From assembly GCA_014799505.1 (NCBI GenBank), contig JAAVHV010000006.1, forward strand, positions 1 to 34,357: a DNA stretch of 34,357 nt, read 5' to 3'. The DNA comes from Clostridiales bacterium. Its GTDB lineage: Bacteria; Bacillota; Clostridia; Oscillospirales; Oscillospiraceae. The notes under the pieces were generated by a model. It did no database searches, was not told the origin of the DNA, and saw only the letters and a list, made by a program, of their open reading frames with translations. A program made the position numbers and the translations under genes. Positions 1 to 34,357 of the stretch are shown here, one piece after another. Each line of letters begins with the position of its first letter. Position 1 is the first letter of the stretch.

Positions 1-332
1 CGCACCCCCTCCCGGAAGGCGCACAGGTCCCGCAGCTCGTCCCGGATCTGGATGGCCAGCTCCCGGGTGGGGGCCAGCACCAGGCCCTGCACCGCGTCGG
101 AGGCGGGGTCGATATGCTCCACCATGGGGATGCCAAAGGCGAAGGTCTTGCCGGTGCCGGTGGGGGCCTTGGCCACCACGTCCTTCCAATCCATGAAGTA
201 GGGGATGGCCCCGCCCTGGATGGGGGTGGCCTGGGTGAAGCCCTTTTTGTCCAGGGCCTTCATGGTGGCCTCCGACAGGCCCATATCCTTGTAATAATAT
301 ATTTCTTGTACTTGCGCGCCGTTGATCTCCAT
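1..332 (-). CDS. DEAD-box ATP-dependent RNA helicase, N-terminal part (cut by window edge)
   Basis: Only the first 110 codons are present; the gene runs off the left edge. The translated start reads MEINGAQVQEIYYYKDMGLS. A Q-motif (GFTQATPIQ) follows, then Walker A motif I (APTGTGKT) and motif Ia (PTRELA), in the order and spacing of the first RecA domain of superfamily 2 DEAD-box helicases. These unwind short RNA duplexes in ribosome assembly or mRNA decay. The ATG at 332 was chosen because it gives the usual short lead before the Q-motif and has a GAGG-type ribosome site upstream. It lies 33 bases after the Rrf2-type regulator on the same strand, so the two are probably co-transcribed. The DEAD box itself and the C-terminal domain lie outside the window, so the subfamily (CshA, DbpA or other) cannot be named. 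Confidence 0.93.
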   Translation of the reverse strand, partial: MEINGAQVQEIYYYKDMGLSEATMKALDKKGFTQATPIQGGAIPYFMDWKDVVAKAPTGTGKTFAFGIPMVEHIDPASDAVQGLVLAPTRELAIQIRDELRDLCAFREGV

Positions 333-365
333 ACGGGTCGTTTCCTCTCGGTGTAAAAATTTGAC

Positions 366-809
366 TCAGGGGCAGGCGGTAGGCTCCCCCTTGCAATGGT
401 GTTTTTGTTGGCGCTCCACCAGGTCGGCCAGGGTAGTGCCGTCCACTACGGCGGACACCGCCTTGTGGATGTCCTGCCACAGCTCCACGGTCACGCAGTC
501 GCAGCTGTGCTCGCAGTAGCCGTCGTCGGTGGCGCACTCCACCGGGGCCAGGTCGCCCTCCAGCGGGCGCAGGATGTCGCCCACCGAGTACTCCTCCGGC
601 CGCCGGGTGAGCAGATAACCGCCCCCCGCGCCCCGCACCGAGCGCACCAGCCCCGCTCGGGACAGAGGCGTGACGATCTGCTCCAGGTATTTGTCGCTGA
701 GCTGCTGCCGCCGGGCCACGTCCCGCAGGGACACCGGGCCGTCGTCGATGTGCTGGGCGATATCGACCATCAGGCGGAGGGCGTAGCGCCCTTTTGTGGA
801 AATTTTCAT
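366..809 (-). CDS. Rrf2 family transcriptional regulator (IscR/CymR-like)
   Basis: The 147-residue protein starts MKISTKGRYALRLMVDIA, the signature start of Rrf2 winged-helix regulators. A helix-turn-helix (about residues 26-50) and a wing with RGAGGGYLL (about 59-67) follow. Four cysteines lie close together (C92, C99, C103, C105), where IscR-type members hold a [2Fe-2S] cluster; the CX6CX3CXC spacing differs from classical IscR (CX5CX5C). Two more cysteines sit at the C-terminus (139, 146). An upstream extension to 845 stays open, but the ATG at 809 was chosen because it matches the family start and has GGAGGGAC in front. It probably senses Fe-S or redox status. No isc/suf genes are visible here, so its targets are unknown; the divergent rnf operon and its own promoter are candidates. 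Confidence 0.9.
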   Translation of the reverse strand: MKISTKGRYALRLMVDIAQHIDDGPVSLRDVARRQQLSDKYLEQIVTPLSRAGLVRSVRGAGGGYLLTRRPEEYSVGDILRPLEGDLAPVECATDDGYCEHSCDCVTVELWQDIHKAVSAVVDGTTLADLVERQQKHHCKGEPTACP

Positions 810-850
810 GGGTGTCCCTCCAATCGTGCCCACATAAAAATACATTTAAT

Positions 851-879
851 AACATAACACAATCCCCATGGGAATTCAA
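851..879 (-). promoter_or_regulatory. Putative sigma-A promoter with internal palindrome, Rrf2-type gene
   Basis: On the minus strand TTGAAT (879-874) and TATGTT (856-851) are separated by 17 bases, upstream of the regulator gene. The spacer and the edge of the -35 box overlap an imperfect palindrome at 861-876: AAT and ATT arms around CCCATGGG, 14 of 16 positions symmetric. That is where an autorepressor would be expected to bind. Function is inferred. Confidence 0.45.
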
Positions 880-940
880 GGGAGAAATATCAGGATGAAT
901 TTTTGGGGAAGTTTTCATGGAGAATCAAACAGATTTTCCC

Positions 941-968
941 TTGCGTTTGAATCGCAACGTGGTATAAT
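941..968 (+). promoter_or_regulatory. Putative sigma-A promoter of the rnf operon
   Basis: TTGCGT (941-946) and a perfect TATAAT (963-968) are 16 bases apart, about 40 bases before the rnfC start codon. Because the promoter lies inside the longest possible rnfC open frame, it also argues against any start upstream of 1009. Confidence 0.7.
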
Positions 969-1008
969 AGCTCTGTATGAATCAGAAACAAAAAGAGGAG
1001 GAGACATT

Positions 1009-2361
1009 GTGTTCAGTGGCAAATTGCATGGCATCCACGCTCCCCACAGGAAGAACACCGTGGAGAGCGTACCGACGCGTATGCCGGTGCCCGCGATGAT
1101 CACCGTCCCCATGTCCATGAATATCGGCGCGCCGGCCAAGCCGGTGGTGAAGCCGGGGGACGTGGTCAAGGTGGGCCAGATGATCGCCGAGGCGGGGGGC
1201 TTCATGTCCGCGCCCATCTATTCCGGCGTGTCCGGCAAGGTGAAGCGGCTGGATGAGATCGTCAGCTCCAACGGCCGGTTCGACACCGTCATCGTCATTG
1301 AAAGCGACGGCCTCCAGGAGACCTGGGAGGGCATCAAGCCCCCTGTGGTCACCGATAAGGCCAGCTTCGTGGAGGCGGTGTGCCAGTGCGGCTGCGTGGG
1401 TCTGGGCGGCGCGGGTTTCCCCACGTCGGTGAAGCTGAATGTGGATCCCGACCGGGTCCACAACATCATCATCAACGGCGCGGAGTGCGAGCCGTACATC
1501 ACGTCCGACACCCGCACCATGATCGACAGCGCGGACGACGTGATCTACGGGGCCCAGCTGCTCCAGAAGTACTACACCGCCGACCGCATCGTCATCGGCA
1601 TTGAGGACAACAAGCCCCAGTGCGTGAAGATCATGCAGGAGGCGGGCAAGGGCGTACCCGGCTTCGAGGTGGCCTCCCTGCCCGCCCTGTACCCCCAGGG
1701 CGGCGAGAAGGTGCTGATCTACAACACCACCGGCGAGGTCGTCCCCGAGGGCAAGCTGCCCATCGACGTGGGCGCCATCGTCATCAACTGCACCACCCTG
1801 GCGGTCATCGCCAAGTACATCAAGACCGGTATGCCCCTGGTGGAGAAGGTCATCACCGTGGACGGCTCCGCCATCGCCAACCCCCAGAACATCATCGCCC
1901 CGGTGGGCACCCCCATCCAGGATATCCTGAACTTCGTGGGCCTCAAATGCGAGCCCAAGAAGGTGCTGTACGGCGGCCCCATGATGGGCATCTCCGTGCC
2001 CAGCCTGGAGGCCCCCATCATGAAGAACACCAACGCTATCCTGGCCTTCGACGAGAAGGATGCCGCAGACCCGGTGCCCTCCGCCTGCATCCGCTGCGGG
2101 CGCTGCGTGGCCCACTGCCCCTTCAACCTGATGCCCGCCGCCATTGAGAGCGCCTACAGCAACAATGAGCCCGAGACCCTCAAGGCGCTGAAGGTGAACC
2201 TGTGCATGGAGTGCGGCTGCTGCTCCTTCAGCTGCCCCGCCCGCCGGCCGCTGGTGCAGGTGAACAAGCTGGCCAAGGCCATGCTGAACAAGTACAACGC
2301 CGAGCAGAAGGCCGCCGCCGAGAAGAAAGCGGCCAAAGAAAAAGAAAAGGAGGCGGTCTAA
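1009..2361 (+). CDS. rnfC: Rnf electron transport complex subunit C
   Basis: RnfC is the peripheral NAD(H)-side subunit of the ferredoxin:NAD+ oxidoreductase, which couples ferredoxin oxidation to Na+ or H+ export. The 450-residue product has an N-terminal barrel-sandwich-like region (GDVVKVGQ and SGVSGKV), the glycine-rich nucleotide/FMN loop GGAGFPT at 133-139, and two [4Fe-4S] ferredoxin motifs: C360, C363, C366, C370 and C399, C402, C405, C409. It ends in a charged Lys/Glu/Ala tail. A GTG at 1009 is taken as start: it follows AGGAGGAG at a good distance and lies after the promoter, and the length then fits the family. The open frame upstream to 868 is rejected. rnfD begins at the base after the rnfC stop codon. 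Confidence 0.95.
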   Translation: MFSGKLHGIHAPHRKNTVESVPTRMPVPAMITVPMSMNIGAPAKPVVKPGDVVKVGQMIAEAGGFMSAPIYSGVSGKVKRLDEIVSSNGRFDTVIVIESDGLQETWEGIKPPVVTDKASFVEAVCQCGCVGLGGAGFPTSVKLNVDPDRVHNIIINGAECEPYITSDTRTMIDSADDVIYGAQLLQKYYTADRIVIGIEDNKPQCVKIMQEAGKGVPGFEVASLPALYPQGGEKVLIYNTTGEVVPEGKLPIDVGAIVINCTTLAVIAKYIKTGMPLVEKVITVDGSAIANPQNIIAPVGTPIQDILNFVGLKCEPKKVLYGGPMMGISVPSLEAPIMKNTNAILAFDEKDAADPVPSACIRCGRCVAHCPFNLMPAAIESAYSNNEPETLKALKVNLCMECGCCSFSCPARRPLVQVNKLAKAMLNKYNAEQKAAAEKKAAKEKEKEAV

Positions 2362-3303
2362 ATGGATAGAATGGTCGTCTCTGTCAACCCCCACGTCTAT
2401 GCCAAGGACACCACCCAGACCATCATGCGGGATGTGCTCATCGCGCTGTTCCCCGCCGTGATCGCGTCCATCGTGTTCTTCGGCATCCGTGCCCTGGTGG
2501 TGGAGTGCCTGTGCGTGGCCGTGGCCGTGGCCTGCGAGTGGGCCTTTGAAAAGATTTGCAACAAGCCCATCACCGTCACCGATCTGTCCGCCGCCGTCAC
2601 CGGCCTGCTGCTGGGCCTGAATCTGCCGGTGAGCATCCCCCTGTGGCAAGCCGCCTTCGGCTCCTTCGTGGCCATCGTGGTCATCAAGCAGTTCTTCGGC
2701 GGCATCGGACAGAACTTCGCCAACCCCGCCATCACCGCCCGGGTCATCATGCTGGTGGCCTTTGCCGGCCCCATGACCAACTGGGTGCCCGCCGCGTTCT
2801 CCAACGCCCCGGCGGACGCCGTTACCGCCGCCACCCCCCTGGCCCTGCTGGGCGCGGAGGGCGTGGCCGGTGAGCTGCCCTCCTACCTCCAGATGTTCCT
2901 GGGCGCCCGGGGCGGCTCCATGGGCGAGACCAGCTGCCTGGCCCTGCTCATCGGCTTCGCTTACCTGCTCTTCCGCCGGGTCATCTCCTGGCACACCCCC
3001 GTGGCCTTCATCGGCACCGTGCTGGTGTGCACCGCCCTGCTGGGCCAGCAGCCGCTGTACCAGGTCATGGCGGGCGGCCTGTTCATCGGCGCCATCTTCA
3101 TGGCTACCGACTACACCACCTCTCCCCCCACCCCCGCCGGCAAGCTGATTTTCGGCGTGGGCTGCGGCCTCATCACGGTGCTCATCCGCGTGTGGGGCAA
3201 TTTCCCCGAGGGTGTGTCCTTCTCCATCCTGCTGATGAACATTCTCAATCCCTACATCAGCGGCTGGACAAAGACCAAGCCGTTTGGAGGTGTGCAGGCA
3301 TGA
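2362..3303 (+). CDS. rnfD: Rnf electron transport complex subunit D
   Basis: RnfD is an integral membrane flavoprotein of the Rnf complex, homologous to NqrB. The 313-residue protein is almost all hydrophobic segments, consistent with about ten membrane helices. D152-A-V-T-A-A-T158-P-L corresponds to the site where FMN is covalently linked to threonine through phosphate in this family; T158 is the expected flavinylated residue. The usual Ser-Gly in the motif is replaced here by Thr-Ala. The ATG follows the rnfC stop immediately, with AAGGAGG inside the end of rnfC. The stop overlaps the rnfG start. ApbE, the flavin transferase needed for FMN attachment, is not encoded in this window. Confidence 0.95.
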
Positions 3304-3872
3304 CAAAAGCAAAATCCAATGTGGTCACTGATTTCGTGGCCCCCATTGTGGTGCTGGTCCTGATCTGCGCCATCATGAGCGGCCTGCTGGCCTTTACCAA
3401 CAGCATCACCAAGCCGATCATCGACAAAGCGGAGGAGGAGGCCAACCGGGCTGCCCGGCTGGAGGTCCTGCCCGCGGCCGCCGCCGGCCAGGAGGACGCG
3501 GCCGATGCCGATCCCTTTGAGGAGGTTACCGTGGACGGCCTGCCCGATTCCATCACCGGCGTGTTCAAGGCCACCAATGGCGCGGGCTATGTGTTCTCCC
3601 TGACCACCACCGGCTACGGCGGCAAGAACACCCTGAAGATGACCGTGGGTATCGACATGGCCGGCAAGATCACCGACACCAAGGTGCTCAGCCATAGCGA
3701 GACCGCCGGTCTGGGCTCCAAGATCACCGGCGACGCGTTCAAGGGCCAGTTCCCCGGCAAGGACGCCAGCTTGGAGGGCGTGGACAACATCTCCGGCGCC
3801 ACCTTCTCCTCCAACTACTATCGGGCCGCCATCGCCGACGCGTACACCGCGTACGGCCTGGTGACGGGCTGA
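3300..3872 (+). CDS. rnfG: Rnf electron transport complex subunit G (FMN-binding)
   Basis: RnfG carries a second covalent FMN and passes electrons across the outer face of the membrane. The 190-residue protein has one N-terminal membrane anchor (about residues 10-32), an Ala/Glu-rich linker, and the FMN-binding domain with HSETAGLGSKI (about 132-142) and the flavinylation motif SGAT at 165-168 (FMN on T168). The start is the ATG in the ATGA overlapping the rnfD stop. Translation upstream of it (to 3027) is only an open frame inside rnfD. Length and motif order are typical. Confidence 0.95.
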   Translation: MTKAKSNVVTDFVAPIVVLVLICAIMSGLLAFTNSITKPIIDKAEEEANRAARLEVLPAAAAGQEDAADADPFEEVTVDGLPDSITGVFKATNGAGYVFSLTTTGYGGKNTLKMTVGIDMAGKITDTKVLSHSETAGLGSKITGDAFKGQFPGKDASLEGVDNISGATFSSNYYRAAIADAYTAYGLVTG

Positions 3873-3891
3873 GGAAGGGAGGCACACTGAT

Positions 3892-4584
3892 ATGAAAAAC
3901 AATAAGCTTCAGATCCTGACCAATGGCATCATCAAGGAAAACCCCATCCTGGTGCTGATCCTGGGCACCTGCCCCTTCCTGGCGGTCACCACCCAGGCGT
4001 CCAACGCCATCGGCATGGGCGCGGCGGTCACATTCGTGCTGCTGTGCTCCAACATGATGATCTCCCTGCTGCGCAATGTCATCTCCGACAAGGTGCGCAT
4101 CCCTTGCTACATCGTGGTCATCGCCTCCTTCGTCACCCTGGTGCAGATGATCGTCAAGGCCTTTGTGCCCGCGCTGGATAAGGCCCTGGGCCTGTACCTG
4201 CCCCTGATCGTGGTGAACTGCATCATCCTGGGCCGGGCCGAGATGTTCGCCAACAAGAACGGCATCTTCGACTCCGCCCTGGACGCCATCGGCATGGGCG
4301 TTGGCTACACGCTCGCCATGTTAGCGATGGCGAGTATCCGTGAGATCTTTGGCGCGGGCACCTGGTTCGGCATGGAGATCCCCGTGCTCATTGACAACAA
4401 CATCTCCATCATGACCATGGCCCCCGGCGGCTTCGCCATTTTCGGCATTCTCATCGCCATCATCAACAAGGCCAGCAACGGCAAGGCCATCAAGAAAAAA
4501 GACTTCAGCTGCGAGGGCTGCCCCAGTGCCGCCGCGTGCAATGGGCAGAACTGCGCTGAGAAGAGGGAGGCTGCCGCGAAATGA
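3892..4584 (+). CDS. rnfE: Rnf electron transport complex subunit E, with a cysteine-rich tail
   Basis: RnfE and RnfA form a pseudo-symmetric membrane pair, homologous to NqrD/NqrE, that shares an intramembrane iron site. The 230-residue protein has six probable membrane helices. The two half-helix cysteines are seen in GTCPFLA (C27) and VVNCIILGRAE (C110). After the last helix, a short soluble tail holds C207, C210, C216 and C221 (CX2CX5CX4C), more cysteines than the core fold needs. A GGGAGG ribosome site precedes the ATG. The stop overlaps the rnfA start in ATGA. The tail could bind an additional metal centre; that is inference. Confidence 0.94.
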   Translation: MKNNKLQILTNGIIKENPILVLILGTCPFLAVTTQASNAIGMGAAVTFVLLCSNMMISLLRNVISDKVRIPCYIVVIASFVTLVQMIVKAFVPALDKALGLYLPLIVVNCIILGRAEMFANKNGIFDSALDAIGMGVGYTLAMLAMASIREIFGAGTWFGMEIPVLIDNNISIMTMAPGGFAIFGILIAIINKASNGKAIKKKDFSCEGCPSAAACNGQNCAEKREAAAK

Positions 4585-5207
4585 ACGAATTCAAGATCCT
4601 GGTTTCCATCGTCATGTCGGCGGTGCTGGTGAACAACTACGTGCTGGCCCAGTTCCTGGGCATCTGCCCCTTCCTGGGCGTGTCCAAGAAGCTGGACCAG
4701 GCCGCCGGCATGAGCGTGGCCGTTATCTTCGTCATGCTGCTGGCCACCGCCGTCACCTATCCCATCCAGTACTTCGTGCTCAATCAGCTGGGGCTTGGCT
4801 ATCTCCAGACCATCGTGTTCATCCTGGTCATCGCCGCCCTGGTGCAGCTGGTGGAGATCATCCTCAAGAAGTACATCCCCGCGCTCCACGCCTCCCTGGG
4901 CGTGTACCTGCCCCTCATTACCACCAACTGCGCCGTGCTGGGCGTGTGCATCAGCAACATCGACAACTACCTGCTGGATAAGGTCAGCTTCGGCACCGGC
5001 TTCGTCCAGGCCATGTTCAACTCCCTGGGCTCCGGCCTGGGCTTCCTGCTGGCCATGGTGCTGTTCTCCGGCGTGCGCAGCCGCGTGGACAAGTGCAAGT
5101 GCCCCGAGTGCTTCAAGGGGATGCCCATCACCCTGATTTCCGCCGCCATCGTGTCCGTGTCCTTCATGGGCTTCGCCGGCATCGTGGAAAACCTGCTGGG
5201 CGTTTAA
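4581..5207 (+). CDS. rnfA: Rnf electron transport complex subunit A
   Basis: RnfA is the membrane partner of RnfE. The 208-residue protein has about six membrane helices, with inverted-repeat cysteine motifs in GICPFLGVSKK (C29) and LPLITTNCAVLGVC (C117), the expected ligands of the shared iron centre. A loop near residues 172-176 carries a further small cluster of cysteines (CKCPEC), which is not a core RnfA feature. The start is fixed by the ATGA overlap with rnfE. The gap to rnfB is 16 bases and contains AAGGAGGGG. Confidence 0.95.
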   Translation: MNEFKILVSIVMSAVLVNNYVLAQFLGICPFLGVSKKLDQAAGMSVAVIFVMLLATAVTYPIQYFVLNQLGLGYLQTIVFILVIAALVQLVEIILKKYIPALHASLGVYLPLITTNCAVLGVCISNIDNYLLDKVSFGTGFVQAMFNSLGSGLGFLLAMVLFSGVRSRVDKCKCPECFKGMPITLISAAIVSVSFMGFAGIVENLLGV

Positions 5208-5223
5208 GGAGGGGAAGCGTAAT

Positions 5224-6051
5224 ATGGATCCTATGACTATTGTGATCGCTGTGGTGGTCGTGGGCGTCATCGGCCTGCTGTGCGCCGTGATGCTGACCAT
5301 CGCCTCCAAGTTTATGGCCGTGGAAGTCGACGAGCGCATCCCTATGGTGCGTGAGTGCCTGCCCGGTGCCAACTGCGGCGCCTGCGGCTTCGCCGGCTGC
5401 GACGGGTACGCCGCCGCCCTGGTGGAGGACCCCGACCTGTCCGTCAGCCTGTGCGTCCCCGGCGGGGCCACCGCCTCCGCCAACATCGGCAAGGTGCTGG
5501 GCCGCGAGGCCGGCGATGTTGCCAAGCAGGTGGCGGAGGTGCGCTGCTCCGGCACCTGTGAGGCCACCTCCGTGAAGATGGACTACAACGGCCTGGAGAG
5601 CTGCGCCGCCGCCAAGCTGCTGTTCGGCGGCACCGGCAAGTGCGTCTATGGCTGCATCGGCCTGGGCGACTGCGCCCAGGTGTGCCCCGTGGGGGCCATC
5701 CACATCAACGGCGGGCTGGCCCGGGTGGACACCACCGCCTGCATCGGCTGCGGCCTGTGCGCCAAGACCTGCCCCAACGGCGTCATCGCCATCCGTCCCG
5801 CCGACGCCCACATGGTGGTGGACTGCAACAGCCACCAGAAGGGCGCGGGCACCCGCAAGAGCTGCTCCGCGGGCTGCATCGGCTGCCGTCTGTGCGAGAA
5901 GAACTGCCACAACGGGGCCATCACCGTCACCGACAACCTGGCGAGCATCGACTACGCCAAGTGCGACGGCTGCGGCAAGTGCATCGAGGTGTGTAAGGCC
6001 GGGTGCCTGGTGGCGCTGAACATCAGCAACGCCACCGTGGTCAACGGCTGA
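5224..6051 (+). CDS. rnfB: Rnf electron transport complex subunit B (multi Fe-S ferredoxin-like)
   Basis: RnfB is the entry point for electrons from reduced ferredoxin. The 275-residue protein has an N-terminal membrane anchor (about 4-27), then the Rnf-type [4Fe-4S] domain with C51, C54, C59 and C77. Four ferredoxin-like motifs follow: C140/C144/C150/C154, C173/C176/C179/C183, C218/C221/C224/C228 and C247/C250/C253/C257. Proteobacterial RnfB has two such motifs; clostridial homologues are known to carry more, and this one fits that type. Extra cysteines at 108 and 112 may serve further centres. It is the last rnf gene and is followed by a stem-loop that may weaken read-through. Confidence 0.95.
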   Translation: MDPMTIVIAVVVVGVIGLLCAVMLTIASKFMAVEVDERIPMVRECLPGANCGACGFAGCDGYAAALVEDPDLSVSLCVPGGATASANIGKVLGREAGDVAKQVAEVRCSGTCEATSVKMDYNGLESCAAAKLLFGGTGKCVYGCIGLGDCAQVCPVGAIHINGGLARVDTTACIGCGLCAKTCPNGVIAIRPADAHMVVDCNSHQKGAGTRKSCSAGCIGCRLCEKNCHNGAITVTDNLASIDYAKCDGCGKCIEVCKAGCLVALNISNATVVNG

Positions 6052-6064
6052 CAAAAGAGACCTT

Positions 6065-6110
6065 AACCGCGACGAGGGAAGGCCGGGAAGGCTTTCCCTC
6101 TGTTGCGGTT
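6065..6110 (+). terminator. Stem-loop after rnfB, weak or partial terminator
   Basis: The outer arms AACCGC (6065-6070) and GCGGTT (6105-6110) enclose an inner stem GGGAAGGCC (6076-6084) pairing with GGCTTTCCC (6090-6098) through one G-U. The helix is strong, but only three T follow, so termination is probably incomplete. A second inverted repeat lies just downstream. Confidence 0.4.
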
Positions 6111-6120
6111 TGAGAGGTTG

Positions 6121-6157
6121 TGTCCATCTCCGGCGCGACTGCTTCCGAAGATGGACA
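6121..6157 (+). repeat. 9-bp perfect inverted repeat in the rnfB downstream gap
   Basis: TGTCCATCT (6121-6129) is the exact reverse complement of AGATGGACA (6149-6157), with a 19-base loop. It lies in the untranslated gap before the NusG domain II gene. Its role is unknown; it could be an operator or a leader hairpin. Confidence 0.4.
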
Positions 6158-6179
6158 GAGGCTCTGAAAAAAGGGGGAC

Positions 6180-6566
6180 ATGGGTTCGGTGAACTGGCTG
6201 AAAACCCATCGAAACGACGTTTTGCTGATCGCGATTCTGCTGATCCTGGGCGGGGCGCTGGCCCTGTTCCTGTATGCCACCCGGCAGACCGGGGGATATG
6301 TGTCCGTCCAAGTGGGCGGGGAGACCGTGATGGAGCTGCCCCTCGGCGAAGATGCCCAGATTGTACTGGGGGAAGGGGGGCATACCAACACCCTGGTCAT
6401 CAAAGACGGAACCGCGCAGATCATCGAGGCAGGCTGTCCCGACCAGATCTGCGTCAACCAGGGGGCCGTCCGGTACGCCGGGGAGTCCATCGTCTGCCTG
6501 CCCCACAAGCTGGTGGTCACGGTGGAGGGCGGTCAGGCGGACGATGTGGATGCGACGGCCAAGTAA
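6180..6566 (+). CDS. NusG domain II-containing protein
   Basis: The 128-residue protein has one N-terminal membrane helix (about 13-33) and then a small extracytoplasmic beta domain of the NusG_II/DUF1312 type. The family motif is visible: a cysteine pair in AGCPDQICVNQG (C86, C91) and C106 in IVCLPHKLVV. This family is often found beside Gx-transporter genes and Rnf genes in Clostridia; its biochemical role is not established. The ATG at 6180 has a GGGGG ribosome site only two bases away. A GTG at 6189 (protein starting VNWLKTH) is spaced better and is a reasonable alternative start. Confidence 0.85.
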   Translation: MGSVNWLKTHRNDVLLIAILLILGGALALFLYATRQTGGYVSVQVGGETVMELPLGEDAQIVLGEGGHTNTLVIKDGTAQIIEAGCPDQICVNQGAVRYAGESIVCLPHKLVVTVEGGQADDVDATAK

Positions 6567-6576
6567 GGGGTGGAGC

Positions 6577-7059
6577 ATGAAAGCGTCAAAAGTCGCCCAA
6601 TACGGGCTGATCACCGCCCTGGCCCTGGTGCTGTCCTATCTGGAGTCCCTGCTGCCGCCCCTGGGGGTGCCTGGGGTAAAGCTGGGCCTGCCCAACCTGG
6701 CTGTTGTGTTCGCCCTGTACCGGCTGAGCTGGAGGGACGCCTGCGTCATCTCGCTGGCGCGGGTGGCGCTGGTGGCTCTGCTGTTCGGCAACGGGGCCAG
6801 TCTGGCCTACAGCGCGGCGGGGGCCGCGTTGAGCCTCATGGTCATGGGCCTGCTGTGGAAAACGGGGAAGTTCTCCTCGGTGGGCGTTAGCGTGGCGGGG
6901 GGTGTGGCCCATAACGCGGGGCAGATTTTGGTTGCCATGGCAATGCTGGAGACGGTGCGGCTGGCCTGGTATCTGCCGGTGCTGTGGCTCTCCGGGACGA
7001 TTGCCGGGGTGCTGGTGGGCGTTGTGTCTGGGGTGCTGGTGAAACGTGTGCCCAATTAA
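6577..7059 (+). CDS. Gx transporter family protein (heptaprenyl diphosphate synthase component I-like)
   Basis: The 160-residue membrane protein has the family pattern near the start: LALVLSYLESLLPP, then GVKLGLPNLAVVFALY (about 34-48). About five hydrophobic segments follow. The family (Hpre_diP_synt_I) is annotated either as component I of heptaprenyl diphosphate synthase or as an ECF-type S-component-like transporter (Gx). The sequence alone does not decide, though its hydrophobicity favours a transporter. No prenyl synthase partner is seen nearby. The ATG at 6577 was chosen because GGGGTGG precedes it and the family start matches; it lies 10 bases after the NusG_II stop, indicating one transcript. 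Confidence 0.82.
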   Translation: MKASKVAQYGLITALALVLSYLESLLPPLGVPGVKLGLPNLAVVFALYRLSWRDACVISLARVALVALLFGNGASLAYSAAGAALSLMVMGLLWKTGKFSSVGVSVAGGVAHNAGQILVAMAMLETVRLAWYLPVLWLSGTIAGVLVGVVSGVLVKRVPN

Positions 7060-7076
7060 AAAAGGAGGTACAGCAT

Positions 7077-7274
7077 ATGAAAATGAAACGGTTTTTGATT
7101 GCGGGCGCTGTGATTGCGGGGATTATGTGGGCAGTCTGCGTGATATGGACGATCTACGATTCCGTGTGCGGCGGGCCGAGCAGGTGGTATCATCTTATCC
7201 CGGTTACACTGAGTGTTTTCGTGTGCGGCTTTAACCTCTATCAGTATTTCAAGGATGGAAAAAGTAAGAAATAG
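7077..7274 (+). CDS. Small hypothetical membrane protein, two membrane helices (65 aa)
   Basis: Not recognised. The 65-residue product starts MKMKRFLIAGAVIAG and has two hydrophobic segments (about 5-27 and 38-55) joined by a short polar turn containing CGGPSRW, with a basic C-terminus. A strong AAAGGAGGT ribosome site sits at the right distance before the ATG, which supports real translation. It lies 17 bases after the Gx-transporter gene and 10 bases before another small membrane protein of the same layout. Composition is less GC-rich than its neighbours. Confidence 0.62.
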   Translation: MKMKRFLIAGAVIAGIMWAVCVIWTIYDSVCGGPSRWYHLIPVTLSVFVCGFNLYQYFKDGKSKK

Positions 7275-7284
7275 GGAGGTTTTT

Positions 7285-7491
7285 ATGAATAAGAAAAAGA
7301 AGCCCATCTACCTGCCGCTGCCCTTTGTGGTGATGTACGGCGTGTGCGCGGCCCTTTGGGTCTTGCTGTGCGTGGTCGATGTGGCCAGCGCGAACAAAGT
7401 GGAGGTCTGGAAGATCGTCTGTACGGCGGTGTTCGGCGTCAGCTTTTTGGCGCTGCTCGTTGTGCATTGCATAGGCCGCAAGAAGCAATAG
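7285..7491 (+). CDS. Small hypothetical membrane protein, two membrane helices (68 aa)
   Basis: Not recognised. The 68-residue protein starts MNKKKKPIYLPLPFVVMYGV and has two hydrophobic helices (about 10-32 and 42-62) with lysine-rich ends on the same side. GGGAGGT precedes the ATG. The layout (basic start, helix, short loop, helix, basic end) matches the 65-residue protein immediately upstream, but identity is too low to call them paralogues by eye. Tight spacing on both sides places it in the same transcript. Confidence 0.62.
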   Translation: MNKKKKPIYLPLPFVVMYGVCAALWVLLCVVDVASANKVEVWKIVCTAVFGVSFLALLVVHCIGRKKQ

Positions 7492-7503
7492 GAGGTTTTG
7501 AAG

Positions 7504-8172
7504 ATGAATTTGGAGATAAACGGGCTGTTTGACCTGAGCCACACCCTGGCGGGGGACTATCTGGCCCAAGTTCGATATCCCTGGCAGGCGCTGGACGGCA
7601 TCAAGGATCTGATCTTGTCCCTGGGCCCCGCCCTGGGGGAGGACTATGAGGAGCGCGCCCCCCAGGTATGGGTGCATAAGACGGCCCAGGTGGCCCCCAC
7701 CGCCTATCTGGGCGCGCCCTGCATCATCGGGCCGGACACCGAGGTGCGCCACTGCGCCTTCATCCGGGGCTCCGCCCTGGTGGGGGCAAACTGCGTGGTG
7801 GGCAACTCGGTGGAGCTGAAAAACGTCATCCTGTTTGACAATGTCCAGACCCCCCACTACAACTATGTGGGCGATTCCATCCTGGGCTACAAGAGCCACA
7901 TGGGGGCGGGTTCCATCACCTCCAACGTGAAGTCCGATAAGACGCTGGTGGTGGTCAAAAACGGGGGCGAGGCCATCGAGACAGGCCGCAAGAAGTTCGG
8001 CGCGATGCTGGGCGACTTCGTGGAGGTGGGCTGCAACAGTGTGCTCAACCCGGGCACTGTCATCGGACCCCACAGCAACGTCTATCCCGTGTCCTGCGTC
8101 CGGGGGGTCATCCCAGCAGACAGCATCTATAAGACGGGCGGGGTCATCGTCCCCAAGGGAAAGGAAGATTGA
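7504..8172 (+). CDS. Left-handed beta-helix acyltransferase-like protein (GlmU C-terminal-like)
   Basis: The 222-residue protein is mostly hexapeptide-repeat left-handed beta-helix (about residues 55-215: IGPDTEV, FIRGSALVGANCVVGN and similar). A segment around residues 118-140 (YNYVGDSILGYKSHMGAGS) resembles the GlmU acetyltransferase site pattern of Gly-Asp-Ser, Ile-Gly and Gly-Ala-Gly. Similar stand-alone proteins are often annotated as UDP-N-acetylglucosamine pyrophosphorylase-like, but no nucleotidyltransferase domain is present. glmM starts three bases later, so acetylation of glucosamine-1-phosphate in amino-sugar synthesis is a sensible guess. The ATG at 7504 follows GGAGG by eight bases; a TTG at 7498 is too close to the ribosome site. 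Confidence 0.78.
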   Translation: MNLEINGLFDLSHTLAGDYLAQVRYPWQALDGIKDLILSLGPALGEDYEERAPQVWVHKTAQVAPTAYLGAPCIIGPDTEVRHCAFIRGSALVGANCVVGNSVELKNVILFDNVQTPHYNYVGDSILGYKSHMGAGSITSNVKSDKTLVVVKNGGEAIETGRKKFGAMLGDFVEVGCNSVLNPGTVIGPHSNVYPVSCVRGVIPADSIYKTGGVIVPKGKED

Positions 8173-8175
8173 ATT

Positions 8176-9546
8176 ATGGGTAAATATTTCGGCACCGACG
8201 GCTTCCGCGGCAAGGCAAATGTGGAACTCACCGCCAACCACGCCTACGAGGTGGGCCGGTTCCTGGGCTGGTACTACGGCCGGGGGGGCAATAAGGCCCG
8301 CGTCGTGGTGGGCAAGGACACCCGGCGTTCCAGCTATGTGCTGGAGTACGCCATCAGCGCGGGCATGGCCGCCTCCGGCGCGGATGTGTACCTGCTTCAC
8401 GTCACCACCACCCCCTCTGTGTCCTACGTTACCCGGACGGACGGGTTTGACTGCGGCGTGATGATCTCCGCCTCCCACAACCCCTATTACGACAACGGTA
8501 TCAAGCTACTCAACCGGGAAGGGGAGAAGATGGACGAGGCCACCATCCGGCTGGTGGAGGACTATCTGGACGGCCATCTGGAGGTGGACGGACACCCGGT
8601 GAACAAGCTGCCTTTTGCCACCAATGATGCGGTGGGCAGCATCGTGGATCACGCCGCGGGGCGCAACCGGTACATGGGCTACCTGATCTCGCTGGCTGTG
8701 TACTCCTTCCGGGGAAAGAAGATCGCGCTGGACTGCGCCAACGGTTCCGCCTGGGCCATCGCGCCCAACGTGTTCCGCTCCCTGGGGGCGGACGTGCGGG
8801 TCATCAATGACCACCCGGACGGGCTGAACATCAACCTGGACGCGGGCTCCACCCACATCGACGGGCTGCGGAACTACGTGGTGGAACACGGCTGCGACGC
8901 GGGTTTTGCCTTCGACGGCGACGCGGACCGCTGCCTCGCCGTGGACGAGAAGGGGAACGTGGTCAACGGCGACCAGATCATGTACCTGTACGGCCTGTAT
9001 ATGAAGGAGCGGGGCAAGCTGCTGACCAACACGGTGGTCACCACCGTCATGTCCAACTTCGGGCTGTACAAAGCGCTGGACAAGGCAGGCATCGGCTACG
9101 CCAAGACCGCCGTGGGCGATAAGTACGTGTACGAGGAGATGGTGCATGGCGGGCACCGCATCGGCGGCGAGCAGTCGGGGCACATCATCTTCTCCAAGTA
9201 CGCCCGGACCGGGGACGGCATCCTCACCGCGCTGAAGATCATGGAGGTCATGATGGCCAAGAAGGAGGCGCTGAGCCGTCTGGCCGAGCCGGTGACCATC
9301 TACCCCCAGGTGCTCATCAACGTGCGGGTGAAGGACAAAAAGACCGCCCAGGACGATCCCAACGTCCAGGCGGCGGTGCAGGCCGTGGCCGATGAGCTGG
9401 GCGACACGGGCCGCATCCTGGTGCGGGAGTCCGGCACCGAGCCGCTGGTGCGGGTGATGGTGGAGGCCCCGGAAAAGGAGCAGTGCCAGAGCCTGGCCCA
9501 GCGGGTGGTGGATGTGATTATCGCGCAAGGGCATCAGGCGGAATAA
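8176..9546 (+). CDS. glmM: Phosphoglucosamine mutase
   Basis: GlmM converts glucosamine-6-phosphate to glucosamine-1-phosphate for peptidoglycan precursors. The 456-residue protein has all signatures of the alpha-D-phosphohexomutase family: the N-terminal FGTDGFRG, the phosphoserine loop ISASHNPYYDNGIK with catalytic S100, the Mg-binding DGDADR at 247-252, and the phosphate-binding RESGTEPLVRV from R417. Length is normal. The ATG follows AAGGAAG in the end of the preceding gene. It is the last gene of this transcript and is followed by a hairpin terminator. Confidence 0.95.
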   Translation: MGKYFGTDGFRGKANVELTANHAYEVGRFLGWYYGRGGNKARVVVGKDTRRSSYVLEYAISAGMAASGADVYLLHVTTTPSVSYVTRTDGFDCGVMISASHNPYYDNGIKLLNREGEKMDEATIRLVEDYLDGHLEVDGHPVNKLPFATNDAVGSIVDHAAGRNRYMGYLISLAVYSFRGKKIALDCANGSAWAIAPNVFRSLGADVRVINDHPDGLNINLDAGSTHIDGLRNYVVEHGCDAGFAFDGDADRCLAVDEKGNVVNGDQIMYLYGLYMKERGKLLTNTVVTTVMSNFGLYKALDKAGIGYAKTAVGDKYVYEEMVHGGHRIGGEQSGHIIFSKYARTGDGILTALKIMEVMMAKKEALSRLAEPVTIYPQVLINVRVKDKKTAQDDPNVQAAVQAVADELGDTGRILVRESGTEPLVRVMVEAPEKEQCQSLAQRVVDVIIAQGHQAE

Positions 9547-9552
9547 ATAAAC

Positions 9553-9584
9553 AAACGGCTGACCGCAATTGCGGCCAGCCGTTT
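9553..9584. terminator. Bidirectional terminator between glmM and the beta-CASP gene
   Basis: AAACGGCTG (9553-9561) pairs with CAGCCGTTT (9576-9584). The inner part CCGCAATTGCGG is self-complementary, and one A-C mismatch separates the two stems. TTTT follows on the plus strand. The convergent arrangement (glmM ends at 9546, the minus-strand gene ends at 9601) suggests it serves both. Confidence 0.8.
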
Positions 9585-9600
9585 TGATGTTCTGGACAGA

Positions 9601-11199
9601 TTACCTGTCCCACTTCTCGATGAGCGCCAGGATCTGCTTCTCGAATTTGGCCAGATCCTTGTTGGCGCCGCCCTTGTTGTGGGCGATGACGTCCATGAGC
9701 TTCCGGCCCACGTCCTCCAGCCGCCGCCAGGCGGGGGAGCCGGCGTCCACGGGAGCGGGCGCCTTGGGCTCCAGCACGATGCCCGGGGAGATCATGCGGT
9801 TTTCCAGCAGGTCGTAGACCTCCTCGTAGTTGGGCGCGTGGGCGGCGAAGCCCAGCTCGGTCAGGGTCTGGGCGTAGTTGTCCGCGGCCCGCTCGTCGCC
9901 GTGGACCACGAACACCTGCTGGGGCCTGGGGGTGTAGTGGCTGATCCACCGCACCAGCCCGTCCCGGTCGGCGTGGGAGCTGAGGCCGTGGAAGCGGACG
10001 ATCCGCGCCCGGACGGCGATCTCCTCGCCAAACAGTTTTACATGCTGGGCGCCGTCCAGGATGCGCCGGCCCAGGGAGCCATCCGCCTGGTAGCCCACGA
10101 ACAGGATGGTGGACTCAGGCCGCCACAGGTTGTGCTTCAGATGGTGGCGGATGCGGCCCGCGTCGCACATACCGGAGGCGGATATGATGACCTTGGGCCG
10201 GGGATCCAGATTCAGCCCCCTGGACTCGTCGGTGCTCTCAGTGATGTTCAGTCCAGGGAAGCGGAACAGCGCTCCGCCCCGGAGGTTTTCAATGGCCTCC
10301 TCATCCAGGTAGCCGGTCAGGTCGCCGGAGAAGATCTCGGTGGCCGCCCCCGCCAGGGGGGAGTCCACATACACCTGGAAATCGGGGTCGCACCCCACCA
10401 GATGCCGCTCCTTGATCTGCCGGATGAAGTACAGCAGCTCCTGGGTGCGGCCCACGGCGAAGGAGGGGATGACCAGGTTGCCTCCCTTAGACAGCGTCTC
10501 CTCGATGACCTGGGCCAGCTCGCCGGAGTAGTCCGGCTTTTCCTTCACGTTGTGCAGCCGGTCGCCGTATGTACTCTCCGTGACCACGTAGTCCGCCTCG
10601 GTGATGGGCTGGGGGGAGCGGATGATGGGGGTCTTGCGGTTGCCGATATCGCCGGAGAACACGATTTTCTTGGTGACATCGTTCTCCGTCAGCCACATCT
10701 CCACGCAGGCCGAGCCCAGCAGATGGCCCGCGTCCACAAAGCGGATCTTGATGCCCTCGGCGATGTCCAGCTCCCAGCCGTATTCGCAGGTGACAATGTG
10801 ACGAAGAGCCCGTTCCACGTCCACCAGGGTGTACAGCGGCTCCACCGGCTCCTTGCCCGCGCGCTTGCCCTTCTGGTTCTCATAGGCGGCGTCGCTCTCC
10901 TGGATCTGGGCGGAGTCCCGCAGCATGATGGACAGCAGCTGGGCCGTCAGCCGGGTGCAGTAGATGTTGCCCCGGAAGCCCTGCTTCACCAGCAGGGGGA
11001 TGCGGCCCGAGTGGTCGATGTGGGCGTGGGTGACCACAACGTCGTCGATGTAAGAGGGGGCGAAATCCAGCTCGCGGTTGTCCCGCTCGTCCTTGCCCTG
11101 CTGCAGGCCGCAGTCGATCAGCACCTTGCGCCCGTTGACCTCCACGCAGTGGCAGCTGCCGGTGACCGCCTTGGCCGCGCCAAAAAATGTAAGCTTCAT
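9601..11199 (-). CDS. Beta-CASP metallo-beta-lactamase fold protein (predicted ribonuclease)
   Basis: The 532-residue protein starts MKLTFFGAAKAVTGSCH, typical of the CPSF/YsH1-like MBL RNA-processing family. The zinc motif HAHIDH is at 58-63. Later metal ligands lie in DAGHLLGS and SGDIG, followed by the beta-CASP motifs: acidic ESTYGD, PSFAVGRTQE, SASGMCDAGR and the C-terminal GLSSHADRDGL plus VHGDERA of the RMMBL domain. Members are exo- or endoribonucleases; the RNA target here is unknown. After about residue 465 comes a Pro/Ala linker and a helical, basic C-terminal extension of roughly 60 residues. The ATG at 11199 is preferred over a TTG directly upstream; GGAGGTG precedes it. It is a single-gene transcript with its own promoter. 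Confidence 0.9.
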   Translation of the reverse strand: MKLTFFGAAKAVTGSCHCVEVNGRKVLIDCGLQQGKDERDNRELDFAPSYIDDVVVTHAHIDHSGRIPLLVKQGFRGNIYCTRLTAQLLSIMLRDSAQIQESDAAYENQKGKRAGKEPVEPLYTLVDVERALRHIVTCEYGWELDIAEGIKIRFVDAGHLLGSACVEMWLTENDVTKKIVFSGDIGNRKTPIIRSPQPITEADYVVTESTYGDRLHNVKEKPDYSGELAQVIEETLSKGGNLVIPSFAVGRTQELLYFIRQIKERHLVGCDPDFQVYVDSPLAGAATEIFSGDLTGYLDEEAIENLRGGALFRFPGLNITESTDESRGLNLDPRPKVIISASGMCDAGRIRHHLKHNLWRPESTILFVGYQADGSLGRRILDGAQHVKLFGEEIAVRARIVRFHGLSSHADRDGLVRWISHYTPRPQQVFVVHGDERAADNYAQTLTELGFAAHAPNYEEVYDLLENRMISPGIVLEPKAPAPVDAGSPAWRRLEDVGRKLMDVIAHNKGGANKDLAKFEKQILALIEKWDR

Positions 11200-11250
11200 C
11201 AAAAAGCACCTCCGAGCCTTGATGTGTGTTGTGCAGTTTCGCTAATTTTC

Positions 11251-11279
11251 ATTGTATACCAACGGCGGGGAAATGTAAA
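11251..11279 (-). promoter_or_regulatory. Putative sigma-A promoter of the beta-CASP gene
   Basis: On the minus strand TTTACA (11279-11274) and TACAAT (11256-11251) are 17 bases apart, about 50 bases before the start codon. Both boxes are one base from consensus. Confidence 0.65.
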
Positions 11280-11334
11280 GATATACGGATTATTTTTATG
11301 TGATTTCCATTTTCCCCAATCAGGAAAAAGCGGC

Positions 11335-11364
11335 TTGTTTTTTCTTGCCGGCCTGTGATATAAT
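11335..11364 (+). promoter_or_regulatory. Putative sigma-A promoter of the cyclic-di-GMP phosphorelay operon
   Basis: TTGTTT (11335-11340) and a perfect TATAAT (11359-11364) are separated by 18 bases, with a TGTGA extension before the -10 box. The next gene starts 133 bases downstream, leaving a long, GC-rich leader. Confidence 0.6.
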
Positions 11365-11375
11365 GCCTGTATTGT

Positions 11376-11466
11376 GAGGGCGTATACCCTCCGCCGGGCG
11401 GCCCCCGAAGGGGGCGGGCCGCAGGCACCAAAAAACAGCGCGGTCTGGGCGGCGTGTGGGCCGCCC
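11376..11466 (+). other. Structured GC-rich 5' leader with three hairpins
   Basis: Three stems can be read directly: GAGGG/CCCTC (11376-11391, six-base loop); GCGGC-CCCC pairing with GGGG-GCCGC (11398-11422, GAAG-type loop, CGG bulge); and GGGCGGC/GCCGCCC (11447-11466, six-base loop). The last ends about 30 bases before the TTG start. No cyclic-di-GMP riboswitch consensus was recognised. It may control expression of the downstream cyclic-di-GMP enzyme. Confidence 0.4.
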
Positions 11467-11497
11467 GCGGCGCCGGTTTGAAAAGGGGTTGTTTGCC

Positions 11498-13615
11498 TTG
11501 GAACGGGTTACGGACAGACAGAAAATACTCATTGTAGACGACTCGGAGATGAACCGAGCCATTCTGGCCGATATGCTGGGCGGGGAGTATGAAATCCTGG
11601 AGGCGGAGAACGGCAAAGAAGGCGTGGCCATGATGCGGCAGTACGGGCCGGAGATCTCCCTGGTGCTGCTGGACATCGTCATGCCCGAGATGGACGGCTT
11701 CGGCGTGCTCACCACGATGAATAAATACCACTGGATCGAGGACATCCCGGTCATCATGATCTCGGCGGAGCGGGGCACCAGTCACATCGAGCGGGCCTTC
11801 GAGCTGGGCATCACCGACTTCATCAGTCGGCCCTTCGACGCCCTCATCGTCCACCGCCGGGTGGTGAATACCATCCTGCTGTACGCCAAGCAGAAAAAGC
11901 TGGCCTCTATGGTGGCCGAGCAGATTTACGAAAAAGAGCACCGCAGCGGCCTGATGATCGACATACTCAGCCACATCGTGGAGTTCCGTAACGGCGAGAG
12001 CGGCCTCCATGTGCGCCATGTGAACATACTTACCGCGGTCATGCTCAAGGCGCTGCTCCAGAGGACGGACAAATACCACCTGACCCAGTCGGACATCTCC
12101 GTCATCAGCACCGCCTCCGCCCTCCACGACATCGGCAAGATCGCCATCCCGGAGGAGATCCTGAACAAGCCGGGCAGGTTTACCCCCGAGGAGTTCGCCA
12201 TTATGAAGACCCACTCCATGGAGGGCGCGAAGATGCTGGAAGCCCTGCCCGCCTATCAGGATGAGCCGCTGGTAAAGGCTGCGTACCAGATCTGCCGCTG
12301 GCACCATGAGCGGTGGGACGGACGGGGCTATCCCGACGGATTGCGCGGGGACGAGATCCCCATCTCCGCCCAGATGGTGGCGCTGGCCGACGTGTACGAC
12401 GCGCTGACCTCCGAGCGGGTGTATAAGCCCGCCTTTACCCACGAGAAAGCGGTGGAGATGATCCTCAGCGGGGAGTGCGGCGCCTTCAACCCCCTGGTGA
12501 TGGACTGCCTCAGGGACTGCGCCGACGACATTCAGGCAGAGCTGAGCCAGGACAGCTTCGAGGAGCGCAGCCGCCGGGAGCGGCGCAACGTGGCCCAGGA
12601 GCTGCACAAGCACGAGGAGCTCACCGCCTCCGAGCGCACGCTGGAGCTGCTGGAGCACGAGCGGATGAAGTACAGCTTCTTTGCCTCCCTCACCGAGGAG
12701 ACCCAGTTTGAGTATACCCTCAACCCGCCCTGCCTGGTGCTGAGCAGCTGGGGGGCGGAAAAGCTGGGCCTGCCCGAGACCGTCATGGATCCCTACGAGA
12801 AGATCCAGGAGCAGGCCGTCATTTCCCAGGGCGATATGGACGATCTGGCGGACGCCCTCCATTCCACCACGCCGGGCAGCCCCGTGGTGCAGTATGACTG
12901 CAAGCTCCACATAGACGGGGAGGAGCGGTGGCACCGGATCATTGCCCGGGCCTCCTGGTCCTCAGAGGAGCCGCCCCGGTATACCGGCTGCATCGGCAAG
13001 GCCATGGACATTCACAGCACCCGCATGGAGCTGGAGCGGCTGGAGCGTCAGGCGTCCCACGACGCCCTCACGGGGCTGATCAACCGGGCCTACGCCCAGG
13101 AGCGGATCATAGAGCGGCTGGAGGATCGGCCCAGCGGGCACTATGCCTTGGCTATCCTGGATCTGGATCATTTCAAGCGGGCCAACGACACCTATGGGCA
13201 CCTGTTCGGCGACGAGGCGCTGAAATTCCTGGCCGACAGGCTGCGCCGCAGCATCCGGGGCGGGGACATCGCCGCCCGGGTGGGCGGGGACGAGTTCCTC
13301 ATCTTCCTGGAGTACAAGGAGGATCTGGAGTCCACCATCGAGGGGATCTACAGCCGGCTGGCCGGAGGGGATTACCAGGGCTTCCCCATCTCGGTGAGTA
13401 TGGGCGTGGCCAGCACCGACGTGGTGGGCCGGGATTACGAGACCCTGTTCCGCTGCGCGGATCAGGCGCTCTACGTGGTGAAGCACAGCGGCAAGAAGGG
13501 ACGCTATAATTACTATCAAAAGGACAACGCCGTAGACACGGCGGCCTCGGCGGTGTCCCCCATCGACGGAGGCCGCAAAGAGGACGAGCGCAAAGGCGGG
13601 GAGGAGAACAAATGA
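11498..13615 (+). CDS. Response regulator with HD-GYP, PAS-like and GGDEF domains (cyclic-di-GMP turnover)
   Basis: The 705-residue protein has four domains. A receiver domain (about 8-125) has phospho-acceptor D59 (LLDIVMPEMDG), the acidic pair D14/D15 and RPF near 111. An HD-GYP phosphodiesterase domain (about 145-340) has intact H210-D211-IGK and HHERWDGRGYP at 269-279. A linker rich in Glu/Arg follows, then a PAS-like domain (about 400-510). The GGDEF diguanylate cyclase domain (about 515-675) has an intact GGDEF at 596-600, with an RxxD inhibitory site (R587-D590) exactly five residues before it. Both cyclic-di-GMP synthesis and breakdown therefore look possible in one phospho-regulated protein. 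A TTG at 11498 is the likely start, nine bases after GGGG; no ATG fits. The stop overlaps the Hpt gene in ATGA. Confidence 0.92.
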   Translation: MERVTDRQKILIVDDSEMNRAILADMLGGEYEILEAENGKEGVAMMRQYGPEISLVLLDIVMPEMDGFGVLTTMNKYHWIEDIPVIMISAERGTSHIERAFELGITDFISRPFDALIVHRRVVNTILLYAKQKKLASMVAEQIYEKEHRSGLMIDILSHIVEFRNGESGLHVRHVNILTAVMLKALLQRTDKYHLTQSDISVISTASALHDIGKIAIPEEILNKPGRFTPEEFAIMKTHSMEGAKMLEALPAYQDEPLVKAAYQICRWHHERWDGRGYPDGLRGDEIPISAQMVALADVYDALTSERVYKPAFTHEKAVEMILSGECGAFNPLVMDCLRDCADDIQAELSQDSFEERSRRERRNVAQELHKHEELTASERTLELLEHERMKYSFFASLTEETQFEYTLNPPCLVLSSWGAEKLGLPETVMDPYEKIQEQAVISQGDMDDLADALHSTTPGSPVVQYDCKLHIDGEERWHRIIARASWSSEEPPRYTGCIGKAMDIHSTRMELERLERQASHDALTGLINRAYAQERIIERLEDRPSGHYALAILDLDHFKRANDTYGHLFGDEALKFLADRLRRSIRGGDIAARVGGDEFLIFLEYKEDLESTIEGIYSRLAGGDYQGFPISVSMGVASTDVVGRDYETLFRCADQALYVVKHSGKKGRYNYYQKDNAVDTAASAVSPIDGGRKEDERKGGEENK

Positions 13616-13980
13616 CGCTGAAGGAGTGCTATACCGCCCTGGGTGGGGACTATGACGAGGTGATGGGCCGGCTGCGCAGCGAGCGGCTGGTGCAGAAATT
13701 TGTGCTGAAGTTTTTGAATGACGGCAGCTACCAGCTGCTGTGCGACTCCTTGGCGGCGGGGGATCGGGAGGAGGCCTTCCGGGCGGCCCACACGATCAAG
13801 GGCGTATGCGCCAACCTGGCCTTCAACACCCTGCTGGAGTCTGCCGAGGCCCTCACCGAGGCCCTGCGGGACGGCAAGCCCCCCGAAGCGGGGGAGGAGG
13901 CGCTGGTGGCGCGTGTGAAGGAGGACTACCGGCGCACCCGCCAGGCCATCGAGGCGTTTCAGGAGGGCGCCGGGGGATGA
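13612..13980 (+). CDS. Hpt domain phosphotransfer protein
   Basis: The 122-residue all-helical protein is a free-standing histidine phosphotransfer domain. The motif AHTIKGVCANL places the phospho-accepting histidine at H60. It contains nothing but the Hpt fold, so it would shuttle phosphate between receiver domains in the cytoplasm. Start and stop both overlap neighbours in ATGA (REC-HD-GYP-GGDEF upstream, hybrid kinase downstream), indicating strict translational coupling. This fits a relay from the kinase receiver through H60 to D59 of the output protein. Confidence 0.9.
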   Translation: MTLKECYTALGGDYDEVMGRLRSERLVQKFVLKFLNDGSYQLLCDSLAAGDREEAFRAAHTIKGVCANLAFNTLLESAEALTEALRDGKPPEAGEEALVARVKEDYRRTRQAIEAFQEGAGG

Positions 13981-16553
13981 AGAACAAGACGACACGGTTG
14001 CTGACGATCAGCCTGATCGGGGTGGCGTTGCTGTGCGTGTGCGTCTTTTCCTTCTTGGCAATCCATATGAGCGCCCAGAGCGCCAAGACCATCAACGAGG
14101 TCGGGACGCTCTATATGTCCACCATGAGCAGGCAGACCTCCATCCACTTTGACTCCATCATCACCCTGCGCATGGATCAGCTGGACGTGCTGGTGGGAAC
14201 CGTGCCCGCGGACAAGGTCCATACGGACCAGGACGCGCGGGACGAGCTGATCAAGGACGGCCGCTCCCGGGATTTCGACTGTCTGGCGTTCTATAAGACC
14301 GACGGGACCTTCGAGATGCTGTATGGCTCGGAGCTGACGCTCAGCGATCCGGAGCCCTTCCTGGACTCCCTGCGGAAAGGGGAGAACAAGGTGACTGTCG
14401 GCATCAACGCCGAAGGGGAAAAGGTGGTGCTGCTGGGGGTGCCCTCGTCCCACTCCTCCGCGGAGGAGTATCCCTGCGCGGGCCTGGTGGCCGGGCTGCC
14501 GGTAAGCTATATCAGCGAGCACCTGTCCCTGGATGAGAACAATGACCGAGTCTACTCCTTCATCATCCGCCGGGACGGCTCCTTTGTGCTGCGCACCGCC
14601 GACGCCTACGGCAACAGCTATTTCGAGCGGGCCCGGACCCTCTATGACAACGTGAGCGGCATGACGCCGGATCAGTACATAGAGGCCCTCAGCGGCGCCA
14701 TGGAGCGGGAGGAGAACTACACCACCGAGGTGACCATGAAGGACGGGGAGCGGTATCATCTGTACTGCACCAGCCTGCCCTATTCCGAGTGGCATCTCAT
14801 CACCTTCATGCCTTACGGCTCGGTGGACGCCATTGTCAGCAGCTTCGGCCGGGAGTGGGGCAGCCTGACCATACTCAGCGGGCTGATCGTCCTGTCGGCG
14901 CTGCTGCTGGTGTTTTTCAAGTACTTTGGGATCACCCGGCAGCAGCTCCGGGAGGTGGAAAACGCCCGCGCCGCAGCGGAGGAGGCGCGGAAGGAGGCCG
15001 AACACGCCAACAGGGCCAAGAGCGAGTTTTTGTCCAACATGAGCCATGACATCCGCACCCCCATGAACGCCATTGTGGGCATGACCGCCATCGCCACCGC
15101 CAATATCGACGACACGCAGCAGGTGAAGCACTGCCTGAAGAAGATCACGCTGTCCAGCAAGCATCTGCTGGGCCTCATCAACGACGTGCTGGATATGTCC
15201 AAGATCGAGAGCGGCAAGATGACGCTGAATCCGGATCAGGTATCCCTGCGGGAGGTGGTGGACGGCATCGTGTCCATCTGCCAGCCCCAGGTGAGGGCCA
15301 AGCGGCAGCAGTTTGACGTGTTCATCCACGATATCTCCACCGAAAACGTGATCTGCGACAGCGTGCGGCTGAACCAGGTGCTGATCAACCTGCTGTCCAA
15401 CGCCATCAAGTTCACCCCCGAGGGCGGGGAGATCCGCATGGCGCTGTACGAGGAGCCATCCCCCAGGGGGGACAGCTATGTACGCATCCACGTCCAGGTG
15501 AAGGACACTGGCATCGGAATGTCGGAGGAGTTCCAGAAGCACATTTTTGACTCCTTTGCCCGGGAGGACAGCGCCCGCGTCCATCGCACCGAGGGCACCG
15601 GCCTGGGTATGGCCATCACCAAATTCATTGTGGTGGATGCCATGGGCGGCACCATTGATGTGAACAGCCGCCAGGGCAGGGGCACTGAATTCAACGTCAC
15701 GCTGGATCTGGAAAAGGCTGAGGTGATGGAGGAGGACATGATCCTCCCCAACTGGGATATGCTGGTGGTGGACGACGACCGGCAGCTGTGCGAGTCGACC
15801 GCGTCCGCCCTGCGCTCCATCGGGGTAAACGCGGAGTGGACTCTGGACGGCGAGAGCGCCGTGGAGATGGTGGTGAAGCGCCACCACCGGGGGGACGATT
15901 ACGAGATTATCCTGCTGGACTGGAAGCTGCCCGGCATAGACGGCATCGCCACTGCCCGGCGCATCCGCCAGGAGCTGGGGGACACCGTGCCCATTCTGCT
16001 CATATCCGCTTACGACTGGGGGGAGATCGAGCATGATGCCAAAGCCGCCGGCATCACCGGATTCATTTCCAAGCCGCTGTTCCGCTCCACACTGTTCAAC
16101 TCCCTGCGGCAGTTTGCCGGGATAGAAGCGGCTCCGGAAGCTCCGGAGGTCGTCGCGGACAAGGGCCGGGATCTTACCGGGAAGCGCATTCTGCTGGCCG
16201 AGGACAACGAGCTCAACTGGGAGATCGCCTCGGAGCTGCTCTCTGCCGAGGGCCTGGAGCTGGAATGGGCGGAGAACGGCGAGATCTGCGTGAAAAAGTT
16301 CCAGCAGTCCCCGGCGGGCTTCTACGACGCAATACTGATGGATATCAGGATGCCGGTGATGGGGGGATACGAGGCCACCCAGGTCATCCGCACTCTGGAG
16401 CGCCCGGACCGGGATCTGCCCATCATCGCCATGACGGCGGATGCCTTCGCCGAGGATGTGCGCCGCAGCCTGGAGTGCGGCATGAACGCCCATGTAGCCA
16501 AGCCCATCGACGTGCAGGAGGTCATGCGCCTGTTGGAAAAGTACATCAAGTGA
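13977..16553 (+). CDS. Membrane hybrid sensor histidine kinase with two receiver domains
   Basis: The 858-residue protein begins with a membrane helix (about 8-30). An extracytoplasmic sensor region of about 265 residues follows (Cache/PAS-like by position; ligand unknown), then a second helix (about 297-316) and a coiled Ala/Glu/Arg-rich linker. The HisKA domain has phospho-accepting H357 in SNMSHDIRTPMN. The ATPase domain has an N-box near 471-480 (NLLSNAIKFTPEGG) and G-boxes DTGIGM and GTGLGMA. Two receiver domains follow: the first with D648 (LLDWKLPGIDG), the second with D789 (LMDIRMPVMGG); both keep the acidic pair and conserved lysine. The start is the ATG in the ATGA overlap with the Hpt gene. 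A strong terminator follows. Confidence 0.93.
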   Translation: MKNKTTRLLTISLIGVALLCVCVFSFLAIHMSAQSAKTINEVGTLYMSTMSRQTSIHFDSIITLRMDQLDVLVGTVPADKVHTDQDARDELIKDGRSRDFDCLAFYKTDGTFEMLYGSELTLSDPEPFLDSLRKGENKVTVGINAEGEKVVLLGVPSSHSSAEEYPCAGLVAGLPVSYISEHLSLDENNDRVYSFIIRRDGSFVLRTADAYGNSYFERARTLYDNVSGMTPDQYIEALSGAMEREENYTTEVTMKDGERYHLYCTSLPYSEWHLITFMPYGSVDAIVSSFGREWGSLTILSGLIVLSALLLVFFKYFGITRQQLREVENARAAAEEARKEAEHANRAKSEFLSNMSHDIRTPMNAIVGMTAIATANIDDTQQVKHCLKKITLSSKHLLGLINDVLDMSKIESGKMTLNPDQVSLREVVDGIVSICQPQVRAKRQQFDVFIHDISTENVICDSVRLNQVLINLLSNAIKFTPEGGEIRMALYEEPSPRGDSYVRIHVQVKDTGIGMSEEFQKHIFDSFAREDSARVHRTEGTGLGMAITKFIVVDAMGGTIDVNSRQGRGTEFNVTLDLEKAEVMEEDMILPNWDMLVVDDDRQLCESTASALRSIGVNAEWTLDGESAVEMVVKRHHRGDDYEIILLDWKLPGIDGIATARRIRQELGDTVPILLISAYDWGEIEHDAKAAGITGFISKPLFRSTLFNSLRQFAGIEAAPEAPEVVADKGRDLTGKRILLAEDNELNWEIASELLSAEGLELEWAENGEICVKKFQQSPAGFYDAILMDIRMPVMGGYEATQVIRTLERPDRDLPIIAMTADAFAEDVRRSLECGMNAHVAKPIDVQEVMRLLEKYIK

Positions 16554-16557
16554 CCAG

Positions 16558-16590
16558 ACGTCCCCCGGGCAGTGCCTGGGGGACGTTTTT
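16558..16590 (+). terminator. Rho-independent terminator of the phosphorelay operon
   Basis: ACGTCCCCC (from 16558) pairs with GGGGGACGT (to 16585); GGGC and GCCT extend the stem around a three-base loop, and five or six T follow. It separates the phosphorelay transcript from the flagellar operon. Confidence 0.9.
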
Positions 16591-16667
16591 GGGCCGCGAG
16601 GTTCTTGCACCGGCCAAAAGCACCCTATAAATTGGAGTTCCTGGCAGGACTTTGATGAAAGAAACAC

Positions 16668-16696
16668 TTGCGCCTTTTAGTACACTGTGCTATAAT
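16668..16696 (+). promoter_or_regulatory. Putative sigma-A promoter of the flagellar operon
   Basis: TTGCGC (16668-16673) and a perfect TATAAT (16691-16696) are 17 bases apart. The first flagellar start codon is about 240 bases further on, so the operon would have a long leader. A weaker pair, TTGCAC (16605-16610) and TATAAA (16626-16631) with 15-base spacing, lies upstream. The consensus fits the housekeeping sigma rather than sigma-28. Confidence 0.7.
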
Positions 16697-16729
16697 AGCG
16701 GAGTTGAATTGTGTCCTTTTGCGCTTTGA

Positions 16730-16864
16730 TGGGGGCAACGCCTCCAAAAAATGGGAAATACCGCCATTTTCTTCAAGTTCTGCGGGGGATGCTGAAAATC
16801 TGGAACATTGTTCCGAGCCGGCATTTTCCCGCATGGGGACAAGTTGCGGTACGGCGGTATTTTT
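16730..16864 (+). ncRNA. Candidate structured leader RNA of the flagellar operon
   Basis: The 388-base stretch between the kinase stop (16553) and flgB (16942) has no convincing gene. It holds a terminator, a promoter and this leader. A small hairpin GGGGGC/GCCTCC near 16733-16747 is followed by a long-range 10-bp perfect helix, AAATACCGCC (16756-16765) with GGCGGTATTT (16853-16862). Nested inside are GCGGGGGATGC (16782-16792) with GCATTTTCCCGC (16821-16832; 11 pairs, one bulged T) and GGAAC/GTTCC (16802-16814). The outer helix ends in five T (16860-16864), so it could act as an attenuator. Frames through it stay open into flgB, but they resemble no protein and the flgB family start is downstream. 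No known riboswitch class was recognised. Confidence 0.45.
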
Positions 16865-16941
16865 CGCGAAAACATTTCATAGTATCCATTTGCGCCATGG
16901 AGAGACGCTGTGGCCGGAAGATTCGGGAGGGTCGGACAGAT

Positions 16942-17331
16942 ATGGACTTTTTGATGAGCAACTCTCAGCTCCTGCTGGAAAAATCAGCGGGTTTCCTCTG
17001 GACGAAGCAGGCGGCAATTCTCGACAATATCGCCAATGCTGAAACGCCCAACTATAAGGCCAAGGTCGTGACCTTTGAGGAGAGCATCCGCTCCAAGCTG
17101 GAGGAGGCCGCCGCGCGCCCCACCGGGGCCGGAAAGGCCGTGCGGGACATCCTGGAGGATTCCGAGCTCACCGTGTTTGAGGCCCAAGAGCAGACCCGCA
17201 TGGACGATAACGGCGTGAACATCACCAGCGAGATGACTGAGATGATCCGCAACGCCTATCAGCAGCAGTACGTCTATCAGGCCATCAACAAGCACTATGC
17301 CATGCTGAGCAAGGCTGTCCGGGGCCAATAA
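16942..17331 (+). CDS. flgB: Flagellar basal-body rod protein FlgB
   Basis: FlgB forms the most proximal part of the flagellar rod. The 129-residue protein starts MDFLMSNSQLLLEKS and has the rod/hook-family signature DNIANAETPNYK at 28-39, with a heptad-like C-terminal helix (ITSEMTEMIRNAYQQQYVYQ). The ATG at 16942 matches the family start and follows GGGAGG by 11 bases. An in-frame extension to 16711 is open but unlike any FlgB. It is the first gene of the flagellar operon; flgC follows after 16 bases. Confidence 0.95.
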   Translation: MDFLMSNSQLLLEKSAGFLWTKQAAILDNIANAETPNYKAKVVTFEESIRSKLEEAAARPTGAGKAVRDILEDSELTVFEAQEQTRMDDNGVNITSEMTEMIRNAYQQQYVYQAINKHYAMLSKAVRGQ

Positions 17332-17347
17332 TTAGGGGGTACATAGT

Positions 17348-17821
17348 ATGTCTTTCATGAATTCCATCAACATCATCGGCTCCGGGCTTACCGCCCAGCA
17401 GCTTCGGCTGGATATCGTGTCGGAAAATGTCACAAACTCCCAGACCACCCGCACCGAGAACGGTGACGGCGCTTACCGCCGGAAAATGGTGGTGTTCGAG
17501 GCGGTCAGCGGCCGGGACTCCTTCCGGGACGCTATGGCCAAGGCGGCCAACGGCTTGATTGCCAACACTGCCACCGGGGCCAGCCCCAACGCGGGCGGCG
17601 TGCGGGTGACCCAGATCGTGGAGGATGAGTCCCCCATGAAGATGGTGTATGACCCCACCCACCCCGACGCCAACGAGGACGGGTATCTGGAAATGCCCAA
17701 CGTGGACATGGTGAAGGAGATCGCCGACGCCATGGCCGCCAGCCGGGCCTATGCTTCCAACGTCACCGCGTTCAACACGCTGAAATCCGTCATCTCCAGC
17801 GGCTTGGAGATCGGCCGGTAA
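17348..17821 (+). CDS. flgC: Flagellar basal-body rod protein FlgC
   Basis: FlgC is a proximal rod subunit exported by the flagellar type III system. The 157-residue protein has the N-terminal motif GLTAQQLRLDIVSENVTNSQ (a variant of the rod-protein consensus, with Ser-Glu-Asn-Val-Thr for Asn-Asn-Ile-Ala) and a C-terminal helix VKEIADAMAASRAYASNVTA. DPTHPDANEDGYLEMPNVD near 115-133 is the FlgC hallmark. AGGGGGT precedes the ATG. Length is close to the family average. Confidence 0.95.
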   Translation: MSFMNSINIIGSGLTAQQLRLDIVSENVTNSQTTRTENGDGAYRRKMVVFEAVSGRDSFRDAMAKAANGLIANTATGASPNAGGVRVTQIVEDESPMKMVYDPTHPDANEDGYLEMPNVDMVKEIADAMAASRAYASNVTAFNTLKSVISSGLEIGR

Positions 17822-17855
17822 GGCTTAGTTTGATACATAAAAGGAGAAAACAGCC

Positions 17856-18203
17856 ATGAGCACTCCCATTGAGGGCATCACCAATACCGGGATCACCGGC
17901 ATCACCAATACCATCCCAAAGATTGCGCCCCCCACCTGGGGGACGCAGGAGGAGAAGGCCGCCGGACTTGACGAGGTCAAGGACAGCCCCTTCGGCTCCA
18001 TTTTCAGCTCCCTGATCCAGAACGTGAAGGACACTGACGCCGAGTTCACCCAGAACCAGTATCTGCTGGCCACTGGCCAGCTGGACAATCCCGTCCAGCT
18101 GGGCATTTCCGCCTATAAGGCGGACATCGCGCTGGATCTGCTGATCCAAATGCGCAACAAGGCGCTGGACGCTTACAACGAGCTGAAGAACATGAGCGTC
18201 TAA
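17856..18203 (+). CDS. fliE: Flagellar hook-basal body complex protein FliE
   Basis: FliE joins the MS-ring to the rod. The 115-residue protein has a variable Thr/Ile-rich N-terminus and the conserved C-terminal half: FGSIFSSLIQNV, then the helical tail ALDLLIQMRNKALDAYNEL. AAAGGAG lies at the normal distance before the ATG. The position between flgC and fliF is standard. Confidence 0.94.
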   Translation: MSTPIEGITNTGITGITNTIPKIAPPTWGTQEEKAAGLDEVKDSPFGSIFSSLIQNVKDTDAEFTQNQYLLATGQLDNPVQLGISAYKADIALDLLIQMRNKALDAYNELKNMSV

Positions 18204-18251
18204 GGCAGATCGCCATTGGAAGAAAGAACGCGGAAAGCGGGGTGATGGGGC

Positions 18252-19967
18252 TTGGACAAGGAGAAGCTGAAGGGCTATCTCGACAAAGTAAAGACAGCCC
18301 TTGGAAAGATTTCTAAGAAAATCTGGATCATCATCGCGGTTGCGGTGGCCGTCCTGGTCATCGCCATCGTCATTTTCCTGAAAACAAGGCCCTATTCTAC
18401 GCTGATTACCGGAGCCACCGATGAAGAGACGGCCACCGTGCTCTCCTGGCTCCAGGAGAATGGGTTTACGGATTATAAGATGGAGGGCTCCGGCACCATC
18501 CTGGTGCCCGCGGGCCAGGCCCCCAGCCTGAAGGCGAGGCTGCTCCAGGAGCAGTACTCCCAGTCCAACTTCCCCTATAGCTTGTACTTTGAGCAGGTGG
18601 GCGCCCTGTCCACCCAGGCGGACCGCCGTGTGGCCCAGTTGGCGACCCTCACCGACAACTTTAGGAAAACCATCCGCCAGTTCCCCGGGGTGCGGGATGT
18701 GACTGTGGAAATCAACCCGGGCGAGGACCGGGGCTACGTGCTGGACAGCAACAACAGGGTGGAAGCGTCCGCCGGCGTCATGCTCTATATGCAGAACGGC
18801 AAGACCCTTACCGAAGGGCAGGCCAACGCCATCCGAAATTACATCGCCGCCGGCGTGCCCGGGCTGGATGTCAAGAATGTGGTCATCGAGGACGACAACG
18901 GCACCGACTACAGCGGTATCAGCAGCGGCAGCGCCGCCGCCGCGGCCAGCTCGGCGCTGAAGATCCAGATGGAGCGCCTGTGGAAAAAGGAGATCGAGGA
19001 TCAACTTTATCCCCTCCTGGCTGGAACCTTCGGCCCGGACAATGTGCACCTCTCGGTCAGCGTTGAGGCGGAGCTGGGCGACAAGACCGTCAACGATTAT
19101 AAAGTGACCCTGCCCGAGTTCGCCGAGAACGGGGAGACCGGCGGCAGGGGCCCCCTCAGCAAGGAGGTTTACGTCTACCAGTTCACCACCAACGATGAGG
19201 GGGCCACAGGCGGCGTGGTGGGCACCTCGACCAACGCCGACCTGCCCACCTATGTGGAGCAGGGGGACGCCGTGGCGGAGCTCCAGAGGATCCTGGAGGA
19301 GCAGGTGGAGCGAGACTACGACAACTCCAAGACCCAGACCCAGATGATCATCACCGCCGCTTCCCTGACCAAGGTCACGGTGACGGTGACCATCGACTCC
19401 GAGAATTACGGGCCGGTGAACGCCAACGAGGTTCGCGCCGCCGTAGCCAGCGCCTCCGGCATCGTGGCCCCGCTGGAGCTGCCCGACGACATGACCGCTG
19501 ACGACTACCTGGCCCGGTACATCACGGTCGTCAATATCCCGTTCTGGCGTGAGCCTGAGCCCACACCGACGCCCTCTTTCTTTGAGCGGATGGGCATCCC
19601 CGAGTGGGTGGTGTACGCCGCCATCGGCGGGCTGGTGCTGTTCGTTATCATCCTGGTGGCCATCATCCTGCTGGTGCGCGGTCATAAGAAGAAGAAGCAG
19701 GCGGCGGAGCAGAAAGCCGTGGAGGAGCTGATGGCCACGGCCATGCCCGGCCAGGTGATGGTGGAGATCGGGGCGGACGGGCAGCCCGTTGTGCAGCCCG
19801 TGCTGGATGAGAACGGCAACCCCGTGTCCGGCGCCGACGTGATGGATATGCACACCGAGCGCAGCATGGAGCTGCGGCAGAACATCCGGGATTACGTGGA
19901 CGAGAATATGGAAGTCGCCGCCTTGCTGCTCAAGAGCTGGCTGAAGGAGGATGGAGACAATGGCTGA
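18252..19967 (+). CDS. fliF: Flagellar MS-ring protein FliF
   Basis: FliF builds the membrane ring that anchors the motor. The 571-residue protein has membrane helix 1 at about 24-43, a YscJ/FliF ring-building region with TRPYSTLITGATDEE and the conserved LLQEQYSQSNFPY, a long periplasmic domain, membrane helix 2 at about 452-476, and a C-terminal tail (RQNIRDYVDENMEVAALLLKSWL) that binds FliG. The start codon is TTG at 18252, with GGGGTGATGGGG upstream; the ATG inside that stretch is out of frame. The last 8 bases overlap fliG. Confidence 0.95.
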   Translation: MDKEKLKGYLDKVKTALGKISKKIWIIIAVAVAVLVIAIVIFLKTRPYSTLITGATDEETATVLSWLQENGFTDYKMEGSGTILVPAGQAPSLKARLLQEQYSQSNFPYSLYFEQVGALSTQADRRVAQLATLTDNFRKTIRQFPGVRDVTVEINPGEDRGYVLDSNNRVEASAGVMLYMQNGKTLTEGQANAIRNYIAAGVPGLDVKNVVIEDDNGTDYSGISSGSAAAAASSALKIQMERLWKKEIEDQLYPLLAGTFGPDNVHLSVSVEAELGDKTVNDYKVTLPEFAENGETGGRGPLSKEVYVYQFTTNDEGATGGVVGTSTNADLPTYVEQGDAVAELQRILEEQVERDYDNSKTQTQMIITAASLTKVTVTVTIDSENYGPVNANEVRAAVASASGIVAPLELPDDMTADDYLARYITVVNIPFWREPEPTPTPSFFERMGIPEWVVYAAIGGLVLFVIILVAIILLVRGHKKKKQAAEQKAVEELMATAMPGQVMVEIGADGQPVVQPVLDENGNPVSGADVMDMHTERSMELRQNIRDYVDENMEVAALLLKSWLKEDGDNG

Positions 19968-21042
19968 CGCTGCGGTCGTGGAACAAAAAGCGGCTCCCGC
20001 CGAGGCCGGCGCCTCCGGGGGGAAGAAGAAGCTGGAGCATGAAGTCCCCCTCACCGGCGCCCAGCGGGCCGCCACCGTGATCATTGCCCTGGGAGTGGAA
20101 CGGGCATCCGTGCTCTACAAGCACATGGAGCCCGAGGACGTGGAACAGCTCACCCTGGAAGTGGCCAAAATGGGTTTTCTGGGTTCGGAGCAGACCGAGT
20201 CCATCCTGAATGAGTTCTATCAGCTATGCCGCACCAACCGGGCGGTCACCGAGGGCGGCCTGGAGTACGCCCGCACCGTGCTGGAAAAGGCGTACGGCGC
20301 GCAAGCGGCGGAGGAGCTGCTGGGCAAGGTGACCAAGTCCCTGCAAAACCGCAACTTCTCCTTTATGGAGAAGGCGGACGACAAGTCGCTGTTCTCCGCC
20401 TTGCAGAACGAGCGCCCCCAGACGATCTCTCTGGTGCTGTCCTATGTGGATCCGGACAAGGCCGCCGGGGTCATCTCCCAGCTGGACGAGAAGCGGCAGA
20501 TCCAAGTGGTGGAGAGCATGGCCAAGATCGAGAGCGTGTCCCCCACCGCCGTCAAGATCATCGAGGCCGAGATGCGCAAGAAGTTCTCCAGCATCGTCAC
20601 CAGCGCCAACGTGAAGGTGGGCGGCATCGACTACGTAGCCAACGTGATGAACAACTTGGATCGCACCAGCGAGAAGAACATCTTCGATGGGCTGTCCGCC
20701 TACGACCAGGAGCTGGCTGAGGAGATCCGCAAGCGGATGTTCGTGTTCGAGGACATCATCACCATGGACGACCGTTCCGTGCAGCGCTTCGTCCGGGACT
20801 GCGATCCCCGGGATCTGGTGCTGGCCCTCAAGGCCGCCAACGAGGAGGTCTCCAGGAAGCTGCTCAGCAATATGTCCACCCGTATGGCTCAGAACATCCG
20901 GGACGACCTGGAGATCACGACCAATGTCCGCATGAAGGACGTGGAGGACGCCCAGCAGCGTATCGTGGATATCATCCGCGACCTGGAGGAGAAGAACGAG
21001 ATCGTGATCGCGAAGGGCGGAAAGGACGATATCATTGCCTAA
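19960..21042 (+). CDS. fliG: Flagellar motor switch protein FliG
   Basis: FliG is the rotor protein that interacts with the MotA stator to generate torque. The 360-residue protein has an N-terminal Ala-rich lead, the FliF-binding domain (about 30-110), the middle domain with ERPQTISLVLSYV (near 151-163) and GGIDYVANVMNNLDRTSEK, and the C-terminal torque domain with MFVFEDIITMDDRSVQRFVR (from about 260) that holds the charged residues. Two ATG codons are possible. The one at 19951 touches the ribosome site directly, so 19960, nine bases after AGGAGG, is chosen. It overlaps fliF by 8 bases and fliH by 8 bases. Confidence 0.95.
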   Translation: MADAAVVEQKAAPAEAGASGGKKKLEHEVPLTGAQRAATVIIALGVERASVLYKHMEPEDVEQLTLEVAKMGFLGSEQTESILNEFYQLCRTNRAVTEGGLEYARTVLEKAYGAQAAEELLGKVTKSLQNRNFSFMEKADDKSLFSALQNERPQTISLVLSYVDPDKAAGVISQLDEKRQIQVVESMAKIESVSPTAVKIIEAEMRKKFSSIVTSANVKVGGIDYVANVMNNLDRTSEKNIFDGLSAYDQELAEEIRKRMFVFEDIITMDDRSVQRFVRDCDPRDLVLALKAANEEVSRKLLSNMSTRMAQNIRDDLEITTNVRMKDVEDAQQRIVDIIRDLEEKNEIVIAKGGKDDIIA

Positions 21043-21955
21043 CATATTCAAAGCGTTCCTGTTTGGGGAGGCCAAGGATAAGTCTGATTCCGAGACAAAG
21101 GTGGAGCCCTACCGCTTCCCAGACGCGGCGGAGCTGGTGGTGGAGCCCGAGCCTGCGGAAGAGCCGCCCGCGGCCGAGCTGGATCTGTTTATTGAGACGG
21201 ATGCCGAGCCGGAGGACGGCGCGGGCCTTCAGGGGGGATTTGACGCGCTCATTGCCGACCCGGAACCCGAGCCGGAGCCTGAGGGTAAGACGAGCCCCAT
21301 TACCTTCGCCCAGATACAGGCCGAGGAGATTTTGGCCGACGCCCGGCGGGACGCGGAGCGCATCTTGAAGCAGGCCAGGGACGACGCCGACCGGGAGGCG
21401 GAGAACGTGTTCGCCAAAGCCCGGGAGGAGGGCTACCAGGAAGGCTATGTCCAGGGCATGGCCCAGGCGGCCGAGGAGTCCAAGCAGCTCCGGGAGGAGC
21501 AGGCCCAGCGCATGGAGGAGGAAGTGCACCGCTTCATGGAGCACGCGGGGGTCGCCCTGGACCGGCAGATGGATCAGAGCGTGGACGACCTGCGGGATCT
21601 GGCCCTGGCGGTGGCGGAAAAGGTGGTGTGCGTCAGCCTGAAGAGCAGCGCCGACGTCATCAGCCGGATGATCCAGACCGCCATTGACAAGCGCAAGAAA
21701 AAAGAATGGGTGCATATCTATATCTCGGAGTGCGACGCCAAGCGGCTCAGTCAGATCCCTGCCTCCCTGTCCGCGGCGCTCAGCGCCCTGTCCGACCGGG
21801 TGCGCATCATCCCCATGGCGGACGACGAGTCGGGCACCTGCATCATCGAGATGCCGGACGAGATCGTGGACGCCAGCGCCGCCACCCAGCTGCATAATCT
21901 GCGCACCATCCTGACGGACACCGCCAACAGCGCGTCCGGGATTACGATATTTTAG
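21035..21955 (+). CDS. fliH: Flagellar assembly protein FliH
   Basis: FliH regulates the export ATPase FliI and forms the peripheral stalk of the export machine. The 306-residue protein starts MPNIFKAFLFGE and has an acidic Pro/Glu-rich N-terminal region (about 25-85), a long charged coiled coil (about 90-185, with AREEGYQEGYVQGMAQA) and a conserved C-terminal domain (DESGTCIIEMPDEIVDAS). The start is TTG at 21035, overlapping the fliG stop, with AAGGAC upstream. It is longer than many FliH proteins because of the acidic lead. Confidence 0.9.
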   Translation: MPNIFKAFLFGEAKDKSDSETKVEPYRFPDAAELVVEPEPAEEPPAAELDLFIETDAEPEDGAGLQGGFDALIADPEPEPEPEGKTSPITFAQIQAEEILADARRDAERILKQARDDADREAENVFAKAREEGYQEGYVQGMAQAAEESKQLREEQAQRMEEEVHRFMEHAGVALDRQMDQSVDDLRDLALAVAEKVVCVSLKSSADVISRMIQTAIDKRKKKEWVHIYISECDAKRLSQIPASLSAALSALSDRVRIIPMADDESGTCIIEMPDEIVDASAATQLHNLRTILTDTANSASGITIF

Positions 21956-22026
21956 AAATTTGACGGGGCTTCCCATTCTCCCAGGCCGGGAAGGAAGCGC
22001 TGAAGCACAGGCCGGTGGAGTGAATC

Positions 22027-23337
22027 ATGCCTTCCATCTTTCAACAAATGACCCGTCAGGTCTACAACGCGGAGCCCTACAGCCTGACGGGGAAAATTGA
22101 AAATATCGTGGGTATGTCCATCGAGGCCTCCGGCGGACGTGCCGCCGTGGGCGACATCTGCCGCATCTACAACGGCGACTCCGGCGGACAGGTCACCGCC
22201 GAGGTGGTGGGCTTCAAAAACGACCACATCCTGCTCATGCCCTACTCGGACATGAGCGGTATCTCGTCGGGAAACTTCGTGCGCAACACCGGCGCGCAGC
22301 TCACCCTTCAGGTGGGCGAGTTTCTCCGGGGGCGCATCATCAACGCCCTGGGCCAGCCCATCGACGGCAAGGGCCCCTTTGAGGGGGGCACCCCTTACTG
22401 CGTGGGCGGCGGCTACATCAATCCCCTGGAGCGCCCCCCCATCCGGGAGCGCATCCAGTTCGGCGTGAAGGCCATCGACGGGCTTATCACGATTGGAAAA
22501 GGTCAGCGTATCGGCATATTCGCCGGCTCGGGCGTGGGAAAATCCACGCTGATGGGCATGATTGCGAAAAACGTCACCGCAGACATCAACGTCATCGCCC
22601 TGGTGGGTGAGCGTGGACGAGAAGTTCTCGAATTTGTGGAGAAGGATCTGGGCCCGGAGGGCATGAAGCGGTCTATCCTGGTGGTGGCCACCTCCGACCA
22701 GCCCGCCATGCTGCGGATGCGCTGCCCCAGCGTGGCCACCGGCATCGCGGAGTACTTCCGGGATCAGGGGTACGACGTGCTGCTGATGATGGATTCCCTC
22801 ACCCGTTTCGCCATGGCCCAGCGGGAGATCGGCCTGGCCATCGGTGAGCCGCCGGTGTCCAGGGGCTACACCCCGTCTATGTACGCGGAAATGCCCAAGC
22901 TGCTGGAGCGCAGCGGCAATTTCAGCCGGGGCTCCATCACCGGTGTCTACACCGTGCTGGTGGAGGGCGACGACACCAACGAGCCTATCGCGGACACGGT
23001 GCGCGGCATCCTGGATGGGCACATCGTCCTGTCCCGGCAGCTGGCCAACTCCAACCACTATCCGGCCATTGACGTGAGCGCCAGCATCTCCCGTCTGATG
23101 GTGGAGATCGTCTCCCCGGAGCACAGGCAGCTGGCCTCCCGTCTCCGGGACATCATGAGCGTGTATGAAAAGAATGCCGATCTGGTGGCCATTGGAGCCT
23201 ACAAGCCGGGGAGCAACCGCAAGCTGGACTACGCCATGTCCAAGATCGACGCGGTGAACGACTTCCTCACCCAGGACGTGAACCAGGCTTTTTCCTATGA
23301 CCAGTGTGTGGCCGAAATGGCCCAGCTGCTCAAATAA
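22027..23337 (+). CDS. fliI: Flagellum-specific ATP synthase FliI
   Basis: FliI is the hexameric ATPase of the flagellar type III export apparatus. The 436-residue protein has Walker A GSGVGKST at 167-174, GERGREVLEF, Walker B in VLLMMDSLTRFAMAQREIGL and the family motif GEPPVSRGYTPS. The N-terminal beta-barrel domain and C-terminal helical domain are complete. GGTGGAG precedes the ATG. The 71-base gap after fliH holds only short imperfect stems. fliJ follows after 25 bases. Confidence 0.96.
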   Translation: MPSIFQQMTRQVYNAEPYSLTGKIENIVGMSIEASGGRAAVGDICRIYNGDSGGQVTAEVVGFKNDHILLMPYSDMSGISSGNFVRNTGAQLTLQVGEFLRGRIINALGQPIDGKGPFEGGTPYCVGGGYINPLERPPIRERIQFGVKAIDGLITIGKGQRIGIFAGSGVGKSTLMGMIAKNVTADINVIALVGERGREVLEFVEKDLGPEGMKRSILVVATSDQPAMLRMRCPSVATGIAEYFRDQGYDVLLMMDSLTRFAMAQREIGLAIGEPPVSRGYTPSMYAEMPKLLERSGNFSRGSITGVYTVLVEGDDTNEPIADTVRGILDGHIVLSRQLANSNHYPAIDVSASISRLMVEIVSPEHRQLASRLRDIMSVYEKNADLVAIGAYKPGSNRKLDYAMSKIDAVNDFLTQDVNQAFSYDQCVAEMAQLLK

Positions 23338-23362
23338 AACCCCCGCGAGGTGCTGAAGAGAG

Positions 23363-23815
23363 ATGAAGAAGTTCAAATTTGCGCTGGACTCGGTACTGTC
23401 CTACAAAGAGCAGGTGCTGGAGTCCCTCCAGGGCGAGCACGCCGCCATCCTGGCCCAGGTTCGGGAGCAGGAGGAAGTGCTGGAGGCCGTCTGGCAGGAC
23501 TACCGGGACTGCAACGAGGAATACCGCCAGCGCAAGACCGAGGGGCTGTCCATTGTGGACGCCATGTTCTACCAGAACGGCCTGCGGGCGCTGGAGGCGG
23601 AGATCCAACAGGAGACCCAGCGGCTGGAGGAGCTGAAAAAGCAGGAAGAGGCCAAGCGCCAAGAGGTGGTGGACGCCAAGATCGACACCTCGTCCATCGA
23701 GAAGCTGAAGGACAAAAAGCGGGAGCTTTACAACAAGGAAGTGGCCAAGAACGAGGAGCTGCTCATCGACGAGTTCGTCAGCTCCGCCCGGGCGCGGGCC
23801 AGCATCGGAGCATAG
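23363..23815 (+). CDS. fliJ: Flagellar export protein FliJ
   Basis: FliJ is the central-stalk-like coiled-coil protein of the export ATPase complex. The 150-residue protein starts MKKFKFALDSVLSYKEQVLE, the usual FliJ opening, and is a continuous charged helix (Glu, Gln, Lys, Arg rich) over nearly its full length. GAGGTG lies before the ATG. It is followed by a 183-base non-coding stretch packed with hairpins. Confidence 0.92.
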   Translation: MKKFKFALDSVLSYKEQVLESLQGEHAAILAQVREQEEVLEAVWQDYRDCNEEYRQRKTEGLSIVDAMFYQNGLRALEAEIQQETQRLEELKKQEEAKRQEVVDAKIDTSSIEKLKDKKRELYNKEVAKNEELLIDEFVSSARARASIGA

Positions 23816-23826
23816 ATAAGAAGGGG

Positions 23827-23964
23827 TCCCCACAAAGCCGGTTTTCAGGCTTTGTGGGGAGAGGAGGAGCAAGGGAGCGCAGTGGGAAACACCCGAAGGG
23901 TGTTTTCCATGGAGCGGACTTTGCGACGACGATGTCCAAACTCGGCGGATTTCCGCCGTTTGGA
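23827..23964 (+). repeat. Three consecutive strong hairpins between fliJ and fliK
   Basis: Hairpin 1: TCCCCACAAAGCC (23827-23839) with GGCTTTGTGGGGA (23848-23860), 13 perfect pairs. Hairpin 2: TGGGAAACACCC (23883-23894) with GGGTGTTTTCCA (23898-23909), 12 pairs including one G-U, loop GAA. Hairpin 3: TCCAAA-CGGCGG (23935-23948) with CCGCCG-TTTGGA (23953-23964), 12 pairs with a two-base bulge. None is followed by a T-run, so they are not simple terminators. The block looks like a dispersed palindromic intergenic element; that is inference. Confidence 0.65.
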
Positions 23965-23998
23965 AATATATATCCCAATATAAGGAGGTGTAACAGAA

Positions 23999-25135
23999 AT
24001 GGATCAGATGAACAGCTTGACCATGTCCATGCTTCAGACCGCGGCCGGCGCCACCGATCTGCCTAAGACCGGAAAGGGCGGCGGGACGGACGAGTTCCAG
24101 AAGCTGCTGGAAAAGGTCCAGTCCGGCCAGACTGACAGCCAGGTCGAGGCGCGGCCCCGTGCCAAGACTGAGACCACGGCGAAGAAGGCCAAGACCCCCG
24201 CCCAGAAAGAGGATCCGGCGGAGGATTGCAAGCAGCTTCAGGTGTACCTGGTTCCCCTGACCCAGGAGCAGCTGAGCCAGATCCCGGCCGAGTGGCTGCC
24301 CGCCAATTTGGAAGAGGGCGAGCCTGTCGTGTGCATCGGTGTACGCACCGGTGAGAACGGCGAGGATATCCCTGTTCTGATGGGTGCAAATGAGGCCGCC
24401 CAGCGGTACGGCAAGGAGATCGTCGCTCCCTGGCAGACGTTCGACGTCTCCGACCCGGAGGCTGACGCGATGCTGGAGGCCACCGCCCCCGGCGCGGACA
24501 ACAGCCCCGCGGCAATGCTGGAGAAGCTGGTGGACGAGGAAGTCGGCCAGGTGGCCCAGACCGCCGTCGAGGAGGTCAAGCCCCAGGAGAAGGACGACGA
24601 CGACCAGGTGGAGCTCGTCGACGTGGAGCAGGGCTCCCAGCGCATTTTCCACGATGTGGAGGCCGCCCCGGTGAAGGTGGGCGAAGCGGAGGGCGCAGAG
24701 CAGACCAATGAGGCCGACGTGGTTCAGCAGGTGAATGACCAGATCGGCCAGTTGATCCAGAGCGGCGAGTCCACTGTGACGGTGAGGCTCAACCCGGAGA
24801 ATCTGGGAGAGGTGACCGTACAGGTCAGCATGAAGTCCGACGGCGTCCTCAACGTGGCCATCAGCGCCCGCAACGACGACACCAGGGCACTGCTGGAGCG
24901 CCACGCCGCCAATCTTCAGGAGATGGTCAGCAGCCGCACCCAGCAGAGCGTGGAAGTGAACGTCCAGCGCCAGCAGGAGAGCCAGCAGAACCAGAACCAG
25001 CAGAGCTATGACGGCCACAACGGCCACGCCCAGGACGGGCAGGAGCGCCGCCAGCAGCGCCAGCAGCACACCAGTCCCGAGGACTTTATGCAGCAGCTGC
25101 GGCTGGGCCTCATCCCCACGGACGGGGAAATGTAA
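23999..25135 (+). CDS. fliK: Flagellar hook-length control protein FliK
   Basis: FliK measures hook length and switches export specificity. The 378-residue protein has a low-conservation Lys/Glu/Ala-rich N-terminal and middle part. The conserved C-terminal Flg_hook domain (about 240-325) carries the core VTVRLNPENLGEVTVQVSM and LLERHAANLQEMV. A Gln/Arg-rich tail (QRQQESQQNQNQQ, RRQQRQQH) follows. AAGGAGGTG lies before the ATG. The hairpin block upstream may set its expression apart from fliJ. Confidence 0.9.
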   Translation: MDQMNSLTMSMLQTAAGATDLPKTGKGGGTDEFQKLLEKVQSGQTDSQVEARPRAKTETTAKKAKTPAQKEDPAEDCKQLQVYLVPLTQEQLSQIPAEWLPANLEEGEPVVCIGVRTGENGEDIPVLMGANEAAQRYGKEIVAPWQTFDVSDPEADAMLEATAPGADNSPAAMLEKLVDEEVGQVAQTAVEEVKPQEKDDDDQVELVDVEQGSQRIFHDVEAAPVKVGEAEGAEQTNEADVVQQVNDQIGQLIQSGESTVTVRLNPENLGEVTVQVSMKSDGVLNVAISARNDDTRALLERHAANLQEMVSSRTQQSVEVNVQRQQESQQNQNQQSYDGHNGHAQDGQERRQQRQQHTSPEDFMQQLRLGLIPTDGEM

Positions 25136-25159
25136 AAAACAGAAAGGAGTACTTAGCGA

Positions 25160-25783
25160 ATGGGAACCAGTTCGTATTCTATGGCCGACATCGCCAGCCT
25201 GACCAAGTCGACCAACATTCCGGTTGCCAAAAACAGCACCAGCCGCACCGGCAACACCGAGCTGAATATGCAGGACTTCCTCCAGCTCATGGTGGTGCAG
25301 CTTCAGAACCAGTCCATCGATGACACCATGGACACCAGCGAGATGATGAACCAGATGGTGCAGATGCAGATGGTCACCGCCATCACCAACATGAACGAGA
25401 TCAGCGTCATGACCTACGCCAGCTCCATGGTGGGCAAGGTCGTCACCATCGGCATCGTGGAGAACAACACCCTGGAGGAGCGGGAGGTCGAGGTCATTGG
25501 CACCGGCATTTCCAACGGCCAGCAGGTCATCTTCGGCAGGGACGGCAAAGGCAACGTGGAGACCTACGCGCTGAACCAGATCATGGCCGTCGGCAGACTG
25601 CCCGAGATTCAGAAGGGGCAGGGCGTTGTGGACGAGGACGGCAACCTGACCGACAAGACAGAAGGTGCGGACAAGACGGAAGGCACCGAGAACAACGGCA
25701 ACCAGACTCAGGAGCCCGATGTAGATCAGACCGAGGGCGGCAATCCTGCCTACAACGGCGAGCAGGGAGCACCGACGGATTGA
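25160..25783 (+). CDS. flgD: Flagellar hook assembly scaffold protein FlgD
   Basis: FlgD caps the growing hook and is later discarded. The 207-residue protein has the conserved N-terminal region LNMQDFLQLMVVQLQNQ (35-51) followed by MMNQMVQMQMVTAITNMNE, and a middle region (MVGKVVTIGIVENNTLEER) like the FlgD SH3/Tudor part. The last 45 or so residues are acidic, Gly/Asn/Thr-rich and disordered, with a short repeat (DKTEGADKTEGTEN); the usual FlgD Ig-like part is not visible. AAAGGAG precedes the ATG by 12 bases. Confidence 0.9.
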   Translation: MGTSSYSMADIASLTKSTNIPVAKNSTSRTGNTELNMQDFLQLMVVQLQNQSIDDTMDTSEMMNQMVQMQMVTAITNMNEISVMTYASSMVGKVVTIGIVENNTLEEREVEVIGTGISNGQQVIFGRDGKGNVETYALNQIMAVGRLPEIQKGQGVVDEDGNLTDKTEGADKTEGTENNGNQTQEPDVDQTEGGNPAYNGEQGAPTD

Positions 25784-25812
25784 CGCACGTGCGAGAAACG
25801 AGGTGACATGAA

Positions 25813-26193
25813 ATGATCCAGCGTGTATCAGGACTCCAGCGCACGGACGCGCCACAAGCCCGGGTACAGCAGCAGGGGCAGACAGGCGGCGGATTTGGCG
25901 CCATGCTCCAGCAGGAGCTGGTCAAAAGCGAGCAGCCCCAGAGCGTGGCCTTTTCCAAGCACGCGATCTCCCGGGCACAGGAGCGGGGCATTGAGGTAAC
26001 GCCGGATCTGATGGATCAGCTGGCGGGCAGTGTCATCCGGGCCCAGGCCAAGGGAGCCACCAACATCCTGGCCATGGACGCCGAGAAGGCATTTATCATC
26101 AATGTGCCCAATGCCAAGGTGATTACAGCTATCACACAAGAGGAAATGAAACAAAATATCTTTACTAATATTGACGGCGCCGTTTTCCTGTAA
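25813..26193 (+). CDS. TIGR02530 family flagellar operon protein
   Basis: The 126-residue protein belongs to the small flagellar operon family found between flgD and flgE in Gram-positive bacteria. The recognisable core is FSKHAISRAQERGIEV (about 53-68), NILAMDAEKAFIINVPN and the ending FTNIDGAVFL. The role is not established; a hook-assembly or regulatory function is assumed from its position. The N-terminal 40 residues are Gln-rich and variable. GAGGTGA precedes the ATG. Confidence 0.88.
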   Translation: MIQRVSGLQRTDAPQARVQQQGQTGGGFGAMLQQELVKSEQPQSVAFSKHAISRAQERGIEVTPDLMDQLAGSVIRAQAKGATNILAMDAEKAFIINVPNAKVITAITQEEMKQNIFTNIDGAVFL

Positions 26194-26294
26194 TATGATA
26201 AACAGATGGCAGGACCGGATTCGGATGCCTTCGCTCTGTGCCCGATTGACACGGGGCGGGCGGCGCCAAATCGAAAGGAGTTAATTATCACACT

Positions 26295-27674
26295 ATGACT
26301 GGTGCAATGTATGCGGCCATCGCTGGCCTGCGAACCCATATGCAGAACCTGAACGTCATTGGCAATAACGTGGCCAACGTCAACACCCAGAGCTATAAAT
26401 CCGCCCGTTCGATATTCAAGACGGCGATCTACACCACCATGTCCGGCGGCTCGGACGGCACCCAGGTCGTGGGCGGCGCCAACCCCTCCCAGATCGGCTA
26501 CGGCTCCAATATGGCCAGCGTGGGCATTGATATGAGCACGGGCAACTACGCCGTCACCGGCAACGCCACCGACATGATGCTGGACGGCGACGGCTTCTTC
26601 CTCATGGGCAACAAGGACATTGCCGACACCTTCAACGGCAGTAACGGCGACGTGAGCAAGCTCACCTCCCTGACCCTCACCCGGCTGGGCAACTTCGGCT
26701 TCAAGGCCGACGGCTACCTGACCAACGACGACCTGTGCGTCTACGGCTTTATGTGCATCGGTGTGTGGGGCGACGATGCCCACCCGATGGAGATCGCGGG
26801 CGAGAACGGAGCGACGACCCCCAACCCCGCCGCCCTGGGCAAGAAAGCGGGCGACCCCATCTTCAGCGACCAGCTGGTGCCCATCCGCTTCCCCGGCGTG
26901 CGCATGACCCAGCGCTACTACGATGAGGAAGGTGTGGAGCTCACCGGCCAGGATTTGACGACAGCCCAAGGATTGAACGCCACGCAGCTGGCGGCCAGGG
27001 GCTGGACTGTCCAAGAGGTGGGCGAGATCATGTACGCCACCACCGGCGCCGACGGCATCGGCAAGCTCCAGGACGCCTACTATTATGTGGATCCGGCCAC
27101 CGGCAACGTGGTTGAACCTGGCGCGGATGGAACCCTTCCCGCCGGCGCGGTCAAGACGACTTACAACAAGGCCCAGTTTACCGGTATCACCGTGGATCAA
27201 AAGACTGGCCTGATCACCGGCACCAGCAACGAGACCAACGAAGTGGTCACCATCGGCTGCGTGGCGGTGGGCCAGGTGACCAACCCCAACGGCGTGACCC
27301 AGATCGGCAACAGCTACTACAACGCGGGCGCCGGCTCCGGCGACCTGACCATCTCCGTCCTGGGCGGCGGCGCCTCGGAGCTGGGCATCAGCTACGTCAA
27401 CGGCGAGCTTACCCGCGCCCGGGCGCAGGCCGCGGCCGGAGACGGCAACGGCAACGCTGGCGACGCGGCCGCGGAGCCCGACTACGCCGAGGGGATGCGC
27501 ATCCGCAACGGCGGCAAGACCACCATCCTGTCCAACGGCCTGGAGATGTCCAAGACCGACCTGGCCCAGGAGATCTCCAACATGATTCTGACCCAGCGCG
27601 GCTATCAGGCCAACACCCGTATCATCACCGTGACCGACTCCATGCTGGAGGAACTGGTCAACATGAAGCGCTGA
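26295..27674 (+). CDS. flgE: Flagellar hook protein FlgE
   Basis: FlgE polymerises into the hook. The 459-residue protein has the N-terminal signature GLRTHMQNLNVIGNNVANVN (11-30), a variable central domain, and the C-terminal helix MILTQRGYQANTRIITVTD needed for polymerisation. The nearest ribosome site (AAAGGAG, ending 26280) is 14 bases from the ATG, longer than elsewhere in the operon, and no better in-frame start is seen. The 101-base gap upstream contains nothing else recognised. Confidence 0.94.
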   Translation: MTGAMYAAIAGLRTHMQNLNVIGNNVANVNTQSYKSARSIFKTAIYTTMSGGSDGTQVVGGANPSQIGYGSNMASVGIDMSTGNYAVTGNATDMMLDGDGFFLMGNKDIADTFNGSNGDVSKLTSLTLTRLGNFGFKADGYLTNDDLCVYGFMCIGVWGDDAHPMEIAGENGATTPNPAALGKKAGDPIFSDQLVPIRFPGVRMTQRYYDEEGVELTGQDLTTAQGLNATQLAARGWTVQEVGEIMYATTGADGIGKLQDAYYYVDPATGNVVEPGADGTLPAGAVKTTYNKAQFTGITVDQKTGLITGTSNETNEVVTIGCVAVGQVTNPNGVTQIGNSYYNAGAGSGDLTISVLGGGASELGISYVNGELTRARAQAAAGDGNGNAGDAAAEPDYAEGMRIRNGGKTTILSNGLEMSKTDLAQEISNMILTQRGYQANTRIITVTDSMLEELVNMKR

Positions 27675-27698
27675 TTTTAAGTAATTGAAACGCGGCCC

Positions 27699-27731
27699 GG
27701 CCCGGGGGAGGATGAAACCTCCCTCCGGGCC
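27699..27731 (+). repeat. Strong hairpin between flgE and flbD
   Basis: GGCCCGGGGGAGG (27699-27711) pairs with CCTCCCTCCGGGCC (27718-27731), 13 pairs with one bulged T and a six-base loop ATGAAA. No T-run follows. It may act as an mRNA-stability or processing element that protects the flgE transcript, or as a partial attenuator. Confidence 0.55.
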
Positions 27732-27771
27732 AGCCCCCTGTAGCCCTGTCAGCCAAAAGGAGGTTCGCACC

Positions 27772-27987
27772 ATGATCGTTCTGACCAAGCGGAACCACGA
27801 AAAATTCCTTGTCAACCATTTGCAGATCGAGTATATCGAGACTATCCCTGAATCCAAGATCGTCATGATGAACCACGACTTCTACCTCGTCCGCGAGAGC
27901 ACGGAGGAGATCATTGATAAGATCGCCAAATACAACGCCAAGGTGATGGATATCCAGCGTGAGATCGCCGTGGTGGATAAGCGATAA
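27772..27987 (+). CDS. flbD: Flagellar FlbD family protein
   Basis: The 71-residue protein starts MIVLTKRNHEKFLVNHLQIE and has the FlbD pattern (N-x-x-LIE-x-IE, then D/N-x-x-x-LV in the middle, then a C-terminal helix, TEEIIDKIAKY). The family sits between flgE and motA in many Gram-positive flagellar operons; its molecular role is unclear. AAAGGAGG precedes the ATG at 27772, which is preferred over an in-frame upstream opening that runs through the hairpin. The 63-base gap to motA contains a short CCGGGC/GCCCGG stem. Confidence 0.92.
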   Translation: MIVLTKRNHEKFLVNHLQIEYIETIPESKIVMMNHDFYLVRESTEEIIDKIAKYNAKVMDIQREIAVVDKR

Positions 27988-28050
27988 AGACAGAGACAAA
28001 GCGTCCGGGCCTCCGACTCTTACGCCCGGTATTGGAGGTAGTGCTGTAGT

Positions 28051-28911
28051 ATGAATATTACATATATCATCGGCGTTGTCCTGGCCCTGCTGGTGTTCCT
28101 GCTGGGCTGCGTGCTGGGCATCAATATCGGGCCCAAGGCGGTGGACGCCACCACGGGGCTGCCGCTGCCCGTCTTCACGTTTACCCCCGGCAACCTGTGG
28201 AACTTCTTCGATGCGGCCAGTATCTTCATCGTCATCGGATGTACCCTGGCCATCGTGGTGGCCAGCTTCCCGGCCAGCACCCTGTCGTCCATCCCCAAGC
28301 ACTTCGGGGTTATGCTCAATGCCGGCAAGTTCAACCCCATGACCTACATCGACCAGCTGGTGGATCTGGCCCAGACCGCCCGTAAGAACGGCCTGCTGGC
28401 CCTGGAAGGCAAGGCCAACGAGCAGGAGGACCCCTTCTTTAAGCAGGCCATCATGCTCATCGTGGACGCCAACGACCCGGATAAGGTGCGGGCCATCCTG
28501 GAGAACGACATCGACTGTATGTCCGCCCGGCATGAGGACGCGGCGGCACTGTACGATAAAGCCTCATCAGTGGCGCCGGCCTTCGGCATGGTGGGTACGC
28601 TGGTGGGCCTGATCAACATGCTGGCCGGCATGGACCCCACCAGCGGCGGCGGCAACCTGGGCAAGGACATGGGCACCGCCTTGATCACCACCCTGTACGG
28701 CTGTATCCTGGCCCACGTGCTGTTTGGCCCCATCGCCAACAACCTGCGGATCCGGGACGGCGAGGAAGTGCTGTGCAAGCAGATCATCGTGGAGGGCATT
28801 ATGTCCATCCAGTCGGGCGAGAACCCCAAGGCCCTGCGGGAGAAGCTGCTGACCTACATTCCCCAGGGACAGCGGACGGCGGCCAGCGATTCCGGCGGTG
28901 GCGGAGAATAA
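28051..28911 (+). CDS. motA: Flagellar motor stator protein MotA
   Basis: MotA forms the ion-conducting stator with MotB and pushes on FliG. The 286-residue protein has four predicted membrane helices (about 4-25, 52-72, 170-192, 205-225), a cytoplasmic loop with the conserved charged surface, and the conserved proline P176 in APAFGMVGTLVGLINML. A Gly/Ser-rich tail ends the protein. GGAGGT precedes the ATG. The spacing to motB is 45 bases. Confidence 0.94.
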   Translation: MNITYIIGVVLALLVFLLGCVLGINIGPKAVDATTGLPLPVFTFTPGNLWNFFDAASIFIVIGCTLAIVVASFPASTLSSIPKHFGVMLNAGKFNPMTYIDQLVDLAQTARKNGLLALEGKANEQEDPFFKQAIMLIVDANDPDKVRAILENDIDCMSARHEDAAALYDKASSVAPAFGMVGTLVGLINMLAGMDPTSGGGNLGKDMGTALITTLYGCILAHVLFGPIANNLRIRDGEEVLCKQIIVEGIMSIQSGENPKALREKLLTYIPQGQRTAASDSGGGGE

Positions 28912-28956
28912 GGCAGATGTCATTTTCCCACGACGTGATATAAAGGAGTTGAGAAC

Positions 28957-29757
28957 ATGGCGAAAAAGAAATCAAGCGGTGGCGGCGGCGCCAACTGGAT
29001 GGATACATACGGCGACATGGTAACGCTTCTGCTGTGCTTCTTCGTCCTGCTCTATTCCATGTCCACTATCAGCGAGGACAAGTGGAAGGCCATCGTGCAG
29101 TCCTTCAACCCTTCCGGCGTGATCGCCCAATTAGAAGATATTCAGGGCGGCAGCGGCCCCAGCGCCGACGAGAACCAGGGGGGCGGCGTGTTCGACAACC
29201 CGGACGCCGCCCAGGAGGAAATTGAAGAGATGCTGGAGCAGATGGCCGAGGAGCTCAAGCAGATGGCCGCCGACGAGGGGCTGGCCAGCGCCATCTCCGT
29301 GGAGCTGACCGGCGGCAAGATCTACGTCAAGTTCAGCGACACCGTGTTCTTCGGCGGCAACAGCTCCACGCTGAAGCCGGAGGCCAAGGAGATCCTGCTC
29401 AAGGTGTGCGCCGTGCTGGACGCGGGGAAGGACGCCATCGAGGAGATCCGCATCCAGGGCCATACCGCCCAGGCGTCCGATAGCGAGCCGAATGAACCCT
29501 ACGGCGACCGTCAGCTGGCCAGCAACCGGTCCCTTGAAGTGCTGTACTTCATTCAGACCAACAGCTCTATCCACCCCGGCCGGCTCATCAACGAGGGCTG
29601 CGGCCAGTGGCGGCCCATTGATGACAACCAGGGCGAGGAGGGCAAGGCCCCCAACCGCCGGGTTGAAATGATCATCAGCGGTGTGGACCTGGAGAACAAC
29701 AGCGAGCTGCACGAGGAGCTGTCCCAGTTTATCAGCTTAGACGGCGGGGAGCCGTAA
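28957..29757 (+). CDS. motB: Flagellar motor stator protein MotB
   Basis: MotB anchors the stator to peptidoglycan. The 266-residue protein has a basic Gly-rich N-terminus, one membrane helix starting at the ion-binding aspartate D20 (TYGDMVTLLLCFFVLLYSMS), a linker rich in Glu/Gln, and an OmpA-like C-terminal domain (IRIQGHTAQ, RQLASNRSLEVLYFI, NRRVEMII). The helix sequence around D20 reads closer to sodium-type MotS/PomB than to proton-type MotB; ion choice is inference. AAAGGAG precedes the ATG. Only 39 bases separate it from fliM. Confidence 0.94.
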   Translation: MAKKKSSGGGGANWMDTYGDMVTLLLCFFVLLYSMSTISEDKWKAIVQSFNPSGVIAQLEDIQGGSGPSADENQGGGVFDNPDAAQEEIEEMLEQMAEELKQMAADEGLASAISVELTGGKIYVKFSDTVFFGGNSSTLKPEAKEILLKVCAVLDAGKDAIEEIRIQGHTAQASDSEPNEPYGDRQLASNRSLEVLYFIQTNSSIHPGRLINEGCGQWRPIDDNQGEEGKAPNRRVEMIISGVDLENNSELHEELSQFISLDGGEP

Positions 29758-29796
29758 CGCCCCGCAAAAATTCAGCAGATCAGGTGAGGTGATTCG

Positions 29797-30840
29797 ATGG
29801 CTGAGGTATTGTCGCAGAGCCAAATTGATGCGCTTTTGAACTCGATGCGCAGCGGCGGCGATGCGGATAAGGCGGAGGAAAAGCAGCCGGAGAAGAAGTA
29901 CCGGAAATATGACTTCACCACCCCCCGCAAATTTACCAAAGACCGGATCAAGATGCTCAACGGCATCTTCGAGAACTATACGAGGGTCATCAGCTCCCGG
30001 CTCAACGCCCAGCTGCGCACCAACTGCGAGATCACGGTGGAGAGCATCGAGGAGCAGAAGTTCTACGAGTTTAACAACGCCCTCACAGAGGGGGATGTGC
30101 TGGCCATGGTGGACACCACCATCCATCCCATTGCCCGCCCTGGGGATTCAGGGGGAGTGGACAAGGACGTCGTGGTGGAGGATCCAGTGATGGTGTACCT
30201 ATCTACATCCACCGCGCTGGCGATGATGGATCGGATGATGGGCAGCGAGGACAACTCGGAGAGGGATGCGCCCATGGGGTACGCCTACACAGACCTGGAG
30301 CTCCAGCTGTACGAACACCTGATGAGGGACATCATCACCCTGATGGGGAGCAGCTGGGAGAACTACGTGCCCATCACGTTTGAGTACAACCGAACCCAGG
30401 TCAACCCCACCTTGGTTCAGCTGCTGAACCTGGACGAGACAGTGGTGCTGGTGGACATGAAGCTGAATTTCGGGGGCAGCGAGGGCCGCATGAGCATCGT
30501 GCTTCCGGGCAATATGCTGATGAGCGTATTCGGCGAGGTCAACCGGGAGAGCATGGGCCGCAAGGTGGCCAGCGAGGACAACTCGGACGAGATCTTCGAC
30601 AAGCTGCGGGACTCCAGCTTGGAGATCATCGCCGAGCTGGGCGAGACCCGACTCTCCCTCAGTGATATTTACCACTTGAACGTGGGCGATGTGGTGGATC
30701 TGGGCAGATCGAAGGATTCGCCGGTATTTTTGGAGATCGGCGGATACCAGTGGTTCACCGGGCGCATGGGAACCCACAAGAAAAACATGGCCATCAAGAT
30801 AGACGAGGTGTGCTATTCGGCCGAACAAAGGAGCGAATAA
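29797..30840 (+). CDS. fliM: Flagellar motor switch protein FliM
   Basis: FliM is the switch protein bound by phosphorylated CheY. The 347-residue protein has the CheY-P-binding peptide LSQSQIDALLNSM at 5-17, a short linker, the middle CheC-like domain (from YDFTTPRKFTKDRIK) and the C-terminal FliN-like domain (LSLSDIYHLNVGDVVDLGR). AGGTGAGGTGA precedes the ATG. fliY starts three bases after the stop codon. Confidence 0.95.
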   Translation: MAEVLSQSQIDALLNSMRSGGDADKAEEKQPEKKYRKYDFTTPRKFTKDRIKMLNGIFENYTRVISSRLNAQLRTNCEITVESIEEQKFYEFNNALTEGDVLAMVDTTIHPIARPGDSGGVDKDVVVEDPVMVYLSTSTALAMMDRMMGSEDNSERDAPMGYAYTDLELQLYEHLMRDIITLMGSSWENYVPITFEYNRTQVNPTLVQLLNLDETVVLVDMKLNFGGSEGRMSIVLPGNMLMSVFGEVNRESMGRKVASEDNSDEIFDKLRDSSLEIIAELGETRLSLSDIYHLNVGDVVDLGRSKDSPVFLEIGGYQWFTGRMGTHKKNMAIKIDEVCYSAEQRSE

Positions 30841-30843
30841 CGG

Positions 30844-32349
30844 ATGGAGAAGGAAATGTTCAGCCCAATGGCGATCGACGCCTTGGGCGAGATGATGAAT
30901 ATCAGCCTGGGCTCCTCGGCCACCGCGGTGTCAAATATGCTGGATCATCGGGTGGATATTACCACACCCACGGTCTCAGTGGTGGACGTGAAGGACTTTA
31001 CCCTGGGGGAGCTGGAGCCGGCCATCGGCGTGGAAATCAAGTACGTTGAGGGCCTGGAGGGCAGCAACATCATGCTGCTCAAGCGCAGCGACATCAAGAT
31101 CATTGTGGACATCCTCATGGGGATGGAGACGGCCGAGGAAGACTTCGAGCTCAACGAGCTGACCATCAGCTGCGTGTGCGAGGTCATGAACCAGATGATG
31201 GGCTCGGCGGCCACCGCCATGTCCGACTTCCTGGGCTTCCGGGTGGACATCTCCACGCCTGAGTCCTTTGAACTGGACAATCTGGATCAGTTCAAGCAGG
31301 ATCGTATGCCCCAGGGCGCGGATCAGGTAGTGGTGGTTCGGTTCTTCCTGAAGATCGAGAACGCCCTGGAAAGCGAATTTATGAACGTCATGTCCGTGAG
31401 TCTGGCGAAGGAACTGGTAAAGAGCCTGGGGCTGGAGGACGAGGTGTCCAGCAGTGTGCCGGACGGCGCGCCCCTCCCGGAGGCCGCCCCCGAGCCGGAG
31501 CTCAGCAACCGGGTGATGAGCCAGGAGGAGATCGAGGCCATGCTCCACGGAGGCGGGGCGGCTTCCGCTCCCGAACCGCCTGCTCCGGAGCCCAGCAACC
31601 GGGTGATGAGCCAGGAGGAGATTGAGAAGCTGCTGGCCGGAGGCATCCCGGCCGCCGAGCCGGAGCCCGCTCCCGCTGGCGGCGACAAGAAAATGAGCCA
31701 GGAGGACATTGAGAAGATGCTGGCTGGTATGAACAGTGAGCCCGCTCCTGCGGCTCAGACGGCGCCCTCCCAGGCTCCAGCAGCCCAGGCGGCACCCGCT
31801 CAGGCTCCGGCGGCGCAGATGCCGCCCCAGGGAATGCCCGGCCCCCAGATGGGCCAGCCGGGGCAGATGCCTCCCTACCCCTATCCGCCTATGCCCGGGC
31901 CGGATGGACAGATGCAGGGCGGATACATGGGCTATCCCCCCATGTACTATCCGCCGTACCCCTACCCCTATCCCCCCCAGCCGGAGCAGCCCCAGAAGGC
32001 CCCTCCCGAGCCCAAGGTCATCGCCACCAAGCCCGCGCCCATGGAGCAGCTTGATGCGGCGGAGCGCCTGGGCAAAGAGCAGGCGCAGAACCTGGATCTC
32101 ATCATGGAGGTGCCCCTCCAGGTGACGGTGGAAATCGGCAGGGCGCGCCGGAAGGTGCAGGATATCCTGGAGTTCGCCAAGGGGTCGCTGGTAGTGCTGG
32201 ATAAGCTGGCCGGCGACCAGGTGGATCTGTTTGTCAACGGCAAGTGCATCGCCCGGGGCGAAGTGGTGGTCATTGAGGACAACTTCGGCGTCCGCATCAC
32301 CGAGATCGTGCAGACCCCAGGCATTGAAATGCTGGCAACCGGCAGATAA
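30844..32349 (+). CDS. fliY: Flagellar motor switch phosphatase FliY with three internal CheY-binding-like motifs
   Basis: FliY is a switch component that also removes phosphate from CheY-P in Gram-positive bacteria. The 501-residue protein starts with a CheC-like domain (about 5-200) that has both phosphatase motifs, E16-M-M-N19 and E113-V-M-N116. Then come three copies of MSQEEIE-type peptide (221-234, 251-264, 281-293) at an exact 30-residue step, a long Pro/Ala/Gln/Met/Tyr linker (about 298-398), and a C-terminal FliN domain (about 412-490, LDLIMEVPLQVTVEIG). In Bacillus subtilis FliY one such peptide is at the N-terminus; here it has been moved inside and tripled. AAAGGAG precedes the ATG. 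Confidence 0.93.
   Translation: MEKEMFSPMAIDALGEMMNISLGSSATAVSNMLDHRVDITTPTVSVVDVKDFTLGELEPAIGVEIKYVEGLEGSNIMLLKRSDIKIIVDILMGMETAEEDFELNELTISCVCEVMNQMMGSAATAMSDFLGFRVDISTPESFELDNLDQFKQDRMPQGADQVVVVRFFLKIENALESEFMNVMSVSLAKELVKSLGLEDEVSSSVPDGAPLPEAAPEPELSNRVMSQEEIEAMLHGGGAASAPEPPAPEPSNRVMSQEEIEKLLAGGIPAAEPEPAPAGGDKKMSQEDIEKMLAGMNSEPAPAAQTAPSQAPAAQAAPAQAPAAQMPPQGMPGPQMGQPGQMPPYPYPPMPGPDGQMQGGYMGYPPMYYPPYPYPYPPQPEQPQKAPPEPKVIATKPAPMEQLDAAERLGKEQAQNLDLIMEVPLQVTVEIGRARRKVQDILEFAKGSLVVLDKLAGDQVDLFVNGKCIARGEVVVIEDNFGVRITEIVQTPGIEMLATGR
31504..31722 (+). repeat. Three 90-bp tandem repeats inside fliY
   Basis: Copies begin at 31504, 31594 and 31684. The first two share 29 identical bases from AGCAACCGGGTGATGAGCCA onward; the third keeps ATGAGCCAGGAGGA. 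Each encodes a MSQE(E/D)IE-x-(M/L)L peptide followed by a Gly/Ala/Pro/Glu spacer. Exact nucleotide identity between copies 1 and 2 implies recent duplication or strong selection. Confidence 0.85.
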
Positions 32350-32425
32350 GGCCGAACTTATAAAATCCGCCCCGGAAAACACAAGCCGCGGGCCACAACA
32401 TCAATGAAAAAGGATGGATTAACCA

Positions 32426-32794
32426 ATGGCTAAGAAAATTCTGTTAGTGGACGATGCCGCGTTTATGCGCAAGATGATTAAAGACACGCTGACCAAGAAT
32501 GGCTACACCGAGGTGTTCGAGGCTGTGGACGGCGCCGATGCCGTGGAGAAGTTCAGCGAGATCGGCCCCGACCTGGTGGTCATGGACATCACCATGCCCA
32601 ACATGGACGGCCTGGAGGCCCTGAAGGCCATCCGCGCCAAGGACGGCAGCGCCAACGTGGTCATGTGCTCCGCCATGGGCCAGGAGTCCATGGTTATGGA
32701 CGCTGTGCGCTCCGGCGCCAAGGACTTCATCGTCAAGCCCTTTAAGCCCGACCGCGTACTTAAGACCGTCACCTCCATTCTGGGCGCGCCCTGA
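32426..32794 (+). CDS. cheY: Chemotaxis response regulator CheY
   Basis: CheY-P binds FliM (and probably FliY here) to change motor rotation. The 122-residue single receiver domain has D9/D10, phospho-acceptor D54 (VVMDITMPNMDG), S82 in the switch Ser/Thr position and K104 in IVKPF. Placement between fliY and fliO is typical of Gram-positive operons. AAAAGGATGG precedes the ATG. The 76-base gap upstream has no clear promoter. Confidence 0.95.
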   Translation: MAKKILLVDDAAFMRKMIKDTLTKNGYTEVFEAVDGADAVEKFSEIGPDLVVMDITMPNMDGLEALKAIRAKDGSANVVMCSAMGQESMVMDAVRSGAKDFIVKPFKPDRVLKTVTSILGAP

Positions 32795-32799
32795 CGGAG

Positions 32800-33222
32800 A
32801 TGCCGCGGCATAGCAGCCCGATCGCGCTGACCACGGATTCTGTGGGAAAGACAGCGTCCGTGGGGAACAGCCTGCTCTCCCTGGCCTGGGTGCTGGTGTG
32901 CGTGGCGGTCATCATTGTGCTGGCCTACCTGTTCACCAAGTACGCGGTGGGCAGGGGCGGCGGCTTTCTGGGCGCGGGCGGAGGCACGGATCGTTTCAAG
33001 GTGCTGTGCCGTCTGTCCCTGGGAAGGGATCAGGCCGCGGTGCTGGTTCAGGCGGGGGAGAAGTACCTCCTCCTGGGGGTGGCGCCCTCGGGCATTACAG
33101 TGCTGACAGAGCTGACGCGGGAGGAAGCCGAGAGCCTGTACGTGCGCCCTGACCACCAGCCGGCGCCCCCCAGCTTTGGGGAAGCGCTGCGCACCGTACT
33201 CAAGCAAAAGAAACCGAGGTGA
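32800..33222 (+). CDS. fliO: Flagellar biosynthetic protein FliO
   Basis: FliO helps assemble FliP in the export gate. The 140-residue protein has one membrane helix (about 25-47, LSLAWVLVCVAVIIVLAYLF), then a small beta domain with FKVLCRLSLGRDQAAVLVQAG, and a basic C-terminus. The ATG at 32800 has GGAG immediately next to it, so it is poorly spaced; a GTG about 14 codons further in is an alternative. It starts five bases after cheY. Confidence 0.85.
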   Translation: MPRHSSPIALTTDSVGKTASVGNSLLSLAWVLVCVAVIIVLAYLFTKYAVGRGGGFLGAGGGTDRFKVLCRLSLGRDQAAVLVQAGEKYLLLGVAPSGITVLTELTREEAESLYVRPDHQPAPPSFGEALRTVLKQKKPR

Positions 33223-33229
33223 GGATGGG

Positions 33230-33910
33230 ATGCCGACGGACAGTTTGATCAACATCAACGGGGACAGTGTACAGACCCTGGAGATTCTGTTCCTGACCAC
33301 GATGATCGCTCTGCTGCCCTCCATGCTGGTGATGATGACCTCTTTCACCCGGTACATCATCTCCCTGTCCTTCCTTCGCAGCGCCATGGGCACCCAGCAG
33401 AGTCCGCCCAATGTGGTGCTGGTGGGCATCGCCATGTTCCTCACCCTCATCACCATGAACCCGGTGATTACCCGCATCCAGACGGAGGCGTGGGGGCCCT
33501 ATACCGAGCAGGAGATCGGCCAGGAGGAATTCTTGGTCCGGGCATCCATTCCGTTGAAGGAGTTCATGCTGGACAATACCGAGCGCAACACCCTGCGGAT
33601 GTTCTGCAATCTGGCCCATGTGGACGTGCCCGACGACGCCGCCGGACTGGACGGGGTGGCGATGGACCTACCCCTGCGCGTCATCGTACCCGCTTTCATG
33701 ACCCAGGAGCTGCAAAAGGCGTTCTACATCGGATTGCTGCTGTACATCCCCTTCATGCTCATCGACATCGTGGTATCCTCCACGCTGATGAGCATGGGCA
33801 TGATCATGCTGCCGCCGGCCATGATCTCCACCCCCTTCAAGCTGCTTTTGTTTGTGTCTGTCAACGGCTGGAGCCTGCTGTTCTCCTCGCTGGTACAGAG
33901 CGTCAAATAA
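33230..33910 (+). CDS. fliP: Flagellar biosynthetic protein FliP
   Basis: FliP forms the core export-gate ring with FliQ and FliR. The 226-residue protein has the family motifs SFTRYIISLSFLRSAMGTQQ, PPNVVLVGIAMFLT and the C-terminal VPAFMTQELQKAFYIGLLLY with SMGMIMLPPAMISTPFKLLL. About four membrane helices are seen. The N-terminal signal helix present in many FliP proteins is missing; the product starts MPTDSLININGD. The ATG at 33230 follows GAGGTGA by seven bases. Confidence 0.94.
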   Translation: MPTDSLININGDSVQTLEILFLTTMIALLPSMLVMMTSFTRYIISLSFLRSAMGTQQSPPNVVLVGIAMFLTLITMNPVITRIQTEAWGPYTEQEIGQEEFLVRASIPLKEFMLDNTERNTLRMFCNLAHVDVPDDAAGLDGVAMDLPLRVIVPAFMTQELQKAFYIGLLLYIPFMLIDIVVSSTLMSMGMIMLPPAMISTPFKLLLFVSVNGWSLLFSSLVQSVK

Positions 33911-33937
33911 CCCCCGCCGCCAAGGAAGGAGCACATT

Positions 33938-34198
33938 ATGGATACCTCGCAGGTGATGGATCTTCTTCGGGACGCGGTGGGCGTTGCCATTAAGCTGTGC
34001 AGCCCCATGTTGCTGCTGGCTATGCTGGTGGGTGTGGTGGTGGCCATTTTTCAGGCCGTTACCCAGATCCACGAGCAGACCATCGGCTTTGTGCTGAAGC
34101 TCATCGTGGTGGTGGCCGTGCTTCTGCTGGGGGGCGCTTGGATGATGGACACCCTTCAAGACTATACCTATCAGATCTTTACCCTGATCGCCAGTTAG
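33938..34198 (+). CDS. fliQ: Flagellar biosynthetic protein FliQ
   Basis: FliQ is a small two-helix subunit of the export gate. The 86-residue protein has helices at about 13-40 and 50-75 with the family motifs MLLLAMLVGVVVAIFQAVTQ, IHEQTIGFVLKLI and GGAWM near the end. AAGGAAGGAG lies before the ATG. fliR starts 19 bases after its stop. Confidence 0.94.
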   Translation: MDTSQVMDLLRDAVGVAIKLCSPMLLLAMLVGVVVAIFQAVTQIHEQTIGFVLKLIVVVAVLLLGGAWMMDTLQDYTYQIFTLIAS

Positions 34199-34217
34199 GC
34201 CGGGAGGGGGCGCTTCC

Positions 34218-34357
34218 ATGATCGACTGGGCGGCACTGACCGCGTTTCTGTTTATCACCGCCCGCGTCAGCGGGTTCATCCTCTTCAACCCCATCCTGGG
34301 GCGCAGCAACTTCCCCGCCGCTTTCCGCACGGGTATGACCTTGGTGCTGTCGGTTTT
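34218..34357 (+). CDS. fliR: Flagellar biosynthetic protein FliR, N-terminal part (cut by window edge)
   Basis: FliR completes the export gate. Only 46 codons are present; the reading frame runs off the right edge. The product starts MIDWAALTAFLFITARVSGF and continues ILFNPILGRSNFPAAFR, the FliR/SpaR N-terminal pattern. GGGAGGGGG precedes the ATG. Identification rests on this segment and on the position after fliQ. Confidence 0.9.
   Translation, partial: MIDWAALTAFLFITARVSGFILFNPILGRSNFPAAFRTGMTLVLSV

Follow-up and report, generated by a model that had tools for sequence, protein, structure and literature searches.

FliM-like candidate CheY-docking peptides in the CheC-FliN linker of FliY from one clade of Clostridia

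To our knowledge, the way in which the CheY-P phosphatase of the flagellar motor captures its substrate has received little study except in a few models. CheZ, which is located outside the C-ring, has a single tail. The tail of CheZ is a CheY-binding peptide, according to the available part of one report (PMC12270135). CheY-P binds to the N-termini of FliM and FliY, as stated in an excerpt of another report (PMC7595845), and the N-terminal CheY-binding peptide of Bacillus subtilis FliY is described in the same excerpt and in a portion of a third paper (PMC8809382). FliY of this type, represented by NF005995, consists of one N-terminal LSQxEIDALL peptide, a CheC domain and a FliN domain in this order. 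One paper states that FliY carries the EIDALL motif in all motile bacteria (PMC9126983). Among the titles and abstract openings retrieved by full-text searches of open-licence papers, none concerned CheY peptides that are repeated in FliY or located in its linker.

The FliY protein analysed here is encoded at positions 30844..32349 (+) of a 34,357-nt stretch of DNA from a Clostridiales bacterium (the window, taken at its full length), between fliM (29797..30840, +) and cheY (32426..32794, +). It consists of 501 residues, with a CheC domain, a linker that carries three motifs and a FliN domain. It matches NF005995 with 329.5 bits (cut-off 218), and both PF04509 and PF01052 are above their cut-offs, with CheC before FliN in one protein; a weaker CheX match also falls on the CheC part. 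Its sequence matches the solved structures 4hyn and 1yab. Judged from these sequence matches, the protein is FliY, a CheC-FliN flagellar switch phosphatase. The N-terminal peptide is not required for this identification, because 33 other FliY proteins have no peptide at all. The protein has the same domains, the same CheC/FliN order, both phosphatase sites and the same peptide family as B. subtilis-type FliY, but it and its closest relatives (linker-type FliY) differ from that type in that they have no N-terminal peptide and carry one to five copies in the linker, with Glu at position 7 and Arg, Lys or Ala at position 8. Like E. coli CheZ, it has a phosphatase part and a chain with a CheY-binding-type peptide behind the catalytic part, but this phosphatase part is CheC-like and does not have the CheZ fold, so that the likeness is functional only. 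The SQxxI-(D/E)-x-L-L core is common to the linker copies and the N-terminal peptide of FliM, but the latter is single and N-terminal, with Asp at position 7 and, in linker-type loci, Gln at position 5.

Domains of FliY and the three peptides in its linker

The CheC phosphatase domain (approximately residues 5-200; 30856..31443, +), for which Thermotoga maritima FliY (4hyn) is the best solved match, starts at the very N-terminus of the protein (MEKEMFSPMAIDALGEMMNIS...), with no separate CheY-binding peptide ahead of it. The top score of the FliM profile described below over this N-terminus is 6.7 bits, in the first CheC helix. The domain contains two E..N..P phosphatase sites, at residues 12 and 109, when (D/S)xxxExxN-x22-P is taken by us as the motif of a CheC-type site. 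Both sites are kept in 97 of the 98 linker-type and 102 of the 106 N-terminal-type FliY proteins compared. The Pro/Ala/Gln/Tyr-rich linker that carries the motif copies (approximately residues 201-412; 31444..32079, +) is predicted to be disordered (pLDDT block means 36-65), and is followed by the FliN-like C-ring domain (PF01052; approximately residues 413-492; 32080..32319, +). In an AlphaFold2 model built from 76 aligned FliY proteins (mean pLDDT 67.6, pTM 0.49), the pLDDT is mostly above 90 in the CheC domain and low in the linker, and the FliN domain is poorly modelled. A Foldseek search with this model retrieves T. maritima FliY 4hyn first (TMt 0.84) and then CheC 1xkr; the FliN match is poor (rmsd 15-17) because the FliN part of the model is weak, and the search is silent on the linker. 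An earlier, sequence-only reading of the window had placed a CheC domain first, with no N-terminal peptide, then three motifs on a flexible, Pro-rich tether beside the phosphatase domain, and the FliN domain last. The order is borne out by the two Pfam matches, the absence of the N-terminal peptide agrees with the FliM profile, and the phosphatase domain and the flexible tether are supported by the E..N..P sites and by the predicted disorder and low model confidence of the linker, respectively. Downstream of the motifs, the linker contains two further repetitive stretches: 31744-31819 holds a tandem repeat of 30 nt, and 31873-31987, which is Pro-Tyr-rich, holds a repeat of 28 nt.

The three linker copies, with the consensus MSQE(E/D)IE-x-(M/L)L, are MSQEEIEAML at residues 225-234 (copy 1; 31516..31545, +), MSQEEIEKLL at residues 255-264 (copy 2; 31606..31635, +) and MSQEDIEKML at residues 284-293 (copy 3; 31693..31722, +). 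They coincide with model helices 227-235, 257-265 and 286-294 respectively, which are the only linker helices of at least four residues (block means 57-65); another helix in the model spans 411-420, at the border with FliN. The presence of three in-frame copies is confirmed. Their period, read earlier as exactly 30 residues, is 30 residues (90 nt) between copies 1 and 2 and 29 residues (87 nt) between copies 2 and 3. Copies 1 and 2 do share identical bases as proposed, but their longest stretch of identity is 30 nt instead of 29; that of copies 2 and 3 is 14 nt.

The ten-residue profile was made from FliM N-termini alone, and no FliY was included; the input was 234 distinct FliM proteins of the retrieved loci, in each of which a loose regular expression matched exactly once. 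Its thresholds, 9.4 bits (99% level) and 13.3 bits (99.9% level), were derived from the best scores of 4,740 shuffled linkers. Of two positive controls from outside the set, E. coli FliM scores 27.3 bits and the CheZ tail of the same species (ASQDQVDDLL) scores 18.0 bits. Copies 1 and 2 score 17.7 and 17.8 bits, and thus match the profile as strongly as the CheZ tail, and copy 3 scores 12.2 bits, which is below the 99.9% level and above the 99% level. The likeness to the CheY-binding peptide of FliM, as claimed before, is therefore supported by a profile built without FliY.

When the 228-residue linker of the window was shuffled 20,000 times, 192 shuffles contained one match of at least 9.4 bits and none contained two. 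Six-frame translation of the loci gives 4,927 other distinct open frames of at least 90 amino acids. Seven of these contain two or more matches at 9.4 bits; four of the seven are truncated FliY and three are copies of one 131-residue frame. Only S256, Q257, I260 and E261, all in copy 2, and P318 reach 90% identity within residues 201-411 of the 76-sequence alignment. The Q(E/D)(E/D)IE pattern, searched at the DNA level, occurs five times in the incomplete assembly (reversed control, one), and three of these are the FliY copies. The other two are one on another contig and one at 29212 in frame 28957-29757, which we take from its sequence to be MotB-like. The latter, AAQEEIEEML (29212-29226), scores 11.2 bits on the FliM profile and is probably a chance likeness. 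Two weak PDB matches to the N-terminal 34 residues of FliM were also taken for chance.

Placement, copy number and history among relatives of FliY

From 281 loci, 237 distinct FliY proteins with both domains were obtained, of which 106 have the N-terminal peptide, 98 have one to five linker copies without the N-terminal one, and 33 have neither. The shares of these types are not frequencies in nature, because the sample is derived from queries and choice by hand: the 98 linker-type proteins were found with the window protein as query (one source being the best 80 of 504 relatives), 60 of the 106 N-terminal-type proteins are the top matches of a profile whose span includes the N-terminal peptide, and the other 46, together with the 33 motif-less ones, come from 80 hand-chosen regions, many of them chosen for matches without the N-terminal part of the profile. 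Homologues had been proposed as the place to look for internal repeats and copy-number variation, and both are found there. At 9.4 bits, 104 proteins have one N-terminal peptide and no linker copy, one has two N-terminal peptides, one has one of each, 97 have linker copies only (one copy in 13, two in 34, three in 37, four in 11 and five in 2) and 34 have neither; row L041, with three copies near 9.2 bits, was reassigned by hand from the last class to the linker type. At 7 bits, the 98 linker-type proteins hold 255 copies (one in 12, two in 30, three in 43, four in 11 and five in 2). Two or more copies are kept in 86 of the 98, a count in which the threshold favours intact copies. Among the linker-type proteins from named strains, those of Oscillibacter valericigenes Sjm18-20 and O. 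ruminantium GH1 have four copies each, that of Lacrimispora algidixylanolytica SPL73 has two, and that of Agathobaculum massiliense Marseille-P4005 has one.

The N-terminal and linker peptides are mutually exclusive. A strict core regular expression, independent of the profile, matches the linker of 96 of the 98 linker-type proteins and of none of the 139 others, including the 106 N-terminal-type ones. The same expression matches the N-terminal tail in 86/106 N-terminal-type, 0/98 linker-type and 1/33 motif-less proteins, so that 20 of the 106 N-terminal assignments, some of them weak, stand without a strict core match. The top score of the FliM profile is 7.0 bits in the N-terminal tails of the 97 linker-type proteins that could be scored. 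In the single protein with one match of each kind, the linker match is a weak LLQTEADELS, and no convincing FliY with both placements is found in this sample. The linker is longer in the linker type (median 207 residues) than in the N-terminal type (91 residues). The first copy lies 27-48 residues from the CheC domain within the clade described below, and 152 of the 157 gaps between copies are 23-39 residues long. Runs of three prolines occur in 35 of the 98 linker-type linkers, as compared with 58.4 expected from shuffles (sd 3.7), and in 24 of the 106 N-terminal-type linkers, where shuffles give 18.6 and there is no deficit. The shortage in the former perhaps reflects avoidance of ribosome stalling.

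In a FastTree tree of the CheC and FliN domains without the linker, which contains 236 of the 237 rows (L084, with 204 residues, was excluded as too short), the 97 linker-type rows form one side of one branch with a support of 99. In a quick IQ-TREE analysis of 74 chosen rows, the 30 linker-type rows form one group with a support of 98; both groupings come from quick tree methods. Every member of the clade in the trees has at least one linker motif. By record title or NCBI rank, the members belong to Oscillospiraceae, Acutalibacteraceae, Butyricicoccaceae and Lachnospiraceae, with one row of Clostridium sp. Thus, the linker architecture is not a one-off but spans one Clostridia clade. The rows nearest to it are 11 motif-less FliY proteins, followed by one N-terminal-type row; eight of the 11 are in the IQ-TREE set, where the branching order is open. 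These motif-less proteins (L203-L207, L222-L223, L229-L232) are all from genomes with CheA. From this tree, it is probable that the N-terminal peptide was lost first and that the linker peptides arose later.

The copy number seems to have changed repeatedly. The FastTree tree requires a minimum of 27 changes at 9.4 bits or 30 at 7 bits, with 73 of its 231 inner branches being weak. Over the clade, copies within a protein differ at 1.50 of ten residues and copies of the same rank in different proteins differ at 3.10. Inside the genus of the window, these values are 1.72 and 1.85 respectively, without homogenisation. Concerted evolution of the copies is therefore visible over the clade and absent within the genus.

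Peptide code, CheY docking face and neighbouring genes

The linker copies have a code of their own. Among the 255 copies, Gln at position 3 (253), Ile at position 6 (249) and Leu or Met at position 9 (254) are nearly constant, position 5 is mostly Glu (215), position 7 is Glu in 241 and position 8 is Arg, Lys or Ala in 239. Position 7 is Asp in 233 of 234 FliM peptides and Asp or Asn in 105 of 106 N-terminal FliY peptides. The Asp that corresponds to FliM D12 is missing from all three window copies, which have Glu instead. Because of this Glu, the linker copies are best described as working like the FliM/FliY/CheZ peptide class, rather than as established members of it. FliM of linker-type loci keeps Ile-Asp in 92 of 92 cases, and its peptide is LSQSQIDALL in 77 of these, as it is in the window (residues 5-14; 29809-29838). 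Position 5 of the FliM peptide is Gln in 92/92 linker-type loci and Glu in 104/106 N-terminal-type loci. Replacement of Ile-Asp by Trp-Ala in the FliM motif of Caulobacter removes the density of the bound CheY homologue, according to an excerpt (PMC7534056). This result indicates that positions 6 and 7 matter jointly, and lends interest to the change from Asp to Glu. The EIDALL motif is not universal in the present sample, because 33 FliY proteins are motif-less, and the 98 linker-type ones carry the motif elsewhere and as EIE.

The presumed ligand, CheY, for which T. maritima CheY 1tmy and 4iga are the nearest solved structures, also differs between these loci. The residues of the alpha4-beta5-alpha5 docking face in linker-type (85) and N-terminal-type (76) loci are Glu and Gln at position 87, Lys and Gln at 107, Lys and Glu at 113, Thr and Ala at 114, and Ser or Thr and Lys at 117, respectively. 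Glu87, Lys107 and Thr114 are each already present in 11 of 11 CheY proteins of the motif-less sister group, and therefore do not track the linker peptides. Position 113 is Lys in 81/85 linker-type loci, Glu in 73/76 N-terminal-type loci and Gln in 11/11 of the sister group. Position 117 is Ser or Thr in 77/85, Lys in 75/76, and Lys (7) or Ser (4) in the sister group. In the E. coli complex 1F4V, FliM D12 is paired with CheY K119 and FliM N16 with CheY K122, as given in an excerpt (PMC2883070). With an offset of five, aligned around T87, Y106 and K109, these lysines correspond to positions 114 and 117 of the present CheY, and the window CheY has Thr at the site of K119. Four of the 13 discriminating CheY positions overlap with a list of 13 contacts (P 0.033). 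The enrichment on the face is weak, with P values of 0.033 and 0.046 at a cut-off that was set by the analyst. Positions 113 and 117, whose changes are one event in the tree, are suggestive of a possible co-adaptation of peptide and groove.

The fraction of loci with a cheY gene no more than 700 nt downstream of fliY is 85/98 for the linker type, 76/106 for the N-terminal type and 15/33 for motif-less FliY, as read in stretches of unequal length; in the remaining linker-type loci, cheY is elsewhere in the locus in 11 and the stretch ends in two. In the window contig, cheC, cheD and a gene for a CheW-receiver (CheV-like) protein also follow fliY. CheA is not found in the assembly of the window itself, which is 65% complete. 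Among 42 genomes of its genus, the 20 that have fliY include 17 with CheA, and the 22 that lack fliY include none. In a census by FliY type that omits seven of the 87 genomes on its list, CheA is present in 31/33 motif-less, 26/27 N-terminal-type and 20/20 linker-type genomes. These numbers rule out the idea that chemotaxis genes can be predicted from the presence of a peptide on FliY. Because motif-less FliY is mostly found in genomes with CheA, the FliY peptide seems to be dispensable to some chemotactic bacteria. For 18 FliY proteins of the genus, dN/dS is 0.011 for FliN, 0.088 for CheC, 0.234 for the motif and 0.285 for the spacer, the last two differing little, with an unreliable spacer alignment and with four or five of the ten motif positions varying freely. 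The constraint is seen more clearly in the column identities of the 76-sequence alignment given above.

Possible roles of the linker peptides

The explanation that we consider rather probable, arrived at from sequence comparison, is that the linker peptides dock CheY-P and feed it to the CheC phosphatase. The peptide of FliY would have moved to the linker from the N-terminus, or would have evolved there anew, at the base of one clade of Clostridia. Multiplication and turnover of the linker peptides would have followed, probably through slippage of the repeats. Each peptide would fold into a short helix that docks on CheY-P at its alpha4-beta5-alpha5 face, the groove for FliM, and the peptides would keep CheY-P at the C-ring and pass it to the CheC domain in the manner in which the CheZ tail serves CheZ. 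Both faces of CheY can be occupied simultaneously. More peptides would hold more CheY-P and increase the chance of rebinding, so that copy number would mainly set the amount of CheY-P held and the rate of its erasure at the motor, as a tuning knob and not as a source of cooperativity. An illustrative worm-like-chain estimate with assumed parameters puts the local concentration at CheC at 1-27 mM when the peptide is 27-107 residues distant, and all three copies could therefore serve CheC. The motif, its placement, its restriction to a single clade, the low-confidence tether, the phosphatase sites and the neighbouring cheY are observed; CheY-P binding by the linker peptides is what we infer from them. 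The linker copies are distinguished from FliM and from N-terminal FliY by the Glu at position 7 and the Arg, Lys or Ala at position 8, and this Glu argues against a plain copy of the FliM peptide. T. maritima FliY has no higher affinity for activated CheY, according to the consulted part of one paper (PMC7355467), and this counts against docking. The match to a FliM-only profile, the mutual exclusion of the two placements, the model helices on the motifs, the joint occurrence of fliY and CheA in the genus and the CheY differences at 113 and 117 speak for docking; the Glu at position 7, the Thr of this CheY in place of K119, the motif-less FliY in genomes with CheA, the small dN/dS contrast and the use of the window protein as query speak against it.

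Docking may be real and the number of copies neutral, if units of approximately 90 nt are gained and lost by slippage and selection keeps at least one. This has a substantial probability, though below even, and it overlaps with the docking explanation, so that the probabilities of the readings do not sum to one. It accounts well for the single copy in 12 and the two copies in 30 of the 98 proteins, for the 27 or 30 minimum changes, on a tree with its share of weak branches, and for the greater similarity of copies within proteins (1.50 against 3.10). It accounts less well for the two or more copies kept in 86 of the 98, as counted at a threshold that favours intact copies, for gaps mostly held to 23-39 residues, and for the lack of homogenisation within the genus (1.72 against 1.85). 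CheY is taken here as a monomeric ligand, and identical independent sites on a flexible chain should be occupied by such a ligand without cooperativity. By this reasoning, and because copy number spans one to five with 12 of 98 clade members having a single copy, the earlier proposal of cooperative or steeper switching through the array is unsupported, and we regard it as quite improbable; what speaks for it is anatomy alone, namely an arm next to the C-ring that bears several sites. In the enteric motor, moreover, the Hill coefficient of the bias is near 10 and CheY binding to overproduced complexes is non-cooperative, as stated in the same excerpt (PMC7355467).

The peptides might instead bind another partner, such as the receiver domain of CheV, CheC, CheD or a component of the C-ring, with the likeness to FliM being due to ancestry or convergence. 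The systematic IE-(R/K/A) of the linker copies, in loci whose FliM has Ile-Asp in 92 of 92 cases, and the presence of cheC, cheD and the CheV-like gene downstream are in favour of such a partner, but cheY is the usual neighbour, and copies 1 and 2 score on a par with the CheZ tail. We know of no alternative partner of this kind for the motif, and consider this reading unlikely. A chance similarity without function, as might arise in a repetitive, Pro-rich linker, is rejected as extremely improbable, since no shuffle of 20,000 has two matches, the motif is confined to a single clade and present in each of its members in the trees, and the Ser, Gln, Ile and Glu columns of copy 2 are near-invariant over 76 relatives. 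The possibility that the repeats are unconserved low-complexity sequence, which the sequence-only reading had named as grounds for abandoning its proposal, is contradicted by these columns.

Docking of CheY-P by the linker peptides, if it occurs, may be part of a wider change, in which the clade rewired its switch by losing the N-terminal peptide, placing one to five peptides behind the phosphatase and changing the CheY face along with them. This extended version is regarded as tentative, at a probability somewhat below even. If it is true, FliM (SQID) and FliY (EEIE-R/K) would read one CheY-P at different, tunable strengths, and the clade would have a CheZ-like erasing arm within the C-ring. 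The clade offers a natural series of one to five docking-like peptides in similar FliY proteins, which makes the effect of tether number testable. A docking-type peptide in the flexible middle of FliY, instead of at its front, could alter how these swimmers read and erase their steering signal.
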